Positions 1 through 64,000 of a stretch of DNA of 64,000 bases are shown piece after piece. The stretch comes from Anaeromonas frigoriresistens (GTDB taxonomy: Bacteria > Bacillota > Clostridia > Tissierellales > SIT17), in NCBI RefSeq assembly GCF_016820655.1, contig NZ_WSFT01000021.1, positions 1-64,000 of the forward strand, read 5' to 3'. Under the pieces are notes generated by a model. That model ran no database searches, had not been told where the DNA came from, and saw only the letters and a program-made list of their open reading frames with translations. A program made the translations under genes and the position numbers. Numbering within the stretch: position 1 is the stretch's first letter; each line of letters opens with the position of its first letter.

Positions 1-54
1 CACCTTCAGTGTTCGGGACTTTCACCCTATAGACTATGCCCATGCCGGGCACAC
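1..54 (-). mobile_element. 5' end of a group IIC intron (cut by window edge)
   Basis: On the minus strand the sequence from position 54 downward starts GTGTGCCCGGCATGGG, continues with AGTCTATAGGGTGAAAGTCC and then CGAACACTGAAGG. From memory this matches the 5' end of the domain I RNA of bacterial group IIC introns such as that of Oceanobacillus iheyensis. The intron 5' boundary (GTGTG) falls two bases after the T-run of the terminator that ends the upstream alarmone synthetase gene. Insertion right behind a terminator hairpin is the known target habit of class C introns. The ribozyme body and any maturase would lie left of the window, so I cannot say whether it is complete or mobile. Confidence 0.85.
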
Positions 55-56
55 TT

Positions 57-88
57 AAAAAAATAGGTACTTGTTAAACAAGTACCTA
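57..88 (-). terminator. Intrinsic terminator of the alarmone synthetase gene, intron target
   Basis: A perfect 12-bp inverted repeat (64-75 and 77-88, one-base loop) overlaps the stop codon of the synthetase gene. On the minus strand it is followed by a run of seven T (63-57) and then AA and the intron boundary. Confidence 0.9.
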
Positions 89-892
89 TAGTATCATTTG
101 AATATTATATTTTTTTGCTAGCTCATCTAATCTTTTCTTAAACTCTCTTAGTTCTGCAAAATCTCCTCTTTCCTGTATTCGAAAGAATTCTTCTCTATAA
201 TCATCAATATCTTTTATTTTACCTGAAAAATATAGAGTTTGTATCTTATTTAAGATATCAGCTACTAAACTGCTTTTCACTTGAAAAACTTCCTGAGAGT
301 CGATTATCTCTTCTCTAATTTCTGACATTTCCTGATCCAACTTTGATGCCGCCTCAGCAGCATTTTTAAGTCTAACCCTTATATGCTTAGGAATATTTCT
401 TTCAAACTTATAATTTAAAGAATGTTCAATGGTTGACCAAAAATTCATAGCTAAAGTTCTAATTTGAATCTCTGCTAAAATCTCTTTTTCACCAAATGCA
501 GTATGAACAGGATATTTAATTATCATATGATAACTTCTATATCCGCTTTCCTTTTTGTTTTTTATATAATCTTTCTCATAAGCTACTTTAAGATCTTTTC
601 CATCTCTCTCTCTAATCAAATCAACAACTCTATCAATATCCTCAACCATTTGACACATAATTCTGATGCCTGCTATATCTTCCATCTGTTCTGTCAATTT
701 ATCTAAAGGTATATCTAGCTTCTTGGCTTTATCCAAAATACTAGAAATTTTTTTAACTCTTCCTGTAACAAATTCTATAGGTGAGTATTCATCCATTCTT
801 CTATATTCATTTCTAATACTCTTAAATTTAATTTTAAGTTCTTCTACTGCTTGATCATAGGGTATGAGCAATTGATCCCAATTTTGTATCAT
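86..892 (-). CDS. Small alarmone synthetase, RelA/SpoT-domain (RelQ/YjbM-like)
   Basis: GTP pyrophosphokinase of the short, synthetase-only class, which makes (p)ppGpp from ATP and GTP/GDP in the cytoplasm. Seen: the RelA/SpoT synthetase core with EDIAGIRIMC, the ATP-loop stretch KESGYRSYHMI and the AEIQIRTLAMNFWSTIEH segment, followed by a C-terminal helical tail. There is no HD hydrolase, TGS or ACT domain, so it is not the long Rel enzyme. The frame is open to an ATG at 913, but the GGAAGG inside that extension sits 10 nt before the ATG at 892, so I choose 892 (268 aa, starting MIQNWDQ). It is a single gene followed by its own terminator. Confidence 0.9.
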   Translation of the reverse strand: MIQNWDQLLIPYDQAVEELKIKFKSIRNEYRRMDEYSPIEFVTGRVKKISSILDKAKKLDIPLDKLTEQMEDIAGIRIMCQMVEDIDRVVDLIRERDGKDLKVAYEKDYIKNKKESGYRSYHMIIKYPVHTAFGEKEILAEIQIRTLAMNFWSTIEHSLNYKFERNIPKHIRVRLKNAAEAASKLDQEMSEIREEIIDSQEVFQVKSSLVADILNKIQTLYFSGKIKDIDDYREEFFRIQERGDFAELREFKKRLDELAKKYNIQMIL

Positions 893-977
893 GTAATCAC
901 TACCTTCCATCATAACATTAATGATGATAAATATATTCTACAAATGTATAGTAAATACCTTTAAAAATATATTTTTC

Positions 978-2369
978 CTAAAATTCTGCTGACTTTGTTG
1001 TTCTAGGGAAAGAAATTACATCTCTAATATTACTCATGCCTGTTAAATACATTATTATTCTTTCAAAGCCAAGTCCGAATCCTGCGTGCTTAGTAGTACC
1101 ATACTTTCTTAAATCTAAATACCACCAATAATCTTCTGCATTAAGTTCAAATTCTTCTATTCTTTCTTCTAGTTTATCCAAACGTTCTTCCCTTTGGCTA
1201 CCTCCAATAATCTCTCCCACTCCTGGTACTAATAAATCCATAGCAGCTACAGTTTTATTATCATCATTTAGTCTCATATAGAAAGCTTTTATATCTTTAG
1301 GGTAGTCAGTAACAAATACAGGTTTATTAAATACCTTTTCTGTAATATATCTTTCATGCTCTGTCTGAAGATCTGAACCCCATTCTATAGGAAACTCAAA
1401 TTTTTCTTTTGCTTTCTTTAAAATTTCTATTGCTTCAGTATATGTTATTTTTTCGAAGTCAGAGTTTGCAACATTAGTTAATCTATCTAAAAGACCTTTA
1501 TCTATAAATTTATTAAAGAACTCTATTTCTTCTTTTGCATTGTCCATAACATATTTAATGATATACTTCATCATATCTTCTGCTAGTTTCATATCATCCT
1601 GAAGGTCAGCAAATGCTATCTCAGGCTCCACCATCCAAAATTCAGCTGCATGTCTTGGAGTATTTGAATTCTCTGCTCTAAAAGTAGGTCCAAAGGTATA
1701 TACATTTCTAAAGGCTTGAGCGTAAGTCTCTGCTGCTAATTGACCACTTACTGTTAATCCTGTCTCCTTACCAAAGAAATCTAGTCCATAGTCAACGTTA
1801 CCATCTTCGTCTAATGCTGTGTTTTTAAGATCTATTGTAGTTACCCTAAACATTTCTCCTGCACCTTCAGCATCACTTGTAGTTACAATAGGTGTATGGG
1901 TGTATACAAAGTTTCTCTCTTGAAAAAACTTATGTATTGCATAAGATGCTAATGATCTAACTCTAAATACAGCAGAAAAAGTATTACTTCTTGGTCGTAA
2001 ATGAGCAATAGTTCTTAAGTACTCAAAAGTATGTCTTTTCTTTTGTAGTGGATATTCATTAGTAGACTCTCCTTCTATTTCTACCTCTGTTGCTTGAATT
2101 TCAAAGGGTTGTTTAGCATCTGGAGTTAATACTAATTTTCCTGTCACTACTATAGCACTACTTATAGATAATTTAATAAGTTCCTTGAAATTTTCTAACT
2201 CATTTCCAATAACTACTTGTATTCCTTTAAAAAAAGTACCATCATTAAGCTCTATAAACCCAAAGTTTTTTGAACCTCTTGAAGTTCTAATCCATCCTGA
2301 TACTTTAATTTCTTTATGACTATAAAATTCTTTGTCTTTGTATATTTCTCTAACTAATGTAGTTTTCAT
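978..2369 (-). CDS. asnS: Asparaginyl-tRNA synthetase
   Basis: Class IIb aminoacyl-tRNA synthetase that charges tRNA-Asn. The protein is 463 aa from the ATG at 2369, preceded by AGGAGG seven bases upstream. It has an N-terminal OB-fold anticodon-binding domain (about residues 15-105) and a class II catalytic core ending in the motif-3 region [15 protein letters not shown]. Length and order match bacterial AsnRS. The open frame continues 64 codons further upstream, but that stretch is the T-box leader RNA and not protein. Regulation is by the T-box element directly upstream. Confidence 0.96.
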
Positions 2370-2401
2370 ATTTAACCTCCTATTTATTATTATTAGGCAA
2401 T

Positions 2402-2630
2402 AAAAAAAACCTCTCTTCCCTATAAGGGACGAAAAGATTCCGCGGTACCACCCTAGTTGCCACTTGGCCAACTCATCAAATAACGGTTTGAATCCGTCTA
2501 AGCCTACTATCAAAAAGATTTCGGTTAGAAACTCAAGGATGTTCTTCAATATAGGGTTCATGTTGAACTCTCACCATAATCAACTCGCTTAAATGTTTAC
2601 CTATATCTACTCTTCCTATCATTGTCTATT
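2402..2630 (-). promoter_or_regulatory. T-box leader controlling asnS (Asn specifier AAC)
   Basis: Reading the minus strand, stem I begins near 2625 with the AGAGTAG loop-E-like motif. The specifier loop contains AAC (2543-2541), an Asn codon, flanked by GAAG and A as expected. The conserved T-box sequence AGGGTGGTACCGCGG lies at 2454-2440. A GC-rich terminator hairpin ends in eight T (2409-2402). Uncharged tRNA-Asn should pair with the specifier and the T-box bulge, favour the antiterminator and let asnS be transcribed. Confidence 0.95.
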
Positions 2631-2763
2631 AAATATATTATAACCTTTTATATTATCGTTATTATAATATATAAAAAAATATATGTAAAGACTATTTTAT
2701 ACTATTAATATATATTTTTTTGGGTATCAATTACTCACATTAAATCTTTAGGGAGTGAATTAT

Positions 2764-3756
2764 ATGCTTTATATTAAAAATGATAAAATAAATCCCCATT
2801 ATAACTTAGCACTAGAAGAATATGCTTTGAAATATCTAAATATTGAAGAAGATATACTTATATTGTGGCAGAATGAGCCCTCAGTTATTATTGGAAGAAA
2901 TCAAAATACTATAGAAGAAATAAACCCTCAATATATTAAAGATAATGATATTAATGTAGTTAGAAGACTTTCTGGAGGTGGAGCAGTTTATCATGATTTA
3001 GGAAACTTAAACTTTACCTTCATTACTAAAAATGACAAATCAAATGTCAATAACTATAAAAAATTTACACAGCCAGTTATCGATGCATTAAAGAAGCTAG
3101 GGGTAAATGCCGAATTTCATGGAAGAAATGATATTGTAGTAGATGGAAAGAAAATATCAGGAAATGCACAGTATTTTTACAAAGATAAGATGCTTCATCA
3201 TGGTACAATACTTTTTAATTCTACCTTAGAAGATATAGTGAATGTACTAATGGTTAATAATGAAAAAATCAAATCAAAGGGCATTAAGTCAATTAGAAGT
3301 AGAGTAACAAATATTTATCCATATTTAGAAGAAAAGATCTCTATTGATGAATTTAAAGATATATTACTAAAATTTATTTTAGATACCAATGACATATCTT
3401 CTCAAGAATATAAACTGGAAGAGAAAGACTTAAATAAAATAAATGAACTTATGGATGATAGATATAAAAAGTGGGAATGGAATTTTGGAGAGTCCCCAGA
3501 ATTTAATATTCAAAAGACTAAAAGATATGAAGCAGGATCTTTAGACATTAGATTAACCGTTAAAGATGGTAATATAAAAGAGTGTAAAATATATGGAGAT
3601 TTCTTTGGAGACAAAGATGTGAGTAATTTAGAAAAGGAATTTATAAATAAAAAATATGACGAAGAATTTATTAAAGCTACTTTAGATGAGATAGAATTAA
3701 ATGAGTTCTTCTATGGTATAGAAAAACAAGATCTAATAGATTGTTTATTCAATTAA
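2764..3756 (+). CDS. lplA: Lipoate-protein ligase A
   Basis: Attaches scavenged lipoate to lipoyl domains through a lipoyl-AMP intermediate. Seen: the BPL/LplA signature RRLSGGGAVYHDLGNLNF (about residues 68-85), the GNAQYF stretch, and a C-terminal accessory domain; 330 aa is normal for full-length LplA. A GTG in frame at 2755 overlaps the GGGAG ribosome site at 2751-2755, so the ATG at 2764 (8 nt spacing) is the better start. One of only two clear plus-strand genes here. The E2 of the nearby dehydrogenase operon is a likely substrate. Confidence 0.93.
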   Translation: MLYIKNDKINPHYNLALEEYALKYLNIEEDILILWQNEPSVIIGRNQNTIEEINPQYIKDNDINVVRRLSGGGAVYHDLGNLNFTFITKNDKSNVNNYKKFTQPVIDALKKLGVNAEFHGRNDIVVDGKKISGNAQYFYKDKMLHHGTILFNSTLEDIVNVLMVNNEKIKSKGIKSIRSRVTNIYPYLEEKISIDEFKDILLKFILDTNDISSQEYKLEEKDLNKINELMDDRYKKWEWNFGESPEFNIQKTKRYEAGSLDIRLTVKDGNIKECKIYGDFFGDKDVSNLEKEFINKKYDEEFIKATLDEIELNEFFYGIEKQDLIDCLFN

Positions 3757-3768
3757 ATAAATAATAAT

Positions 3769-3794
3769 ATAGCCACAGTGTTATCTGTGGCTAT
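3769..3794. terminator. Hairpin between convergent lplA and pbpA remnant
   Basis: A perfect 10-bp inverted repeat ATAGCCACAG / CTGTGGCTAT with a six-base loop lies between the two convergent genes. It covers the stop codon of the truncated pbpA. T-richness is modest on both sides, so it may serve both directions weakly. Confidence 0.7.
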
Positions 3795-3955
3795 ATCTCT
3801 ATATCCTGTTCAATTGTATTTCTAAAGTTATTAGGATGTTCTTTTAACTTCCATGCATCAAATAAATTAAAATAGGTTAAATAGACAATTATTAATACAA
3901 AAAGACTTATTATAAATACAAATAATTTTATTATTCTCTTATTATCTCTATTCAC
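3791..3955 (-). pseudogene. N-terminal remnant of penicillin-binding protein 2 (PbpA)
   Basis: A 54-codon frame starts with GTG at 3955, overlaps the ftsW stop, and has GGAGGGGG nine bases upstream. It encodes a basic N-terminus, one membrane segment (LFVFIISLFVLIIVYLTYF) and LFDAWKLKEHPNNFRNTIEQ. That matches the start of class B transpeptidases that follow FHA and FtsW genes in clostridia. It stops just where the family continues with a KRGxIxDRNG-type segment. The pedestal and transpeptidase domains (roughly 400 residues) are missing, and lplA comes next on the other strand. I infer a deletion; a functional short membrane peptide is possible but less likely. Confidence 0.75.
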
Positions 3956-5183
3956 TATGAAATTCCCCCTCCAATTCTTGAGAAGCAACCTGTAATAATC
4001 CTATTGATACAAAACTCATAACTATAGAACTGCCACCATAACTAACAAATGGTAATGTAATTCCCGTTAATGGAATTAACTTAATAGATCCTCCTATAAT
4101 TATAAATGCTTGAAATCCAGTCATCATAGTTATACCTAATGCAACTTGCCTGATAAAATTATTTTTTTGATTTAAAGTTATCTTTATTCCTTTATATATG
4201 AATAAAATATATAATAATACAATAGCAATACCCATCAATATGCCCATTTCCTCAATTATTGCCGAAAATATAAAATCAGTTTGAACCTCAGGTATATATT
4301 TGGGGTGACCTTTACCTAACCCTACCCCTAAATATCCTCCTTCAGAAATAGCAAATAGAGACTGGGTTATTTGATATCCAGCACCATCAATGTACTTCCA
4401 TGGATTTATCCATGATATCATCCGTACTTTTACATGATCAAATATAATAATACTATTAATTCCTACAATAATTGCTCCAAATAGATTCATTAATAGTGCA
4501 AATTTATTTTCCTCATTTAAGTAATATATTGACATGAATACTAAATATAATAAAAGGGCTGACCCTAAATCTTTTTGAAAGAAAAATAATCCTATAATCG
4601 AATAAACTATGAATAAGAAGTAGGATTTTTTTAATTTTTTATCTCTATTCGTAAAATAACTGGCAATAAATAATATAAATAATATTTTTATTACTTCTGA
4701 AGGTTGAAAGCTAATGCCATTAAATTTTATCCAATTTATTGAGCCTTTAATTCTACTACCAAATATAAAAGTCATAATAAACATTATATAGATTACACCC
4801 ATATATAAATAGGTATATCTGTTTGTAATAAAATATTTTTTGAAAACAAAAATTACAATAAAAAATACTATTAGTCCAAATATATACCAAAGAGTCTGTC
4901 TAAAAGCTAATTCTTTATCTATACGATATATCATAGGTAGTCCTATAGTTAGGAGCATAAATACTATTGAAAGTATAATATATTCTCCTTTAAATATTTT
5001 TTGATATAAAATACTAGATATGAATATTATCAATGAGAAAATAATCCATATCATAGAAAATTTGTATGTATTCTCTTGATATAAATCTTTAATAATAAAA
5101 AAATATAATATATTAGTTATCAATAAAATATATATAGGTAGCAAACTTTTCTTTAAAAATTTATTATGATCCAAGTTATTCAC
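3948..5183 (-). CDS. FtsW/RodA/SpoVE-family lipid II polymerase
   Basis: SEDS-family peptidoglycan glycosyltransferase of the cytoplasmic membrane, 411 aa with about ten membrane segments. Family marks: GSINWIKFNGISFQPSEVIK, LFFFQKDLGSALLL and the C-terminal LPFVSYGGSSIV. The start is GTG at 5183, overlapping the end of the FHA gene by eight bases, so translation is probably coupled. SEDS enzymes work with a class B PBP, yet the PBP gene downstream is truncated. Any partner must therefore be encoded elsewhere. The exact subfamily (division, elongation or sporulation) cannot be decided from sequence alone. Confidence 0.88.
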   Translation of the reverse strand: MNNLDHNKFLKKSLLPIYILLITNILYFFIIKDLYQENTYKFSMIWIIFSLIIFISSILYQKIFKGEYIILSIVFMLLTIGLPMIYRIDKELAFRQTLWYIFGLIVFFIVIFVFKKYFITNRYTYLYMGVIYIMFIMTFIFGSRIKGSINWIKFNGISFQPSEVIKILFILFIASYFTNRDKKLKKSYFLFIVYSIIGLFFFQKDLGSALLLYLVFMSIYYLNEENKFALLMNLFGAIIVGINSIIIFDHVKVRMISWINPWKYIDGAGYQITQSLFAISEGGYLGVGLGKGHPKYIPEVQTDFIFSAIIEEMGILMGIAIVLLYILFIYKGIKITLNQKNNFIRQVALGITMMTGFQAFIIIGGSIKLIPLTGITLPFVSYGGSSIVMSFVSIGLLQVASQELEGEFHSE

Positions 5184-5607
5184 CTATCTCTCTAATAAAA
5201 ACAAATTTTATAGTTCCTATTTGTAAAATATCGTTATTTTTTAATTCTCTTTCACCCTTTATAACCTTTCCATTAATCATTAAACTAGTATTAGCATATG
5301 TATTAACAAAATACTTCTCCTCTTCAATCTTTATTTCTGCATGATATTTATCTATAAAATCATTCTTTATTACTATATCATTATGAGTGGCTCTTCCAAT
5401 CTTCATGCTTTTATATATATTATAAGTTTCTTCTACTTTAAAAGAAATATCACTTTTTCTATTCAATAACTTTAAATAAGGATATTTATCATATCTTAAA
5501 TTTCTCATTAATTTCACATCTAAATACAAATACTTAAAAATAATAAATATAAAAATATATACTGATATAATTAATAAAATCTTTATGAGTTCTGATATTC
5601 CCTGCAA
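5176..5607 (-). CDS. Membrane-anchored FHA-domain protein
   Basis: 143 aa: an N-terminal membrane helix (about residues 8-30), a short linker, then a forkhead-associated domain (about 65-140). The domain shows the expected IGRATHNDIVI, the conserved histidine in DKYHAEI, and LMINGKVIKGERELKNNDIL. FHA domains bind phosphothreonine, so it probably links Ser/Thr kinase signalling to the FtsW-type polymerase encoded next. First gene of the FHA-ftsW-pbpA operon, with AAAGGAGG upstream. Confidence 0.88.
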   Translation of the reverse strand: MQGISELIKILLIISVYIFIFIIFKYLYLDVKLMRNLRYDKYPYLKLLNRKSDISFKVEETYNIYKSMKIGRATHNDIVIKNDFIDKYHAEIKIEEEKYFVNTYANTSLMINGKVIKGERELKNNDILQIGTIKFVFIREIGE

Positions 5608-5735
5608 ATATATGCCTCCTTTTCAAAAAAATTTAATCTATATATGAATATAATATCATATTTATTACTAAATATATCCTTTGTAATCATACCTTAATAT
5701 TAAATGAATCCATAAAATTATTTGTCTTTAAATAA

Positions 5736-5773
5736 TTTAAAGACTAAAGGGATCGATCCCTTTAGTCTTTAAA
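5736..5773 (-). terminator. 38-bp perfect palindrome ending the dehydrogenase operon
   Basis: A perfect 19-bp inverted repeat with no spacer and GATCGATC at its centre overlaps the stop codon of the E3 gene. The minus strand continues into an AT-rich stretch without a long T-run. It probably terminates the operon or blocks 3' decay. Confidence 0.75.
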
Positions 5774-7147
5774 TATATGAATTGGTTTATCTATTGCTCC
5801 ATGGGCTGCTTCCATAACTATCTCTGATAAAGTTGGATGAGGATGAATAGCTTTAGCTAGCTCATACACAGTACCTTCTAACTCCATTGTAGTAACAGCT
5901 TCTGCAATCATATCTGTTGCATGGGGGGCTAAAATGTGTACTCCTAATACTTCTCCATATTTTTTGTCTGCTACTATCTTAATAAATCCATCACTTTCTC
6001 CTTCTGCTAGAGATTTACCATTTGCAGACAGAGGGAATGTACTAACAAGAACATCATGCCCTTTTTCTTTTGCCTCCTTCTCAGTTAGCCCGGCTACACC
6101 TATTTCTGGGAATCCATAAATACAAGATGGAACTGTATTATAGTTGATTTTTGATTCTTCACCTAGGATGTTCTCTACTGATGCTATACCTTCTGCTGAT
6201 GCTACATGAGCTAACATAAACTTGCCATTTACATCTCCAATAGCATATACATTTTCCACATTAGTTCTCATGAATTCGTCTGTAACAATACCTCGTTTAT
6301 AGGTTTCTAGGTTTAAATTTTCTAAACCTTTCATATTTGGCACTCTACCAATACTTGATAAAATTTTATCTCCTTCCAGAACTCTCTCTTTTCCATCTAT
6401 AACTACTGTAACTTTATTATCTTCTATCCTTTCGATGGAGGTATCATATATTATCTCCACCCCATCTCTTTCAAGAATTCTAGACATATTATCTCTAATA
6501 TCTTCATCTATATTTCCTAATATTCTGTTAGATCTTTGAAGTATAGTTACTTTAGAACCTAAAGTGTTATAAAGAGTAGCGAATTCTACTGAAATAACTC
6601 CTCCACCAATAATTAGTAATTTTTCAGGAATTTCTTCTAAATCTAATATTTCCTTACTGGTTACTATGAACCCCTTCTCCATAGCTTCTTTAAATCCTGG
6701 AGTATTGGAAATTCGAGGAGATGATCCCGTGGCTATAATAATATTTTTAGTGTTTATTTTCTCATCATTTATTTCTATAGTATTTTTATCCACCACTGTT
6801 CCGAATCCATTATATACATCCACACCGTTTTTCTTCAGAAGAACTCCAACTCCACCTGTTAATTGCTTCACCACTTTATCTTTTCTGTTTTTAATATTAT
6901 CCCAATTTATATTAATACTACTTTTATCTTCTAAATCAATTCCATACTTTTCTGAGTTCATCATATATTCATAAACCTTGGCACTCTTTAATAAAGTTTT
7001 TGTAGGGATACATCCCCAATTAAGACATACACCACCTACATTATCCTTTTCTATTAAGGCTGTCTTTGCTCCCATTTGAGCAGCTTTTATGGCTGCTACA
7101 TAGCCTCCTGGTCCTCCTCCAAGGACTGTAATATCATAATTCTTCAT
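5762..7147 (-). CDS. lpdA: Dihydrolipoamide dehydrogenase (E3)
   Basis: FAD-dependent E3 subunit that reoxidises dihydrolipoyl groups with NAD+. Seen in 461 aa: N-terminal FAD motif GGGPGGYVAAIKAAQMG, redox-active disulfide in GGVCLNWGCIPTKTL, NAD motif IIGGGVISVEFATLY, FAD-contact AIGDVNGKFMLAHVA, and the dimer active-site segment HPHPTLSEIV near the C-terminus. Last gene of the operon, 12 bp after E2. No lipoyl domain is fused to it. Confidence 0.95.
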   Translation of the reverse strand: MKNYDITVLGGGPGGYVAAIKAAQMGAKTALIEKDNVGGVCLNWGCIPTKTLLKSAKVYEYMMNSEKYGIDLEDKSSININWDNIKNRKDKVVKQLTGGVGVLLKKNGVDVYNGFGTVVDKNTIEINDEKINTKNIIIATGSSPRISNTPGFKEAMEKGFIVTSKEILDLEEIPEKLLIIGGGVISVEFATLYNTLGSKVTILQRSNRILGNIDEDIRDNMSRILERDGVEIIYDTSIERIEDNKVTVVIDGKERVLEGDKILSSIGRVPNMKGLENLNLETYKRGIVTDEFMRTNVENVYAIGDVNGKFMLAHVASAEGIASVENILGEESKINYNTVPSCIYGFPEIGVAGLTEKEAKEKGHDVLVSTFPLSANGKSLAEGESDGFIKIVADKKYGEVLGVHILAPHATDMIAEAVTTMELEGTVYELAKAIHPHPTLSEIVMEAAHGAIDKPIHIFKD

Positions 7148-7159
7148 ATTATTACCTCC

Positions 7160-8479
7160 TTAGCTTAGTAACAGAAGCATAGGATCTTGTAAATATTCTT
7201 TTATTCTATTTAAGAATCTACCTGCATCTGCTCCGTCTATCACTCGATGATCTATACTTATTGATATAGGCATAATGTCTCTTATTACAATATCATCCTC
7301 AATTACTACAGGCTTCTTAGATATTTTACCAATACCTAATATAGCTACCTCTGGATGTTTGATAACTGGTACTCCATAGGTAGAGCCTACTGCTCCATAA
7401 TTTGTTATAGAGAATGTACCTCCTCGAAGTTCATCTAAACCTATAGATCTATCTTTAGATTTCTCTATTACTTTATTCATATCTCTAGAAATCTCTAATA
7501 TTCCTTTTCTATCAGTTTCTTTAATTACTGGTACCATAAGCCCTTCTGGAGTGTCCGCTGCTATACCTACATTGTAGTATTTTTTCAATACTATTTCTTC
7601 ATTATTATCATCATAGCTTGCATTAAACATTGGGAACTCTTTCAGAGCTAAGGTTACTGCTTTAATGATAAATGGCATATAAGTTAATTTTGTTCCTTGG
7701 GCTTCAGAAATATGTTTTTGTTCCTTTCTAAACTTCACTAATTCTGTAACATCAAAATCATCCATAGAAGAAGCATGAGGAATTACAGTTTTTGATAATA
7801 CCATATTTTCTGCTATGGTCTTTCTCATCTTTGAGATTGGTACTCTTTCAACCTCTCCTTCTATCTTTAATTCTGGAATTTCAATATTCCTTTGATGCTT
7901 AGATTTCTTAGTTTCTTGTTTTTCTTCTTGTTTTTCACCTTTCTTTTCCTCACTAGCTTTATAGATATCTTCCTTCATAACTCTTCCATTAGCTCCGGAC
8001 CCTTCAATAGTAGTTATATCTACTCCTAGGTCTTTTGCCAATTTTCTAGCTACTGGCGTAGCTAATACTTTTCTTTTGGAAGAACTTTTCTGAGTTTTAG
8101 TACTATTTTCATCACTGCTCTCTAGAACATCTTCTCCTATTTCTAACTCTCCTACAACTCCAGCTACTTCTTCATCACCTTCATCAACAGTTTCTTTTTT
8201 TGTTCCTTCATTAATAGTAGTTTCAGTTGTTTCTGTACTATCCTCACCATCATCTATCTTAACTACAATATCACCCACGTGGATGATATCTCCTTCTTCT
8301 GCTAACTTCTCAGATATCTTACCATCCACAGGAGATGGTATCTCTGCATTAACCTTATCTGTTTCTACTAAAAATAAGGTGTCTCCATCCTTCACTTCAT
8401 CTCCAACATCAAACATCCACTTTAAAAGTTTACCTTCATGGATTCCTTCACCTATATCTGCGAATTTAAACTCATACAT
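7160..8479 (-). CDS. Dihydrolipoamide acyltransferase (E2), pyruvate dehydrogenase type
   Basis: Core E2 subunit, 439 aa. Order: one lipoyl domain (about 1-78, modified lysine in VETDKVNAEIPSP), an acidic linker, a peripheral subunit-binding domain (about 138-172, ATPVARKLAKDLG then GRVMKEDI), a Lys/Glu-rich linker, and the catalytic acyltransferase domain with the HRVIDGADAGRF active-site motif near the end. It transfers the acyl group from lipoyl to CoA. The E1 genes nearby argue for acetyl transfer. It needs lipoylation, which nearby lplA could supply. Confidence 0.92.
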   Translation of the reverse strand: MYEFKFADIGEGIHEGKLLKWMFDVGDEVKDGDTLFLVETDKVNAEIPSPVDGKISEKLAEEGDIIHVGDIVVKIDDGEDSTETTETTINEGTKKETVDEGDEEVAGVVGELEIGEDVLESSDENSTKTQKSSSKRKVLATPVARKLAKDLGVDITTIEGSGANGRVMKEDIYKASEEKKGEKQEEKQETKKSKHQRNIEIPELKIEGEVERVPISKMRKTIAENMVLSKTVIPHASSMDDFDVTELVKFRKEQKHISEAQGTKLTYMPFIIKAVTLALKEFPMFNASYDDNNEEIVLKKYYNVGIAADTPEGLMVPVIKETDRKGILEISRDMNKVIEKSKDRSIGLDELRGGTFSITNYGAVGSTYGVPVIKHPEVAILGIGKISKKPVVIEDDIVIRDIMPISISIDHRVIDGADAGRFLNRIKEYLQDPMLLLLS

Positions 8480-8494
8480 TTATTATCACCTCTC

Positions 8495-9475
8495 CTAATA
8501 CTCTACTAATTCTTTAATCTTATCTGCTATTTTTCTAGTATCCACCATAAAGTAATGTTCTGACTTAGGTAAAGGTACAGTTACGTCTAAGCCTGTTACT
8601 CTAGTAGGAGGAGCTTCTAAATACAGGAAGGCCCCTTCATTTACTATAGACATTAATTCTGCACCGGGTCCAAAGGATTTTATTGCCTCATGAACTACTA
8701 AAAATCTTCCAGTCTTCTGTACAGATTTTATTATTGTTTCTTTATCAATTGGAGAGATTGTTCTAAGGTCAATTAATTCTACACTAATATCTTCTTTTTC
8801 TTCTATTTCCTTGATAGCCTTTTGTGTTTCCCTTACTAAAGCACCCCAAGCTACCACAGTAATATCTTCTCCTTCTTTCACAACTTTAGCCTTACCTATA
8901 GGTATTGAATAGTCTTCTTCAGGTACTTCTTGCTTGAATGCTCTATATATTCTTTTTGGCTCCATAAATATAACAGGGTCAGGATCTCTTAGAGCTGATA
9001 TCATAAGTCCCTTTGTATCATAAGGAGTAGAAGGGATTACAACCTTTAATCCTGGTATATGAGCGAATAATGTCTCTAGACTCTCTGAGTGATGCTCTAA
9101 GGCTCTTACTCCTCCACCATAGGGCATTCTTATCACCATAGGAAGATTATAGCTTCCTCTAGATCTATTTCTCATTCTAGCTACATGGCCTACTATCTGA
9201 TTATAGGCTGGAAGCATAAATCCCGAAAATTGCATCTCTACAACTGGCTTTAGGCCGTTTATTGCCATTCCTACCGCTGATCCTACTATCCCTGCTTCTG
9301 CTAAAGGTGTATCAAAGCATCTATCTACCCCATACTTCTTTTGAAGTCCTTGAGTAGCTCTAAATACTCCACCTTCATATCCAACATCCTCACCATAAAC
9401 TACAATAGTATTATCTCTTTCCATTTCCTGGTCTAGTGCATATGTTAATGCTCCAATATTATTTAATAATGGCAT
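8495..9475 (-). CDS. pdhB: 2-oxo acid dehydrogenase E1 beta subunit (PDH type)
   Basis: 326 aa, beta subunit of the thiamine-diphosphate E1 heterotetramer. Seen: YGEDVGYEGGVFRATQGL, the EAGIVGSAVGMAINGLKPV segment, PYGGGVRALEHHSES, and the C-terminal transketolase domain with LIDLRTISPIDKETI. Its ATG overlaps the E1 alpha stop by one base, so subunit synthesis is probably coupled. Confidence 0.92.
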   Translation of the reverse strand: MPLLNNIGALTYALDQEMERDNTIVVYGEDVGYEGGVFRATQGLQKKYGVDRCFDTPLAEAGIVGSAVGMAINGLKPVVEMQFSGFMLPAYNQIVGHVARMRNRSRGSYNLPMVIRMPYGGGVRALEHHSESLETLFAHIPGLKVVIPSTPYDTKGLMISALRDPDPVIFMEPKRIYRAFKQEVPEEDYSIPIGKAKVVKEGEDITVVAWGALVRETQKAIKEIEEKEDISVELIDLRTISPIDKETIIKSVQKTGRFLVVHEAIKSFGPGAELMSIVNEGAFLYLEAPPTRVTGLDVTVPLPKSEHYFMVDTRKIADKIKELVEY

Positions 9476-10563
9476 TATTTTTCGCCCCCTTCATAATATC
9501 TTTTTTGTTCTTCATATTGCTCTTTAAGATTAGGTGGCATTTCTGCATAATTATATTTAAATACATCAATTAGTTTAGTATCTGCACCTGTTTTTTCTAT
9601 TTTCTTGAAAGTTTGTGTCACTTGATCTGCATATTCATCTCTTAATTTCTCATCTTCTTCTTGAGTTAGTATGCCTTTATCCAATAAATATTTTTGGAAT
9701 CTTGTTAATGGATCCTTAAGAGCCCATTCTTCAACCTCTTCATTTGTTCTATATATTGTGGGGTCATCAGAAGTTGTATGGGGTCCTAATCTATAGGTTA
9801 CCGCTTCAATCAATGTGGGTCCTTCTCCTCGTCTTGCTCTTTCCACTGCTTCCTTAGTTACAGCATACATAGCAAGGACATCGTTACCATCCACCTGAAC
9901 TCCTGGTATCCCATATGCTATTGCTTTTTGGGCTAAAGTTTCTGATTTGGTTTGAATATTTCTAGAAACTGATATAGCCCACTGATTATTTTGGATAATA
10001 AATACATTTGGTGTATTAAAAACTCCAGCAAAGTTTAATGCCTCATGAAATTCTCCTTCACTAGTTCCTCCATCACCAACATAAGCTAGAGTAACATCAT
10101 TTTCTTTCTTTATATTTGTTGCCATTGCTATACCTACTGCATGATTCAATTGAGATGCTATAGGTACAGATATAGGTAACACCTTTACATCCTTCTCAAA
10201 CCTACTTCCTTCTTCATTACCATACCAATATAAATATATCTGATCTAAAGATACTCCTTTATATAACCATGCTCCTAATTCCCTAAAGGCTGGCACTAAC
10301 CAATCTTCCTTTTCTATTGCAGCTACTGAACCTATTTGAGCAGCTTCCTGACCTTTATTAGGTGCATAAGTAAGCATTCTACCTTGTCTTTGATATTGTA
10401 ATGTTTTAGTGTCAATTATTCTTGTGAAAAGCATTGTTTTGTACATGTGTTTTAATTTATCGTCTTCAATATCTGGAAGAATGTCTTCTCTAACAACCTC
10501 CCCTTCTTTATCTAATATAGTTACCATTTCATCCTCAAGAGGATTAAAGTTTTGTATAATCAT
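9475..10563 (-). CDS. pdhA: 2-oxo acid dehydrogenase E1 alpha subunit (PDH type)
   Basis: 362 aa, thiamine-diphosphate-binding alpha subunit that decarboxylates the 2-oxo acid. The ThDP motif is seen as YVGDGGTSEGEFHEALNFAG...NNQWAIS. Other marks are GQEAAQIGSVAAIEKEDW and the phospho-loop-type region YRLGPHTTSDDPTIYR. Overall similarity is to Bacillus PdhA more than to acetoin or branched-chain E1. Branched-chain substrates are still possible. First gene of the four-gene operon. Confidence 0.88.
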   Translation of the reverse strand: MIIQNFNPLEDEMVTILDKEGEVVREDILPDIEDDKLKHMYKTMLFTRIIDTKTLQYQRQGRMLTYAPNKGQEAAQIGSVAAIEKEDWLVPAFRELGAWLYKGVSLDQIYLYWYGNEEGSRFEKDVKVLPISVPIASQLNHAVGIAMATNIKKENDVTLAYVGDGGTSEGEFHEALNFAGVFNTPNVFIIQNNQWAISVSRNIQTKSETLAQKAIAYGIPGVQVDGNDVLAMYAVTKEAVERARRGEGPTLIEAVTYRLGPHTTSDDPTIYRTNEEVEEWALKDPLTRFQKYLLDKGILTQEEDEKLRDEYADQVTQTFKKIEKTGADTKLIDVFKYNYAEMPPNLKEQYEEQKRYYEGGEK

Positions 10564-10665
10564 AACTAACCTCCTTCAATTAATATACTCATTAGATACC
10601 CTAATAAAATTAAACATAACAATTAATTATATCTGTTACAATTAATTTTATTTTTAACAATATAA

Positions 10666-10689
10666 AGAGCCCTTATATTTAAGGACTCT
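10666..10689 (-). terminator. Hairpin after the phosphoglucomutase gene
   Basis: Inverted repeat AGAGCCCTTA / TAAGGACTCT with one mismatch covers the stop codon of the mutase gene and lies upstream of the dehydrogenase operon. The T-tract on the minus strand is interrupted, so it is a moderate terminator at best. Confidence 0.6.
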
Positions 10690-12412
10690 ACTTTATACTA
10701 TGAAGTTTATCTAAAACATTTTCCTTTATTTTTTTAACTATTTCTTCTGCCTCAGACTTATTTTTGCCTTTACTATATATATATATTTTAATCTTAGGCT
10801 CAGTTCCAGAGGGCCTTATAGCATACCAGCTGTCATTATCAAATTCAAATTTTAAAGCATTAGTCTTTTTCATTTCTATTTCTTCCTCTGACTCATTTAA
10901 AAGATCTCTTCGTAACTGATTTTCAAAGTCAGTAATCCTAGTTAATTTAGCTCCTGCTATTTCTGTTAAGTAATGTTTTTTATAGTTTTCCATCATTCTA
11001 CCTATCCTTTCCTTCCCTTCTATACCTTCTAAGACAAGAGAGAATAGATCCTCGCTATAGTAACCATATTCATTATAGATATCTTCTAATATATCTAAAA
11101 GGGTTTTCTCTTTATTCATATAAAAAGCTGCCGCTTCTACTATTAACATAGCTGCTATTACACCATCTTTATCTCTTACAAAAGTATCATATACATAACC
11201 TATACTTTCTTCATATCCAAATAAATATGTATACTCTCCTGTTTTTTCAAATTCATTTGCTTTACCACAAATATTTTTAAATCCAGTTAGAGTTTCTACA
11301 GTATGAACTCCATAGGATTTGGCAATATCTTTACCTAAATCTCCTGTTACTATAGATTTCACTATAACTGCATTAGAAGGAATTTCATTCTTTTCTTTTA
11401 ATGCTTCTAATACATAATTTATGAGTATTGCTCCAGTCTGATTCCCATTTAGAGGAATGTACTCTCCCTTTTTGTCCTTGATCATACACGCCATTCGATC
11501 ACAGTCAGGATCATTTGCTATTAGTAAATCAGCATTTTTTTCTTTTCCTAATTTAATAGCATATTCAAAGGTTTTAATATCTTCAGGATTAGGGTAACCA
11601 ATGGTGGTGAAGTTAGGATCTGGGTTTTCTTGTTCCTTAACTACAAAAACATTATTAAATCCTCGTTCATCTAATACTCTTCTTACAGGAATATTTCCAG
11701 TTCCATTAAATGGAGTATATACTATTTTTATATCTTTTTTTATTTCATCTCTTAAGGATAATTCTTTTACTTTTTCTATATACTCATCATCAATATCTTT
11801 TCCTATAATCTCTAATAGTCCTTCTCTTAGAGCTTCGTCTTCATCCATTCTTTTGATTTTTGCAATATCCTCTATCTCATCTATTTTTTCAGTTACTCTA
11901 GCTGCAATATCAGATAGTATTTGACTTCCTTCATCCCAATATACTTTATATCCATTATAATCCTTTGGATTATGACTAGCAGTAACTACTATCCCTGCTT
12001 GAGTACCTAATCTTCTAACAGCATAAGAAAGTTCTGGGGTAGGTCTTATACCCTCAAATAGATAGGCTTTTATTCCGTTATTCGCCAATACTAATGCTGC
12101 TCTTTTAGCAAATTCATCTGATTTATGTCTTACATCATATGCTATTACTACTCCCTTTTTGCAAGCTTTTTTTCCTTCAGCTTTTATCACTTCTGCAATT
12201 GCTTGAGTAGCCATGGAGATAATATATTTATTCATCCTATTAGTTCCTGCCCCCATTTTCCCTCTAAGTCCCGCAGTACCAAAGGATAAGTCAGTATAAA
12301 ATCTTTCTTCGATTTCTTCTTTATCATCTTTAATTTTCATTAACTCATCTTTTGTTATCTTGTCTATATTCTCATTACTAATCCATTTTTCATATTTTTT
12401 TATATAATCCAT
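10688..12412 (-). CDS. Phosphoglucomutase/phosphomannomutase (PgcA-like)
   Basis: Interconverts glucose-1-P and glucose-6-P (or mannose phosphates) through a phosphoserine. Seen: active-site TASHNPKDYNGYKVYW, metal site NDPDCDRMAC, sugar-binding GYEESIGY, and phosphate-binding RPSGTEPKIKIY at the C-terminus. The 573-aa start at 12412 has GGAAGG eight bases before it; the frame runs 13 codons further upstream without a ribosome site. It could feed glucose-1-P made by the glycogen phosphorylase in this window into glycolysis. Confidence 0.93.
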   Translation of the reverse strand: MDYIKKYEKWISNENIDKITKDELMKIKDDKEEIEERFYTDLSFGTAGLRGKMGAGTNRMNKYIISMATQAIAEVIKAEGKKACKKGVVIAYDVRHKSDEFAKRAALVLANNGIKAYLFEGIRPTPELSYAVRRLGTQAGIVVTASHNPKDYNGYKVYWDEGSQILSDIAARVTEKIDEIEDIAKIKRMDEDEALREGLLEIIGKDIDDEYIEKVKELSLRDEIKKDIKIVYTPFNGTGNIPVRRVLDERGFNNVFVVKEQENPDPNFTTIGYPNPEDIKTFEYAIKLGKEKNADLLIANDPDCDRMACMIKDKKGEYIPLNGNQTGAILINYVLEALKEKNEIPSNAVIVKSIVTGDLGKDIAKSYGVHTVETLTGFKNICGKANEFEKTGEYTYLFGYEESIGYVYDTFVRDKDGVIAAMLIVEAAAFYMNKEKTLLDILEDIYNEYGYYSEDLFSLVLEGIEGKERIGRMMENYKKHYLTEIAGAKLTRITDFENQLRRDLLNESEEEIEMKKTNALKFEFDNDSWYAIRPSGTEPKIKIYIYSKGKNKSEAEEIVKKIKENVLDKLHSIK

Positions 12413-12488
12413 TTGCTTCACCTTCCTATTTATAATATCTAAAGTCCCCATTATTATATATTTACCCTAACAATTTAAAATAATCAAA

Positions 12489-12520
12489 AAAATAACCACA
12501 GCTTAAGCTGTGGTTATTTT
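12489..12520. terminator. Strong bidirectional-looking terminator
   Basis: A perfect 16-bp-arm inverted repeat around ACAGCTTAAGCTGT with A and T tracts at its ends overlaps the end of the UPF0316 gene. On the minus strand it runs into TTTTTTGATTA. Confidence 0.9.
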
Positions 12521-13020
12521 CGTATACCGTATCCTCCATATATAACTTTAGTATCATTTACAGATATTACAGTAGGTATATCTGAATTATCAATCAATCT
12601 AAGAATCTCGTTTTTCCTTTTTCTTTTGGCATGCACAATGAGTAAATGTCTATTTTTCTCTATACCTTCTGCACCTATTACTGTGACTCCAATTTTTTTA
12701 TCTCTTAAAATTCTTGCTAACTTTATTCCATTTTCTTCAGTCACAATTATATTTAAGGTCATAAGTCCTAATGCTAACTTCTCTTCTATATATGATCCTA
12801 CATAATTACCACAAGCAAATCCTAATCCATATACTACCATTCTTAAAGGATCATCTTGTATCCCTATAAGAACACTTCCTATTAAACTAAGCCATATCAT
12901 AACTTCGAAAAAGCCTATTATTGAACCATATACTTTTTCTCCTTTAGTTATAAGTACTACTCTTAAAGTCATAAAAGCTACTTCAACAATTTTTGCTAAA
13001 AATATAAATAAATAAGTCAT
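12514..13020 (-). CDS. UPF0316 / DUF2179 membrane protein
   Basis: 168 aa: three membrane helices in the first about 90 residues, then a soluble DUF2179-type domain (about 95-165, MTLNIIVTEENG...GVTVIGAEGIEKNRHLL). The family is widespread in Firmicutes, and its biochemical role is not established. Single gene with its own terminator. Confidence 0.8.
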   Translation of the reverse strand: MTYLFIFLAKIVEVAFMTLRVVLITKGEKVYGSIIGFFEVMIWLSLIGSVLIGIQDDPLRMVVYGLGFACGNYVGSYIEEKLALGLMTLNIIVTEENGIKLARILRDKKIGVTVIGAEGIEKNRHLLIVHAKRKRKNEILRLIDNSDIPTVISVNDTKVIYGGYGIRK

Positions 13021-13052
13021 AACTCTCTCCTAACTAATATACAAGGTTATTA

Positions 13053-13298
13053 CTAAAATATTAAATCCCTCAATAACTGGATTTCATCATCTGTAATATC
13101 TTCCAAGTCCGCATCACAATATATTGCTAAATCAACTCTTAAAAATTCTAAAATATTATTAATCTGTTTATTAGTAATTTGATTATTATATTTTTTCAAT
13201 GCTAATTTAAAAGAATGAAAATCAGTATAGTTTCTATAGTCTACACCTAATAACAACTGATTTGATGAAATTTTATAATTTACTGCATTTGCTTCCAA
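13053..13298 (-). CDS. Small hypothetical protein
   Basis: 81 aa, not recognised. TTG start with AAAGGAG nine bases upstream. No signal peptide or membrane segment. The C-terminus is acidic (CDADLEDITDDEIQLLRDL). The clear ribosome site and even amino-acid use suggest it is a real gene. Confidence 0.55.
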   Translation of the reverse strand: MEANAVNYKISSNQLLLGVDYRNYTDFHSFKLALKKYNNQITNKQINNILEFLRVDLAIYCDADLEDITDDEIQLLRDLIF

Positions 13299-13400
13299 TT
13301 CTCTCTTCTCCTTTTACATTAAAATTATCACACTTCTTATGAAAGCCAAATCACCAGTAAATTATATTAATTTTTTAAAAATAAATCAATATATTTTTAA

Positions 13401-13430
13401 AAAATATAGTCTAAATAGACCATATTTTTT
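13401..13430 (-). terminator. Terminator of the CDGSH gene
   Basis: ATATAGTCT / AGACCATAT hairpin with one mismatch, followed on the minus strand by a T-run, directly at the end of the CDGSH gene. Confidence 0.75.
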
Positions 13431-13635
13431 ATTTTATTTCTTCTGCTCTTACAACGCTTTCAAATCTCCCTCTATGAGTTCCATCGCAAAAAGGTTTAGT
13501 TTTAGATAACCCACATCTACAAAGATATTTATTATTCTTTGTTTCTAGTTCTTTACCTTTTCCATCCACTAACTCTACATCTCCATCAATTTCATAAGAA
13601 CCATTGTCATTAACTTTAATTTTTACTTTTGACAT
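13429..13635 (-). CDS. CDGSH iron-sulfur domain protein
   Basis: 68 aa. The C-terminal half carries the CDGSH 2Fe-2S ligand pattern: CRCGLSKTKPFCDGTH, giving three Cys and one His. The N-terminal half resembles the short strand-rich part of bacterial CDGSH proteins. Likely a redox or Fe-S transfer protein in the cytoplasm; no partner is evident next to it. AGGAGG precedes the ATG. Confidence 0.88.
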   Translation of the reverse strand: MSKVKIKVNDNGSYEIDGDVELVDGKGKELETKNNKYLCRCGLSKTKPFCDGTHRGRFESVVRAEEIK

Positions 13636-13773
13636 TAAAAAACCTCCTACTATTAATAATCTCTTAATATTTTATTACCCATCTATAGGTAATAAAAATC
13701 AAAGTTATTTTATAAAAAAATAACTAATTATTCCTTTGCTAAAAGAAATGACTAGTCATTTATATATTATTCT

Positions 13774-14316
13774 TTAATTATTTTTCTTATGTCCTTTTTC
13801 CACCATGGCCAGTTCAATAGTATTCAAAATAAAATCTTCTTTTTTACACGTATATGTATTTCTATCATCTCCATACTCTCGAGCAAGTCTTTTCTTCAAC
13901 ACTTCATACTCATGCTTAAAATCTTGATGTTTTATTAGGTAATCTCTGAAGAGAATTAAGTTAGTCCAATTTTTATCCCCATATTCTACAATATTAACAT
14001 GGTGAGTTCTATTATCTTCATTACCTTTAGCAAAAAACAATCGATTACTTTTTCCCATATGGCCTTTGTAATGATATCCTAACTTCTCCAAGGGTTTCAT
14101 ACACTGTAATCCATCTTTAAGTTCTTTTATACCAATTACTATATCTATTATAGGCTTTGAATCCATATGAGGAATGGAAGTACTACCTACATGTTGAATA
14201 TCTATTATAAACTTTCCAATACTTTTTATTAATTCATCCTTTTCCTTTTCAAATAATATACTCCATTCCTTAGAATAAGGACTTAATTTAACTTTCCCTC
14301 TAGGCAACCCTATCAT
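13774..14316 (-). CDS. GrpB/UPF0157 family nucleotidyltransferase-like protein
   Basis: 180 aa. Family marks: QHVGSTSIPHMDSKPIIDIVI (GS...D.D nucleotidyltransferase fold), then HHVNIVEYGDKNW and LILFRDYLIKH. The exact substrate is unknown for the family. First of the short accessory genes that follow in the same orientation; 16 bp separate it from the upstream acetyltransferase. Confidence 0.85.
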   Translation of the reverse strand: MIGLPRGKVKLSPYSKEWSILFEKEKDELIKSIGKFIIDIQHVGSTSIPHMDSKPIIDIVIGIKELKDGLQCMKPLEKLGYHYKGHMGKSNRLFFAKGNEDNRTHHVNIVEYGDKNWTNLILFRDYLIKHQDFKHEYEVLKKRLAREYGDDRNTYTCKKEDFILNTIELAMVEKGHKKNN

Positions 14317-14332
14317 TTTGATACTCCTTTTC

Positions 14333-14854
14333 TTAGATGTATTTCAAGTTTTTATTCTCAAAACTTTTAGTTTTAGCATATAGCGAATAATCAAAATAAT
14401 TGCATTGAAATTCCACTGCATTATGCAGTAATCCTTCTTTTATATAATTATTCTTTATTGCAACCTTTTCACTTATCTTATTTCTCGGATCCATTCTAAT
14501 TTCAATTCTACCTAAATTTAAATCCTCAAAGGCAACTCTCTCTAATTCTTGTACAGCTTGAGTAGCAATACCCTTTCCTGAATAATATTTATCCACAAAA
14601 TATCCTATTTCACCGATATGATCATATTCTTGGTAAATAGTAAGACCACAACCTCCTACAACTTTTCCATTGTAGATAATAGCATAGTTGTATTCTAATT
14701 TATTTTCTCTTTTATACTTTCTTCTTTCTATCCATTTTATTTCCATTTCAATTGAATCAGGAATAGTTGCATAATAATATGTAGTATCAATGTTATTTAA
14801 TATTTCATAAAATCTCTCTGCATCTTCTACCATGGGATATCTAAGTTCTATCAT
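14333..14854 (-). CDS. GNAT-family N-acetyltransferase (RimJ/RimL-like)
   Basis: 173 aa acetyl-CoA-dependent acetyltransferase. Seen: IGYFVDKYYSGKGIATQAV, the beta4-alpha3 acetyl-CoA site, followed by the motif-B asparagine region KISEKVAIKNNYIKEG. Substrate not predictable. The last codons share a 21-bp exact match (14344-14364) with the leader of the methyltransferase gene at 24763-24783. Confidence 0.85.
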   Translation of the reverse strand: MIELRYPMVEDAERFYEILNNIDTTYYYATIPDSIEMEIKWIERRKYKRENKLEYNYAIIYNGKVVGGCGLTIYQEYDHIGEIGYFVDKYYSGKGIATQAVQELERVAFEDLNLGRIEIRMDPRNKISEKVAIKNNYIKEGLLHNAVEFQCNYFDYSLYAKTKSFENKNLKYI

Positions 14855-14904
14855 ATTGTTATCCTCCTATAAGTTTTTTTAAACGTGCATTAAATATACT
14901 AAAT

Positions 14905-15342
14905 TTAGTAATCTAACCTCATAATATGTTCATCACCAAATACTTGTCCATTAAAATAAAACCCAAAACTCTTATATAGTTTTACTGCATAAGTATTTTG
15001 TTTATGTACTCCAAGAAACACCTTATTGTGAGATTTATCTTCCTTTATAATTCTCAAAAGTTCTTCTAAAGCCTTCTTACCATATCCCTTTGATTGATAG
15101 TTCTTATCAGTCATCATACGATAAATCCAATATTCTCCATCATCTTCATCTATACAATACATTAAAAATCCAATTATTACTTCCTCATCATATACTGCAA
15201 GGGGTATACATTCTGGTTGAACTTTAGACTGAGCTATTGAAACAGCATTTGAGGTTACAAAGTTAACTTGTTCTTGGGTAACTTCTAAGGAAATACAATC
15301 CCAAAAATTTTCCTTAGTTATTTCTTTAAATAATATCATCAT
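14905..15342 (-). CDS. GNAT acetyltransferase, spermidine/diamine-type
   Basis: 145 aa. Seen: the CoA site MTDKNYQSKGYGKKALEELL and C-terminal NTYAVKLYKSFGFYFNGQV. The N-terminal half (EITKENFWDCISLEVTQEQ, plus PLAVYDEEVIIGFLMY) resembles BltD/PaiA-like polyamine acetyltransferases. Polyamine specificity is inference. Confidence 0.83.
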   Translation of the reverse strand: MMILFKEITKENFWDCISLEVTQEQVNFVTSNAVSIAQSKVQPECIPLAVYDEEVIIGFLMYCIDEDDGEYWIYRMMTDKNYQSKGYGKKALEELLRIIKEDKSHNKVFLGVHKQNTYAVKLYKSFGFYFNGQVFGDEHIMRLDY

Positions 15343-15402
15343 TAATTACCTTCTTTCTAATTTAATATTTTCAACAAAGAACCTTTTATACTTACTATTC
15401 AT

Positions 15403-16296
15403 TTACATCTTTTCATTATTTTTTATACTCTTAGTAAAATAACATAACTGATTAGTCTGCTTAAAACCTATCCTCTTATATAATTCCACTGCTTTTTTAT
15501 TTTCTGAATTGACACATAAAGTAATGTCATTTACTCCTTCAAAAGTAAATAACCACTTTAATGCCATAGATAATAGTTTATTTCCTATTCCTTTACCCCT
15601 TTGTGTTTCTTCAACAGCAAAGAATTCAATACTCCCTTCTCCAAACCGTGGATTAACTTCTGTATATATATAACCTGCTAAATCATTGTTCTCAGTATTA
15701 ATAAATACCTTTCTATAGTTATTTAATCTTTCTATTATCTCCTTACCAGTATAATAGGTTTTTGGAAAAACTTTATCATGTAAAGATTCCATATCTTGAT
15801 AGTAAATAGGAGAAAGTTCAATATTTGGTATACCCAAGAGTTTAGAAATGTTTCTCCTTTCAAAATTAAAAATTATCTCCTCACTCTTTTTATTGAAATT
15901 TAAATTTTCTACTAAACTTAGACATCTTTTATTTTTCTTATTAATAAACATACTTATTAACTCTATTTCATCAGCTAATCTTTCTATCATCTTACCCCAC
16001 ATATCATAGACAATATTCCATTTCGATTCCTTAATAAATGGCCCCCAAACTTCAACATTATTGCTACTAAAGTCAGTATCGAAACCCAAAACACCAATAA
16101 TTTTCTCATTCTGATAAGCTATTATAAAGCTTTTATAAAAGGGAATATCTGTGATATCTTCTATTAATGAGTGGAAAATTTCGTTATTATCAATTCCACA
16201 AAATCCAATATTACTTTCTTCTACTTTATTAATTTCTGCAATAAAGTCAGATATTTGATTTATATCTTCTTTATTAGCTAATTTAAATTCTATCAA
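15403..16296 (-). CDS. Two-domain GNAT acetyltransferase
   Basis: About 297 aa with two tandem GNAT folds: a degenerate N-terminal one (about 1-145) and a C-terminal one with an intact CoA site ETQRGKGIGNKLLSMAL and NSENKKAVELYKRIGFKQ. The frame opens with GTG at 16305, but AGGAGG touches that codon. TTG at 16296, eight bases downstream of AGGAGG, is the more likely start, two bases after the previous gene. Confidence 0.8.
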   Translation of the reverse strand: MIEFKLANKEDINQISDFIAEINKVEESNIGFCGIDNNEIFHSLIEDITDIPFYKSFIIAYQNEKIIGVLGFDTDFSSNNVEVWGPFIKESKWNIVYDMWGKMIERLADEIELISMFINKKNKRCLSLVENLNFNKKSEEIIFNFERRNISKLLGIPNIELSPIYYQDMESLHDKVFPKTYYTGKEIIERLNNYRKVFINTENNDLAGYIYTEVNPRFGEGSIEFFAVEETQRGKGIGNKLLSMALKWLFTFEGVNDITLCVNSENKKAVELYKRIGFKQTNQLCYFTKSIKNNEKM

Positions 16297-16297
16297 G

Positions 16298-16864
16298 CTA
16301 ATCACCTCCTATATTTAACCTTCTGGCATCTTGTGCTTGTACAACTTTAAATCCTAAGTCTTTATATAGCTTTAATGCTTTCTCATTACTAGCTAGTGCA
16401 TTTAAATTCACACTTGTTGGACTCTGTTCTAAACCTCTATTTATTGTATATTCTAATATTTTCTTACCATAACCTTTTCTTTGGTATTTAATATTAACAA
16501 ATAGTAATTCAATTTCCGCATTCTTTACCATTGAAGCTCCTAGGATTTCATTGTTTTTAAAAAATAGATAATTGTACTCTTTTTCTTCTAAGCTTACTTT
16601 TCTATTGTTTTCAATTGCCTCTTTACTTGCATTTAAATACCAATTATCAGGTATTATCAATTCACTTGTAGCAGCCCCCATTTCAACATAACAATGATTA
16701 CCACTCATCTCTAAATGAATAAATCCTTTAATTCCTCTATCCTCATATACAAGAATTTTTGACGCAGACTTCAAGTTTTCAATCTCTGCTGGCATTGCCT
16801 TATATTCTAATGTATGTAATCTAACGATCTCCTCAATATCAGCTTGATTATAATCTCTAATCAT
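16298..16864 (-). CDS. GNAT-family N-acetyltransferase
   Basis: 188 aa. CoA-binding signature IKYQRKGYGKKILEYTI and a C-terminal NALASNEKALKLYKDLGFKVV in the last 70 residues. The N-terminal part carries YNQADIEEIVRLH. Substrate unknown. Tightly followed by the two-domain GNAT gene, so the two may be one transcript. Confidence 0.83.
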   Translation of the reverse strand: MIRDYNQADIEEIVRLHTLEYKAMPAEIENLKSASKILVYEDRGIKGFIHLEMSGNHCYVEMGAATSELIIPDNWYLNASKEAIENNRKVSLEEKEYNYLFFKNNEILGASMVKNAEIELLFVNIKYQRKGYGKKILEYTINRGLEQSPTSVNLNALASNEKALKLYKDLGFKVVQAQDARRLNIGGD

Positions 16865-16922
16865 AATTACTTTCCCTTTAATTAGCTAAATTCATTACCT
16901 TTTTACAATACGTCTTTCACTC

Positions 16923-17978
16923 TTAATTATGACTCCTTAAAATTTTATTTATTTTCAGTACCCTAAATGTCGATTCCAGTTCATAGGCTAATAATTTTCG
17001 TCTATTTTCTCCTAAATCCATATGTCTACCGTGTACCCAACATCCTGTTTTTTTTTGTAGAACAATTTTAGGAAATTGATATGTACCTTTTTCACTTCTG
17101 TACTCTTTCAGTTTATTATAGTTACTTTTAAACCAATTATCTTCTACGGCATTTTTAAAATGAGCCATTAATTCAAGGCGATGTAATATTTCAGGAGTTA
17201 ATATATCATCCTGATTTATCGGTAACTTGGCATCCCAACCCATTGCAAGATAATTTCTATCACCATTTACTAATATACCATACCCATCATCAAACTGAAG
17301 GTAAGCTGAATCTAAAATATAATCAATGACTGATTTTATCTTATTTAAAGTAGTTTCATCAGCCTCTTTACTCATTTCAGCTAATCCATAAATGTCATAT
17401 ATTAAGGGAATCTTAAAATGACCATTTATATAAAGATCTGGTTTGATAATTCTTCTATTTTTAAATGAAGTGGGTATACTTTTATAATAATTATTATTAT
17501 CATAAATATCATAATTTTTTTGTATGGTAAAGTTATAAAGTATATCTAATCTTTCAACCATGAAATTTTTTATCCAGCTTTCTCTAAATCCTGATTTATA
17601 TAGAAAAGGAAAAATAATAATATTAATAAAGTTTGAAAAGACATGATCTTCTGGAAAAACTTGCTTTTTAAGACGTTCAAGAATCGGTTTCATAATCTTA
17701 TCAAAAGTAACAAATCCTTTCTTTACACCATAATCAAGTAACATAGGCAAAGAATTTTCTAAATGATAATTTGTGGCTCCATGCACTCCATTAAAATCAT
17801 GAAGCTTGTCTTTACTTTCCAAATAATATAATCTCTTTTTGGTTTTACTATATTCCACTAATTGTTTTTTAAGATTTTGAACTTGATTGTCATCAGTGAC
17901 TTCTAGTAATTCTGTCATTGTGCGATATTTAATAACTGGATCACCATGATTTAATAAAAAATCAATTGTATTTTCCAC
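16923..17978 (-). CDS. Hypothetical protein with possible alpha-alpha repeat fold
   Basis: 351 aa, no signal peptide. It starts FLLNHGDPVIKYRTMTELL and includes HDFNGVHGATNYHLENSLPML and KTGCWVHGRHMDLGENRRKLL near the end. It looks helical throughout, as in proteins often mislabelled as prenyltransferase/squalene-cyclase-like. I do not recognise a function. Conserved-looking His and Cys near the C-terminus could be a site. Confidence 0.6.
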   Translation of the reverse strand: MENTIDFLLNHGDPVIKYRTMTELLEVTDDNQVQNLKKQLVEYSKTKKRLYYLESKDKLHDFNGVHGATNYHLENSLPMLLDYGVKKGFVTFDKIMKPILERLKKQVFPEDHVFSNFINIIIFPFLYKSGFRESWIKNFMVERLDILYNFTIQKNYDIYDNNNYYKSIPTSFKNRRIIKPDLYINGHFKIPLIYDIYGLAEMSKEADETTLNKIKSVIDYILDSAYLQFDDGYGILVNGDRNYLAMGWDAKLPINQDDILTPEILHRLELMAHFKNAVEDNWFKSNYNKLKEYRSEKGTYQFPKIVLQKKTGCWVHGRHMDLGENRRKLLAYELESTFRVLKINKILRSHN

Positions 17979-18015
17979 ATTGATTTCCTCCTAAAGAATT
18001 TATAATTTAACTAAT

Positions 18016-18054
18016 GTTAAAAAAAGTAGGTGGTTCGTAAAAGTTCCTGCTTTT
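18016..18054 (-). terminator. Hairpin with T-run after the 85-aa gene
   Basis: On the minus strand AAAAGCAGG pairs with CCTACTTTT across a 15-base loop and continues into a T-run. It lies between two accessory genes. Confidence 0.65.
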
Positions 18055-18057
18055 AAC

Positions 18058-18315
18058 CTAAATCTTTAATTTTGGTAGGGTTTCATCATAGTCATAGATC
18101 CAAAGTTCAAGAATGATTACTTTTTCATCACTTTTCATTAGAATAACATCATTCAAATAATTAATAAATTCTTCTGTTCCCCAACATCCTGGATGCTCAT
18201 AATTATCAAATTCTAATAAATACTCTTTAAGTCTTTTAATAATCTCTTCTGGTCCCTCAATTATCGAAGCTCCCTCATCATATTCATCTGTTATTAGAGC
18301 TTTCACTAGGATCAC
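18058..18315 (-). CDS. Small acidic hypothetical protein
   Basis: 85 aa, very acidic and without membrane segments (VKALITDEYDEGASIIEGPE at the start, LELWIYDYDETLPKL at the end). Not recognised. An AGAGGTGATC-type ribosome site precedes the start. It is one of the single-gene units of the accessory array; further upstream (18508-18931) lies gene debris. Confidence 0.55.
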   Translation of the reverse strand: MILVKALITDEYDEGASIIEGPEEIIKRLKEYLLEFDNYEHPGCWGTEEFINYLNDVILMKSDEKVIILELWIYDYDETLPKLKI

Positions 18316-18507
18316 CTCTTCTCGAAGTTTATTGTACTTATGTAATTTCCAACAATGCTACTCATTCTATATTTTTTCATATAGTATGGTTATCTGGCTA
18401 CTTATTATTTTGTTTATTATGTCTCATGTTTTTCAACATACCAATTCCCCTACGCTAAGTCTTCATGAGTAAATTATTTAATATATAGCCTTGTGTTTAT
18501 TATGATA

Positions 18508-18629
18508 TGTTTAAATATTCTATATATAATTCTCCAATACACAATATAACTCCTGTTTTTTTCTTTTCTTACCAATACTTTTGAATCTATATTCAAAAAA
18601 ATTAAAGGATAGCCTATTGTCTACCCTTT
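18508..18629 (-). repeat. 122-bp diverged repeat, copy 1 (other copy 26953-27074)
   Basis: Aligned to 26953-27074 over the same length with clear but imperfect identity. Both copies hold, reading minus, a hairpin (here AAAGGATAG / CTACCCTTT), a T-run, an A-rich stretch, AGGAGTTATATT and then GGAGAATTATATATAGAATATT. The other copy marks the edge of the array next to the recombinase remnant. This copy may be an older edge or a tandem duplication. The rest of 18316-18507 shows nothing I can name. Confidence 0.75.
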
Positions 18630-18679
18630 CTCATACTTATATATTATCCATTTTAGATATAGTTTCTACCTTAGTTTTA

Positions 18680-18857
18680 ATCATTACTAAAACTTATACC
18701 AATAATATGTATATTGATATTATTTTTCAAGACCAAGTTTTTCTGCAATAGATTTTGATCCATCATTATCTTTACTACAATCCCATTGTAGTTATATATC
18801 CTTCATCCTACATTCATTTTAAAAAATTAGCTACTTTATACCCATATCCTTTTCTTC
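18680..18857 (-). pseudogene. 3' fragment of a GNAT gene, decayed copy of the gene at 21819-22622
   Basis: About 178 bp align closely with the 3' end of the intact acetyltransferase gene (its 21815-21995). In the intact protein this codes for KGYGYKVAKAFIKECR through the C-terminus. Here stops and frameshifts break every frame; the matching frame stops after RKGYGYKVANFLK. The homology ends abruptly at 18857, where an unrelated gene start has been joined. Confidence 0.82.
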
Positions 18858-18931
18858 CCGGATTGCTTTACCCAAAAATTATATGCATCGAACTCCCATA
18901 CTTTTTTGTTTTTCTCAATATAATCTTTCAT
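18857..18931 (-). pseudogene. 5' fragment of a probable methyltransferase gene fused to the GNAT debris
   Basis: From an ATG at 18931 with AAAGGTG upstream, the frame reads MKDYIEKNKKVWEFDAYNFW then VKQSG and runs into the GNAT debris, stopping soon after. The start resembles N-termini of SAM-dependent methyltransferases, but about 25 codons are too few to be sure. It records a deletion or recombination joining two gene units. Confidence 0.5.
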
Positions 18932-18986
18932 TAGCACCTTTGTGCAAAAAAATGTTATAAAACGAGTGTCGCCCGCAAACCTTCTG

Positions 18987-19415
18987 CTACCATTTCCTAT
19001 TTGCTTTTAATTCAATAACCTTTCTATGTATTAGTGGTTGTATTTCTGGATAGGTTAAATTTGTTGGCATTTCATTAAAAAGTCTTACTTCTTCTATTTC
19101 CATATTAGGTAGATCCCCAAACACTTCAATTTCACTATAAAATAGTCTCCCATAGCTAGTCTTTTCTTCTCTTGAAACTGAATAATCACACACCTTATGT
19201 ATTGAGAATTGCTTTGCACCTGTCTCTTCTTCTAATTCTCTTTTACCTGTTTCTTCAATCACCTCACCAATCTCTCTCCGTCCACCAGGTATTTCCCATG
19301 TTTCCCTTTCTTTATGTCTTACAAAAACAAATTTCCCTTTATATATACAGCAAATAACTGCATACTCTAATTTTTCATTATCAATAGTACCTATATCATA
19401 AAAATCCACTACCAT
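18987..19415 (-). CDS. Nudix hydrolase
   Basis: 142 aa with a canonical Nudix box GGRREIGEVIEETG + KRELEEETGA (about residues 44-67), a Mg-dependent pyrophosphohydrolase fold. Substrate (nucleotide, sugar nucleotide or other) unknown. AGGAG precedes the ATG by eight bases. Member of the accessory array. Confidence 0.88.
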   Translation of the reverse strand: MVVDFYDIGTIDNEKLEYAVICCIYKGKFVFVRHKERETWEIPGGRREIGEVIEETGKRELEEETGAKQFSIHKVCDYSVSREEKTSYGRLFYSEIEVFGDLPNMEIEEVRLFNEMPTNLTYPEIQPLIHRKVIELKANRKW

Positions 19416-19599
19416 TTCATTAACTCCTTCTGTTCTTCTTTTTAATAAACATACTCTCTATAGCGAGAATGTGTGGCACTCATCCCCATAGGCTTCTTTT
19501 ATCCTAGAACGTCCTTACACAACCATAGTTTTAGCAGACCGTTTTCCCCTATACATTAATGAACCAACTCAATCTATCATAATGACTACTTTCATAACC

Positions 19600-19847
19600 T
19601 TAGTAAAAACTATTTCTATCTAACTCATCTTTAAAATAATAATCTATTACTGTTAAATCATAATAAGGATCTCCAATGTCTACAAAACCCTAATCAATAA
19701 TCTCACTATTATTCTCTTTATCTAACATAATATATTTTGTTCTAAAATCTCCGTGAAGTAGTGAACCTTGTTCTCTTCCAGTTTTGTTTTCAATATGCCA
19801 CTTAAAAATCTTTTCAGGAAATTCTCCTCTCTTGTAATCAATATATC
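19600..19847 (-). pseudogene. C-terminal fragment of an aminoglycoside-phosphotransferase-family gene
   Basis: Reading on from the GNAT stop at 19848, one frame gives YIDYKRGEFPEKIFKWHIEN, then the kinase catalytic motif LLHGDFRTKYIMLD. An in-frame TAG stands where IIDWGF is expected (IID*GF), then VDIGDPYYDLTVIDYYFKDE follows to a stop. The N-terminal two thirds are absent. So it is a truncated gene with a nonsense mutation, abutting the GNAT gene. It was probably APH-like; the original substrate is unknown. 19416-19599 holds no gene that I can see. Confidence 0.85.
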
Positions 19848-20294
19848 TTATAGAACTTGTTGCATATATAAAGTGTTAGGATAAAACCCTAATTTTCTAT
19901 AAAAGTTAATAGTAGATTCATTTTCCTGAGATACTGTAACCCCAATAGATTTACAATTCTTTTCTTTCATCCACTCAAGATGTTTAACTACAATTTCTTT
20001 TCCAATACCAATACCTCTTTTGGATTCATCTACATGGATTGATTCAAGTTCCCCTTTTTCTTCAACTATAGTTGATATGCAATAACCGATATACTTATCA
20101 TTATATTTAGCAATGGTTATTTTAAGTGTATCCCTGCAAAACTCATCATAGCCTTTAATCCTATCTTCAAAGCAAATAGAGCGATATGCATCACTAAAAT
20201 ATTCTGAGCTATCTTCATGGTACTGCCGATTCTTCTCCCATAATTTTTTTATAATTTTAATATTATCAAAGGGTATATCAAATATCTCAATCAT
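19848..20294 (-). CDS. GNAT-family N-acetyltransferase
   Basis: 148 aa. Seen: IHVDESKRGIGIGKEIVVKH (CoA site) and the C-terminal NESTINFYRKLGFYPNTLYM. AAAGGAG precedes the ATG. Its stop is followed without a gap by debris of a phosphotransferase gene, so its original downstream neighbour was lost. Substrate unknown. Confidence 0.83.
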   Translation of the reverse strand: MIEIFDIPFDNIKIIKKLWEKNRQYHEDSSEYFSDAYRSICFEDRIKGYDEFCRDTLKITIAKYNDKYIGYCISTIVEEKGELESIHVDESKRGIGIGKEIVVKHLEWMKEKNCKSIGVTVSQENESTINFYRKLGFYPNTLYMQQVL

Positions 20295-20452
20295 AATTAA
20301 GTCTCCTTTTTTTAATTTTATTTTCTACCGAAAATTTCTCCATTATGGTGATTTCATTAATATAAGTCATCAATTATGTAGCAATATTTTAAATAATGCA
20401 TCATAAATTAATTCTTCGAATATATATCCTTTACCATCCTTTTTATATCTTT

Positions 20453-20944
20453 CTAATCAATATGTTTTTCGTCAAAATTTTTTTTGATTTTATAGTAAAT
20501 AATTGTAGAAATAAATATACCAATTAAAGATGCAATAATATCATTATTATCCCATGCCCCTAATTTGAGAATCACATGTAGATATTCTATAAGTAAAAAA
20601 ACAGTCATATTAAGTATATTAATCAACCATATAAACACAGGCCTATGAATTACATCAAGCCCTTTAAAAAGTATAGGTGCTATATAAAATATACCTACTA
20701 AGGTGAAGAGAAAACTTGGTACAAGATTTGGTGCCGTTTCTGCGAATAAAGTAATATATTGATTTCCTAATTTATATAAATTTTCTCTAAACAAATACAC
20801 TAACATAAATAAAGCGTATATAAGAATAATTGTTCTACTTAAATAATTATATGCTTTGATGTTAAATAAATTTTTGTTTATATTAATTGGTTTAAAATTA
20901 TTAATTATACTCACCTCTGAAATTTCACTTAAGTTTTTCTGCAA
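20453..20944 (-). CDS. Small integral membrane protein
   Basis: 163 aa with about four or five hydrophobic helices (IILIYALFMLVYLF, LVPSFLFTLVGIFYIAPIL, VFIWLINILNMTVFLLI, DIIASLIGIFISTIIYY). The last part is faintly VanZ-like (Asp in LGAWDNNDIIASLIG), but the VanZ assignment is not secure. No signal peptide. Accessory-array member. Confidence 0.6.
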   Translation of the reverse strand: MQKNLSEISEVSIINNFKPININKNLFNIKAYNYLSRTIILIYALFMLVYLFRENLYKLGNQYITLFAETAPNLVPSFLFTLVGIFYIAPILFKGLDVIHRPVFIWLINILNMTVFLLIEYLHVILKLGAWDNNDIIASLIGIFISTIIYYKIKKNFDEKHID

Positions 20945-21028
20945 TTCTTTACTCTACAATACATTCAATTTTTATGACTTTTAAAATATATATTAAATCT
21001 TATTCTTAATTACGTATAACTTCTAGCC

Positions 21029-21592
21029 CTAAAGATATTTTTGCCTATTAATAAACCTATTTACTTTAAGATAATCTAGTACTATATTAACTCTTTCTTG
21101 GATAGACTGATCTCCCTCTATTCGCAAAATTGGACAGGATAAGCTAGACATCCAATACTCATGTAGAGTCTTGCTCCTAACCTCTAAACCACCTTTATCA
21201 TACAATGATGCCCACTCAAGATAAATCTTTGATTGTTCATATCTACTTCCACCAGGTAAGATTTCATCACCATACCTCTGCAATTCTCTCTCCTGCAACC
21301 TTTTAAGTCTTATTTCTTCGGGGGTATAGACAAAGATAACCAAATCAAAATATGACTTGAATTCATCACCCCATCCACAAACTGCCCCTGATAAAATCCA
21401 TTTTTTATAATTTTTAATATCTTCTTTTAACAAGTTCACTCTATCTTTAGGTGCTCTCTGTTTACTAAACTTTTCAGCCCAAAAATAATCATCACCATCA
21501 AAATTCACATGTGGAAGAATTAAAGATAACTCCTTCCCTAGGGTAGATGCTCCAGAACCCGATGCTCCAAGGATATGTATTCGATCTTTCAT
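21029..21592 (-). CDS. P-loop NTPase, adenylate-kinase-like (FlaR/DNA-topology-type)
   Basis: 187 aa. N-terminal Walker A variant GASGSGASTLGKEL, DGDDYFW in the nucleotide-monophosphate region, LVIFVYTPEEIRLKRLQER as the Walker B/LID side. Such small kinases are often labelled topology modulation or shikimate-kinase-like, with unproven substrates. AAAAGGAG precedes the ATG. Confidence 0.75.
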   Translation of the reverse strand: MKDRIHILGASGSGASTLGKELSLILPHVNFDGDDYFWAEKFSKQRAPKDRVNLLKEDIKNYKKWILSGAVCGWGDEFKSYFDLVIFVYTPEEIRLKRLQERELQRYGDEILPGGSRYEQSKIYLEWASLYDKGGLEVRSKTLHEYWMSSLSCPILRIEGDQSIQERVNIVLDYLKVNRFINRQKYL

Positions 21593-21628
21593 AATAGTCT
21601 CCTTTTATAATTTATGATAATTTTAATA

Positions 21629-21790
21629 TAGCATATTTACGCCTTGCACAAATTAACTTTTTTCTTCATAAAAAACTACTTCATAGTTCCTCCCTCATTT
21701 CTTAGATATTACAAGTTTCATACTTTTGTACTTGCTATATTTGTGTAGCCAATATTCTTTATAGACTGTCTTAAAATACAATGTTAGGTG
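21629..21790 (-). other. Possible attC half-site in a gene-free gap
   Basis: On the minus strand the gap after the 267-aa GNAT gene begins TTACACCTAACATTG, a perfect RYYYAAC core (ACCTAAC, 21789-21783). The far end reads GTTAATT...AGGCGTAA, which only partly matches GTTRRRY and pairs weakly. It could be a worn attC or chance. No gene is visible in this gap. Confidence 0.3.
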
Positions 21791-21818
21791 TAAGTTTTTA
21801 CATCATTTTTAATAATTA

Positions 21819-22622
21819 CTAGAACTTATACCAATAACATGTATAATCATATTCTTTTTCAAGACCAAGTTTTTCTGCCATAGATTTTGATCCATCATTA
21901 TCTTCACTACAATCCCAGTGTAGTTCTATCCCCTTCATTCTACATTCCTTTATAAAAGCCTTAGCTACTTTATAACCATATCCTTTTCTTCGATGTTTTT
22001 CTAATGTTTCTATTCCAACTGTATGAATATTACCTTTCACTAAACCAGAATAACAAATACTCACTATTTCATTTTCTATTAAGTAATAACTGCATATACC
22101 CTTATTCATAAAATTCTCTATATTTCCCCAGAATTTTTGTGTCTCATTTTTCAGAAAATCAATATTAGAAATTTGTAAGTTAAATGTATTTTTATTAAAC
22201 AGCCTTATATTTTCTATACTTTTTTCACTAATTGATATTTCATTTTTTAGCTTATATACTAATTGCTTATCTTTACCTAAGTTTTTGTTTGAAAAAACTT
22301 CCTCAATTATTCTATTCCATTCCTCTGAAACTCCTGAAATTTCGATCCAACTTATACCTATATTATTTAACCTTGAATAGACTACCTCTTCAACGAAAGA
22401 CAAAAGTTCACTTTTAAATTGAGTATTAGTATAGTCTCCTAATAAATAAAAACCTCCCATACCTTTACAAAATATCAATGCTGTTTTTGGATTATTTATG
22501 TTATCAACAAAAATCCAACCTGGGTTATTCTTTAAAATTACTGATGTAGCTTCTGGAAACTTATCATTTTTAATTAAATTATAGACTTCACAATATTTAT
22601 CTTTACTCAATTCTTTAATCAT
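21819..22622 (-). CDS. GNAT-family N-acetyltransferase (two-part)
   Basis: 267 aa: an N-terminal divergent half and a C-terminal GNAT fold with VGIETLEKHRRKGYGYKVAK and LHWDCSEDNDGSKSMAEKLG. Length and layout fit GNAT_acetyltran (FR47-like) proteins. A decayed copy of its 3' third lies at 18680-18857, so this gene was duplicated locally or acquired twice. Confidence 0.83.
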   Translation of the reverse strand: MIKELSKDKYCEVYNLIKNDKFPEATSVILKNNPGWIFVDNINNPKTALIFCKGMGGFYLLGDYTNTQFKSELLSFVEEVVYSRLNNIGISWIEISGVSEEWNRIIEEVFSNKNLGKDKQLVYKLKNEISISEKSIENIRLFNKNTFNLQISNIDFLKNETQKFWGNIENFMNKGICSYYLIENEIVSICYSGLVKGNIHTVGIETLEKHRRKGYGYKVAKAFIKECRMKGIELHWDCSEDNDGSKSMAEKLGLEKEYDYTCYWYKF

Positions 22623-22687
22623 TGCACCTTTATCCTTTCTGCTAATATTGCTTATTGTAAGTGAAGTTTTATATTCATTTTTAAAAA

Positions 22688-23056
22688 TTATTTATGTATA
22701 GTGTTCTGATCATGTATTAAAAGCCATTTTTCTTCTTGTTTACGAAAAATTAAATTCAAATAATAATTCATTTTAATTATGTTTCCTTCTTCATCATAAT
22801 CTTTATAATCAACTTCTATTAATGCATATGCCATTTCTGAACTTTCTTCAATATTTAATATTTTATAGTTTAAATTCCAATCATTATCTTCAAACCAACT
22901 TTTATGTAACTCTAAAAATTCTTCCTTATCTCTTACTAGGTCTCCGTTAGGCATAATCAAAATAATATTTTCTAATTTAACTGTTGAAAGAAAATTGTTT
23001 AAATCTTTGTTTTTCATAGAATTTAGATGCAACATTAAAGTGTTCTTAAAACTCAT
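22688..23056 (-). CDS. NTF2-like (SnoaL/DUF4440-type) protein
   Basis: 122 aa with the cone-like alpha+beta pattern of the NTF2 superfamily: N-terminal helix MLHLNSMKNKDLNNFLSTV, then strands ALIEVDYKDYDEEGNIIKM and EEKWLLIHDQNT. These may be enzymes or binding modules; no catalytic residues stand out. Four bases after the 79-aa gene, so probably co-transcribed. Confidence 0.75.
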   Translation of the reverse strand: MSFKNTLMLHLNSMKNKDLNNFLSTVKLENIILIMPNGDLVRDKEEFLELHKSWFEDNDWNLNYKILNIEESSEMAYALIEVDYKDYDEEGNIIKMNYYLNLIFRKQEEKWLLIHDQNTIHK

Positions 23057-23060
23057 ATCC

Positions 23061-23300
23061 TTACCTCCCTTTGTTTATCTTTTCATTTCCACGCTTGAAA
23101 TTGCCAGTAACTTTAGCCATTATTAATTGTGATTCTATTGTACCTGCTGTAGATATTTTAGATAAAAATTTCTTGCTTTCTTTCCCCTTTAATATCTTAA
23201 CTTGTTTTCCTTCCCAAAAAATAAATATCTTATCATCCTTTGATACTTTATACGAAAAAATTTCTTCTTCAAGTTTATTTCGTTTATCTACATTTTTCAA
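23061..23300 (-). CDS. Small conserved hypothetical protein
   Basis: 79 aa, TTG start with GGAGG ten bases before. The core reads KDDKIFIFWEGKQVKILKGK, then a Lys-rich tail with LIMAKVTGNFKRGN. I have a sense that similar short proteins occur in clostridia, but no function is known to me. Soluble and basic. Confidence 0.6.
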   Translation of the reverse strand: MKNVDKRNKLEEEIFSYKVSKDDKIFIFWEGKQVKILKGKESKKFLSKISTAGTIESQLIMAKVTGNFKRGNEKINKGR

Positions 23301-23418
23301 TTTATTCAGTCCTCCTTCAACTCAACTATTGTTATTACATTATACCTAAGAACACAAAGACCCATAAAATAACTATGATATAAATAAATCACTTCATAGC
23401 ATTTAATTCAAATTATTT

Positions 23419-23910
23419 CTAAATTAATTGTAACCACTCTATTATTGAAGGCTTCCCGACCATAAATATTCCTTCTTCAAATAACCTGTAAATTTCTTCC
23501 TTTGAAACTAATTTTGCTTCACTGACTTCTTCTGGTTGGCATATCACGTCTTCTATATCAATATCTTGTTCGAATAACCAAACATCTGCGAAATACGAAC
23601 ACTCTCCTTCATGCACTGTACTCCTTATAATCCTTCCATTACTAGTTAACTCTATCCCTAATTCTTCTTTTACTTCCCGTACTATAGCTCTAAAGCTATC
23701 CTCTCCTGCAATTGCTGATCCACCCGTTATCTCCCATGTATTGGGGAATGCTTTATTCGGTGTTCTTTTAGAGATGAGAATTTGACCCTTTGAATTCTTA
23801 ATGAATGCAAAAACAACTAAATGAAACTCACCAGGATTCATTGGTTTACCTCGTTCAACTATTCTTCTTGTTTTTTTCCTATTCTTATCTAATACATCCC
23901 ATAATTCCAT
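23419..23910 (-). CDS. Nudix hydrolase (Idi/MutT-like)
   Basis: 163 aa. Nudix box: GGSAIAGEDSFRAIVREVKE + ELGIEL. The N-terminal part, WDVLDKNRKKTRRIVERGKP, and FHLVVFAFIKNSKGQILISKR resemble the IPP-isomerase-like Nudix subgroup, though substrate cannot be assigned. In the minus direction its leader begins just after attC-like site 1, so it forms the next single-gene unit. Confidence 0.87.
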   Translation of the reverse strand: MELWDVLDKNRKKTRRIVERGKPMNPGEFHLVVFAFIKNSKGQILISKRTPNKAFPNTWEITGGSAIAGEDSFRAIVREVKEELGIELTSNGRIIRSTVHEGECSYFADVWLFEQDIDIEDVICQPEEVSEAKLVSKEEIYRLFEEGIFMVGKPSIIEWLQLI

Positions 23911-23981
23911 AATAATCCTCTTTTCATTTTAGTTACTGTTCAGAAACTCTCTTGAATTCACAACACTAGTTTTTTAATATC

Positions 23982-24053
23982 GTCTAACGTTCTTGCTATC
24001 GTAGCTATGGTCCACATACTTTTCGTGGACTCTCTGCAAATAGCATGTTAAAT
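23982..24053 (-). other. attC-like recombination site 1
   Basis: On the minus strand the element runs from ATTTAAC (24053-24047, fits RYYYAAC) to GTTAGAC (23988-23982, fits GTTRRRY), 72 nt. Between the ends are paired segments: TGCTAT with ATAGCA, and GTCCAC with GTGGAC around a nine-base loop. Size, end sequences and fold are those of integron attC sites; there is no T-run, so it is not a plain terminator. It sits 32 bp after the methyltransferase stop and before the Nudix gene, where a cassette boundary should be. Confidence 0.72.
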
Positions 24054-24084
24054 GATGGTTAGTTTGGAACTACCTACAGCTTCA

Positions 24085-24729
24085 TTATTGTTTTTTTCCA
24101 TGAATAAAGTAATGCCAACTACTTGTATCATTAAATATATCTTCTATATGCCTTATTCTTATAATATGAAAATCTTTTAAAAGTTCTCTCACATCTTCTA
24201 AGTTTGAATAAAAATGAGGCACATCAATTTCTGGCTCTTCAATTTTTATAATTGTGTTATCATCGATTCTTGGATAGTTCTTCTTACTAAACGAAGGGCT
24301 ATTTTTTGAACATAATGTTACGAAAAATTCTCCACCACTTTTCAACACTCTATTAATCTCACTGATTATCTTTATTATCCCTTTTGTATCTGTATGAGAA
24401 ATAACATGATATGCTAACAAACAATCAAATGAACTTGTTTCATAAGGTAAGCTATTTATATCGCCTAACTTGATATCGATATTTAGATTATCATCTTTAG
24501 CTTTCTTCTTTAGTACATCTAGTCCATCTTGTGATAAGTCAAAACTGTACGTTTCAAAGCCATTTTGAGCAAATAATATCGAATGTCTACCAAGTCCACA
24601 ACCTAAATCTAAGAAATTATTATACTCTTTACTTTTCCACCTATTTACATAATAATAAACATCTTCTGATGGCACATTCCAAAAATTTTCTTTTACTTCT
24701 TCCCAATTCCATTCTTTTGATTTAACCAT
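24085..24729 (-). CDS. Class I SAM-dependent methyltransferase
   Basis: 214 aa from the ATG at 24729, which has GGAGG five bases upstream; a GTG four codons earlier touches the ribosome site and is less likely. Seen: SAM motif I FLDLGCGLGRHSILFAQNG, acidic loop YSFDLSQDGLDVL, LGDINSLPYETSSFDCLLAY and VISHTDTKG. Substrate unknown. The gene is bounded by attC-like sites on both sides, as in an integron cassette. Confidence 0.87.
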   Translation of the reverse strand: MVKSKEWNWEEVKENFWNVPSEDVYYYVNRWKSKEYNNFLDLGCGLGRHSILFAQNGFETYSFDLSQDGLDVLKKKAKDDNLNIDIKLGDINSLPYETSSFDCLLAYHVISHTDTKGIIKIISEINRVLKSGGEFFVTLCSKNSPSFSKKNYPRIDDNTIIKIEEPEIDVPHFYSNLEDVRELLKDFHIIRIRHIEDIFNDTSSWHYFIHGKKQ

Positions 24730-24762
24730 GCTATCCTCCACTCCTTCTTAATATTTTCGTTC

Positions 24763-24783
24763 TCAAGTTTTTATTCTCAAAAC
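24763..24783. repeat. 21-bp exact repeat (other copy 14344-14364)
   Basis: TCAAGTTTTTATTCTCAAAA plus C occurs here in the leader of the methyltransferase unit, and identically at the 3' end of the GNAT gene at 14333-14854. It may be the tail of a lost GNAT-like gene left in the leader. Confidence 0.6.
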
Positions 24784-24791
24784 CAACTGTC

Positions 24792-24859
24792 ATTTAACAT
24801 TTTAGGTATTGACCTTGTACAAAGTATTTTTATTGTATAGGGGCAATGCCTTGTTAAAT
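24792..24859 (-). other. attC-like recombination site 2
   Basis: 68 nt bounded by ATTTAAC and GTTAAAT, both fitting the core consensus. With flanks, a perfect 10-bp inverted repeat is formed (24790-24799 with 24852-24861). Inside, GGTATTG pairs with CAATGCC. As at site 1, the minus strand reads CATCATTTAAC at its start. It follows the stop of the HELGH-protein gene by about 20 bp and precedes the methyltransferase leader. No T-tract follows it. Confidence 0.75.
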
Positions 24860-24881
24860 GATGTGCTTGACTGAAAAATAC

Positions 24882-25520
24882 TTACCTTTCCCAATCTATA
24901 CGATATCTTTCATCTAACCATTCGCAAATATTTGTTCCTAACCAAAGAGCTAATACCGTTATTGCTGTGAATGTCCAACCTTCATCAAAGAGCCAACTTG
25001 CCTTCTGGTTCAATAAATTCAACGTTATATCTAGTGTATATAGAGATACAATAATTGATATAGCTAGTGGAATATAACGTAAAATCTTGATTTCATATTT
25101 CTCTTTCAATGCTTGTCCTAATCCAACCTCATCTTCAAGATTTAATCTTCCTCTTTTTATCACTCCCCACAATGCATTACCACATGGAATTAGTCTCATC
25201 AACGAGTTAGTGTATCCTACTGCACCAACAATAATAACTGTTTTAGTTGATAATTCTACTCTAAGTAAATTACTAAAAATCATAGCAATTAATAGTGTTA
25301 TTGGTACCCCTAGATCCCAAATCATTTTGGGTGAATTGTCATATTCCATACGAAATTCAACATCTGAAGGCTTCTTGCCTAGGTCACCAACTTTATTAAA
25401 CCCGGTACTTACCCTGATTCCTGATAAATAACACGAAATTCCATGACCTAATTCATGAGCAAATGTAGAAATAATAATTGAAACCACTAGCGTGCCTAAC
25501 CATAGAATAGAATTAGTCAC
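24882..25520 (-). CDS. HELGH-motif membrane protein (M50-like)
   Basis: 212 aa from GTG at 25520 (AGGAGG seven bases upstream); an ATG 18 codons earlier has no good ribosome site. About five or six membrane helices. The first carries FAHELGHGISCYLSG, a zinc HExxH motif like site-2 proteases. The second family motif (NxxPxxxLDG) is not evident, only LGVPITLLIAM and a C-terminal DERYR, so proteolysis is uncertain. Its unit lies between attC-like sites. Confidence 0.68.
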   Translation of the reverse strand: MTNSILWLGTLVVSIIISTFAHELGHGISCYLSGIRVSTGFNKVGDLGKKPSDVEFRMEYDNSPKMIWDLGVPITLLIAMIFSNLLRVELSTKTVIIVGAVGYTNSLMRLIPCGNALWGVIKRGRLNLEDEVGLGQALKEKYEIKILRYIPLAISIIVSLYTLDITLNLLNQKASWLFDEGWTFTAITVLALWLGTNICEWLDERYRIDWER

Positions 25521-25594
25521 CTTTTTTCCTCCTAAATTAATAAACTTCGAAATCTCTAAATAAAATCTATACAACTCAATATCACAAGCATTTC

Positions 25595-25676
25595 ATTTAA
25601 CGTTCCGTGTTTGCGACTCCTTCGAACTGGACCTCAAAGCACTACTTCCTTGGCGGTGCTTCGCTCCTAGTTAAAA
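25595..25676 (-). other. Possible attC-like site 3
   Basis: In minus orientation it starts TTTTAAC (one mismatch to RYYYAAC) and ends GTTAAAT (consensus), 82 nt, with an internal AAGCAC / GTGCTT hairpin. The outer arms pair poorly and look more like a direct repeat (AGGAGCGAAGCACCG, AGGAGTCGCAAACACGG). Position is right: between the DinB-like unit and the HELGH unit. Confidence 0.4.
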
Positions 25677-25728
25677 GGTGTGGTTCACACCACCCAAAAG
25701 CCTATCCATAGTGCACCCTTGTACAAAC

Positions 25729-25742
25729 ATATTGTTATCGGA
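25729..25742. repeat. 14-bp inverted repeat, copy 1 (partner 26463-26476)
   Basis: ATATTGTTATCGGA here is the exact reverse complement of TCCGATAACAATAT at 26463-26476. The pair brackets the DinB-like pseudogene. This copy also lies in the loop of a hairpin formed by ACAAACAT / ATGTTTGT (25723-25730, 25742-25749). Confidence 0.8.
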
Positions 25743-25761
25743 TGTTTGTAGTTTACATCTA

Positions 25762-26432
25762 CTATTTAGCCTTATTTTTAGCTCGCATTGATTCGTTTAT
25801 ATGCACAAGATTGTGTCGAGTAACTGGCATCAATAAAATACCTGCATAATTTCTCTTACCCCAATAATTGATTTGCCAGTTAGAACTTTCTACATCTAAT
25901 ACAGCACCTTCATCTAATACTCGTTGTAATCTTTTTTCATCTATTATTGTTCTTAAATCTGAAGGATTAAGATTTTGTATAATTTTTCTCGTTTTCCTAC
26001 CTACAGCAATTCTATATTTTTTTAATTCTTTAATATTTATATCCTTACTAAATTCTAAAATTCTTCTCGTGACATTGCATTTCCAGTATCACATATGTTT
26101 GACCCTATTTTTTCTAGCCAATTATTTGTACTAATAATTTGTTTTTCATTGGCAATTAATATATTCAAGGTTATATCCTCTATTCTAGTTGAATGCCATA
26201 AACCATAAGCAACTGTGCGTCCTTTATTATTTGTTACTGTTCTGAATGTAGCTTCATCAATCTCTTCCCATAACTCATCTTCTAAAGTAGTCTTGTTTAT
26301 TTGTGACATTTCTGATGAATGAACCATTGCATGTTGTTCTAGACATAAATTAATCGCCTCATCGAAATATTTTGATTTCAATATTTCTCTCAATTTTTTC
26401 TGTTTTGAATTCCATACCTGTTTTTTATTCAT
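25762..26432 (-). pseudogene. DinB-superfamily gene with a frameshift
   Basis: The first frame (26432-26055) gives LCLEQHAMVHSSEMSQ and YGLWHSTRIEDITLNILIA, then stops at SREEF. The other frame continues with EFSKDINIKELKKYRIAVGR through YAGILLMPVTRHNLVHINE to a stop at 25762. One extra base in the GAAGAATTTT tract would restore a single frame of about 223 codons. The three His-bearing helices fit a DinB/YfiT-like metal site. Recent inactivation or a sequencing error; the rest of the gene looks well preserved. Confidence 0.78.
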
Positions 26433-26462
26433 TCAATATCTCTCCTTTTAAGTATAAAAATG

Positions 26463-26476
26463 TCCGATAACAATAT
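26463..26476. repeat. 14-bp inverted repeat, copy 2 (partner 25729-25742)
   Basis: TCCGATAACAATAT, partner of the repeat beyond the other end of the DinB-like pseudogene. It lies between the recombinase remnant and the first gene unit of the array, where an attI-type site would be expected. A GAACC/GGTTC hairpin follows at 26484-26497. Confidence 0.75.
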
Positions 26477-26561
26477 CTTCCCGAACCTGTGGTTCGTATT
26501 TTATTACTAAATATAGGTATTCCCGGACTTTGTTTCGATAATATCTACTTATGTCTGATGT

Positions 26562-26773
26562 TTATCTCCCTTTTTTAAAAAGCCTATCTAATGGACTTTC
26601 TATTTTATTTAAATTCGTTTTAGTTACATGTTTATATATCTCTGTTGTTTTTGAACTTTTATGTCCCAGTAATTCTTGAATATATCCTAAACAGTTCCTC
26701 CTTCCAATAAATGTGTTGCGAAAAAATGTATCAATATATGTACAGAAACTACTTTCTTGATTTGGTTTTTTCA
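26562..26773 (-). pseudogene. C-terminal remnant of a tyrosine recombinase (XerC/IntI-like)
   Basis: Across one frameshift the minus strand reads NQIKKVVSVHILIHFFATHL, then LEGGT, then YIQELLGHKSSKTTEIYKHV, and ends with KIESPLDRLFKKGR. That is box II of a tyrosine recombinase with GHKSS and the catalytic tyrosine in EIYKHV. The catalytic arginine of HxLRH is changed to Ile, a base is lost after GGT, and the N-terminal two thirds are missing. The SPLD ending is common to integron and other XerC-like integrases. It lies at the upstream end of the array, in the same direction as the genes. Confidence 0.82.
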
Positions 26774-26916
26774 CAGTCTTTATCAAAATTATATAATTCA
26801 TCAAAATTTATAATTGTAAATTTGAAAATATTACTCCAATCAATATCGTAATTTAATAGCAGTTCCATAAGCTTAGTCTTATTACTGGGATTACTTAGAA
26901 CAATCCAGCATCTCAT
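26749..26916 (-). CDS. 55-codon ORF beside the recombinase remnant
   Basis: An ATG-to-TAG frame reads MRCWIVLSNPSNKTKLMELL, LNYDIDWSNIFKFTIINFDE and on to KTKSRK. Composition looks protein-like, but there is no convincing ribosome site, and it overlaps the recombinase debris at its end. Probably a fragment of a lost gene. Not recognised. Confidence 0.3.
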   Translation of the reverse strand: MRCWIVLSNPSNKTKLMELLLNYDIDWSNIFKFTIINFDELYNFDKDCEKTKSRK

Positions 26917-26952
26917 TATTAGTTCCAATCTTCTTCTTATTACTCTCTAATT

Positions 26953-27074
26953 TGTTTGAATATTCTATATATAATTCTCCAATTACTAATATAACTCCTG
27001 CTATTTTTTCTTTTTTTTTCAATATTTTTAAATCTAGTACAAAAAAATAAAGAATAGCTTCTCAGCTATTCTTT
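26953..27074 (-). repeat. 122-bp diverged repeat, copy 2 (other copy 18508-18629)
   Basis: Holds the terminator of the ANTAR gene and a downstream A-rich leader with AGGAG and a GGAGAATTATATATAGAATA stretch. The stretch could be the worn start of the recombinase gene (MENYI-like after small corrections), which is inference. It marks the border between core genes and the accessory array. Confidence 0.75.
27049..27074 (-). terminator. Terminator of the ANTAR regulator gene
   Basis: Perfect 11-bp stem AAAGAATAGCT / AGCTATTCTTT with a TCTC loop (read on plus), overlapping the stop codon, followed on the minus strand by a T-run. Confidence 0.9.
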
Positions 27075-27641
27075 ACTATATTTATCAATTATCCTATTTG
27101 CTGTTTCTTCAATCTTTTCGCACCTATCCATACTTTCTCTTCTAATGCTTTTATAGGCTTCTTCTTCTGTTATCTTTTCTTTATCCATTAATATACCCTT
27201 TGCTTTATCAATTATCTTTCTTCCTTCAAGCTTAGATTGGAGTTTACTAACCTTTTTCTCTAGATTTTTGATTTTATTAGCATTCATTAATGCAAACTCA
27301 ACCATTTGATATAGATTATCCTTCATGATTGGATTACTAATATAGGCAAAGACTTTCATTTTTTTTATTTGTTCTAAAAAATTCGAGTTTACATTATTAG
27401 TTATATATATAACTGTGGAAAGATTATCTTCCTCTATTATCCTGCCAACTTGAAAAGCATCCATTCCCCAAAGATTTGTATCTATAATAACTAACTCTGG
27501 ATATATTGTTCTGCACATTCTTATAGCACCAAGCCCATCTGTTGCCTCATATATCTTATAGCCTCTTTTAGTTAATAAATCTTTTATACTTTTTCTAGTA
27601 TATTCTCCACTATCAGCTATTATAATTTTTCCCTTCAACAT
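27066..27641 (-). CDS. ANTAR-domain response regulator
   Basis: 191 aa: receiver domain (about 1-120, phospho-acceptor Asp in ELVIIDTNLWGMDAF), a coiled linker (KNLEKKVSKLQSKLEG), and a C-terminal ANTAR domain (KAKGILMDKEKITEEEAYKS). ANTAR proteins bind paired RNA hairpins and act as antiterminators, often on nitrogen genes. Located 62 bp downstream of glnA on the same strand, and the glnA leader is structured, so glnA is the obvious candidate target. Confidence 0.9.
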   Translation of the reverse strand: MLKGKIIIADSGEYTRKSIKDLLTKRGYKIYEATDGLGAIRMCRTIYPELVIIDTNLWGMDAFQVGRIIEEDNLSTVIYITNNVNSNFLEQIKKMKVFAYISNPIMKDNLYQMVEFALMNANKIKNLEKKVSKLQSKLEGRKIIDKAKGILMDKEKITEEEAYKSIRRESMDRCEKIEETANRIIDKYSKE

Positions 27642-27703
27642 ATAACCACTCCAACATTATACCTTAATATAGATATTATATTGATAAAAGCTAATATTTT
27701 CAA

Positions 27704-29041
27704 TTAGAATTTCATTAGATATCTATCGATCTCCCACTGAGATATATATTTAGAATATTCATTCCACTCATATAATGCAGCATTTATTACTCTTTCAAAT
27801 AAATGATCTCCTAAAGCATCTTTCATAGTCTTATCTTGTGAAAATTCAATTATTGCTTCTTTAAGATTCGTAGGTAATCTATCTATTCCTAAATCCTTCA
27901 GTTCTTTTTCATTCATGTCATATAGATTACTACTCACTTTATTTTTAGGCTCTACTTCATTTTTAATTCCATCAATTCCAGCTTTTAATGTAGTAGCTAG
28001 TGCTAGATATGGATTAGCTGATGGATCAGGACTTCTTAATTCTACTCTAGTAGAATTTCCTTTTTTAGCTGGTACTCTTATCAAAGGACTTCTATTACTC
28101 TCTGCCCATGCTATCATTACAGGAGCTTCATATCCAGGTACTAATCTTTTATAAGAGTTTACAGTAGGGTTAGTTATAGCTGTAAATGCTTTAGCATGTT
28201 TAACCAATCCACCTAAAAAGTGATATGCAGGCTTGGATAGCTGGATCTTATCATTCTCGTCATAGAAAGCATTACTTCCATCTAAATTAGCTAGAGATAT
28301 ATTAAGATGCATTCCTGATCCAGCAATATTATCCTTAGGCTTTGGCATAAATGTAGCATGCAATCCATGTCTTTGAGCTATAATTCTAACTACCATTTTA
28401 AATGTCATTATATTATCTGCTGTAGTAAGAGCATCTGCATATTCAAAGTCAATCTCATGTTGCCCTGGAGCACATTCATGATGGGATGCTTCTATCTCAA
28501 ATCCCATTTTCTTTAACACAGTAATCATAGATTTTCTAGCATTTCCTCCTAGATCAACCGGTGCTAAATCAAAATATCCTGCATTATCATGAGTTTCTAA
28601 AGAAGGTTCCCCTTTTTCATCTGTATTAAACAAGAAAAATTCACATTCAGGTCCAACGTTCATTGTATATCCCATTTCTTTAGCTTCATTTATTATTCTT
28701 TTTAATGTGTTTCTAGGGCAGCCTTCAAAGGGTGTGCCATCAGCATTATAGATATTACAAATAATTCTTGCTTCTTTATACTCACCAGACCATGGAAACA
28801 CTTGAAAAGTTGATAGATCCGGTCTTAAATACATATCAGATTCTTCAATTCTTACAAAACCATCTATAGAAGATCCATCAAACATAATTTCATTATTTAA
28901 AGCCTTACTCAATTGTTCACTAGTAATTGATACATTCTTCATTACTCCCATGATATCTGTAAACTGTAGATGTATAAATTCCACCTCAAGTTCCTTGACT
29001 CTTTGTAATAATTCCTCTTTACTATAATTCTCTTTCAACAT
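27704..29041 (-). CDS. glnA: Type I glutamine synthetase
   Basis: Makes glutamine from glutamate, ammonia and ATP. 445 aa, the size of the shorter GSI-alpha type of Gram-positives without the 25-residue insertion. Seen: MFDGSSIDGFVRIEESDMYL, NVGPECEFFLF, HHECAPGQHEIDF, AGSGMHLNIS, NRSPLIRVPA. AGGAGG precedes the ATG. Regulation likely by the leader and the downstream ANTAR protein. Confidence 0.96.
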   Translation of the reverse strand: MLKENYSKEELLQRVKELEVEFIHLQFTDIMGVMKNVSITSEQLSKALNNEIMFDGSSIDGFVRIEESDMYLRPDLSTFQVFPWSGEYKEARIICNIYNADGTPFEGCPRNTLKRIINEAKEMGYTMNVGPECEFFLFNTDEKGEPSLETHDNAGYFDLAPVDLGGNARKSMITVLKKMGFEIEASHHECAPGQHEIDFEYADALTTADNIMTFKMVVRIIAQRHGLHATFMPKPKDNIAGSGMHLNISLANLDGSNAFYDENDKIQLSKPAYHFLGGLVKHAKAFTAITNPTVNSYKRLVPGYEAPVMIAWAESNRSPLIRVPAKKGNSTRVELRSPDPSANPYLALATTLKAGIDGIKNEVEPKNKVSSNLYDMNEKELKDLGIDRLPTNLKEAIIEFSQDKTMKDALGDHLFERVINAALYEWNEYSKYISQWEIDRYLMKF

Positions 29042-29120
29042 AATCCCTCCTAATTTTCTTATACATTTTTATATCTCTTATGGAACGTTCTAAACACTTT
29101 ACAATAATATTTAATAATTA

Positions 29121-29199
29121 GACAATAAAATAGCGTCCCCAACAAAAGGGATTAATTCCCTTATGTTTTGGACGCCTTTGCCCTGTCAATATTTTATTA
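29121..29199 (-). promoter_or_regulatory. Structured leader of glnA, possible attenuator
   Basis: Reading minus after the promoter: GACAGGGCAAAGGCGTCC, then a hairpin with outer stem GCGTCC / GGACGC (29133-29138, 29170-29175) and inner stem AAGGG / CCCTT (29146-29162), then the U-rich stretch TATTTTATTGT. It looks like an intrinsic terminator well ahead of the start codon. The ANTAR protein encoded downstream may control it. The classic twin six-base loops of ANTAR targets are not obvious. Confidence 0.6.
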
Positions 29200-29206
29200 T
29201 AGACAT

Positions 29207-29235
29207 ATTATATACATAATTATTTAATTATGCAA
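29207..29235 (-). promoter_or_regulatory. Sigma-A promoter of glnA
   Basis: TTGCAT (29235-29230) and TATAAT (29212-29207) with exactly 17 bp between them, about 160 bp ahead of the glnA start. Confidence 0.8.
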
Positions 29236-29296
29236 TACTTTTAAATTAATATCTTAATATTATTATATTTTTTTCAGTAATTTATGTGATTAATTC

Positions 29297-31675
29297 TTAT
29301 ATTCTCTTAGAATTAATACTCCATATTTCCTCAGCGTACTGTCTTATTGTTCTATCACTATTAAATTTGCCAGCATTTGCCATATTAATCCAACACTTTT
29401 TCGCCCATACTAATTTATCTTTATATGCATTACTTACTTCTTCATGGGACTTTCTATAATCATCAAAATCTCTAAATATGAAATAATGATCTGGTTCATG
29501 CCAGCTAGCTCCTTTTAATAATGCATCGTATAGTTCTTCAAACATACCTGTTCCTTCGTCATCAAAAGTACCATCTATTAAAGTATCTACTACTCGTTTT
29601 AATCCTTTTATATTTTCATAGTATTTTTCAGGATCATAACTATTATTCTTTTTCATTTCTTCAATTTCTTCTACTCTAGCTCCAAATATAAAGTTATTAT
29701 CTTCTCCTGCTTCTTCTACTATTTCCACATTAGCTCCATCATATGTTCCTAATGTTGGAGTACCGTTAAGCATGAATTTCATATTTCCAGTTCCTGAAGC
29801 TTCTTTTCCTGCAGTAGATATTTGCTCAGATACATCAGCTGCTGGGAACAGTTTTTCAGCATAAGAAACTCTATAGTTATGAACAAATACAACTTTAATT
29901 TTCTCATTTACTTTAGGATCATTATTTATCAACTTCGCTATTTCATTGATATATTTTATTATTCCCTTTGCTCTAAAGTATCCTGGAGCAGCTTTTGCAC
30001 CAAATATGAATGTTTTTGGAACAAAGTCCATATTAGGATTTTCTTTAATTCTATAATATAAGTCTAAAATATGGAATGCATTTAATAATTGTCTTTTATA
30101 TTCATGAAGCCTTTTAATCTGTATATCAAATATTGAATCTATATTGATATCTATACCTTCTTCTTCCTTTATATATCTTGCTAATTGTTCTTTCTTTTCT
30201 CTCTTAATACCTAAGAATTTATTTAGAATTTCTTCATCATCACTATATTTTTCTAATTCTTTTAGCATACTTAAATCAGTTAGCCAATCTTCTTGTCCTA
30301 GCAGCTCCGCAATAAAATCTGTAAGCTCTTTATTTGCTAATGCAATCCACCTTCTAGGAGTTATACCATTAGTTTTATTTTGGAATCTATTAGGATATAG
30401 TTTATACCAATCATTTAATTCTTGATTTTTTAATATGTCTGTGTGTAACTGAGCTACACCATTAGTAGTATAAGTTCCATGGATAGCTAACCATGCCATA
30501 TGAATCAATTCATTCGATATAATTCTCATTTCTTCTATTTTATCTTCTTTAATATTTTTTGATTTCAATTCTTCAACAAATCTCTCATCTATGAGAGTAA
30601 TAATTTCATATATTCTAGGAAGAACTTTTTTAAACAACGGTACATACCATTTTTCCAATGCTTCTGATAATATAGTATGGTTTGTATATGCAAATGTCTT
30701 CTGAGTTATTTCCCAAGCTTTACTCCAATCTAGCCCTTCACCATCTATAAGTAATCTCATTAATTCTGGAATTGCTACTACAGGATGAGTATCATTTAAC
30801 TGTATTGCATGATACTTTGGAAATTCAGAAAAATCAATGTTTCTTAATTTAAACTCTCTAATTAAATCCTGTAATGAAGCAGAAGCTAATAAATATTGTT
30901 GTTTTAGTCTTAATATTTTACCTTCTTCCTTTGAATCATTTGGGTACAGAACTCTTGTTATATCCTCAGCTCTGTTCTTTTCTTTAACTGATTTATCATA
31001 TTCTTGTTCATTAAATAAAGTAAAATCAAACTCCATAATTGGTTCTGCTTGCCATAACCTTAAGGTATTAACATTGTTTGTTCCATATCCTATTATCGGA
31101 GTATCATAAGGTACAGCTTTAACTTTACTATCACTAAAATCAACTATAACTGTATCTTCTTCTCTTTTAACAGACCAAGGATCACCATGCTTTAACCAGT
31201 TATCTGCCTTTTCCACTTGAAATCCATTTTTAAACTCTTGTTTAAAAATTCCATAATTATATCTTAATCCATATCCTGTCACAGGTAAACTTAATGTAGC
31301 ACTAGAATCCATAAAACATGCTGCTAATCTACCTAACCCTCCATTACCTAAACCTGCATCCTCTTCTAAGTTTTCAATATTGTTTATATCTATTTCTAAC
31401 TCATTCAATACTTCTTTAACATCTTCATATAAACCTAAATTAATTAAATTATTTCCTAAAGCTCTACCCATTAGATACTCAGCAGAAAAGTAATAGGCTT
31501 CTTTTCCTTCTTTATACTTTATATCTGTTTTAATCCAATTATCTGTAATTAAATTCATTATAGCTTTAGAAACTGCATAATATTTTTCATTACTTAATGA
31601 ATTATCAAGACTTTTCCCAAAATGAATTTTTAAGATTTTTAATATGTCTTCCTTAAAATCAACTTTATTAAACAT
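29297..31675 (-). CDS. glgP: Glycogen/maltodextrin phosphorylase
   Basis: Phosphorolyses alpha-1,4-glucans to glucose-1-P with PLP. 792 aa. Seen: EDAGLGNGGLGRLAACFMDS, KRLHEYKRQLLNAFHIL, AAPGYFRAKG, and the PLP lysine segment EASGTGNMKFMLNGTPTLG followed by YDGANVEI. It ends the regulon with MalQ five bases upstream, so the two are translated together. The transport genes suggest maltodextrin as well as glycogen as substrate. Confidence 0.95.
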   Translation of the reverse strand: MFNKVDFKEDILKILKIHFGKSLDNSLSNEKYYAVSKAIMNLITDNWIKTDIKYKEGKEAYYFSAEYLMGRALGNNLINLGLYEDVKEVLNELEIDINNIENLEEDAGLGNGGLGRLAACFMDSSATLSLPVTGYGLRYNYGIFKQEFKNGFQVEKADNWLKHGDPWSVKREEDTVIVDFSDSKVKAVPYDTPIIGYGTNNVNTLRLWQAEPIMEFDFTLFNEQEYDKSVKEKNRAEDITRVLYPNDSKEEGKILRLKQQYLLASASLQDLIREFKLRNIDFSEFPKYHAIQLNDTHPVVAIPELMRLLIDGEGLDWSKAWEITQKTFAYTNHTILSEALEKWYVPLFKKVLPRIYEIITLIDERFVEELKSKNIKEDKIEEMRIISNELIHMAWLAIHGTYTTNGVAQLHTDILKNQELNDWYKLYPNRFQNKTNGITPRRWIALANKELTDFIAELLGQEDWLTDLSMLKELEKYSDDEEILNKFLGIKREKKEQLARYIKEEEGIDINIDSIFDIQIKRLHEYKRQLLNAFHILDLYYRIKENPNMDFVPKTFIFGAKAAPGYFRAKGIIKYINEIAKLINNDPKVNEKIKVVFVHNYRVSYAEKLFPAADVSEQISTAGKEASGTGNMKFMLNGTPTLGTYDGANVEIVEEAGEDNNFIFGARVEEIEEMKKNNSYDPEKYYENIKGLKRVVDTLIDGTFDDEGTGMFEELYDALLKGASWHEPDHYFIFRDFDDYRKSHEEVSNAYKDKLVWAKKCWINMANAGKFNSDRTIRQYAEEIWSINSKRI

Positions 31676-31680
31676 ATTCT

Positions 31681-33156
31681 CTACCTCCCATAAAGCATAG
31701 TCATATCGTATATTCTATTCGCTAAATCATCAGTTAGTTTTTCTTTTTTCACTCTCCATTGCCAGTTACCTCCAAGAGTTGATGGGATATTCATTCTAGC
31801 TTCAGATCCTAATCCTAGAAAATCTTGCATTTGTGCTATGGCTAAATCCCCTACAGAACTCCAAGCACCTCTAATAAATCCCCAGTTATAACCTTCCTCT
31901 TCCGTCAATTTCAAGTAATTAATTGCTAAATTTAAATCGGTCTTATCCACCGTTTCTAACCATCCATTGATAGTATCATTATCATGAGTACCAGTATAAA
32001 CTACACAATTTTTATTATAATTATGAGGTAAATAGTCACTCTCTTCCCTTGGATCAAAAGCAAATTGTAATACTTTCATCCCAGGATAGCCTGAATCTTC
32101 TCTTAGTTGAATTGTATCTTCAGTTAAAAAACCTAAATCCTCTGCAATAATATTAACTTCTCCTATTTCTTTTCTAATTGCATTAAATAATTTCATACCA
32201 GGTCCCTTAACCCATTTACCGTTCTCTGCTGTTTTATCCCCATAGGGTATAGACCAAAAGGATTCAAATCCTCTAAAATGATCAATTCTTATCACATCAT
32301 ATAGTTTTATATTTCCTCCTATCCTTTCAATCCACCAGTCAAATCCCCTTTTCTCTAATACTTCCCAATTATATAAGGGATTTCCCCATAATTGACCTGT
32401 ACTTGAAAAAGCATCTGGAGGACATCCAGCTACTTTAGTAGGAGAATTTCTTTCATCTAATAAAAAGATTTCATTGTTAGCCCATGTATCTGCACTATCA
32501 TTGGCTACATAGATTGGGATGTCTCCTATTATTTTTATTCCCTTTTCATTTGCATAAGTTTTTAAATTTATCCACTGTTGAAAAAACAAGTATTGAAGAA
32601 AATTCCAATATTCAATTTCATATTTTAATTTTTCTTTGTATTTTTTAAGTGCACTTTCCTCTCTTAGTTTTATATCTTCATCCCATTCATGCCACGGTTT
32701 TAACCCAAATTCATTTTTCACAGCCATATATAGAGAATAATCCTCCAACCATTCTTTATTATCCTCTTTGAATTTTAATATCTGCTCTTTATATTTATTT
32801 TTACCATTTTCATAAGCTACTTTTAATACTGGCATTTTGTTTACAAAAATCTTACCATAATCTACTTTATTATCATCACCAAAGTCTATATTTTTGTAAT
32901 CTTCTATTGATAATAATCCATCTTCTGCTAATAAGTCTAAGTCAATAAAATATGGATTTCCTGCGAAAGATGAAAATGACATATAAGGAGAATCTCCATA
33001 GCTAGTAGGTCCTACAGGTAATATTTGCCAATATTTTTGGCCTGATTTCTCTAAAAAATCTACGAAATTATATGCTTCTATTCCAAAAGTTCCTATTCCG
33101 TAGGGACTTGGAATAGATGTAATATGCATGAGTATACCACTGCTTCTTTCTGCCAT
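31681..33156 (-). CDS. malQ: 4-alpha-glucanotransferase (amylomaltase)
   Basis: GH77 enzyme that disproportionates maltodextrins so phosphorylase can act. 491 aa. Seen: SGILMHITSIPSPYGIGTFG, the nucleophile region VIRIDHFRGFESFWSIP, the acid/base IIAEDLGFLTEDT, and YTGTHDNDTINGW. Strong AGGAG start. Directly before glgP. Confidence 0.95.
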   Translation of the reverse strand: MAERSSGILMHITSIPSPYGIGTFGIEAYNFVDFLEKSGQKYWQILPVGPTSYGDSPYMSFSSFAGNPYFIDLDLLAEDGLLSIEDYKNIDFGDDNKVDYGKIFVNKMPVLKVAYENGKNKYKEQILKFKEDNKEWLEDYSLYMAVKNEFGLKPWHEWDEDIKLREESALKKYKEKLKYEIEYWNFLQYLFFQQWINLKTYANEKGIKIIGDIPIYVANDSADTWANNEIFLLDERNSPTKVAGCPPDAFSSTGQLWGNPLYNWEVLEKRGFDWWIERIGGNIKLYDVIRIDHFRGFESFWSIPYGDKTAENGKWVKGPGMKLFNAIRKEIGEVNIIAEDLGFLTEDTIQLREDSGYPGMKVLQFAFDPREESDYLPHNYNKNCVVYTGTHDNDTINGWLETVDKTDLNLAINYLKLTEEEGYNWGFIRGAWSSVGDLAIAQMQDFLGLGSEARMNIPSTLGGNWQWRVKKEKLTDDLANRIYDMTMLYGR

Positions 33157-33234
33157 AATACTTCTCCTCTTTTTTTATAATTTATAATAATCAATTTAAA
33201 GTAATTGATTTGTTTTCAATTTAAACATTATTAA

Positions 33235-34062
33235 CTATTTAATTGATCCATCTGTTATTCCTTTAATAATGTGTTTTTGAGCAAATATATAGAATATTAC
33301 TATTGGTACCATTGATATAACTAATCCAGCTAATGCTAAGTGCCATTTTTTAGAATACTGTCCAAAGAAGTAGAACATTTTTAACGGTATTGTTTGCCAC
33401 TCTGGTCTATTAATAACTAGTTGAGGTAATAGGAAGTCATTCCATATCCACATTACATTTAAAATACTTACAGTCACTGTGATTGGTTTTAATAATGGAA
33501 AAATTATATACCAAAATATCTGGAATGTATTACACCCGTCTATAATTGCTGCTTCTTCCAATTCAACTGGAATATTCTTAATAAATCCATGATACAAAAT
33601 AATTGATAAACTAGACCCCAATCCTAAATACATAAATATCAAACCTAAAGGATTTAAAAATCCTATTCTTCCCATTAAATTCACTAGCGGAAGCATTACT
33701 GCTTGAAAAGGTATAAGCATTGCTACTGCAAATAGAAAAAATAAGAATGCACTTACTTTTGTCTTTGTTCTTACAAGCATCCAAGCTGCCATTGAGGCAA
33801 ATATTATTATAACTAATGTGCTTCCTACTGTGATGAACAATGAATTGAAAAATGACCTTATGAAATCTAATTGTTCAAAGGCTTCTGGATAATTCTCTAA
33901 AGTGAAAAATTCTCCAAAGGGAAGTCCCATTACATTCATAAATATTCCCTTCTGGGTTTTAAATGAATTTGTTAATATTATATATAATGGCAATATGAAT
34001 ATTGCTGCTAATGTTAATCCAAGAGCTGGAGTTATAATTTTTTTCTTTTTTTCCTCTACCAT
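33235..34062 (-). CDS. Carbohydrate ABC transporter permease (MalG-like)
   Basis: 275 aa, six membrane helices, with the EAA loop ELEEAAIIDGCNTFQIFWYI that contacts the ATPase. Its start overlaps the MalF-like stop (TAATG). It forms the membrane pore with the MalF-like protein. No ATPase gene is present in this cluster. A shared MsmX-type ATPase elsewhere is probably used, as in many Firmicutes. Confidence 0.92.
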   Translation of the reverse strand: MVEEKKKKIITPALGLTLAAIFILPLYIILTNSFKTQKGIFMNVMGLPFGEFFTLENYPEAFEQLDFIRSFFNSLFITVGSTLVIIIFASMAAWMLVRTKTKVSAFLFFLFAVAMLIPFQAVMLPLVNLMGRIGFLNPLGLIFMYLGLGSSLSIILYHGFIKNIPVELEEAAIIDGCNTFQIFWYIIFPLLKPITVTVSILNVMWIWNDFLLPQLVINRPEWQTIPLKMFYFFGQYSKKWHLALAGLVISMVPIVIFYIFAQKHIIKGITDGSIK

Positions 34063-34925
34063 TACATTTCAACCTCCCTTTTTTTGCTATAGTATAATTG
34101 GGTAACGGTTATAACTGCTACTGCTAAAAGGAAAACTACAGCTTTTGCTTGAGCTAATCCTAGTTTATTCATTGTGAAGGCTGTTTTATATATATTTAAT
34201 GCTAGCATTTGTGTAGAGTCATAGGGACCTCCCCCAGTTAATGCTAAATTCTGATCAAACAACTTAAAAGAATTTGATAAAGACAAAAATATACCTACAG
34301 TGAAGGCTGGTGCCACTAACGGTAATATAATATGTCGTAATTTTTGTAAGCCATTAGCTCCATCTATCTGGGATGCCTCTATTAAAGAATCTGGAATACT
34401 TTGAATAGCTGCAATATATATGATCATCATATATCCTGACATTTGCCAACTCATCAATATCACTAACCCCCAGAATCCAGTAGCAGTTGTTGATAGCCAC
34501 CCTTCCAGAAAACTCCATCCAAATATAGATCCTAATGAAGCAAAACCTTTAGTAAATATGAATTGCCAAACAAAACCTAAAATAATTCCACCTATAAGAT
34601 TAGGCATAAAGAATATACTTCTTAGAAAATTACTTATTTTCATTTTCTTTGTAACTAATAAAGCTAGTCCGAAGCCAATGATATTTATAGTGAAAACTGA
34701 TACTACTGCAAATGAAGCTGTAAATTTAAATGCATCTCCAAATTTTTCGTCAGAAAAAGCTTTTATATAGTTTTCTATACCTACCCAGTTTGGAGTATTA
34801 GTTATACCATTCCAATCTGTAAATGAGAAGTAAATACCTACTATCATAGGTATAATAACTACCATTAAAAAAGCTAATAGAATAGGCCCGACAAATATAG
34901 GAAACCATTTTTTATAATTATTCAT
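34062..34925 (-). CDS. Carbohydrate ABC transporter permease (MalF-like)
   Basis: 287 aa, about six membrane helices. EAA loop SLIEASQIDGANGLQKLRHI. The long periplasmic loop typical of E. coli MalF is absent, as usual in Gram-positives. AGGAGG start. Follows the binding-protein gene after a hairpin. Confidence 0.92.
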   Translation of the reverse strand: MNNYKKWFPIFVGPILLAFLMVVIIPMIVGIYFSFTDWNGITNTPNWVGIENYIKAFSDEKFGDAFKFTASFAVVSVFTINIIGFGLALLVTKKMKISNFLRSIFFMPNLIGGIILGFVWQFIFTKGFASLGSIFGWSFLEGWLSTTATGFWGLVILMSWQMSGYMMIIYIAAIQSIPDSLIEASQIDGANGLQKLRHIILPLVAPAFTVGIFLSLSNSFKLFDQNLALTGGGPYDSTQMLALNIYKTAFTMNKLGLAQAKAVVFLLAVAVITVTQLYYSKKREVEM

Positions 34926-34948
34926 TATGGACCTCCTTTATAGAAAAT

Positions 34949-34976
34949 TTGAGGAGAGATAAAAATCTCTCCTCAA
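34949..34976 (-). terminator. Intercistronic hairpin between binding protein and permease genes
   Basis: Perfect 12-bp stem TTGAGGAGAGAT / ATCTCTCCTCAA with a four-base loop and a short U-rich tail. Such a partial terminator or 3' stabiliser would give more binding protein than permease. Confidence 0.75.
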
Positions 34977-34990
34977 TGATTATTTCATTA

Positions 34991-36355
34991 TTATCTCATT
35001 TCTTCCCATTTTGCTTGAGAATTAGATATTAATTCTTCCCATGTAACTTCTCCAGCAAAGTATTTTTGAATTTCAACACCTAAAGCATCCATACCCCATC
35101 CTGTTGGATAACCCATAAATACCCATGGAGTAGTTTTTCCTGCTTCAGCATATCTCTTAACTGCTTGACCTAATGAGTCTTTAGGTTCTAAATTATCATA
35201 TCCTTTTAAAGGTGGTATAAAGAAGAACTCATTAACAACATATTCCTTACCTTTTTCTGAAGTGTATAACCAGTTTAAGAAAGCTTTAGAAGCTGCCTTA
35301 TCAGCATCTTCACTGTTTTTATTAACTGTCCAATACATAGGTACTCCTACTGGAATTGAATCTTCCTTTGCTCCTGCAATAGGCATTGGTAATATATCAA
35401 GTTTTTGTGCTACATTCTCATCTATATCATTTACTCCACCATATATCCAGTTACCTTGTTGAATTATAGCTACTCTCTCTAAAGCTATACCTTCATCAAC
35501 TTGTGTTGCATAATCTACTGCATTTAATTTTGCTTTTGAATCAGCATATGGAGAATAGTCAGCTTGTAAATCAATTAAAGCTTTTAATCCGTCCCCATGC
35601 TCAAAAGCTACTTTATCAGCATCAAATGAATCTAATGAACTATCAAATTCTTGACTTAATGCTACATTAGAAGTGTGTAAACCAGTTACCCAAGTTTCTT
35701 TTGCAGGATAAGAGAACACAGCTTCAAGTAAGGGATAGTCATCTTCTAAATCTCCTGCTTTTATTTTGCTATCTAATTCTTTAACTGCAGATTCTAAACT
35801 TGAATAATCTTTTATATCTGCTACATCAATACCTGCATCTTCAAATATAGCTTTATTATAGATAAATCCATATCCTTCAATTGCGAAAGGTAATGCATAA
35901 ACCTTGTCTTCAACAGTTACTCCAGATAAAACTCCATCTAATGCTTGATCTACCCACGGTTCATCTGAAAGATCTTCTAATTTTGACATCCAATCCTCAA
36001 CATCCTGTGGTCCACCTACGTTGTATATATCAGGTTCTTGACCAGATTGAAATTTAGCTCTTAATGCAGCACCATAGTCGTCTCCACCACCAACTGTTTC
36101 TATGTTAACTTTAACATTTGGGTTCTCAGCTTCAAATTCTCTCGCAGCTTCTTGTAATTTTTCTGCAATTTCTACTTTAAATTGGAATATATCTACTTCT
36201 GCCTCTGCTAATTCGTCTCCTGTGCCTTCTGAATTCTCGTCAGTTTGAGGTTCTTTAGTATCATCAGCTGTATCATTAGAACATGCTCCTAAAAACATTG
36301 TTGAAACTAACAAAAAGATAACTGCTAATGCTAATACTTTTTTTGATCTCTTCAC
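34991..36355 (-). CDS. Extracellular sugar-binding lipoprotein (MalE-like)
   Basis: 454 aa. N-terminal signal with lipobox FLGAC (lipid-bearing Cys at residue 25), an acidic linker, then a type-1 solute-binding fold (KVNIETVGGGDDYGAALRAK, YALPFAIEGYGFIYNKAIFE). Anchored outside the membrane, it should deliver maltodextrin-like sugars to the permeases. Specificity is inferred from malQ and glgP in the same cluster. Confidence 0.92.
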   Translation of the reverse strand: MKRSKKVLALAVIFLLVSTMFLGACSNDTADDTKEPQTDENSEGTGDELAEAEVDIFQFKVEIAEKLQEAAREFEAENPNVKVNIETVGGGDDYGAALRAKFQSGQEPDIYNVGGPQDVEDWMSKLEDLSDEPWVDQALDGVLSGVTVEDKVYALPFAIEGYGFIYNKAIFEDAGIDVADIKDYSSLESAVKELDSKIKAGDLEDDYPLLEAVFSYPAKETWVTGLHTSNVALSQEFDSSLDSFDADKVAFEHGDGLKALIDLQADYSPYADSKAKLNAVDYATQVDEGIALERVAIIQQGNWIYGGVNDIDENVAQKLDILPMPIAGAKEDSIPVGVPMYWTVNKNSEDADKAASKAFLNWLYTSEKGKEYVVNEFFFIPPLKGYDNLEPKDSLGQAVKRYAEAGKTTPWVFMGYPTGWGMDALGVEIQKYFAGEVTWEELISNSQAKWEEMR

Positions 36356-36401
36356 ATTAAATCCCCCTTAAAATTATTTAAATTTAATTTATATTATCCA
36401 G

Positions 36402-36418
36402 TTATTAATCGTTAATAA
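36402..36418. promoter_or_regulatory. Candidate LacI-family operator before the binding-protein gene
   Basis: TTATTAA-TCG-TTAATAA, a perfect 7-bp inverted repeat around TCG, 47 bp ahead of the start codon. The central CG is typical of LacI-family sites, but it is not identical in sequence to the operator at 37533-37554. Confidence 0.45.
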
Positions 36419-36480
36419 AAAAGAAAAATAACTAAGAATTAATATCTAGAATAAATTTTCACAAAAATGTAGTTTAATAA

Positions 36481-37503
36481 TTAAATTTGTCTACAAGATT
36501 CTCTTTTTAATAATTTCGTATCTAATATTATATGTTGATGGTCAATTTTCCCATCAATTAATTTAAATAATATATCTATACTCTTATGTCCAAATTCCTC
36601 CTTTGGTTGCTCTATAGTTGCTAAAGAAGGATGAAAATATCGAGAATACTCTATACCATCAAAACCTATAACTGATATATCTTCTGGAATTCTTAACCCC
36701 CTAGATAATATTGCTTTAGCAGCACCAATTGCCATAATATCAGATATTGCGAATACTGCTGTAATTTCTTTATTTTTATCTAGTAAATCATTCATCTCAT
36801 TATAGGCAGATTCAAAAGTAAATTCTCCAACTCTTACATACTCTTCATTATAAGAAATGTTATTATCTTCTAATGCTTTCTTATAACCATCTAACCTCAA
36901 TTCACCAATACTCTTTTCTTTTAACTCGGTAACAATAGTTGCAATTTTTCTATGACCTAATTTAATAAGATAATCTACTGCATTATAGGCAGCTTCCTCA
37001 TTTTCTATTACGATACTTGAGAAGGTTTTCCTATATGCTTCTTCAATAATATTTGGAGATGTTATAACTATAGGGGTCTTGATATATCTTAATTGTTCAT
37101 CATCTTCATCGTTAAAGTCTCCCCCTAGATATATTAGACCTTTTAATCTTTTTTCTTTTATGAATTGAATTGCTGCTCCAATATCATTTATGTTGTCATA
37201 CTTATAATGGATAATCATAGAGTAACCAGCATCATTTAGCCTATTTTCTATTGTATGAACTATTTCTGAGAAAAAAGGATTATATATACCTTTTACTAAT
37301 AATCCAATATTGTTAGTTTCGGTTTTCTTTAAGTTTCTAGCACTATTATTAGGGATATAATTATGCTCCTCAATAACCTTTAATATTTTCTCCCTAGTTT
37401 TATCTGAAACATCCGGATGATTATTTATTACTCTTGAAACAGTACTAACACCAAAACCTGATATTTTTGCTATATGTTTGATATTTAGATTCCTTTTAAT
37501 CAT
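36481..37503 (-). CDS. LacI-family transcriptional regulator (maltodextrin-type)
   Basis: 340 aa. N-terminal HTH and hinge (NIKHIAKISGFGVSTVSRVI, NNHPDVSDKTREKI), then a periplasmic-binding-like sensor (NNIGLLVKGIYNPFFSEIV; VIGFDGIEYSRYFHPSLATI). It lies just upstream of the sugar-uptake genes, and a perfect LacI-type operator stands in its own promoter region, so it probably represses itself and the regulon until sugar is present. Confidence 0.92.
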   Translation of the reverse strand: MIKRNLNIKHIAKISGFGVSTVSRVINNHPDVSDKTREKILKVIEEHNYIPNNSARNLKKTETNNIGLLVKGIYNPFFSEIVHTIENRLNDAGYSMIIHYKYDNINDIGAAIQFIKEKRLKGLIYLGGDFNDEDDEQLRYIKTPIVITSPNIIEEAYRKTFSSIVIENEEAAYNAVDYLIKLGHRKIATIVTELKEKSIGELRLDGYKKALEDNNISYNEEYVRVGEFTFESAYNEMNDLLDKNKEITAVFAISDIMAIGAAKAILSRGLRIPEDISVIGFDGIEYSRYFHPSLATIEQPKEEFGHKSIDILFKLIDGKIDHQHIILDTKLLKRESCRQI

Positions 37504-37532
37504 AAAGCACCTTCTTTATAAACTAATTATTA

Positions 37533-37554
37533 GAAACGTTACTGGTAACGTTTC
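37533..37554. promoter_or_regulatory. LacI-family operator in the regulator's promoter
   Basis: GAAACGTTAC-TG-GTAACGTTTC, 10-bp arms in perfect inversion, 30 bp ahead of the regulator start. Palindromes with AACGTT halves are typical of LacI/GalR-family sites. Confidence 0.82.
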
Positions 37555-37610
37555 CAACTTTAAATATATTCTAACACACAATATTCAAAAAATAAAGATA
37601 AGAGTTAAAA

Positions 37611-38360
37611 TTATTTTTTAGTATTTTCTAATATCTTCTCTATACCTTCTATTCTCTTATCTATACTTTTGATTAGATTTAATGATTTATCTGAATAACT
37701 CATTGCTTGATTAGAAATATATTCTGCATTCTCCGCGCTTTTAAATACTCTATCTAAGGAATTTTCAACACTTACTTGCATTATTTCTACATTTTTCAAG
37801 AGATTATCCATTTCAGTATTAACTTTATTTTTAGTGTCAGTAAGATGGTTTTCAAATTCTTTTGTAGCTATTTGAAATCTATTTATAAATATTTCACTCT
37901 CAGATTGAAGAAACATCTGTAATAATTTTCTAGGTAATATTGCATTATTTCTACCATCTCCTCTAATTTTATATGTTCCTCCAGATGTACAATAGGGCTT
38001 TTCCCTTCCAGTAAGAATTTCTATTCTATAAAAAGGAGTCTTTTCACTGTTTTCAATATATACTTTCACTTCTATTGGTGGAATACAACTATCTGCTTTA
38101 CTTAATATACTCATTTTTTCTGTATCACCTACTGGACAACCTACAACTTGACCTCTTTGACGACCTTTTATTTCCACTTCCTTTACTCCAATAAGTATTG
38201 CTCCCCCTTTGTCAGAATTAGCAAAAGCAACAAAATCGGAACTATCTAAACCGCTTAAACTTTGTTTAAAGTCTACGTCGTATCCTTCTTCTCTATTTAA
38301 AAGATATTTAGCTCTATCTGATATATTTTTATATTCCATATTTCTTTTATTCGCTCCCAT
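37611..38360 (-). CDS. AlbA_2 (Schlafen-like) domain protein with coiled-coil tail
   Basis: 249 aa. The N-terminal AlbA_2 domain (about 15-140) shows EEGYDVDFKQSL, ANSDKGGAILIGVKE and YKIRGDGRNNAILPR. A long helical C-terminal tail follows (about 155-249). AlbA_2 domains are linked to nucleic-acid binding, and some to phage defence, but this short form's role is unknown. GGAAGG stands nine bases before the ATG. Confidence 0.75.
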   Translation of the reverse strand: MGANKRNMEYKNISDRAKYLLNREEGYDVDFKQSLSGLDSSDFVAFANSDKGGAILIGVKEVEIKGRQRGQVVGCPVGDTEKMSILSKADSCIPPIEVKVYIENSEKTPFYRIEILTGREKPYCTSGGTYKIRGDGRNNAILPRKLLQMFLQSESEIFINRFQIATKEFENHLTDTKNKVNTEMDNLLKNVEIMQVSVENSLDRVFKSAENAEYISNQAMSYSDKSLNLIKSIDKRIEGIEKILENTKK

Positions 38361-38477
38361 ATGATTTGTCCTTCCTTCTTATTTTAGAGGACTTAATAAA
38401 TAATATCTAATAAAAGCCTCTATTATTCCACTATTTTTTATCATACAATTAAATATTTAACTTCCCTTTACCCAAAT

Positions 38478-38507
38478 AAAGATCTGAATAATCTAATCCA
38501 GATCTTT
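38478..38507 (-). terminator. Hairpin after the DUF975 gene
   Basis: Perfect 9-bp stem AAAGATCTG / CAGATCTTT with a 12-base loop, between the DUF975 and AlbA_2 genes; short T-tract only. Confidence 0.65.
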
Positions 38508-38545
38508 ATTACAAGTATTTTATTATATAAAAATTATATCATTTC

Positions 38546-39301
38546 TCAATCTAAAGGTTTTTTTAACCTTAACTCTTCATGGGTAGATAGATTATTTGCC
38601 AATGTATATTTTCGCAACACTATATATAACTCACCTTTAGTTGCATATACATATGGCATTACAAATAAAACACCTATACCTAAAGCAATTAATCCCAAAA
38701 TATACCATCCCAAAAATGAAAGGTCTAGTACAAACATGTCAAATTTATGTCCCCTAGTCATTTTCTTACTTAAATCCAATGCTCTTTTATAGCCAATATT
38801 AGGGTTATCCCCTAGTATATATGGAACCATACTATAAGAGTAAGCTTTAATAATTCCAGGGATGAGCAATAGTAAATACCATAAAAAATTTAATATTCCT
38901 TTCCACAACATAGATTTAATAACATCAAAATATATACCTTTTTCAAAAGCAAACCCTAAATTATTCATATTTATGTCGTCTTGAGCTGACTTTACAAAGT
39001 ATTTCTTACCACCTACTTCTAATGGATATCCTAAAAATATGCGAATTCCCATTGCTATAGTAAGTGCAAATAATCCTACAATAATCATGATAAAGATTAT
39101 AACTGGTAAGGCCGAATACCCTATGTCTCCACCAAAATTTTGTATACCATCTCTGCTCCCACTAAAACTTGAAGCTCCACCGCTCCTACTACCAAGATTT
39201 CCACCAATAAAAACAAGTACTAAGCTCACAACAAAAGCTTTCCAATAGGATTTTCTTAGTACATCCTTCGCTCGATTCTTAAGCTCTTTTCTAGTCCACA
39301 T
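38546..39301 (-). CDS. DUF975 family membrane protein
   Basis: 251 aa with about four to six membrane helices. The start WTRKELKNRAKDVLRKSYWK and the LLLIPGIIKAYSYSMVPYIL segment are typical of DUF975. A Gly/Ser-rich loop (SRSGGASSFSGSRDG) lies between the first two helices. Function unknown; membrane. Confidence 0.85.
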   Translation of the reverse strand: MWTRKELKNRAKDVLRKSYWKAFVVSLVLVFIGGNLGSRSGGASSFSGSRDGIQNFGGDIGYSALPVIIFIMIIVGLFALTIAMGIRIFLGYPLEVGGKKYFVKSAQDDINMNNLGFAFEKGIYFDVIKSMLWKGILNFLWYLLLLIPGIIKAYSYSMVPYILGDNPNIGYKRALDLSKKMTRGHKFDMFVLDLSFLGWYILGLIALGIGVLFVMPYVYATKGELYIVLRKYTLANNLSTHEELRLKKPLD

Positions 39302-39416
39302 TTTAATACCTCCTAAAACATCTATATTTATATATTTTTTTTATTATAAAATTATACAAATATATTAATACTATTATAATTCTTTAATGTATATACTTTT
39401 CCCTTCTTATTCAGAA

Positions 39417-39455
39417 AGAAAAGGTTATGAATTGTAAAAATTCATAACCTTTTCT
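39417..39455 (-). terminator. Strong terminator after the RRGY-repeat gene
   Basis: Perfect 17-bp stem (39417-39433 with 39439-39455) and a GTAAA loop, directly past the stop codon. Confidence 0.9.
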
Positions 39456-39458
39456 CAT

Positions 39459-39887
39459 CTAATAAAAATATCCTCGTCTGTATCCTCTTCGATATCCTCG
39501 TCTATAATAAGGTCTTCTAAATATAGCTGTCACTAATAAAAACCACAGCAATAGACTAGACCCACCAAAATATTGAGCACTTCCACTGTTATATCTTCTA
39601 GTACTAGATTCTTCCAATTTAATTAATCCTTTAACACCATCAATTCTTTTTCTAACATCACTATCTATGAATCCTTCCATCCTTGATAATCTATCTAAAT
39701 TTCTTAAATGAATTTGTTTAATATCATTTGGAACTTCTTGTTGAACTTTATTGATTTCATCAAATAAATCTTTATCTGACTTCTGACCATACTCCTTTAA
39801 AAATTCATCATATCTATCTACATTCTCTTCCCCTAGTATCATTCTATTTAATAAGTTACTCATATTCACATTATAATTGTCATCCAT
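39459..39887 (-). CDS. Hypothetical protein with Arg/Tyr-repeat tail
   Basis: 142 aa. The N-terminal two thirds are hydrophilic and helical (LFDEINKVQQEVPNDIKQIH). Then come one hydrophobic segment (SLLLWFLLVTAIF) and a C-terminal tail of repeated RRGY units (RRPYYRRGYRRGYRRGYFY). The tail would lie at the membrane surface; its basic and aromatic character suggests lipid or nucleic-acid contact. Not a family I can name. Confidence 0.65.
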   Translation of the reverse strand: MDDNYNVNMSNLLNRMILGEENVDRYDEFLKEYGQKSDKDLFDEINKVQQEVPNDIKQIHLRNLDRLSRMEGFIDSDVRKRIDGVKGLIKLEESSTRRYNSGSAQYFGGSSLLLWFLLVTAIFRRPYYRRGYRRGYRRGYFY

Positions 39888-39980
39888 TTATCTTTTACCT
39901 CCATCCTATTATTCATACTTATTCAATAATACTATATGTCATTTAAGCCTAACCGTTACACTATCTAAATAAATTTAAAG

Positions 39981-40020
39981 AATAAAAAGGAAATCACTTA
40001 AAAGTGATTTCCTTTTTATT
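39981..40020 (-). terminator. Strong terminator after the flavin reductase gene
   Basis: 40-bp nearly complete palindrome: 19-bp perfect arms with a two-base loop, beginning AATAAAAAGG and overlapping the stop codon. Confidence 0.9.
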
Positions 40021-40522
40021 CTTTAATATAACTTGCTACAATCTCTCCATAATATAGGACATGATAGTCATAATTCGGATATTTTTGATCTTTAATTTCT
40101 TTGTTTAACATTCCTGGCTCCATTGTTTGTTGATATACTACTTTACATTCATAATGAAGTTCACATTCATCTATTATAGGTGTGTCTATAATCTTACTTT
40201 CCTTAGGTGTTAATTCACATACTTTAAACTTATCAATTTCTCGTCTTGATTTTGTACCACAGATTCCTAATTCTTCTTTTAAATTACCCTTTAAGGGAAC
40301 ACTAACTGAAAATTCTTTTGCATTTTCAAGCATTTCATAAGTATATCTTGAATACCTTACAGCAACCATAAATACAGGTTTATTCCATATAAATCCTATA
40401 CTTCCCCAACCTATTGTCATAGTATTTAATTTGTCTTCATTCTTTGTAGTTAAGAATGCTCCCCTGGGAAGTTGATCTAACATTTCTTGTGAGTACTCAT
40501 TATATTTTATATTTCTATACAT
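40016..40522 (-). CDS. Flavin reductase family (FMN-binding) protein
   Basis: 168 aa. Typical features: LPRGAFLTTKNEDKLNTMTI, IGFIWNKPVFMVAVR, YSRYTYEMLENAKEFSVSVP, then LHYECKVVYQQTM. Binds FMN and may reduce it with NAD(P)H or act as a flavoredoxin-like protein. 13 bp after the aldehyde dehydrogenase gene, so one transcript. Confidence 0.87.
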   Translation of the reverse strand: MYRNIKYNEYSQEMLDQLPRGAFLTTKNEDKLNTMTIGWGSIGFIWNKPVFMVAVRYSRYTYEMLENAKEFSVSVPLKGNLKEELGICGTKSRREIDKFKVCELTPKESKIIDTPIIDECELHYECKVVYQQTMEPGMLNKEIKDQKYPNYDYHVLYYGEIVASYIKE

Positions 40523-40535
40523 CTTATCTCCCTTT

Positions 40536-41975
40536 CTATAATCCTATTGATATATATTTTACTTCTAAAAATTCCTCTATTCCTAAATGTCCACCTTCTC
40601 TTCCTATTCCACTTTCTTTGAATCCTCCAAAGGGGGCTTGAGGTGTGGAAGGTGCTCCATCATTTAACCCTACTATTCCATATTCTAATGCTTCAGTAAC
40701 TTTAAATCCTCTAGATAAGTTTTCAGTAAATACATAGGCTGCTAGTCCATAATTAGTATCATTGGCTAGTTTTATTGCTTCATCTTCGTATTTAAATGTA
40801 GTTACAGGTACAATGGGTCCAAAGGTTTCTTCATTCATCATTATCATCTCTTCATTGGCATTATCTAAGATTGTAGGTATAAAGAAGTATCCAAAGTCAT
40901 TACAATCACCTTCATGCTTTCCATTTCCCCCGGTAACAATACTAGCACCTTTGTCTATTGCATCCTTGATATGCATATTTATCTTATCATAACCTTCTTT
41001 ATCTATTATAGGACCAATATCAGTATCATTATCAAACCCATTACCAACAGTTAGTATACCTACTTTTTCTTTTAATTTAGATAAATACTTTTCTTTTATA
41101 CTCTCTTGTACATATACTCTATTTGTAGCAATACAAACTTGACCTCCATTTCTAAATTTTGAAGACATGGTTCCTTCTACAGCTTTGTCTAGGTCAGCAT
41201 CTTCAAATATTAATAATGGCGCATGCCCTCCTAACTCTAAAGAAATATTTTTTACTGTTTTCGATGACTTTTCCATTAGCATTTTACCTACTTTAGTTGA
41301 TCCTGTAAAGGTTATTTTTCTTACTCTTTCATCATTTAATAAAACCTCTCCAATATCATTTGCTGAGCCTACTATTAGATTAGCTACTCCTTGAGGTAAT
41401 CCTGCCTCTTCTAATAATTCAAATAGTTTAACTGCTGTTAAAGGTGTAGCTGATGCTGGTTTAACTATTGCTGTACATCCAGCTGCTAATGCAGGAGCTA
41501 TTTTTCTTGTTATCATTGCGGCAGGAAAATTCCAAGGTGTAATGGCCCCTATAACTCCTACTGGCTGTTTATGAACTAATATTCTCTTATTATTACTATT
41601 AGATGGTATTGTTTCACCATATATCCTTTTGGCTTCTTCAGCATACCATTCTACAAACCCTGCTCCATATATTATTTCACCTATAGCTTCCTTCATCGGC
41701 TTCCCTTGTTCAGAAGTCATTATTTTAGCTATATCTTCTTTGTGTTTAATTATTAGTTCATACCATTTTCGAAGTATTCTACTTCTATCTTTACCCGGAG
41801 TTTTTGACCAAGATGTAAAAGACCTATGAGCAGCATCAATTGCATCTGAAGTATCCGAGGTAGTTCCTTTTGCCATTTTTCCTATTAAATCTCCATTAGC
41901 AGGATTATTCACATCTATCCACTCATTACTTGATGATTCTCTCCATTCTCCATTAATAAACAATTTATACTCCAC
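40536..41975 (-). CDS. NAD(P)-dependent aldehyde dehydrogenase (succinate-semialdehyde type)
   Basis: 479 aa. Catalytic Glu in VKNISLELGGHAPLLIFEDA, catalytic Cys in NGGQVCIATNRVYV, cofactor site ITFTGSTKVGKMLMEK, and VGLNDGAPSTPQAPFGGFKE. Closest in feel to GabD-type succinate-semialdehyde dehydrogenases. There is no GABA aminotransferase nearby, so the substrate is not certain. Confidence 0.9.
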   Translation of the reverse strand: MEYKLFINGEWRESSSNEWIDVNNPANGDLIGKMAKGTTSDTSDAIDAAHRSFTSWSKTPGKDRSRILRKWYELIIKHKEDIAKIMTSEQGKPMKEAIGEIIYGAGFVEWYAEEAKRIYGETIPSNSNNKRILVHKQPVGVIGAITPWNFPAAMITRKIAPALAAGCTAIVKPASATPLTAVKLFELLEEAGLPQGVANLIVGSANDIGEVLLNDERVRKITFTGSTKVGKMLMEKSSKTVKNISLELGGHAPLLIFEDADLDKAVEGTMSSKFRNGGQVCIATNRVYVQESIKEKYLSKLKEKVGILTVGNGFDNDTDIGPIIDKEGYDKINMHIKDAIDKGASIVTGGNGKHEGDCNDFGYFFIPTILDNANEEMIMMNEETFGPIVPVTTFKYEDEAIKLANDTNYGLAAYVFTENLSRGFKVTEALEYGIVGLNDGAPSTPQAPFGGFKESGIGREGGHLGIEEFLEVKYISIGL

Positions 41976-42038
41976 TCTAACATCTCCTTTCTAATCTATT
42001 ATATTTATACGCTAATACTAGTATAATACGCTTATTAT

Positions 42039-42065
42039 AAAAGTGCTCTATAAAAGAGCACCTTT
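42039..42065 (-). terminator. Terminator after the histidine kinase gene
   Basis: GTGCTCT / AGAGCAC stem (read on plus) with flanking A/T tracts, overlapping the stop codon of the kinase gene. Confidence 0.8.
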
Positions 42066-43356
42066 AATTATTATAATCTATGCCATAGATATCAGATAAC
42101 TCTACGGTTATTCTTTCGATTCTTTGATCCTCTATATCTACTTTTTTATTTTCATCATTATTTTTACTTATAGTATGTACTGGTATATTAATAATAAATT
42201 CTGTCCCCTTACCTACTTTAGAATTTACCAATATATTCCCATTATGTAATTCCACAATAGATTTCACTAATGATAATCCTATTCCACTACTTTGTATATC
42301 TTTTAGTGAAGAGTGGTCAATTTGAGTGAACCGATCAAATATTTTTTCCAACTTATCTTCTGGTATACCTCCTCCATTATCCTTAACAGATAAATCTATA
42401 GTGTCACCTTTATCCTTTACACTAACATAAACTTCACCATCATCATGAATATTCTTAATTGAATTAGACAATAAATTCAATATAACTCTTTCTATCATAT
42501 AGGGATCACAAGCTATTATCTTTTCTTCAATATCTGTATCAAATACTATCTCAATATTTTTAATCTTTACATACTCAGCTATAGATTGTGTAATATCTTC
42601 TACTATTTCTACTATATTATAATTACCTAAATCAATATCAAAAAAATTGGCCTCCATTTTTGATATATCGATTATATTATTAATTAACCTCAATAAACGA
42701 TATGAGTTCTGTTTTGCAATTCTTATAAATTTCTTAGATTGTACTTCTTTCTCTATTAATGGAAAAACATTAATCAATATGTTTAAGGGTGTTCTCAACT
42801 CATGGGATAAATTAGCAAAGTACTCTGATATTTTTTTATTATAGTCTTGACTTTCCTTTAATAATATCTTATCTTTTTTTAGCTTTTCTTCTAATTTAAC
42901 CTTGTCTATAGCTATTCCAATACTTTGTCCAATTGTATCTAATACTTCTCTTTTCATAGTATCAACAAAAAATGTCTGTTCCCATTTTAATAGTATAAAT
43001 CCTATAATGTTACTTTTAGATATTATTGGTATTCTTGTTATAGATAAATCTTCGTACTCTAGACTAGAAACAACTTCATAAACATCAAAATCTTCTTTGA
43101 CTATGATATCTTCATCATTAAAAGAGTAAGGAAGTGACTTAATAACATTTTCGTCAATATTTTTAGAAATAATTATATCATCCTCACTGAAATCTTCAAA
43201 CAAATAAATAGTACCTCCATCAATTTCAAAATTAACTAATAATATATCTAAAACAAAATCTAAAAAACCTTCTATATCCGAAATTTCATTAGACTTCTTA
43301 ATTATTTCAGATAATACTACTCCAAACTTATCTCTATTTCTGCATATCTCTACCAT
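42064..43356 (-). CDS. GAF-domain sensor histidine kinase (soluble)
   Basis: 430 aa. N-terminal GAF-like domain (about 1-150), a coiled linker, phospho-acceptor His in YFANLSHELRTPLNILIN, then an ATPase domain: N box NLLSNSIKNIHDD, G1 VKDNGGGIPEDKLEKIFDRF, G2 GIGLSLVKSIVELHNG. No membrane segment, so the signal is intracellular. No response regulator gene is next to it; an orphan kinase, as in many clostridia where such kinases feed Spo0A, but that link is inference. Confidence 0.9.
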   Translation of the reverse strand: MVEICRNRDKFGVVLSEIIKKSNEISDIEGFLDFVLDILLVNFEIDGGTIYLFEDFSEDDIIISKNIDENVIKSLPYSFNDEDIIVKEDFDVYEVVSSLEYEDLSITRIPIISKSNIIGFILLKWEQTFFVDTMKREVLDTIGQSIGIAIDKVKLEEKLKKDKILLKESQDYNKKISEYFANLSHELRTPLNILINVFPLIEKEVQSKKFIRIAKQNSYRLLRLINNIIDISKMEANFFDIDLGNYNIVEIVEDITQSIAEYVKIKNIEIVFDTDIEEKIIACDPYMIERVILNLLSNSIKNIHDDGEVYVSVKDKGDTIDLSVKDNGGGIPEDKLEKIFDRFTQIDHSSLKDIQSSGIGLSLVKSIVELHNGNILVNSKVGKGTEFIINIPVHTISKNNDENKKVDIEDQRIERITVELSDIYGIDYNN

Positions 43357-43486
43357 ATTAACTTCTCCTTTTTAACATTAATATTGGTACCCCTTATATA
43401 CATTTCTATTTTTCTTTTAATATTCCTGCCTAGTATAGAAATTAATGGTAAAAATTTTTATTAGTCTATTGTCTTTATATTAACAA

Positions 43487-43518
43487 AAAAAAGGTATTCA
43501 TTAATGAATACCTTTTTT
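43487..43518 (-). terminator. Terminator after the symporter gene
   Basis: Perfect 16-bp palindrome with AAAAAAGGTATTCATT arms and no loop, with A and T ends usable in both directions. Confidence 0.9.
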
Positions 43519-43523
43519 ATATA

Positions 43524-44696
43524 TTATTTATTTACTTTCCTTTTTGCAACTTTATCCATTATTATTGCAATTGCACCGTCTCCAGTAACATTCGTTGCTG
43601 TTCCAAAACTATCTTGAGCAAAATGTAAAGCTATCATTAATGCTTGTTTTGCTGGTCCGAAACCTAACATAGTCTCTATAAGACCTAAAGCTGCCATTAC
43701 TCCCCCTCCAGGTATTCCTGGAGCTGCAACCATAGTTACTCCTAACATTAGTATAAACGGAACCATTACAGCTAACGTTGGTTCATTTCCATGCATAAGC
43801 ATAACGCCCATAGAAGCAAGCACTAGTGTTATAGTATCTCCTGCAAGATGAATCGTAGCTCCTAAAGGTATAACAAAATCAATTATATCTTCTTCAACTT
43901 CATTTTTACGAGTACTTTCAATTGTTACTGGGATTGTTGCTGCTGAAGATTGAGTACCTAAAGCTGTAAAATAAGCTGGAAGCATATTTTTGATACTCTT
44001 TATAGGATTCTTCCCTGTATAGAAGAATGCAATTAAATATTGAATAATAATATAGCTTAATTGAAGAATAATAATCATAGCAAATACTGATGAGAACGTT
44101 TTTATAGTATTAAAAATTTCCCCTGTAGCTGTAATTTTAGCAAATATACCTGCTATGTGTAATGGTATAAATGGAATTAAAAAGTACTTTACTACACCTT
44201 GAATAATTGATTGGAAATCTTCAAGTACTCCAAATAATCTCTGTTGTTTAATATATGCCATTCCTAATCCTAAAATAAATGCAGTGATTAAAGCTGTCAT
44301 TACACCCATCATAGGATCTATCGTAATTTCAAAATATGGATCTACATTAACACTTGCACCGCTAGCTAATTCACCAACTTTAATTACATGAGGTAATATA
44401 GCTGATCCTATAAAGAATGCCATTATACCTGCTACAACTGCTGATATATAGGCAAATAAAGCTGTTATTCCTAATAATTTACCTGCACCTCTTCCTAAAT
44501 CAGCAATACCTGGTGCCACAAAGGCAATTATTACAAACGGAATAATAAAGTTTAAAAAGTTACCAAAAAAACTACTAAAAGTACTTAAAAATCTTACTAC
44601 TACATACATCTCAATTTGCTTTGATATAAGTCCAATAATGATACCTAAAATAATTCCAATTATCAGTTTGGGTAATAAACCTAACTTCTTTTGCAT
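43524..44696 (-). CDS. Dicarboxylate/amino acid:cation symporter (DAACS family)
   Basis: 390 aa with about eight membrane helices. Re-entrant-loop marks: YFTALGTQSSAATIPVTIES (serine-rich hairpin) and FAQDSFGTATNVTGDGAIAI (substrate/cation site). Imports glutamate, aspartate, serine/threonine or C4-dicarboxylates with Na+ or H+. The divergent N-terminus (MQKKLGLLPKLIIGIILGII) is normal for the family. Confidence 0.92.
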   Translation of the reverse strand: MQKKLGLLPKLIIGIILGIIIGLISKQIEMYVVVRFLSTFSSFFGNFLNFIIPFVIIAFVAPGIADLGRGAGKLLGITALFAYISAVVAGIMAFFIGSAILPHVIKVGELASGASVNVDPYFEITIDPMMGVMTALITAFILGLGMAYIKQQRLFGVLEDFQSIIQGVVKYFLIPFIPLHIAGIFAKITATGEIFNTIKTFSSVFAMIIILQLSYIIIQYLIAFFYTGKNPIKSIKNMLPAYFTALGTQSSAATIPVTIESTRKNEVEEDIIDFVIPLGATIHLAGDTITLVLASMGVMLMHGNEPTLAVMVPFILMLGVTMVAAPGIPGGGVMAALGLIETMLGFGPAKQALMIALHFAQDSFGTATNVTGDGAIAIIMDKVAKRKVNK

Positions 44697-44837
44697 TTTC
44701 TCACTCCCTTTTTGTATTTTTTATAGAAAATTCTCATAACTATTTTACTTTATTTTCTGAATATATGCAATAGTGCGACAGACTTTTCTTTAATAATAAC
44801 AAAACAGAGAAAACACTTTGATTTTTATTCTTCTTTA

Positions 44838-45572
44838 TTATCTAACTCCTGATATAATAGATAAAATCCCCATAAATATTATTAATACTACTGTAAGCTT
44901 TTCAAATACTTCTTCTTTCACTTTATCACCTAATCTTATTCCTAGAGTTACTCCTATAATTAATGATGGTAACAAATATACTGAGTACTTTATTACCTCT
45001 TCTGTTATTAGTCCTTTATATATAAATGTAAATATAGTCATTATATTTAGTATCCAAAAATATGCAGTTAAAGCAGATCTGAAAATTTGCTTTCCTACTC
45101 CTTGATTTGTTAAAAATATAATCACAGGAGGTCCACTTAAACTTACGCTTCCATTTAATAATCCACTTAAAATTCCAACTGGTATATATGCTAACTTTTC
45201 ATTCTTAAATTTCACTTTATAACCTAGATAAAAGGCTATGGCAGAAATAGTAACTATAATTCCAACTCCAATTTTCAATAAGTTTTCATCAAAATTCATC
45301 AATATATTCGCACCAATTGGAGTTGCAATTATTGCCGAAATTATTAATAAAATTATCTTCTTTAAATTTACATATTCTCTTACCTTATATAAAATCATAG
45401 AATTCATTATAAGACTAAAAATCACTAAAATAGGAACTATTAATTTTAATGGCATAATTATACCTAACAAAGGTACAGCCAATAAAGAAAATCCAAAACT
45501 TGTTATTCCTTGTATCATTCCAGCAGTAAAAATAATAATAATTCCAATTAAAATCAATAACATTTCACTCAA
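44838..45572 (-). CDS. TSUP (TauE/SafE) family permease
   Basis: 244 aa with seven or eight membrane helices. Family marks: GMIQGITSFGFSLLAVPLL in the first repeat and GILSGLLNGSVSLSGPPVII in the second. Members export sulfite, sulfoacetate or other small anions; the substrate here is unknown. Confidence 0.88.
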   Translation of the reverse strand: MSEMLLILIGIIIIFTAGMIQGITSFGFSLLAVPLLGIIMPLKLIVPILVIFSLIMNSMILYKVREYVNLKKIILLIISAIIATPIGANILMNFDENLLKIGVGIIVTISAIAFYLGYKVKFKNEKLAYIPVGILSGLLNGSVSLSGPPVIIFLTNQGVGKQIFRSALTAYFWILNIMTIFTFIYKGLITEEVIKYSVYLLPSLIIGVTLGIRLGDKVKEEVFEKLTVVLIIFMGILSIISGVR

Positions 45573-45691
45573 CTTTTCTTTTCCCCCTTATTTCAACTAA
45601 TATTTATTATAACATCCAAGGATAGAAAAGTCCTTTATAAAAATTCTAGCCAATTACTTGAATCAACTATTCTATAATACTAAATTAATTA

Positions 45692-45916
45692 TTATTTATT
45701 TGTTTTAGATTTTATTTTATTATACAAATCTTCTTTATCTTCTGCCAATATAATATCTTCCTTAATTTTAGCTATAGGTTGTAATGCACATTCGACACAA
45801 TACCCTATACATGGTTGTACTTCGATTGTAGTATCTTCTAAGGAATTCTTAACTCTTTCTGCTATTTCTTTACTTCCATGTTTAAAATTATTTTCACAAA
45901 ATTTAACTTTATTCAT
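45692..45916 (-). CDS. DUF1450 family protein (YuzB-like)
   Basis: 74 aa from ATG 45916 (GGAGG nine bases upstream; the frame extends ten codons further without a ribosome site). Cys-rich pattern: KFCENNFKHG, then QPCIGYCVECALQPIAKI. The conserved Cys may bind a metal or Fe-S cluster. Function unknown. Confidence 0.82.
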   Translation of the reverse strand: MNKVKFCENNFKHGSKEIAERVKNSLEDTTIEVQPCIGYCVECALQPIAKIKEDIILAEDKEDLYNKIKSKTNK

Positions 45917-46016
45917 ATATAATCGCCTCCAACTTATTGTTATCAAATATATTCTTACACTAAAGATTGATATTCATTCATGTACATATGTAATATATGG
46001 TATATTCTTTGATTGG

Positions 46017-46045
46017 TTGACATAATGTCTTTTACTCTGTATAAT
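46017..46045 (+). promoter_or_regulatory. Consensus sigma-A promoter of the hydrolase gene
   Basis: TTGACA (46017-46022) and TATAAT (46040-46045) with exactly 17 bp between. Transcription would begin near 46052, just before the riboswitch. Confidence 0.9.
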
Positions 46046-46064
46046 ATTGATACTGTAAACAAGC

Positions 46065-46180
46065 CACACTTGCTGAAATCTATTTTTATAGATGCGGAGG
46101 AACCAACTAAGGGGTTAATCCAAATATTTTGGTAGGGAACCTTCTATCCCGAACCCGTCAGCTAACTTCGTAAGCAATTA
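46065..46180 (+). ncRNA. c-di-AMP riboswitch (ydaO-yuaA class)
   Basis: Conserved blocks of the class in order: GATGCGGAGGAACCA, GGGGTTAATCC, GGTAGGGAACC, CCCGAACCCGTCAGCTAACT and TCGTAAGC. TTGCT (46070-46074) pairs with AGCAA (46173-46177) to close the fold. No terminator lies between the aptamer and the ribosome site GGAAGGAG, which begins only a few bases after the closing helix, so control may be at translation start or at a small overlap. Confidence 0.92.
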
Positions 46181-46199
46181 TAGGAAGGAGTGTATAAAG

Positions 46200-47102
46200 A
46201 TGAAGAAATTTAATATTGCAATATCCATAATAGCAATACTATTATTGCTAACAATATTAACTACTAATGCATTTGCTGAAAACTATAACCTATTGAACAT
46301 TGGAAGTAGAGGTAGCGAAGTTGTTAATCTACAGAAAGCTTTAAATGAACAAGGTTATAATTCAGGTGTTATTGATGGTATATATGGTTATAATACTAGA
46401 AGTGCTGTTACTAACTTTCAAAAAAGTAATAGTCTAGTAGTAGATGGGATTGCTGGCCCAAATACTCAATCTAAATTATATAGTTCAAATAAAGAGCTAC
46501 TAAAATATGGTATGAGAGGTAGTCAAATTACTAAATTGCAAAAAGCTTTAAATAATAAAGGTTTTTCTGTAGGTGCTATAGATGGAATATTTGGTTATAG
46601 AACTAAAACTTCTGTAATTAATTTTCAAAAGGCAAATAGTCTTTTAATAGATGGGATAGCTGGCCCTGAAACTCAGAGTAAACTATATTCTTCTCAATCA
46701 GTAAATAGTACAAGCATTGCAGAGAGCAACTATTCTTCAAATGATGTATATTGGCTGTCAAGAATTATCCACGCTGAATCAAATGGTGAACCTTATAAAG
46801 GTAAGGTAGCTGTAGGAAATGTAATAGTAAATAGAGTAGACTCAAAGGATTTTCCTAACACTATAAAAGGTGTTATTTTCGAAGATTATAAGGGTATTCA
46901 TCAATTTAGTCCAGTAGCTTCAGGGACTATATATAACGAGCCATCACCACAAAGTGTACAGGCAGCTAAAGAAGCTTTAAATAATAGCAATCCTGTAGGA
47001 GATTCAACATATTTCTTCAATCCAGATAAAGCATCATCTACATGGATTGAAAATAATAAAACTTATGTAGCTCGAATTGGTGACCATGTATTTTATAAGT
47101 AA
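46200..47102 (+). CDS. Cell-wall hydrolase: two PG-binding domains plus SleB-type domain
   Basis: 300 aa, exported. Signal peptide (about 1-26, ending in TTNAFAEN). Two tandem PG_binding_1 domains: GSRGSEVVNLQKALNEQGYN...GPNTQSKLY and GMRGSQITKLQKALNNKGFS...GPETQSKLY. C-terminal Hydrolase_2 (SleB/CwlJ) domain with WLSRIIHAESNGEPYKGKVA and VGNVIVNRV. SleB-type enzymes cut spore cortex, but with a c-di-AMP switch this one more likely works on vegetative wall under osmotic or turgor stress. Confidence 0.93.
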   Translation: MKKFNIAISIIAILLLLTILTTNAFAENYNLLNIGSRGSEVVNLQKALNEQGYNSGVIDGIYGYNTRSAVTNFQKSNSLVVDGIAGPNTQSKLYSSNKELLKYGMRGSQITKLQKALNNKGFSVGAIDGIFGYRTKTSVINFQKANSLLIDGIAGPETQSKLYSSQSVNSTSIAESNYSSNDVYWLSRIIHAESNGEPYKGKVAVGNVIVNRVDSKDFPNTIKGVIFEDYKGIHQFSPVASGTIYNEPSPQSVQAAKEALNNSNPVGDSTYFFNPDKASSTWIENNKTYVARIGDHVFYK

Positions 47103-47111
47103 TTTAATTTT

Positions 47112-47150
47112 AAAAAAGCTATGGCTTAATTTTTAAGCCATAGCTTTTTT
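47112..47150. terminator. Bidirectional terminator between convergent hydrolase and hydrogenase genes
   Basis: Perfect 18-bp stem (AAAAAAGCTATGGCTTAA and its complement) with a three-base loop, A tract on one side and T tract on the other, between genes that face each other. Confidence 0.95.
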
Positions 47151-47169
47151 ATTCATTTCATTCTGTCTT

Positions 47170-48633
47170 TTAACTAAATTTTCTATGAAATTCAATATCA
47201 TCCACGTCAAAAATTCTAAGAGAATCTTTCACTTTGGATTCTAAGGCTAATTTCCCATATTTATCTACTTCATTTTTATCCTTTGGTCCATGAGTCAGGG
47301 AAGCAGCACCTCCTATACAGCCTCCTTTACAGGCCATTCCCTCTATAAAATTACCATTTAGTCTATTTACTTTAGTCATTTTTAATGCTTTATCACATTC
47401 ATCAAGCCCATCACATCTAATTGGTCTAAAATCAACCTCTAAATTTTCTTCTTCAATGATATGATTTATCGCTTCTGATAGACCTCCTGATCGAGCAAAT
47501 ATACGTCCGAAGAAAGATGCATTATTTAATAGTCCTTCCTCGCATTCTTCTAACCTAATGTCTGCTGCATCAATCATAGCTGCTAGTTCCTCAAACGTAA
47601 TAACATAATCTGTACTCTCACTAAAGTTTTCCTGCTTAATCTCCATTTTTTTTGCTGTACATGGGCCTATAAATACTACTTTACCCTTAGGATCTATTTT
47701 TTTAATTAATTTTGATATAGCTATCATTGGTGATACAGTGCTAGATATCTTGTCCTTAATTTCTGGATAATTTTTTTGTATGTAAGAAACAAATGCAGGA
47801 CAACATGAACTAGTTATTACATTTTTTTCTTCTATGGACTCTGCATATTCTTTAGTTTCATGTAAAGCTACCATATCAGCACCTAGTGCTACTTCTACCA
47901 CATCGTGAAAACCTAGTTTTTTTATACCAGTAATAACCTGTTCAATTTTAACATAGGTAAATTGACTAGATATAGCAGGAGCAATAATTGCGTATACATT
48001 GAGATTGCTATCTAATCTTGATTCTTTTAATAATTCTAATGCGTCAATAATATAAGACTTGTCCATTATTGCTCCAAATGGACATTGGTACACACATGCC
48101 CCGCATTGAATGCACTTTTCATCATCTATAACAGCTTTCTTTTTTTCATTAATAGATAAAGCATCTGCTCTGCATGCTCTTCTACAGGGTCTCATCACAT
48201 CAGAAATTGCATTATAAGGACAAACATTTTTACATTTCCCACACTCTATACACTTATGTTGATTGATGTATGCTCTATGATTTATAAAGGTAATTGCTCC
48301 CACAGGACAAACGTCCGTACATCTATGTGCAAGACACCCTCTACAGGCTTCCGTAACTACAAATCTATCTATTGGACATTCATCACATGCTTCATCTAAA
48401 ACTTGTATCACATTATTACTTGTATAATTATCTCCTATAGCTAAGTTAACTCTTTCAACTGTAATAGCTCTTTCTTTATGTATACAACACCTTGTTCGTG
48501 GCTCCGGTCCTTTATCTATAACTTCAGGAATTAAATGTTTTTTTTCTTTAAGAGTACCTTCTAGAACTAGTCTAGAAATCTCTCTTAATACTTCATATTT
48601 AATTTTCTGAACATGATTTTCAAATCTTCGCAT
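47170..48633 (-). CDS. [FeFe]-hydrogenase, ferredoxin-rich monomeric type (group B-like)
   Basis: 487 aa. The N-terminal region holds several 4Fe-4S motifs (CRGCLAHRCTDVCP; CIECGKCKNVCP; CIQCGACVYQCP). The H-cluster core has ITSSCCPAFVSYIQKNYP, IGPCTAKKMEI and MACKGGCIGG. The TSCCP motif is altered to SSCCPAF, and there is no Trp, as in group B enzymes. Soluble. It likely couples ferredoxin and protons/H2. Last gene of the hydrogenase operon. Confidence 0.88.
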   Translation of the reverse strand: MRRFENHVQKIKYEVLREISRLVLEGTLKEKKHLIPEVIDKGPEPRTRCCIHKERAITVERVNLAIGDNYTSNNVIQVLDEACDECPIDRFVVTEACRGCLAHRCTDVCPVGAITFINHRAYINQHKCIECGKCKNVCPYNAISDVMRPCRRACRADALSINEKKKAVIDDEKCIQCGACVYQCPFGAIMDKSYIIDALELLKESRLDSNLNVYAIIAPAISSQFTYVKIEQVITGIKKLGFHDVVEVALGADMVALHETKEYAESIEEKNVITSSCCPAFVSYIQKNYPEIKDKISSTVSPMIAISKLIKKIDPKGKVVFIGPCTAKKMEIKQENFSESTDYVITFEELAAMIDAADIRLEECEEGLLNNASFFGRIFARSGGLSEAINHIIEEENLEVDFRPIRCDGLDECDKALKMTKVNRLNGNFIEGMACKGGCIGGAASLTHGPKDKNEVDKYGKLALESKVKDSLRIFDVDDIEFHRKFS

Positions 48634-48653
48634 CCCGAGAACACCTCACTTAT

Positions 48654-49826
48654 TTATATGTAATTAACTTTGACTTTTTTTCCTAACCGTTCCATTAACA
48701 TAACTAACTCATCTACTACTTTTAATTTTATACTTAGATCAATAGGTAAATCAGGATTTTGGTGTGCTGGATTGATAGCTTTTCCAACCCAAAGATTTAA
48801 GTGAGTACAATTATTTAATAAATGATCTACTAATATGGAAGCCCCATCTTTATTATTAAAAATTATATTTGAATTTGTATTTGTACTAGGATCAATAAAT
48901 ACTTTTATTTTTTCTACCGTCTTACTTAATGTTAAAACTCCTTCTGTAGCTAAATCTATTCCTTTTATTGTAGCTGTAGGAGGAACATCGACTACCATTG
49001 AGTCCATATTAACTTCTAATTCAGCACCTAGCTCCCGGGCCACAATTTTAGATGCTGTACCACCACATACAATCTTTTTTCCTTTAGATCTCATTAAATT
49101 TATTACAACTTCCTTATCCATATTATTATCTTCTGGTGGACCTGTGAATAAGTTGATTATCTCAGGGTTTCTTACCTTTACTGCAACTACTGTTGTATCA
49201 TCTCCAGGTCTATTTGCATAAAGATTATTACATACTCCTAATAATTCATTTGATATATTTTTAGAGCTTTTTTTATTGGTAGATATACCTTCTAAATACT
49301 CAGCAACATTTTCCCATTGCCAACCTAGGTTTAACGTTCCTCCTACTCCTGCATGTACTACTCCATCACTTACAATAGTTAATAAATCTCCCTCATTTAA
49401 CTCAAAGTTACTTTCTTTTATAACTTTTCCTTCTATTTCAATATTAATTTTCTTTGTTTCATTTATTTTCTTCTTTTTAACTAAAAAATATGGAGGATTA
49501 TCATATTCAGCCACATATACCTTTCCATTACTTTTTACTTTTATTATAGTGAATGTGGAGTATGCTAGTTTTCTTACATTGCAAACTGGCAAAGTATTAC
49601 TGATAGTTTTTACTGTTTCATAAATACTAGCTCCTTCTCTAAGCATAGTAGCAGCAATCTTTGTGGTCAAAGTTGCCAAAATATTTGCCTTTACACCACT
49701 ACCTAAACCATCTGCTAGAACAATGATCACACTATCTTCATTTCTAATAATTTCTACATTATCACCACATAATTCTTCATCTCTTTTATTTAAATGATCA
49801 TAGGCTACATCAATAAAATAACTCAT
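48654..49826 (-). CDS. PP2C/SpoIIE-type serine phosphatase
   Basis: 390 aa. N-terminal PP2C/SpoIIE fold: [48 protein letters not shown] with the metal-binding aspartates. The C-terminal about 170 residues are a second domain without a clear name. Its ATG overlaps the stop of the sensory hydrogenase (TAATG), so the two products are made together. Such phosphatases accompany PAS-containing [FeFe]-hydrogenases in clostridia, suggesting H2- or redox-dependent protein dephosphorylation. Confidence 0.87.
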
Positions 49827-51550
49827 TAAAAATCACCCATTTCTCCATTTGTTATATTCTTTAATTTTGTAAGTATCATTTTAGTTTCAGCCGTAGTTTC
49901 TCCTAATAGACTGGCAATTTCTTGAGCAACTCTCATTTGCTTCTCTATAACACTTTGGGCAGCATCTATAGTTTTTTCTTTCACTCTATGTAGCTCTTTC
50001 TTATTAGATTCCTCTATTGTTGCATCAATCATTATTGCTAATATTATATTTTGATCTGATAGATACATGATATTTTGAATAAGAACTAATCCATACTCAT
50101 CATAATATACTTTCTGTCTTATGATATCCTCTTTAGTTCTACGAACATTATTAAAAATTTCTTCATCAATAATTAAAGATATAGGTTTATCTTTAATAAA
50201 ACTAGATTGTATATTAAATAACTTTTCAGCTGCAGGATTAAATTCTTTAACATTTAAGTTTTCATCAATAAGCATTATGCCATTAGGACTTTTTTCAAAT
50301 ATTACATTTTTTAAACTTTCTGCCTTACTCCTCATATAAGGTAAACACATATTCATTTCAGCCATACCCTCAATTATTGCTCTAGCTTTATCTTTACATG
50401 TGTCGTAACCACATGCTCCACAATTTAACTCATCTAACTTAGAATTCTTCCCCATATCTCTTAAGGTTTTTTCAATATCCTCTTGACTTATTTTATTATT
50501 TATTATTGATCTATCGAAAAACCGTTTTATAAATTCTTTATTATCATATTTTTTCCCATCAGATATTACTATATTTTCTTTTCTTTGAGATACATAATTT
50601 CTAACTTTATATTTTCTTTTATAAAAGTCTGTTTGTTCCTTTGGCATTGCAGGTCCACCAATACAACTCCCTTTACAAACATGTGCTTCTATACAAACCC
50701 TATCTAAGGTATTATTCTTTAAAGAATCAAATACTTCTATACACTCATCGATTCCATCTACAGTGATCAGTGAATACTCTTTCTCTAATTCTCCCTGTAA
50801 TAAGTTATGTATAACTCCTCCCTTCAGAGGATAAGATATTCCATCATCTGTAGTAAAATTATCCAGTGTAGAGGGTTCTAAAGAATTTAAGTCAATATTT
50901 TCTCTTTCAAACCATTCAGAGATTTCTTCGAAAGTTAATACAGCATCTATGACACTACTATGTTGAAAATTTGATGCTTCAATCTTTTTTGCAGTACAAG
51001 GTCCCATAAATACAACAAATGAGTCCATGCCATAATGTTTTTTTAATATTTTACCGTGAGCTAACATAGGTGATACAATTGGTATCATGTATTTCATAAT
51101 AGACGGATAATATTTCTCTATTAAATAACAAGATGAGGGACAACTAGTTGTGATTATATTTTTTAGATTATTTTCTTTTATATGCTTTCTATATAAATCA
51201 GTTACAACATCAGCTCCTATTGCAGTCTCTTCAACCACTTTAAAACCTAATTCTCTTAATCCAGAAATAATTTTAAGAGCATTATCTACGTCAAATGCCC
51301 CGCTAAAAGATGGTGCAATGCTAACTATTACTTTTTTATTCTCTGTAATTGCATCTCTTACTTCATATAAATCACTTTTTATATTTCTTGCCTCTTGAGG
51401 ACAAATTCTCATACACTGTCCACAGCCAATACATCTTTCCTCTACAATTGTAGCTTGTTCATTTTTTATTTGAATGGCTTTAACAGGACAATATCTTAAA
51501 CACTTATAACAATTCTTACAATTTGCCTTTGAAAAGTTGAGGAAGTTCAA
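49826..51550 (-). CDS. Sensory [FeFe]-hydrogenase with PAS domain (HydS-like)
   Basis: 574 aa, TTG start. Order: two 4Fe-4S motifs ([24 protein letters not shown]), H-cluster domain with [28 protein letters not shown] and [12 protein letters not shown], a further Fe-S motif [13 protein letters not shown] (about 385), a PAS domain (about 420-520, [20 protein letters not shown]), and a helical tail. The cluster-binding motif differs from catalytic enzymes (TSCPSSC). This layout fits group C sensory hydrogenases, thought to sense H2 and signal to a phosphatase or kinase. Confidence 0.9.
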
Positions 51551-51552
51551 GG

Positions 51553-51798
51553 TTATAACCCCCTTAAAATATACTCTTTAAAAAATTCTTCAACTTCAGT
51601 ATCACTTACCGACACTATAGGCTTATCATCAACTTTTACCGAAACTGCCTTTGTACATTCCCCTAGACAAAATGCAGCTTTTACAGTTACTTCATCCTTT
51701 AGTCCCTTCTCTTTAACTATTTTTTGAAGGCTGTTGACTACATTATAGGCCCCTTTTAAATGACATGCACTTCCTATACATACATTAATTGTTTTCAA
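51553..51798 (-). CDS. Thioredoxin-like 2Fe-2S ferredoxin (NuoE-like)
   Basis: 81 aa from TTG 51798, seven bases after AGGGG; an in-frame ATG ten codons earlier lacks a ribosome site. 2Fe-2S ligands: CIGSACHLKGAYN and CLGECTKAVSVKV. Small electron-transfer subunit, first gene of the hydrogenase operon, two bases before the sensory subunit. Confidence 0.85.
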   Translation of the reverse strand: MKTINVCIGSACHLKGAYNVVNSLQKIVKEKGLKDEVTVKAAFCLGECTKAVSVKVDDKPIVSVSDTEVEEFFKEYILRGL

Positions 51799-51870
51799 AC
51801 AATCAACCCCTTTTATGTAATATATCATTCTAATATTTTAAATAAAATTTATAATTTGTTATTCTATCTT

Positions 51871-51899
51871 AGTATATGATATTGTTATTTTATAGTCAA
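51871..51899 (-). promoter_or_regulatory. Sigma-A promoter of the hydrogenase operon
   Basis: TTGACT (51899-51894) and TATACT (51876-51871) spaced by 17 bp, about 70 bp ahead of the first gene. From 51900 to 52205 I see only AT-rich sequence with no gene. Confidence 0.78.
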
Positions 51900-52205
51900 T
51901 CTTGTGGAGATCTATTATATGTTTAAGATTTATTAATATATTATTTGTATTATATTTACTGTATTAAGCCATTAATTTTACAGAATTATTGCTATATTAT
52001 TAAATTTTCATTCACTGAAAACTTTGTTATATTATTAACTATATTAATCAAATGAAGATTTGCTTTATTAATAAAAGAAATTTTTATGATATTTTATAGC
52101 ATTATAAAGTTCCTCTCAGCATATTCTAATTTTTGAACCAAATAATCACCACAATATAATTTTCAGAAGCATAAGTTGATCAATATATTATGTATTATCT
52201 AGTTA

Positions 52206-52314
52206 AAGAGCTACTCTATTGGTTAGCAGGATAATGATAAAAACTTTATGCAAAGGGAATACCTACTAGAGGTATACATGATCAGTCGAACGTTATTTAT
52301 AGAATTGAGCTCTT
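52206..52314. other. Unidentified structured element
   Basis: A nested set of complementary segments: AAGAGCT (52206-52212) with AGCTCTT (52308-52314), TCTAT (52215-52219) with ATAGA (52299-52303), and two internal hairpins CTTT-ATGC-AAAG (52244-52255) and ATACCT-ACTAG-AGGTAT (52259-52275). The GC content is higher than the flanks. It does not match a riboswitch class I know. It lies in a gap of about 400 bp without genes, so it could be a small RNA or a protein-binding site. Confidence 0.45.
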
Positions 52315-52333
52315 GGCAGAGATGGTAAGTTAA

Positions 52334-52921
52334 TTAATAGTTAAAAAATTTTAATACATCTTGTTCCCACCTAAATTTTCGAGATTCAATATTATCTAAA
52401 CCTCTAATTTCTATCTCAATAAACTTAGTAGAATCATCAATTATATTTGTTCCTTCATATTTTCTAGGGATTTCTAGATATCCAGAAATATGGTGTCCAC
52501 CTCCTTCAGTTTTCTCCCATCTAAAACCATCTGATATAACTATTTCTTTATCAGTAGTCAAGCTAACTAAATTAGCATAATCAATATCATCTAAATTCAC
52601 TGAATGAGTGTTTAACATTAATTCGAAGGTAAGATTCTCTTTATTCTCTTCTACTAGATTTAAAAAGAGTATACCAGCTCCTATACTTCCCTGGCTATCA
52701 TATCTTATATAAGTGTCCTTCTCTCTCTCGTTTTGACTTAAGTTAGATTCATCCTCTCTATTATCCTCTCCCTTATTTGCTCTAGTAGAAGTGGAGGATC
52801 CTTGTTCATATTCCCCTTTAACTTCTTTTTCATTATCCTCTTTATATCTCCCTTTAAACATTATAGATCCTATTAAAACTACTAGGATTACTACTAACCC
52901 TAAATATATTAATTTTTTCAT
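52334..52921 (-). CDS. Membrane-anchored hypothetical protein
   Basis: 195 aa from ATG 52921 (GGAGGAAG upstream; five more codons lie in frame before it). One N-terminal membrane helix (LIYLGLVVILVVLIGSIMF), a Ser/Glu/Asn-rich linker, and an outside domain with SDGFRWEKTEGGGHHISGYL. The GGGHH motif could bind metal, in line with its place beside metal-handling genes. Family not recognised. Confidence 0.65.
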   Translation of the reverse strand: MKKLIYLGLVVILVVLIGSIMFKGRYKEDNEKEVKGEYEQGSSTSTRANKGEDNREDESNLSQNEREKDTYIRYDSQGSIGAGILFLNLVEENKENLTFELMLNTHSVNLDDIDYANLVSLTTDKEIVISDGFRWEKTEGGGHHISGYLEIPRKYEGTNIIDDSTKFIEIEIRGLDNIESRKFRWEQDVLKFFNY

Positions 52922-53045
52922 GCTTTCTTCCTCCATTTCTTAAATGATTATATTTTCTACTAGTTAATATAAAGCAAGATTTATGCCAATCAATATATAT
53001 TTCAAAGTATAATAAATTCTTTAATCAATAGGTTGTCCTACTTTT

Positions 53046-53105
53046 TTACTTATGAATAACTAACCATAACCACCATCCTCCACCCATCATTCCAAATCCC
53101 ATCAT
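53046..53105 (-). CDS. Tiny Gly/Met/Trp-rich peptide (19 aa)
   Basis: ATG-start frame giving MMGFGMMGGGWWLWLVIHK, with AGAGGTG seven or eight bases upstream. Met/Gly-rich starts followed by a Trp-rich hydrophobic stretch are common in small membrane proteins next to copper and other metal genes (some with SHOCT domains). This is either a mini-protein or a truncated one. Confidence 0.5.
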   Translation of the reverse strand: MMGFGMMGGGWWLWLVIHK

Positions 53106-53288
53106 AAGTTATTCACCTCTTTTTAAGTTTGATTTTAACGCTAATCAATTTTTAATGTGTATTAACTATATGTTTTGCTTAGCAATTTAAACAACTAAAT
53201 ACTTAATTCTACTTATAATAATACTATTATTATCATACTCTTAAGTAAATTATTTAATATACTAAACCTTTTTAAATTCTGTAAAATA

Positions 53289-53327
53289 AAATACCCTAAA
53301 AGCTTATAATTGACTTTTAAGGTATTT
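53289..53327 (-). terminator. Terminator after copZ
   Basis: 14-bp stem AAATACCCTAAAAG / CTTTTAAGGTATTT with one mismatch, followed on the minus strand by a T-rich run. Confidence 0.8.
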
Positions 53328-53345
53328 GAGATATTGTCTATTTAA

Positions 53346-53555
53346 TTATTGTACTGATATTGGTGTATAACCAGCTACTTCAACAGCCATTTCTAATTTA
53401 TCAACTGCTATATCTTTATCTAATTCTATTATAGCTCTTTTATTCTCTGAACTAACCTCAGCAGACTTTACTTCGTCTAAAGCTTCTAATTCTTTCTTTA
53501 CTCTACCTGCACAATGTCCACAAGTCATACCTTCGATATTAATTATTCTTTTCAT
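53346..53555 (-). CDS. copZ: Copper chaperone, heavy-metal-associated domain
   Basis: 69-aa single HMA domain with the metal site IEGMTCGHCAGRVKKELEAL and a C-terminal GYTP segment. Carries Cu(I) to a P1B-type ATPase; the intact CopA in this window is the likely partner. The ATPase remnant directly upstream suggests the gene was once in another operon. Confidence 0.9.
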   Translation of the reverse strand: MKRIINIEGMTCGHCAGRVKKELEALDEVKSAEVSSENKRAIIELDKDIAVDKLEMAVEVAGYTPISVQ

Positions 53556-53606
53556 TTATATTCCTCCCTTTATTTAATACATCATTTATTTTGATTGCAT
53601 ATAAAC

Positions 53607-53768
53607 CTATTTAGGTTTAAAATCCTTTAATTTCAATGTATTAGTTAATACTGATACTGAGCTAACCAACATTGCAACATCTGTATCTGATCCTATTGCC
53701 ATATCTACATCTGTAACAGCTATAATTCCCACTAAATTATCATTTATTGCTATAAACACATAAAAGTA
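53607..53768 (-). pseudogene. Remnant of a P1B-type heavy-metal ATPase
   Basis: One open frame reads FIAINDNLVGIIAVTDV, then MAIGSDTDVAM, then SSVSVLTNTLKLKDFKPK to a stop. These are three separate parts of the ATPase C-terminal half (P-domain, GDGxND-following loop, and the last residues) joined by internal deletions. No start or phosphorylation site remains. It is a different gene from the CopB-like debris at 55434. Confidence 0.82.
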
Positions 53769-53869
53769 AATTTATTTATAGATTAGCTAAAAATAATTAT
53801 AATAGAGATTGATAAAAAATAATAAATACATTGTTCTATTCCTTAGACATTTTCTAATTATTCATTATA

Positions 53870-54046
53870 TTATCCAATAAGTTCACTCTTCTTTAGCATG
53901 TAGTATGAAACAATAAGCTGATCCATTTGATCACTTACTTTTATTACATTAGCATCGGTAAGATTCTCACTTAAACTGTATTCAAGTACTTGTCTTTGCT
54001 TTTGAATTTGTTCATTAATTTCTATAATTTTATTTGAAATCCCCAC
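53870..54046 (-). CDS. Spo0E-like aspartyl-phosphate phosphatase
   Basis: 58 aa, GTG start seven bases after GGGGG. Two-helix protein with the family pattern: IEINEQIQKQRQVLEYSLSE then VIKVSDQMDQLIVSYYML, where SDQMD replaces the classical SQELD. Spo0E-family proteins dephosphorylate Spo0A and delay sporulation. Missed by a length cut-off of 60 codons. Confidence 0.8.
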   Translation of the reverse strand: MGISNKIIEINEQIQKQRQVLEYSLSENLTDANVIKVSDQMDQLIVSYYMLKKSELIG

Positions 54047-54086
54047 TTTGTTTCCCCCTTTACTATTGTTTAATACGTTATATATA

Positions 54087-54914
54087 TTAATGTATATAGT
54101 AGTAGAACCATACTCCTACTACTCCAATTAGTCCAATAATTATATACTCTAATAATGAAGAGTTAGAGCCTCTATTATTTTGTTTACCCTCTTGAATTTT
54201 ATCCTTCTTTATATATTTATTTACTAATAGAGCAATGATTATTATAACTAAACTAGTTACATGGGCAACTGTGAAAGGACCAAATACAATTGGATTAAAT
54301 CTAAAGAATTCTACTATACCTCTAATTATAGAAAATCCTATTATATACTTTATAAATATTTCTCCATTATATTTAATCTTATTTCTTATTCTCCATAGAT
54401 ACATAAATAGCAATAGATCAAGTATTGCCTCATAAATCTGAGTAGGATGAAGTAATTGATTATTGATTTTTATACCCCAAAAATACTGTTCTGACATTGG
54501 AATTCCAAATACATCACAACCTATCCTTCCAATTGCCTGTCCAATTATTATTCCTGGTGCAAAGGTATCAGCTATTTTCCAGAAGTTCAAGTTATTCTTT
54601 TTGGTATACCATAGAGCAAACATGATACCAAATATTAGTCCTCCTTGTATGGATAAGCCACCTTCTCTTATAGCAAATATTGCTTTAGGATTATTTAAAT
54701 AATATTCTAGGTTAAAAACTAGGATGTAAAAAAGCCTAGCTCCTATTACAGAAATTACTAATGTGTATATCAATAAATCCATAAGTTTATCAGTACTTAT
54801 TCCTTTTCTTTTTCCTTCCTTTAACATCACCAATGATCCCACTATCATTCCTAAAGCTATGGTTATTCCAAATAAATATATTGTAAAATGTCCTACTTTA
54901 AATATTTCTACCAT
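54087..54914 (-). CDS. lgt: Prolipoprotein diacylglyceryl transferase
   Basis: Adds diacylglycerol to the lipobox Cys of prolipoproteins at the membrane. 275 aa from ATG 54914 (AGGAGG before it; eight extra in-frame codons upstream are not needed). About seven helices. Signature region GQAIGRIGCDVFGIPM differs slightly from GRxGNFxNxE. LLHPTQIYEAI carries the catalytic-loop Tyr/Glu. It may be a second Lgt copy, given its place beside metal genes. Confidence 0.87.
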   Translation of the reverse strand: MVEIFKVGHFTIYLFGITIALGMIVGSLVMLKEGKRKGISTDKLMDLLIYTLVISVIGARLFYILVFNLEYYLNNPKAIFAIREGGLSIQGGLIFGIMFALWYTKKNNLNFWKIADTFAPGIIIGQAIGRIGCDVFGIPMSEQYFWGIKINNQLLHPTQIYEAILDLLLFMYLWRIRNKIKYNGEIFIKYIIGFSIIRGIVEFFRFNPIVFGPFTVAHVTSLVIIIIALLVNKYIKKDKIQEGKQNNRGSNSSLLEYIIIGLIGVVGVWFYYYIH

Positions 54915-54938
54915 CTTTATCCTCCTTTTTATTGTCAA

Positions 54939-55220
54939 TTATTTAAATAAAATATACTCAGTTATCACAACTGTATTTTTTGCAACAGTAATTGTGGCAT
55001 ATAACACAATATATAATATTTCCTGAATATTTATTGCATTTTGTTTTACTGTATCTGCTATAATTAAATTTTCTTTATTCTTATCTTTTTCTTCATACTC
55101 ATAAGTATCATTATGCCTATGATGTCTTCTGTGTCCACTACAGCACACACCTCTTTTTATAATTAAAGAGATTAAGCAAACTAAAGCTAATAAATAAAAA
55201 ATTATTCCTATCACTATCAT
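54939..55220 (-). CDS. Small membrane protein with Cys/His-rich loop
   Basis: 93 aa, AGAGGGAG before the ATG. Membrane helix at residues about 3-21, then RGVCCSGHRRHHRHNDTYEY, an acidic stretch, and a second hydrophobic segment (LYIVLYATITVAKNTVVI). The CC...HxxHHxH cluster could bind Cu or Zn. Ends about 25 bp before lgt. Not a family I can name. Confidence 0.6.
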   Translation of the reverse strand: MIVIGIIFYLLALVCLISLIIKRGVCCSGHRRHHRHNDTYEYEEKDKNKENLIIADTVKQNAINIQEILYIVLYATITVAKNTVVITEYILFK

Positions 55221-55397
55221 TTAAACTCCCTCTGTAAATACTTTAGAATGATTACTTAGAGTATTGACTTTACCTAGGATACTATTTTTACATTAATCTA
55301 TATATTACATATATAAAAGCAATAATTATGCCAAATAATAAAATGATTTTTTAATAAATCTGTTTATTTAGCTTTATTAAAAAGTTTTTTACAATAT

Positions 55398-55429
55398 AAA
55401 GTCCCTTAGTCTTAGGACTAAGGGACTTT
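55398..55429 (-). terminator. Terminator at the CopB-like remnant
   Basis: Perfect 14-bp stem AAAGTCCCTTAGTC / GACTAAGGGACTTT with a TTAG loop, just after the remnant's stop codon. Confidence 0.88.
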
Positions 55430-55433
55430 CATA

Positions 55434-55636
55434 CTAATCTACTTTTAAAAGTTTAGTATGAATTGCTACTATCACCGTACTTAAAGACATTAGTATTGCA
55501 CCAACTGCCAGTAATATCACTATTCCTATTCCATAAAGTACTCCTGCTGTTAAGGTATTGCAAATATATTATAACCTGTGGCCCATATAAGATTTTGAAC
55601 CATCTTCCTATATGTAACCTTACCAAATTTAATTAA
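55434..55636 (-). pseudogene. C-terminal remnant of a CopB-like P-type ATPase
   Basis: Frame 1: VASLIKFGKVTYRKMVQNLI then WATGYNIFAIP and stop. Frame 2 carries on LTAGVLYGIGIVILLAVGAI then LMSLSTVIVAIHTKLLKVD. One missing base at the junction breaks the gene. The end matches copper/silver ATPases of the CopB type. The rest of the gene is lost; upstream only a few scattered codons (FDVGIA) remain. Confidence 0.85.
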
Positions 55637-55727
55637 TGAGGCTACGCAATACCTACATCAAATATTTCTATAAAATTTACACCAAACTCTCCTATTGTTT
55701 TTTATATTTAAGCTTTTCTGACTTATA

Positions 55728-58205
55728 TCATCTACTGAAGCTTGGTTCAATATCTTTCTTCTTTAGCCTTAATGAATTATATACTACATTTAAAGAGCTT
55801 ACAGCCATAGCAGCAGCACCTATCATTGGATGTAATAATCCCATCACAGCAACTGGAATAAATACTGCATTGTATATCCATGCCCAGAAGTAATTTTCTC
55901 TAATTTTTCTAAATATAGCTCTAGATAATTTGATTGCTGATATAATTCCACTTAGTTCTCCTCTTACTAATGTAACATCCGCAGCTTCGATAGCTATATC
56001 TGTTCCTGTTCCTATAGCAATACCTACATTGGATTGTTTAAGTGCTGGTGCATCATTAATACCGTCTCCTACCATTGCTACTGTACCATATTGTTTTTGT
56101 AATCTTTCAACCTCTTCTACCTTTCCATCAGGTAAAACCTCAGAAATCACATGAGTAATTCCAACTTTCTTTCCTATTGCAGCAGCAGTTCTTTTATTAT
56201 CTCCTGTAATCATAGCGGTATTAATACCCATACTTTCTAACATCGCTATAGCTTGTGCTGAGTCTTCCTTTATTGGGTCTGCTACAGCTACAATTCCTAA
56301 TAGTTGATTGCCTTTTGCTAGTAACATAGCAGTTTTAGCTTCATCTTCTAGTCTAATTAATTGATTTTCATACCTCTCATAGGATACCTTATTCTCTTTC
56401 ATTAGTTTCCTATTACCTACGAGAACACTTTCTCCATCTATAGTTCCTACTACCCCTTTACCTACAACTGCATTAAAATCAATTACTTCTCCCAATTTGA
56501 TCTTATCATTTTTTGTCTTTTCTACAATTGCATGAGCTAGAGGATGCTCTGAACCCTTTTCTATTGTCCCTGCATAATAGAGAAAATCTTTTTCTTCAAT
56601 CCCATCTACCATAACTAAGTCAGTTACTTCTGGTTTACCCTTCGTAATAGTACCAGTTTTATCAAATGCAATAGTTTTTACTTCTTTAAATGTTTGTATT
56701 GCTTCACCATTTCTAATCAAAATTCCCTTCTCTGCTCCCATACCACTACCTACCATTAAAGCTGTTGGTGTTCCAAGTCCTAATGCACATGGACAAGAGA
56801 TAACTAAAACAGCAGTAGATGTAATAAAAGCTAATGTTAAAGGTGAAAGCTCAGGATTTACCCATGGCAAGAAGGTTGCTCCCCACTCAATAATTCTTAA
56901 ATGAAACTCAGGAAAAATATTAAAGGAAATAAATGTCCCAATTGTTATAATAATTATTGCTGGAACAAAATATCCTGTGATACGGTCAGCAAATTCTTGA
57001 ATCGGCACTTTAGATCCTTGACATTCTTCCATCATTTTTATTACTTGAGATAGGAATGTATCTTTACCTACCTTTGTTACCTTAACCTTTAGTAGCCCCT
57101 GTTTATTAATTGTTGCGCCAATTACTTCATCACCTTTTTTACGTTTTACAGGCATTGATTCCCCTGTAGCCATTGATTCATCTAATAACCCATTACCATC
57201 AACTACAACGCCATCAGTAGGTACTTTTTCTCCTGGACGTATTACCATGATATCTCCTGTCTGTAAATCTTTCACAGGAACTTCCATTTCTTCTCCATCA
57301 ACAATAATTTTTGCAGTCTTAGCACCCATTTGAAGTAATTTTTTAATTGCTTGAGAAGCCCTACCTTTCGCCCTAACTTCCAGATATTTTCCAACCAAGT
57401 GAAAACTCATAATAGTTGTTGCCATTTCAATGAAAGATTGAACTGGAATAAAGAATCCCATCAAACCAATAATATAAGGGGGTAGCGAACCTAGTGTTAC
57501 TAAAACATCCATATTTGGACTTTTATTTTTAAGAGCTTTCCAGCTTCCAACATGAACATGCCAGCCAGTCCAAAATACTATCGGAAATCCTAATAAAGAA
57601 ATTATCGGTAAATATCCTGGAATAGGTATAACAAACATGTGAATTATCATAAGTCCCATGATAATACTTGATAAAGCAATAGATATCTTCATTGTCTTTT
57701 CTGATTTTTTAATTTTCTTTTCATCTTCATCTATACCATTATTATCTTCACTATCCTCTAAAACTAACTCATATCCTAATCCATCGACCTTTTTCTTCAT
57801 ATCTAGTAACCTAACTTGATTAGGATCATATTCTATAGTTACTTTTTCTACTGCAAAGTTTACATTTGCTGACTTAATACCTTCCATTCCATTTAAGTTC
57901 TTTTCAATATTACCTGCACAAGCTGTACATGTCATTCCCTTTAATTTTGCTGTTATTTTTTCATTCTTTTCATCAGCTTCAGAAACTACTTCATAACCTA
58001 GGTCTTTTATTATTTTAATTACCTTGTCTTTATTTAAAACTTTTTTGTTAAATTCTACTTGCCCCTTTTCAGTAGCATAGTTTATACTTGCTTTTATTAT
58101 GCCATTAGTTTCATTTAGTTTTTTTTCTATATTAGAAGCACAGCTAGTACAGGACATTCCTTCAAGAGCAAATCTCATATTTTGAGTTTTTGTTTCTTCT
58201 GTCAT
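55728..58205 (-). CDS. copA: Copper-exporting P1B-type ATPase CopA
   Basis: 825 aa from ATG 58205 (AGGAGG before it; 21 upstream in-frame codons overlap the operator). Two N-terminal HMA domains with GMSCTSCASNIEKKL and GMTCTACAGNIEKNL, eight membrane helices, TGES loop (MATGESMPVKR), metal site SCPCALGLGTPTALM, phosphorylation FDKTGTITKGKPEV, hinge GDGINDAPALKQSN. Exports Cu(I). CsoR-like operator in its promoter. Confidence 0.96.
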   Translation of the reverse strand: MTEETKTQNMRFALEGMSCTSCASNIEKKLNETNGIIKASINYATEKGQVEFNKKVLNKDKVIKIIKDLGYEVVSEADEKNEKITAKLKGMTCTACAGNIEKNLNGMEGIKSANVNFAVEKVTIEYDPNQVRLLDMKKKVDGLGYELVLEDSEDNNGIDEDEKKIKKSEKTMKISIALSSIIMGLMIIHMFVIPIPGYLPIISLLGFPIVFWTGWHVHVGSWKALKNKSPNMDVLVTLGSLPPYIIGLMGFFIPVQSFIEMATTIMSFHLVGKYLEVRAKGRASQAIKKLLQMGAKTAKIIVDGEEMEVPVKDLQTGDIMVIRPGEKVPTDGVVVDGNGLLDESMATGESMPVKRKKGDEVIGATINKQGLLKVKVTKVGKDTFLSQVIKMMEECQGSKVPIQEFADRITGYFVPAIIIITIGTFISFNIFPEFHLRIIEWGATFLPWVNPELSPLTLAFITSTAVLVISCPCALGLGTPTALMVGSGMGAEKGILIRNGEAIQTFKEVKTIAFDKTGTITKGKPEVTDLVMVDGIEEKDFLYYAGTIEKGSEHPLAHAIVEKTKNDKIKLGEVIDFNAVVGKGVVGTIDGESVLVGNRKLMKENKVSYERYENQLIRLEDEAKTAMLLAKGNQLLGIVAVADPIKEDSAQAIAMLESMGINTAMITGDNKRTAAAIGKKVGITHVISEVLPDGKVEEVERLQKQYGTVAMVGDGINDAPALKQSNVGIAIGTGTDIAIEAADVTLVRGELSGIISAIKLSRAIFRKIRENYFWAWIYNAVFIPVAVMGLLHPMIGAAAMAVSSLNVVYNSLRLKKKDIEPSFSR

Positions 58206-58258
58206 ATTATCCCTCCTATAATTATAATTTCTGTTTTTTCGGTAAGTAATAAGATATC

Positions 58259-58322
58259 TATACCCCACCCTATATGGGATGGGGTATAATCATAAAATAA
58301 CATTTATATTTATATTTGTCAA
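58259..58322 (-). promoter_or_regulatory. copA promoter with CsoR-like operator
   Basis: Promoter TTGACA (58322-58317), 17-bp spacer, TATTTT (58299-58294). Just downstream is an imperfect palindrome TATACCCCACCC...GGGATGGGGTATA (58259-58288), the TACCCC-GGGGTA form bound by CsoR copper repressors. No csoR gene is in the window, so the repressor must be encoded elsewhere. Confidence 0.82.
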
Positions 58323-58390
58323 CACTCAATCACTACAATATTCAATATTAATATTTTCATCTATCTAAGCAATGCTTATTCAATAAGGGG

Positions 58391-58557
58391 CTACTTAGTT
58401 GTATTGTCTTTAGTTCCACTATCATGACCGTTACAACAGCTCCCTTTATTATCGTTTCCATGACTACTCTGTCCATGTCCTCCACAACAACCCCCAGCTC
58501 TTCTCATTAGAAAAAAATTACTGATACAATTACCAAAGTAACTATAAAATCACCCAT
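58391..58557 (-). pseudogene. Small membrane protein with Cys/His tail, frameshifted
   Basis: ATG at 58557 after GGAGG gives MGDFIVTLVIVSVIFF and stops (TAA at 58509-58507). A second frame starts with ATG at 58507 (TAATG overlap) and reads MRRAGGCCGGHGQSSHGNDN, GSCCNGHDSG. One extra T in the T7 tract at 58511-58517 would make a single 55-aa protein with a membrane helix and a CC/H-rich tail, like small FeoB-associated Cys-rich proteins. It may be a true indel, a read error, or slippage. Confidence 0.68.
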
Positions 58558-59199
58558 GTATATTCCTCCTTATTATGAATTTAAATTAAGTATTTTTTAT
58601 TTATATAAAATCCTAAGTAATTACACTGAGTATCTTGTTAGAATCCTTAACACTTCCCTAGATCATTATTTGAGCTATATTTATATAATATGCAATTCTT
58701 ATGCCACTGAAAATCTATAATTAATAGAAGAATATTTAATTTAGCATATAAGTTTAAACTAGCAAATTTCTCATTTTTTAATTCCTACCATTACTTTTTA
58801 AAATTTAGATCTAATATTAATAAGTGTTTTAAATCATACATATACTGAGTCATTTCCATCACAATATATATGTTAATTAATTTCAAAGTAGATATTGATA
58901 CCAGATTAAAGTTCTGACAGAAAAATTGTCTAAAGGAATTAATAATAAAAAATTCTAAAATTGATATAGGTCTTGATACTATAACCATTGGTGAAAACTT
59001 AGTTTGATTATAAGATGAGTAATTGGTAATTTTCTAGTTTAATTCATATATATTCTTACTTATATTTGCAATAAATCTTTACTCTATTTCCTTAAATGGA
59101 ACTTTGCTGTATATTTTCTTGATTATAAAATATTAAACCGTGATTTAATGTTCTTTATAATAATTATTAGCGAATCATAAGTTTACCAAAATAAAAAAA
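58558..59199. other. Gene-poor stretch
   Basis: About 640 bp of AT-rich sequence. A 65-codon frame on the minus strand (58791-58988) has no ribosome site and unlikely composition. A fragment LTEKLSKGINNKKF followed by KIDIGLDTITIGENLV is readable on the plus strand across a stop. I do not recognise either. Possibly decayed genes. Confidence 0.4.
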
Positions 59200-59235
59200 G
59201 AAGCATAAAATGACCAAATGGTCATTTTATGCTTC
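59200..59235 (-). terminator. tmRNA terminator
   Basis: Perfect 17-bp stem (GAAGCATAAAATGACCA and complement) with a two-base loop and a T7 run on the minus strand, 35 bp after the RNA 3' end. Confidence 0.95.
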
Positions 59236-59269
59236 AGTTCACATATAGAATCATGGCTTTTATTCATTA

Positions 59270-59622
59270 TGGTGGAGGCGGTGGGAATCGAACCCACGTC
59301 CGAAGGCAATTCATATGGAGCTTCTCCCGAAACAGTTGCTGATTTATATTCATTCATTATAGCGCCCAACAACCAGCTCTATAATGAACTATCTTCAATT
59401 GTTCTACTTAAGGTCGAAGAAACCCCTTAAGCAGTGCCCCGCAATTTAATGGCGCTTACTCTCTAATAGGCGGGACTATTAGAGGAAGCGAGTTGCCTAT
59501 ATTAGGCAGCTAATGCGTAATTATCGTTTGCGTTTAATTTAAGTTTGCCACTTTTTAGGTTGTTTGGCGACAACCTTCGGCTACTCCATACTCCATGCCC
59601 CCGTCGAAGCCATGTCGCCCCC
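59270..59622 (-). ncRNA. ssrA: tmRNA
   Basis: 5' end GGGGGCGACATGGCTTCGAC and 3' end TTCGATTCCCACCGCCTCCA plus CCA form the alanyl tRNA-like half, with an encoded CCA. 353 nt. The tag frame reads GCA AAC GAT AAT TAC GCA TTA GCT GCC TAA, giving ANDNYALAA, the usual hydrophobic ALAA end for ClpXP. Rescues stalled ribosomes with SmpB, which is encoded next to it. Confidence 0.96.
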
Positions 59623-59625
59623 ATA

Positions 59626-60090
59626 TTAGTAGTTCTTAGGACTCATATGCTTTTGTATCCTTCGCTGAGCATCTCTCTTTGCTATATCGTGTCTCTTATC
59701 ATATAGCTTTTTACCTTTGGCTATTGATATCTCTATCTTTACCAAACCATTTTTTAAATATACTTTTAAAGGTACAAGAGAATATCCTTGCTGAGAAGTA
59801 TATCCAATAAGCTTTCTTATTTCTCTCTTATGCAAAAGAAGCTTTCTTTTTCTTAAAGGGTCCTTATTATAAATATTACCTTGCTCATAAGGGCTTATAT
59901 GCATACCATTAATATATGCTTCTCCTTTATCAATAGATGCAAAGCTTTCTTTTATATTAACTTTCCCTTGTCTTATTGATTTAACTTCAGTACCAGATAA
60001 AACAACTCCTGCTTCAAATACTTCTTCTATAAAGTACTCATGTGTTGCTTTTCTGTTCTTAGCTATAATCTTGAAATTTTCTTTTGACAT
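59626..60090 (-). CDS. smpB: SsrA-binding protein
   Basis: 154 aa: [60 protein letters not shown]. Binds tmRNA and delivers it to stalled ribosomes; the basic tail enters the empty mRNA channel. Ends four bases before tmRNA starts, so the two could be one transcript that is processed. Confidence 0.96.
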
Positions 60091-60158
60091 ATTATCACCT
60101 TCAGAACTTTTTTAACGTTCAAGTTATATGATAACAAATTCCTTTGAATTTGTCAATG

Positions 60159-61241
60159 TTAAACACTATCTCTATCCCCTTCAATAAGGATAATAAGCTT
60201 ATCATAAAGTTTATCTACTAACATATCAATAGTTGATTTATCAGTGATTTCAATATAATCTACATTATTCCTGATAACCCAGCTTTGTATAATCTGTGCT
60301 TCATCTATCTCTTCTTGAGGAAGTATAGATATATTTTTCTTTTCTTTTGTATATAAGGGATTAATAAATGACCTGATCATATTTTTATCAATGTTTCTAT
60401 TTTCTTTATTAATCAGTAGCTTATCTAGTATCCTACCCCCTCTTATATAATATACTTTTCTATGTTTATGAATAGTCTTTTCTATTATTATTATCTCTTC
60501 TTCCGATAATGCTTTTGAAATTATTTTCTGTTTGTAAATAAGAGTTTTAAAGGTTTTTATTTTATTCTTATACTTTTCTGCTTTTTCAAAATTAAAAATT
60601 TTTGCTTCATTTTTCATTTTATGCTTCAATTCTTCTAATATTTTTGTATCTTTACCTTGAAGAATTTTAGTAATCTCATCAATGATACTATCATATTCTT
60701 TTTTTATATAATCATATCCCATACAGGGGGCAACACATTTCCCCATATGGTAATATAGACAGGGTTCTCTTTTTATTCTTATACCACATTTTCTTATAGA
60801 AAAAAGGTCTTCAATATCCTTTATCACACTATAGACTAACCTCTTTTTACTATATGGTCCAAAATACATTCCACCATCATCAGAAATTTTATATACCATT
60901 TGTACTATAGGATATTCTTGGTTAGTTATTTTTATATATGGATAGCCTTTAAAATTTTTAAGAAGACTATTATATTTAGGTTTATATTTTTTTATCATTC
61001 TACTCTCTAAGACTAAGGCTTCTAACTCAGTATCTGTTACTCTATATTCTAAATCATAGATATTGAATATTAGCTTTTCAATCTTAGGTGAATGATTTTT
61101 AGATTTATAAAAATACTGTTTGACTCTTTTCTTTAATACTTTTGATTTTCCTATATAAATTATATTGTCAAATTTATCTTTAAAAAAATATACCCCTGGT
61201 AATTCTGGTAGGTTGTTTATCTTTTTGTTAAGATTGTCCAT
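60159..61241 (-). CDS. Short UvrC-like GIY-YIG nuclease
   Basis: 360 aa from ATG 61241 (AAGGA eight bases upstream; three in-frame codons precede). GIY-YIG domain: LPGVYFFKDKFDNIIYIGKS, VKQYFYKSKNHSPKIEKLI. Then CxxC-type region CLYYHMGKCVAPCMGY and a UvrB-binding-like NFEKAEKYKNKIK. UvrC itself is about 600 aa with RNase H and HhH domains; this version stops after the middle region. Probably a distinct shortened paralogue and not a broken UvrC, because the frame is clean. Confidence 0.78.
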   Translation of the reverse strand: MDNLNKKINNLPELPGVYFFKDKFDNIIYIGKSKVLKKRVKQYFYKSKNHSPKIEKLIFNIYDLEYRVTDTELEALVLESRMIKKYKPKYNSLLKNFKGYPYIKITNQEYPIVQMVYKISDDGGMYFGPYSKKRLVYSVIKDIEDLFSIRKCGIRIKREPCLYYHMGKCVAPCMGYDYIKKEYDSIIDEITKILQGKDTKILEELKHKMKNEAKIFNFEKAEKYKNKIKTFKTLIYKQKIISKALSEEEIIIIEKTIHKHRKVYYIRGGRILDKLLINKENRNIDKNMIRSFINPLYTKEKKNISILPQEEIDEAQIIQSWVIRNNVDYIEITDKSTIDMLVDKLYDKLIILIEGDRDSV

Positions 61242-61299
61242 ATTCAGCATCCTTCAAAATAAATACTATTATTATGTTTATATAAAATATAAATATCAA

Positions 61300-61992
61300 T
61301 TAAATATTTTGCTCTGATTTATATTGATTTAATATTAACCTATTTATATTATCTAAATTTCCATATACAATTACTTTATCACCAGCTCTAAATATAAAAT
61401 CAATAGTTGGGAAATGAATTATATAAGATGCTCTATCCACATTTAACACCTGAATATGCCGTTCTGATAATCCAGAGTTTTTAAGATTTTTATTCAATAG
61501 TTTAGTGTCTTCTTCTATAACAAATTCAACTACTCCATATTCATCGTTAAGTTTCAAGACTTCATCGACGGTTTTATATTTTTTATTTCTTTTCATTCTT
61601 TTTCCTAATTGTTTTTCTATAAAAACTTCTAATCTTCTTCCTATCCATTTCTTACGTATAAATATTAGGATAGCTGTAACTAGTAGCAATATCGCTATTG
61701 CTACTAGAGTAATACTATTATCATTTTGTAAAATATATAATACTAACCCTATTACTGCAGCTTCTCCTACATAACTAACAAGCATTAGAATCTGAGCTAT
61801 TTGCCTTCTACCTTTATGTTGAGCTATTAGCTCAGATTCTCTAGTAGTAAATCCTGTACTTGTAATTATGGAAATCACTTGAAATCTAGCTTTTTCTATA
61901 TCTAGTCCAGTCATCTTTAATGCAACAGATAATATTTCTACTACAGAAATCAGTATGGCTAATATTAATACTCCACCTATTATGCCACCCAT
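61300..61992 (-). CDS. Membrane protein with TrkA-C domain
   Basis: 230 aa: two or three membrane helices (VLILAILISVVEIL, VIGLVLYILQN, TLVAIAILLLVTAILIF), with SIITSTGFTTRESELIAQHK between them, and a C-terminal TrkA-C domain (about 150-225, NKNLKNSGLSERHIQVLNVD then DFIFRAGDKVIVYGN). TrkA-C domains bind small ligands, in some cases c-di-AMP, and regulate ion transport. Confidence 0.8.
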   Translation of the reverse strand: MGGIIGGVLILAILISVVEILSVALKMTGLDIEKARFQVISIITSTGFTTRESELIAQHKGRRQIAQILMLVSYVGEAAVIGLVLYILQNDNSITLVAIAILLLVTAILIFIRKKWIGRRLEVFIEKQLGKRMKRNKKYKTVDEVLKLNDEYGVVEFVIEEDTKLLNKNLKNSGLSERHIQVLNVDRASYIIHFPTIDFIFRAGDKVIVYGNLDNINRLILNQYKSEQNI

Positions 61993-62022
61993 ATGTTGAT
62001 TTCCCCCTTATTGTAATACTAA

Positions 62023-64000
62023 TTACTCTTCATCTTTAACTAATAAAAAATCTATTTCTTTTTTTGCTATATTTGTATTTGCTACTTTAATTTTCACTGA
62101 ATCACCTATTCTATAGGTCTTCTTAGTTCTTTCTTCTACTAAGCTATAATTTAACTCATCATATATATAATATCCATCAGTTAAAGAGCTTACATGAACT
62201 AGACCTTCTATTGTATTGTCTAGCTCTACAAATATACCAAATGAAGTTACTCCTGAAATTACTCCTTCATAAACTTCACCAAGTCTTTCACTCATATACT
62301 CTACCATCTTAAGTTCATTAGTTTCTCTCTCTGCTTGATCTGCTATTCTTTCAGTTGCTGATGTCTGTTCTGCTATTTTAGGTAATCTCTTTTCTAGTTT
62401 AGATTTCTTTTTATTATCGATTTCATTGTTAATAAACCACTTTATTATTCTATGAATCATCAAATCAGGATATCTCCTGATTGGAGAAGTAAAATGAGTA
62501 TAATATTTTGCTGCTAATCCAAAATGACCCTTTCTATTTGGACTATATTCTGCTTTTTTTAATGACCTTAACATGATTGTATTAATTACTGTTTCTTCTT
62601 TCGTTCCTTTTATCTTTTCCAATAATTTTTGAAGTTCCTTTGGATGTACTTCTTCATCCCCTTTAAGACTATAACCAAAGTTATAAATAAACTTCTTAAA
62701 TTCACCCATTCTTTCTTCATCTGGATCTTCATGAATTCTATATAGGAATGGTGTTTCTGTAGAATGCATATATTCTGCCACAGTTTCGTTACATACGAGC
62801 ATAAATTCCTCTATTAATCTATTTGAAGTTCTTCTATCATATTTTTTAATATCAATTGGTTTACCGTCTTCGTCTAAGATTATTTTTGCTTCATCAAAGT
62901 CAAAATCAATACTTCCTCTTTTTTCTCGTCTTTGTCTAAGAACTTTGCTCAATTCAGCCATAATTCTAAAGTCATCCATAAGGTGGCTATATTCTTCCAT
63001 AAGTTCTTTATCTTCATTTTCTAAAATATCTGACACATCTTTATATGTCATACGAGCTTTACTCTCTATTACTGTCTCATATATCTTGTTTTCCTTTACT
63101 TCACCATTTTTATCAATTGTCATAAATACACTTAAAGTTAATCTCGGTACATGAGGATTTAAACTACACATTCCATTGGATAACTTCTTAGGTAACATAG
63201 GTATAACTCTATCAACTAAATATACACTAGTCCCTCTTCGCAAGGCCTCTTTATCCAATTCTGAGTTCTGCTTAACATAGTGTGTTACATCTGCAATATG
63301 AACGCCTAATTTATAATCTCCATTTTCTAATTTCTCTACAGATACCCCATCATCTAAGTCTTTAGCATCTGCTCCATCTATAGTAAATATAGTTTTATCC
63401 CTTAAATCTAGTCGTCTTTCTATCTCATTTTCAGGTATTTCTTCTGGTATAGCTTCTGCTTCTTCCATTACTTCTTCTGGGAATGTTTCACTTAAATTAT
63501 GCTTTCTTACTATAGATAAAATATCTGTGCCTACGTCATGAACACTTCCTAATACTTCAACAACAAAGCCTTCAGGACTTCTGCGTTTTTCAGGCCATTT
63601 AGTAATCTCTACTACAACCTTATCATCATGTTTGGCTCCGTTAACTTGAGACTTTGGAATAAAAATATCCATACTTATCTTCTCATCATCTGGAACTACA
63701 AAACCAAAATTTCTACTTTTTTCAAATGTACCTACAACTTTGGTATTACCTCTTTCGATTACTCTTATTACTTCTCCTTCTGGTTTCTTATTTTCTGCTC
63801 CTTTTCTGTTCAATCTTACTAAAACTTTATCATTATGTAGTGCACCATTCATATCATTAGGAGATATAAATACATCTTTGATTTCTTGATTATCTGGTAT
63901 TAAAAAACCAAATCCTTTTGCATTTCCTTGTAATCTACCAAATACCAAATTCATTTTTTCTGGCACACCATAATTTTCTTCACGAGTTTGTACTATATAC
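62023..64000 (-). CDS. rnr: Ribonuclease R (5' end beyond the window)
   Basis: 3'-5' exoribonuclease that degrades structured and tmRNA-tagged RNA. Seen: two cold-shock domains (VFGRLQGNAKGFGFLIPDN, GTFEKSRNFGFVVPDD), the RNB catalytic motif FTIDGADAKDLDDGVSVEKL, TSPIRRYPDLMIHRII, and a C-terminal S1 domain (EGVISGVTSFGIFVELDNTI). The frame stays open to 64000 (TREENYGVPEKMN); the usual N-terminal wing domain and true start lie outside. The GTG at 63966 is not a start. Confidence 0.95.
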   Translation of the reverse strand, partial: YIVQTREENYGVPEKMNLVFGRLQGNAKGFGFLIPDNQEIKDVFISPNDMNGALHNDKVLVRLNRKGAENKKPEGEVIRVIERGNTKVVGTFEKSRNFGFVVPDDEKISMDIFIPKSQVNGAKHDDKVVVEITKWPEKRRSPEGFVVEVLGSVHDVGTDILSIVRKHNLSETFPEEVMEEAEAIPEEIPENEIERRLDLRDKTIFTIDGADAKDLDDGVSVEKLENGDYKLGVHIADVTHYVKQNSELDKEALRRGTSVYLVDRVIPMLPKKLSNGMCSLNPHVPRLTLSVFMTIDKNGEVKENKIYETVIESKARMTYKDVSDILENEDKELMEEYSHLMDDFRIMAELSKVLRQRREKRGSIDFDFDEAKIILDEDGKPIDIKKYDRRTSNRLIEEFMLVCNETVAEYMHSTETPFLYRIHEDPDEERMGEFKKFIYNFGYSLKGDEEVHPKELQKLLEKIKGTKEETVINTIMLRSLKKAEYSPNRKGHFGLAAKYYTHFTSPIRRYPDLMIHRIIKWFINNEIDNKKKSKLEKRLPKIAEQTSATERIADQAERETNELKMVEYMSERLGEVYEGVISGVTSFGIFVELDNTIEGLVHVSSLTDGYYIYDELNYSLVEERTKKTYRIGDSVKIKVANTNIAKKEIDFLLVKDEE

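Follow-up and report, generated by a model that had tools for sequence, protein, structure and literature searches.

In chromosomal integrons of the Treponema type, intI is read towards attI, and each cassette consists of one gene with a palindromic attC site (PMC3607928). The R ends of integron cassettes are reported to pair over 9-11 nt (PMC2727003). Surveys of integrons select for the additional domain of IntI (PMC2426708, PMC9668308), an IntI-specific domain that searches of the IntegronFinder 2 type need (PMC9668308), and IntegronFinder 2 surveys recovered one complete integron across Firmicutes, a scarcity termed intriguing (PMC9024848). In a classification of tyrosine recombinases, the same insertion is not fully conserved within an integron-like subgroup (PMC8138268).

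The window (the whole 64-kb stretch of DNA analysed here) contains an array that works like an integron yet lacks one feature, tested here, that defines canonical IntI systems; most steps of this reading have sequence evidence, and recombination is inferred. The palindrome flagged at 23982-24053, referred to below as attC-like site 1, is a real cassette recombination site in this integron-like gene-capture array, its activity in recombination again being an inference.

Organization of the array and the surrounding island

A decayed integrase gene and, next to it, a conserved attI-like site precede three attC-like sites. Site 1 is the third of these and is flanked by a methyltransferase gene and a NUDIX gene, both on the minus strand (Table 1).

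Table 1. Features of the array and island, with positions in the window
Feature	Position	Strand	Description
Integrase pseudogene	26568..26934	(-)	Found by tblastn/blastn against the intact contig 53 copy
attI-like site	26465..26545	(-)	Two inverted TTCG repeats, then GTTAT; directly 3' of the integrase
Cassette 1	25601..26470	(-)	Gene 26055-26432, weak match to a mycothiol-transferase model; ends GTTATCGGA / TCCGATAAC complementary
attC-like site 3	25595..25741	(-)	147 nt; found by the scanner; E 8e-6 with a profile built without window sites
Cassette 2	24798..25600	(-)	M50-peptidase-like gene 24882-25574, weak Pfam M50B match; complementary ends 11/11
attC-like site 2	24792..24859	(-)	68 nt; excised junction fold z -7.1
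Cassette 3	23988..24797	(-)	Methyltransferase gene 24085-24741 (Pfam); complementary ends 10/11
attC-like site 1	23982..24053	(-)	72 nt; ATTTAAC-ATGCTATTTGCAGAGAGTCCACGAAAAGTATGTGGACCATAGCTACGATAGCAAGAAC-GTTAGAC
Cassette 4, truncated	23419..23987	(-)	NUDIX gene 23419-23910
Remaining island	13406..23418	(-)	GNAT, NUDIX, GrpB, kinase and VanZ-like genes; one strand; no recognisable attC sites

The integrase remnant keeps codons equivalent to 34-86 and 297-364 of the intact copy on contig 53. It carries an internal deletion of about 613 nt, has a frameshift and no longer encodes the catalytic HxxR arginine; its C-terminus matches TIGR02249 better than XerC or XerD. Since this integrase is dead, cassette movement in the window would need the contig 53 enzyme in trans, and the array may be either a fossil or dependent on that copy.

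Two further platforms occur in the same genome. Contig 53 carries an intact integrase (311-366 aa; L018 10376-11476) towards its end, while the contig 37 integrase contains a single stop codon and is followed by at least five clear attC-like sites; both contigs terminate within the same cassette. A contig 37 site (L017 4975-4910) resembles site 1 in sequence, as judged by eye. In the alignment of the element 3' of the integrase from the window, contigs 53 and 37 and two other genomes, similarity stops at G^TTAT. Conservation up to this point followed by divergence is the behaviour expected of an attI site occupied by differing first cassettes. The attI feature is present in silico, both as this conserved element and as an identical cassette found at attI in a closed relative genome, G187.

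Compared with three congeners, the window genome contains an insertion of about 13.7 kb, at roughly 13405-27067, with a strand bias of 16:0. In the congeners, an ANTAR-type regulator gene beside glnA is followed directly by a DUF2179 or phosphoglucomutase gene, without any island. The island is new in the window species, being absent from these three congeners, and the GNAT, NUDIX and similar genes at 13.7-23.4 kb consequently belong to the acquired stretch. Profile and end-pairing searches for older attC sites in 13.4-23.4 kb gave weak half-site matches only, as did the search for the closing site (own R'') of NUDIX cassette 4; the sites of the genes at 13.7-23.4 kb, if they had any, have decayed.

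Two further observations concern the same stretch. The lead-in sequence of the integrase pseudogene (26960-27006, minus) recurs at 18515-18560, near a half attC-like stretch (18934-18959), and this repeat may be what is left of another platform that the island once contained. The broken frame at 18316-18986 (minus) resembles, by eye, the C-terminus of the GNAT-like gene at 21819-22622 and is likely a duplicated, decayed cassette gene.

Sequence and fold of attC-like site 1

Re-reading of the minus strand from 24053 to 23982 reproduces the coordinates, the 72-nt length, both cores and the arms (TGCTAT/ATAGCA and GTCCAC/GTGGAC) given in the original prediction. The exact fit to RYYYAAC and GTTRRRY that it claimed also holds; this fit extends to site 2, while the family consensus is TAAC/GTTA with the remaining positions variable.

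A fold prediction for the single bottom strand had been proposed as a check. As single-stranded DNA, the site in its integrated form exceeds shuffled sequences modestly in fold stability, whichever strand is taken (z -2.5 and -3.1), and the extrahelical bases are unresolved. No single dominant extrahelical-base type emerged in the bulge analysis of scanner-found sites, a search that is partly limited by the scanner's demand for an uninterrupted L arm. The R'' of site 1 is the end of the methyltransferase cassette and its R' is the start of the NUDIX cassette; since the two come from different cassettes, the true folding unit is the excised-cassette junction and not the 72 nt as integrated. For the methyltransferase cassette, whose junction has site 1 as its main part (the sequences being joined for folding purposes only), the bottom strand reaches z -5.8 and the top strand z -4.3. 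The fold is thus strongest on the bottom strand, with spacers that are unpaired but asymmetric.

In the 64-kb window, the architecture scanner detects two sites on the minus strand, none on the plus strand and none in shuffles. Taken together with the comparison against shuffles and the fold of the excised junction, these counts place site 1 above the chance level. Genome-wide, the loose core-to-core pattern yields 16 matches versus 11 in the reversed control, a weak enrichment for which it was rejected as a stand-alone search. The finding that would have refuted the prediction, namely the same palindrome repeated between unrelated operons, did not appear among the matches listed elsewhere in the genome: by eye, these lack a comparable palindrome, which, with the 16 versus 11 count, indicates that site 1 is not scattered between operons. 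The attC-like reading is supported by the array context, with its attI-like site, integrase remnant and cassette-specific complementary ends.

The recombinase family

The catalytic set R-K-HxxR-H-Y is kept in the contig 53 copy, not in the window pseudogene; across the family, R162, K187, R255, H278 and Y287 are invariant or nearly so and H252 is nearly invariant. XerA and VchIntIA are the best matches to the predicted fold (mean pLDDT 78), and family members score at the cut-off of the NF040815 XerA model.

The additional domain of IntI (about 41 residues, near patch III) is absent from nearly every family member, as judged by alignment and spacing. At its position the family integrase has 20 residues versus 62 in VchIntIA, and the KDR motif lies 59-61 residues from LRH in nearly all members versus 102 in IntI1. 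The cognate enzyme is therefore not a canonical IntI. In IntI1 the domain is reported to be essential, so that its absence counts against an integron-like reading; the selection of surveys for this domain also explains how the family could have been overlooked.

The same data bear on whether these are simply ordinary attC sites of an IntI-type integrase originating from Proteobacteria. Such an origin would fit the shared R''/L''/L'/R' box logic, the attI and the cassettes, the exact cores of site 1 and the TIGR02249 matches at 194-220 bits, but every one of these scores falls below the cut-off of 265, and the ~41 residues of the additional domain are missing. The spacers are also asymmetric, with an L' side that exceeds the other by 2-4 nt in 73 of 77 sites, versus 5/5 in one class 2 cassette, and in the tree IntI1/2 do not nest within the Bacillota clade. 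The tree has long branches, with support below 80% for 30 of its 76 branches, and this poor support leaves the order of IntI, IS91-linked recombinases and the integrase family unresolved. The tested absence of the domain refutes the canonical-integron explanation for the integrase, and as a whole it is regarded as very improbable.

Cassette ends and evidence of movement

The two ends of 26 cassettes were compared, R' as the 20 nt that directly follow a site and R'' as the 20 nt that directly precede the next one. Beyond GTTA, a cassette's own two ends agree at 12.1 of 16 positions, compared with 6.1 across one integrated site and 5.7 in random pairs, and the R-arm pairing extends to about position 17 with one fixed mismatch at position 11. 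This same-cassette pairing indicates that the complementary unit is the excised cassette, as in integrons. The R-arm test constitutes independent evidence, whereas the pairing of the L arm does not, because the scanner requires a paired L arm. In the three window cassettes, 10, 11 and 10 of 11 scored positions are complementary; the strand control for this measure is uninformative, since inverted repeats are symmetric.

The arrays consist of short co-oriented genes, each ending in an imperfect palindrome, with 15:0, 16:0, 8:1 and 7:0 genes on one strand besides the 16:0 of the window island. G187 contains two platforms, and an identical 993-bp cassette, with one open frame and both joints at G^TTA, occupies attI in one and a mid-array position in the other. 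Judged from sequence identity, this cassette directly attests that cassettes of the family have moved in the past, though in this relative and not in the window genome.

Units moved by a transposase, with TIR-like ends around each gene and no folded-site recombination, would also present an inverted repeat of about 17-25 nt flanking each gene. The ends, however, vary between cassettes and match within one cassette only; the units stand head to tail in a single orientation, with one palindrome per joint, beside a tyrosine recombinase, and the joints at attI lie exactly at G^TTA. An IS91-type transposase, the only type searched, is absent nearby in 79 of 80 loci. This explanation is even harder to sustain than that of a canonical integron.

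Palindromes between co-oriented genes could equally be intergenic terminators or regulatory elements among stress genes. However, the T-run is missing from site 1, as the original prediction had correctly stated, each R end finds its pairing partner at the opposite end of its own unit and not across the hairpin, and an integrase and attI lie adjacent; a search of Rfam matched no family. The pairing of cassette ends and the transposed 993-bp cassette together refute the terminator or regulatory reading, which retains almost no credibility. Xer/dif-type modules (pdif) flanking the genes are as poorly supported, for although the simple Xer-like tyrosine recombinase and its XerA-model score would suit them, membership was rejected because the sites measure 64-204 nt and contain an internal L arm and a variable tip, instead of being short and dif-like without an internal palindrome, and because they keep one orientation throughout, instead of an alternating one, and are tied to a dedicated integrase and attI.

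Proposed mechanism

It is therefore highly probable that site 1 is the attC-equivalent of a gene cassette in an integron-like platform, where an IntI relative without the additional domain would recombine the folded site with attI. The platform order is an integrase gene read towards the array, an attI-like site at once behind it, and head-to-tail cassettes on the same strand, each unit comprising one short gene and one imperfect palindrome. A cassette would be excised as a circle between two G^TTA points, bringing together its R'' and R' ends, whose complementarity spans some 17 nt; the strand could then form a hairpin of R arm, spacer, L arm and variable tip, as the presumed substrate of the enzyme. 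What is read from sequence is the architecture, the complementarity of the ends, the missing domain and, in a relative, the exact transposition of a cassette, while the folded single-strand substrate, the strand used, the action of the enzyme on the sites and recombination itself are inferred. Against the proposal stand the lack of experimental data, the pseudogene state of the window integrase, the missing closing site of cassette 4 and the unresolved extrahelical bases.

Distribution

The integrase is found in 11 of 249 genomes of the window's order, which includes Sporosalibacterium, and is thus accessory and patchy. From a scan of GTDB contigs, 80 close relatives were taken, belonging to Clostridium, Paenibacillus, Cohnella, Alkaliphilus, Acetivibrio, Halanaerobacter, Nitrospirota, Dehalococcoidia, Bacteroidota, Altarchaeum, Methanophagales and others. 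Same-strand cassette arrays lie downstream of the integrase across Bacillota, in Nitrospirota and in archaea. In 346 kb downstream of integrases, the strand of the integrase carries 114 sites (3.29 per 10 kb) and its complement 9 (0.26), whereas both strands of 738 kb of control DNA contain 5 sites (0.034 per 10 kb per strand). Some relatives show no attC-like sites. An earlier scanner applied to the 80 loci demanded AC before GTTA and therefore undercounted; the G187 arrays use ACC. In 26 of 80 loci the contig breaks off no more than 300 bp beyond the 3' side of the integrase, versus 2 of 80 on the 5' side, and stopping after the integrase is what repeated cassettes do to assemblies. The archaeal members are L080, L084, L086, L098, L101, L106 and L107, with five attC-like sites downstream in L084 (Altarchaeum) and one in L106 (Archaeoglobi).

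Resistance genes and significance

Relatives of the family occur directly 5' of tet(X3) in Acinetobacter baylyi pJAT2044 (L126 2967-3822, 54.7% identity) and directly 5' of blaVEB-3 in Klebsiella michiganensis p2 (L130 4145-4867, 45.2% identity), and attI-like inverted repeats and a GTTA joint are seen between the plasmid integrases and the two genes. It is as if tet(X3) and blaVEB-3 were once the first cassettes of such platforms; the own R'' of a tet(X3) cassette was looked for and not found.

On a broader view, the family could form a second large integron-like branch spanning Bacillota, Bacteroidota, Nitrospirota and archaea, with a domain-less integrase, attC sites of longer R arm and asymmetric spacers, and cassettes that already feed clinical resistance genes. 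This proposal is tentative, and the balance of evidence does not yet tip in its favour. A domain-less recombinase may account for the near-absence of integrons in Firmicutes: if the family recombines cassettes, that scarcity would be largely a detection effect, integrons would be far commoner in Gram-positives and archaea than thought, and the necessity of the additional domain for attC recombination would become directly testable. The family also offers an inexpensive handle for searches and may be where some resistance genes come from. A search of open-access papers on integrons in Firmicutes, Clostridia and Paenibacillus, which left out preprints and most subscription papers, found no description of this integrase family; given that scope, priority is uncertain.

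Comparison with known systems

With XerA, XerC and XerD, the family shares the layout of a simple two-domain tyrosine recombinase; it differs in having no indicated dif role and in being accessory and patchy.

The IS91-associated tyrosine recombinases are similar in identity (38-42%) and in a domain layout without the insertion, and differ in standing beside an IS91-type transposase. Distant relatives in this position are L043-L045 (Clostridia, 38-42%) and L129 (Vibrio alginolyticus plasmid, 29%), which suggests that IS91 helpers and integron-like recombinases are linked in evolution. No cassette array was seen in the one of three IS91-associated loci with enough DNA to scan. Membership of the family itself in IS91/ISCR was rejected: of 80 close relatives, 1 has a Y2 transposase no further than 10 kb away.

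Class 1 and class 2 integrons share with the family the recombinase fold, a similar C-terminus, the cassette logic, the cut at G^TT and R-end pairing over more than 7 nt, but IntI1/2 carry the insertion, are divergently oriented and are 29-31% identical to the family integrase. The Treponema-type integrons resemble the platform in an integrase read towards attI, in one-gene cassettes and in palindromic sites. In contrast to the Treponema enzyme, which is a recognised IntI, the window family combines the absence of the additional domain with asymmetric spacers and a longer R-end pairing of about 17 nt interrupted by one fixed mismatch.
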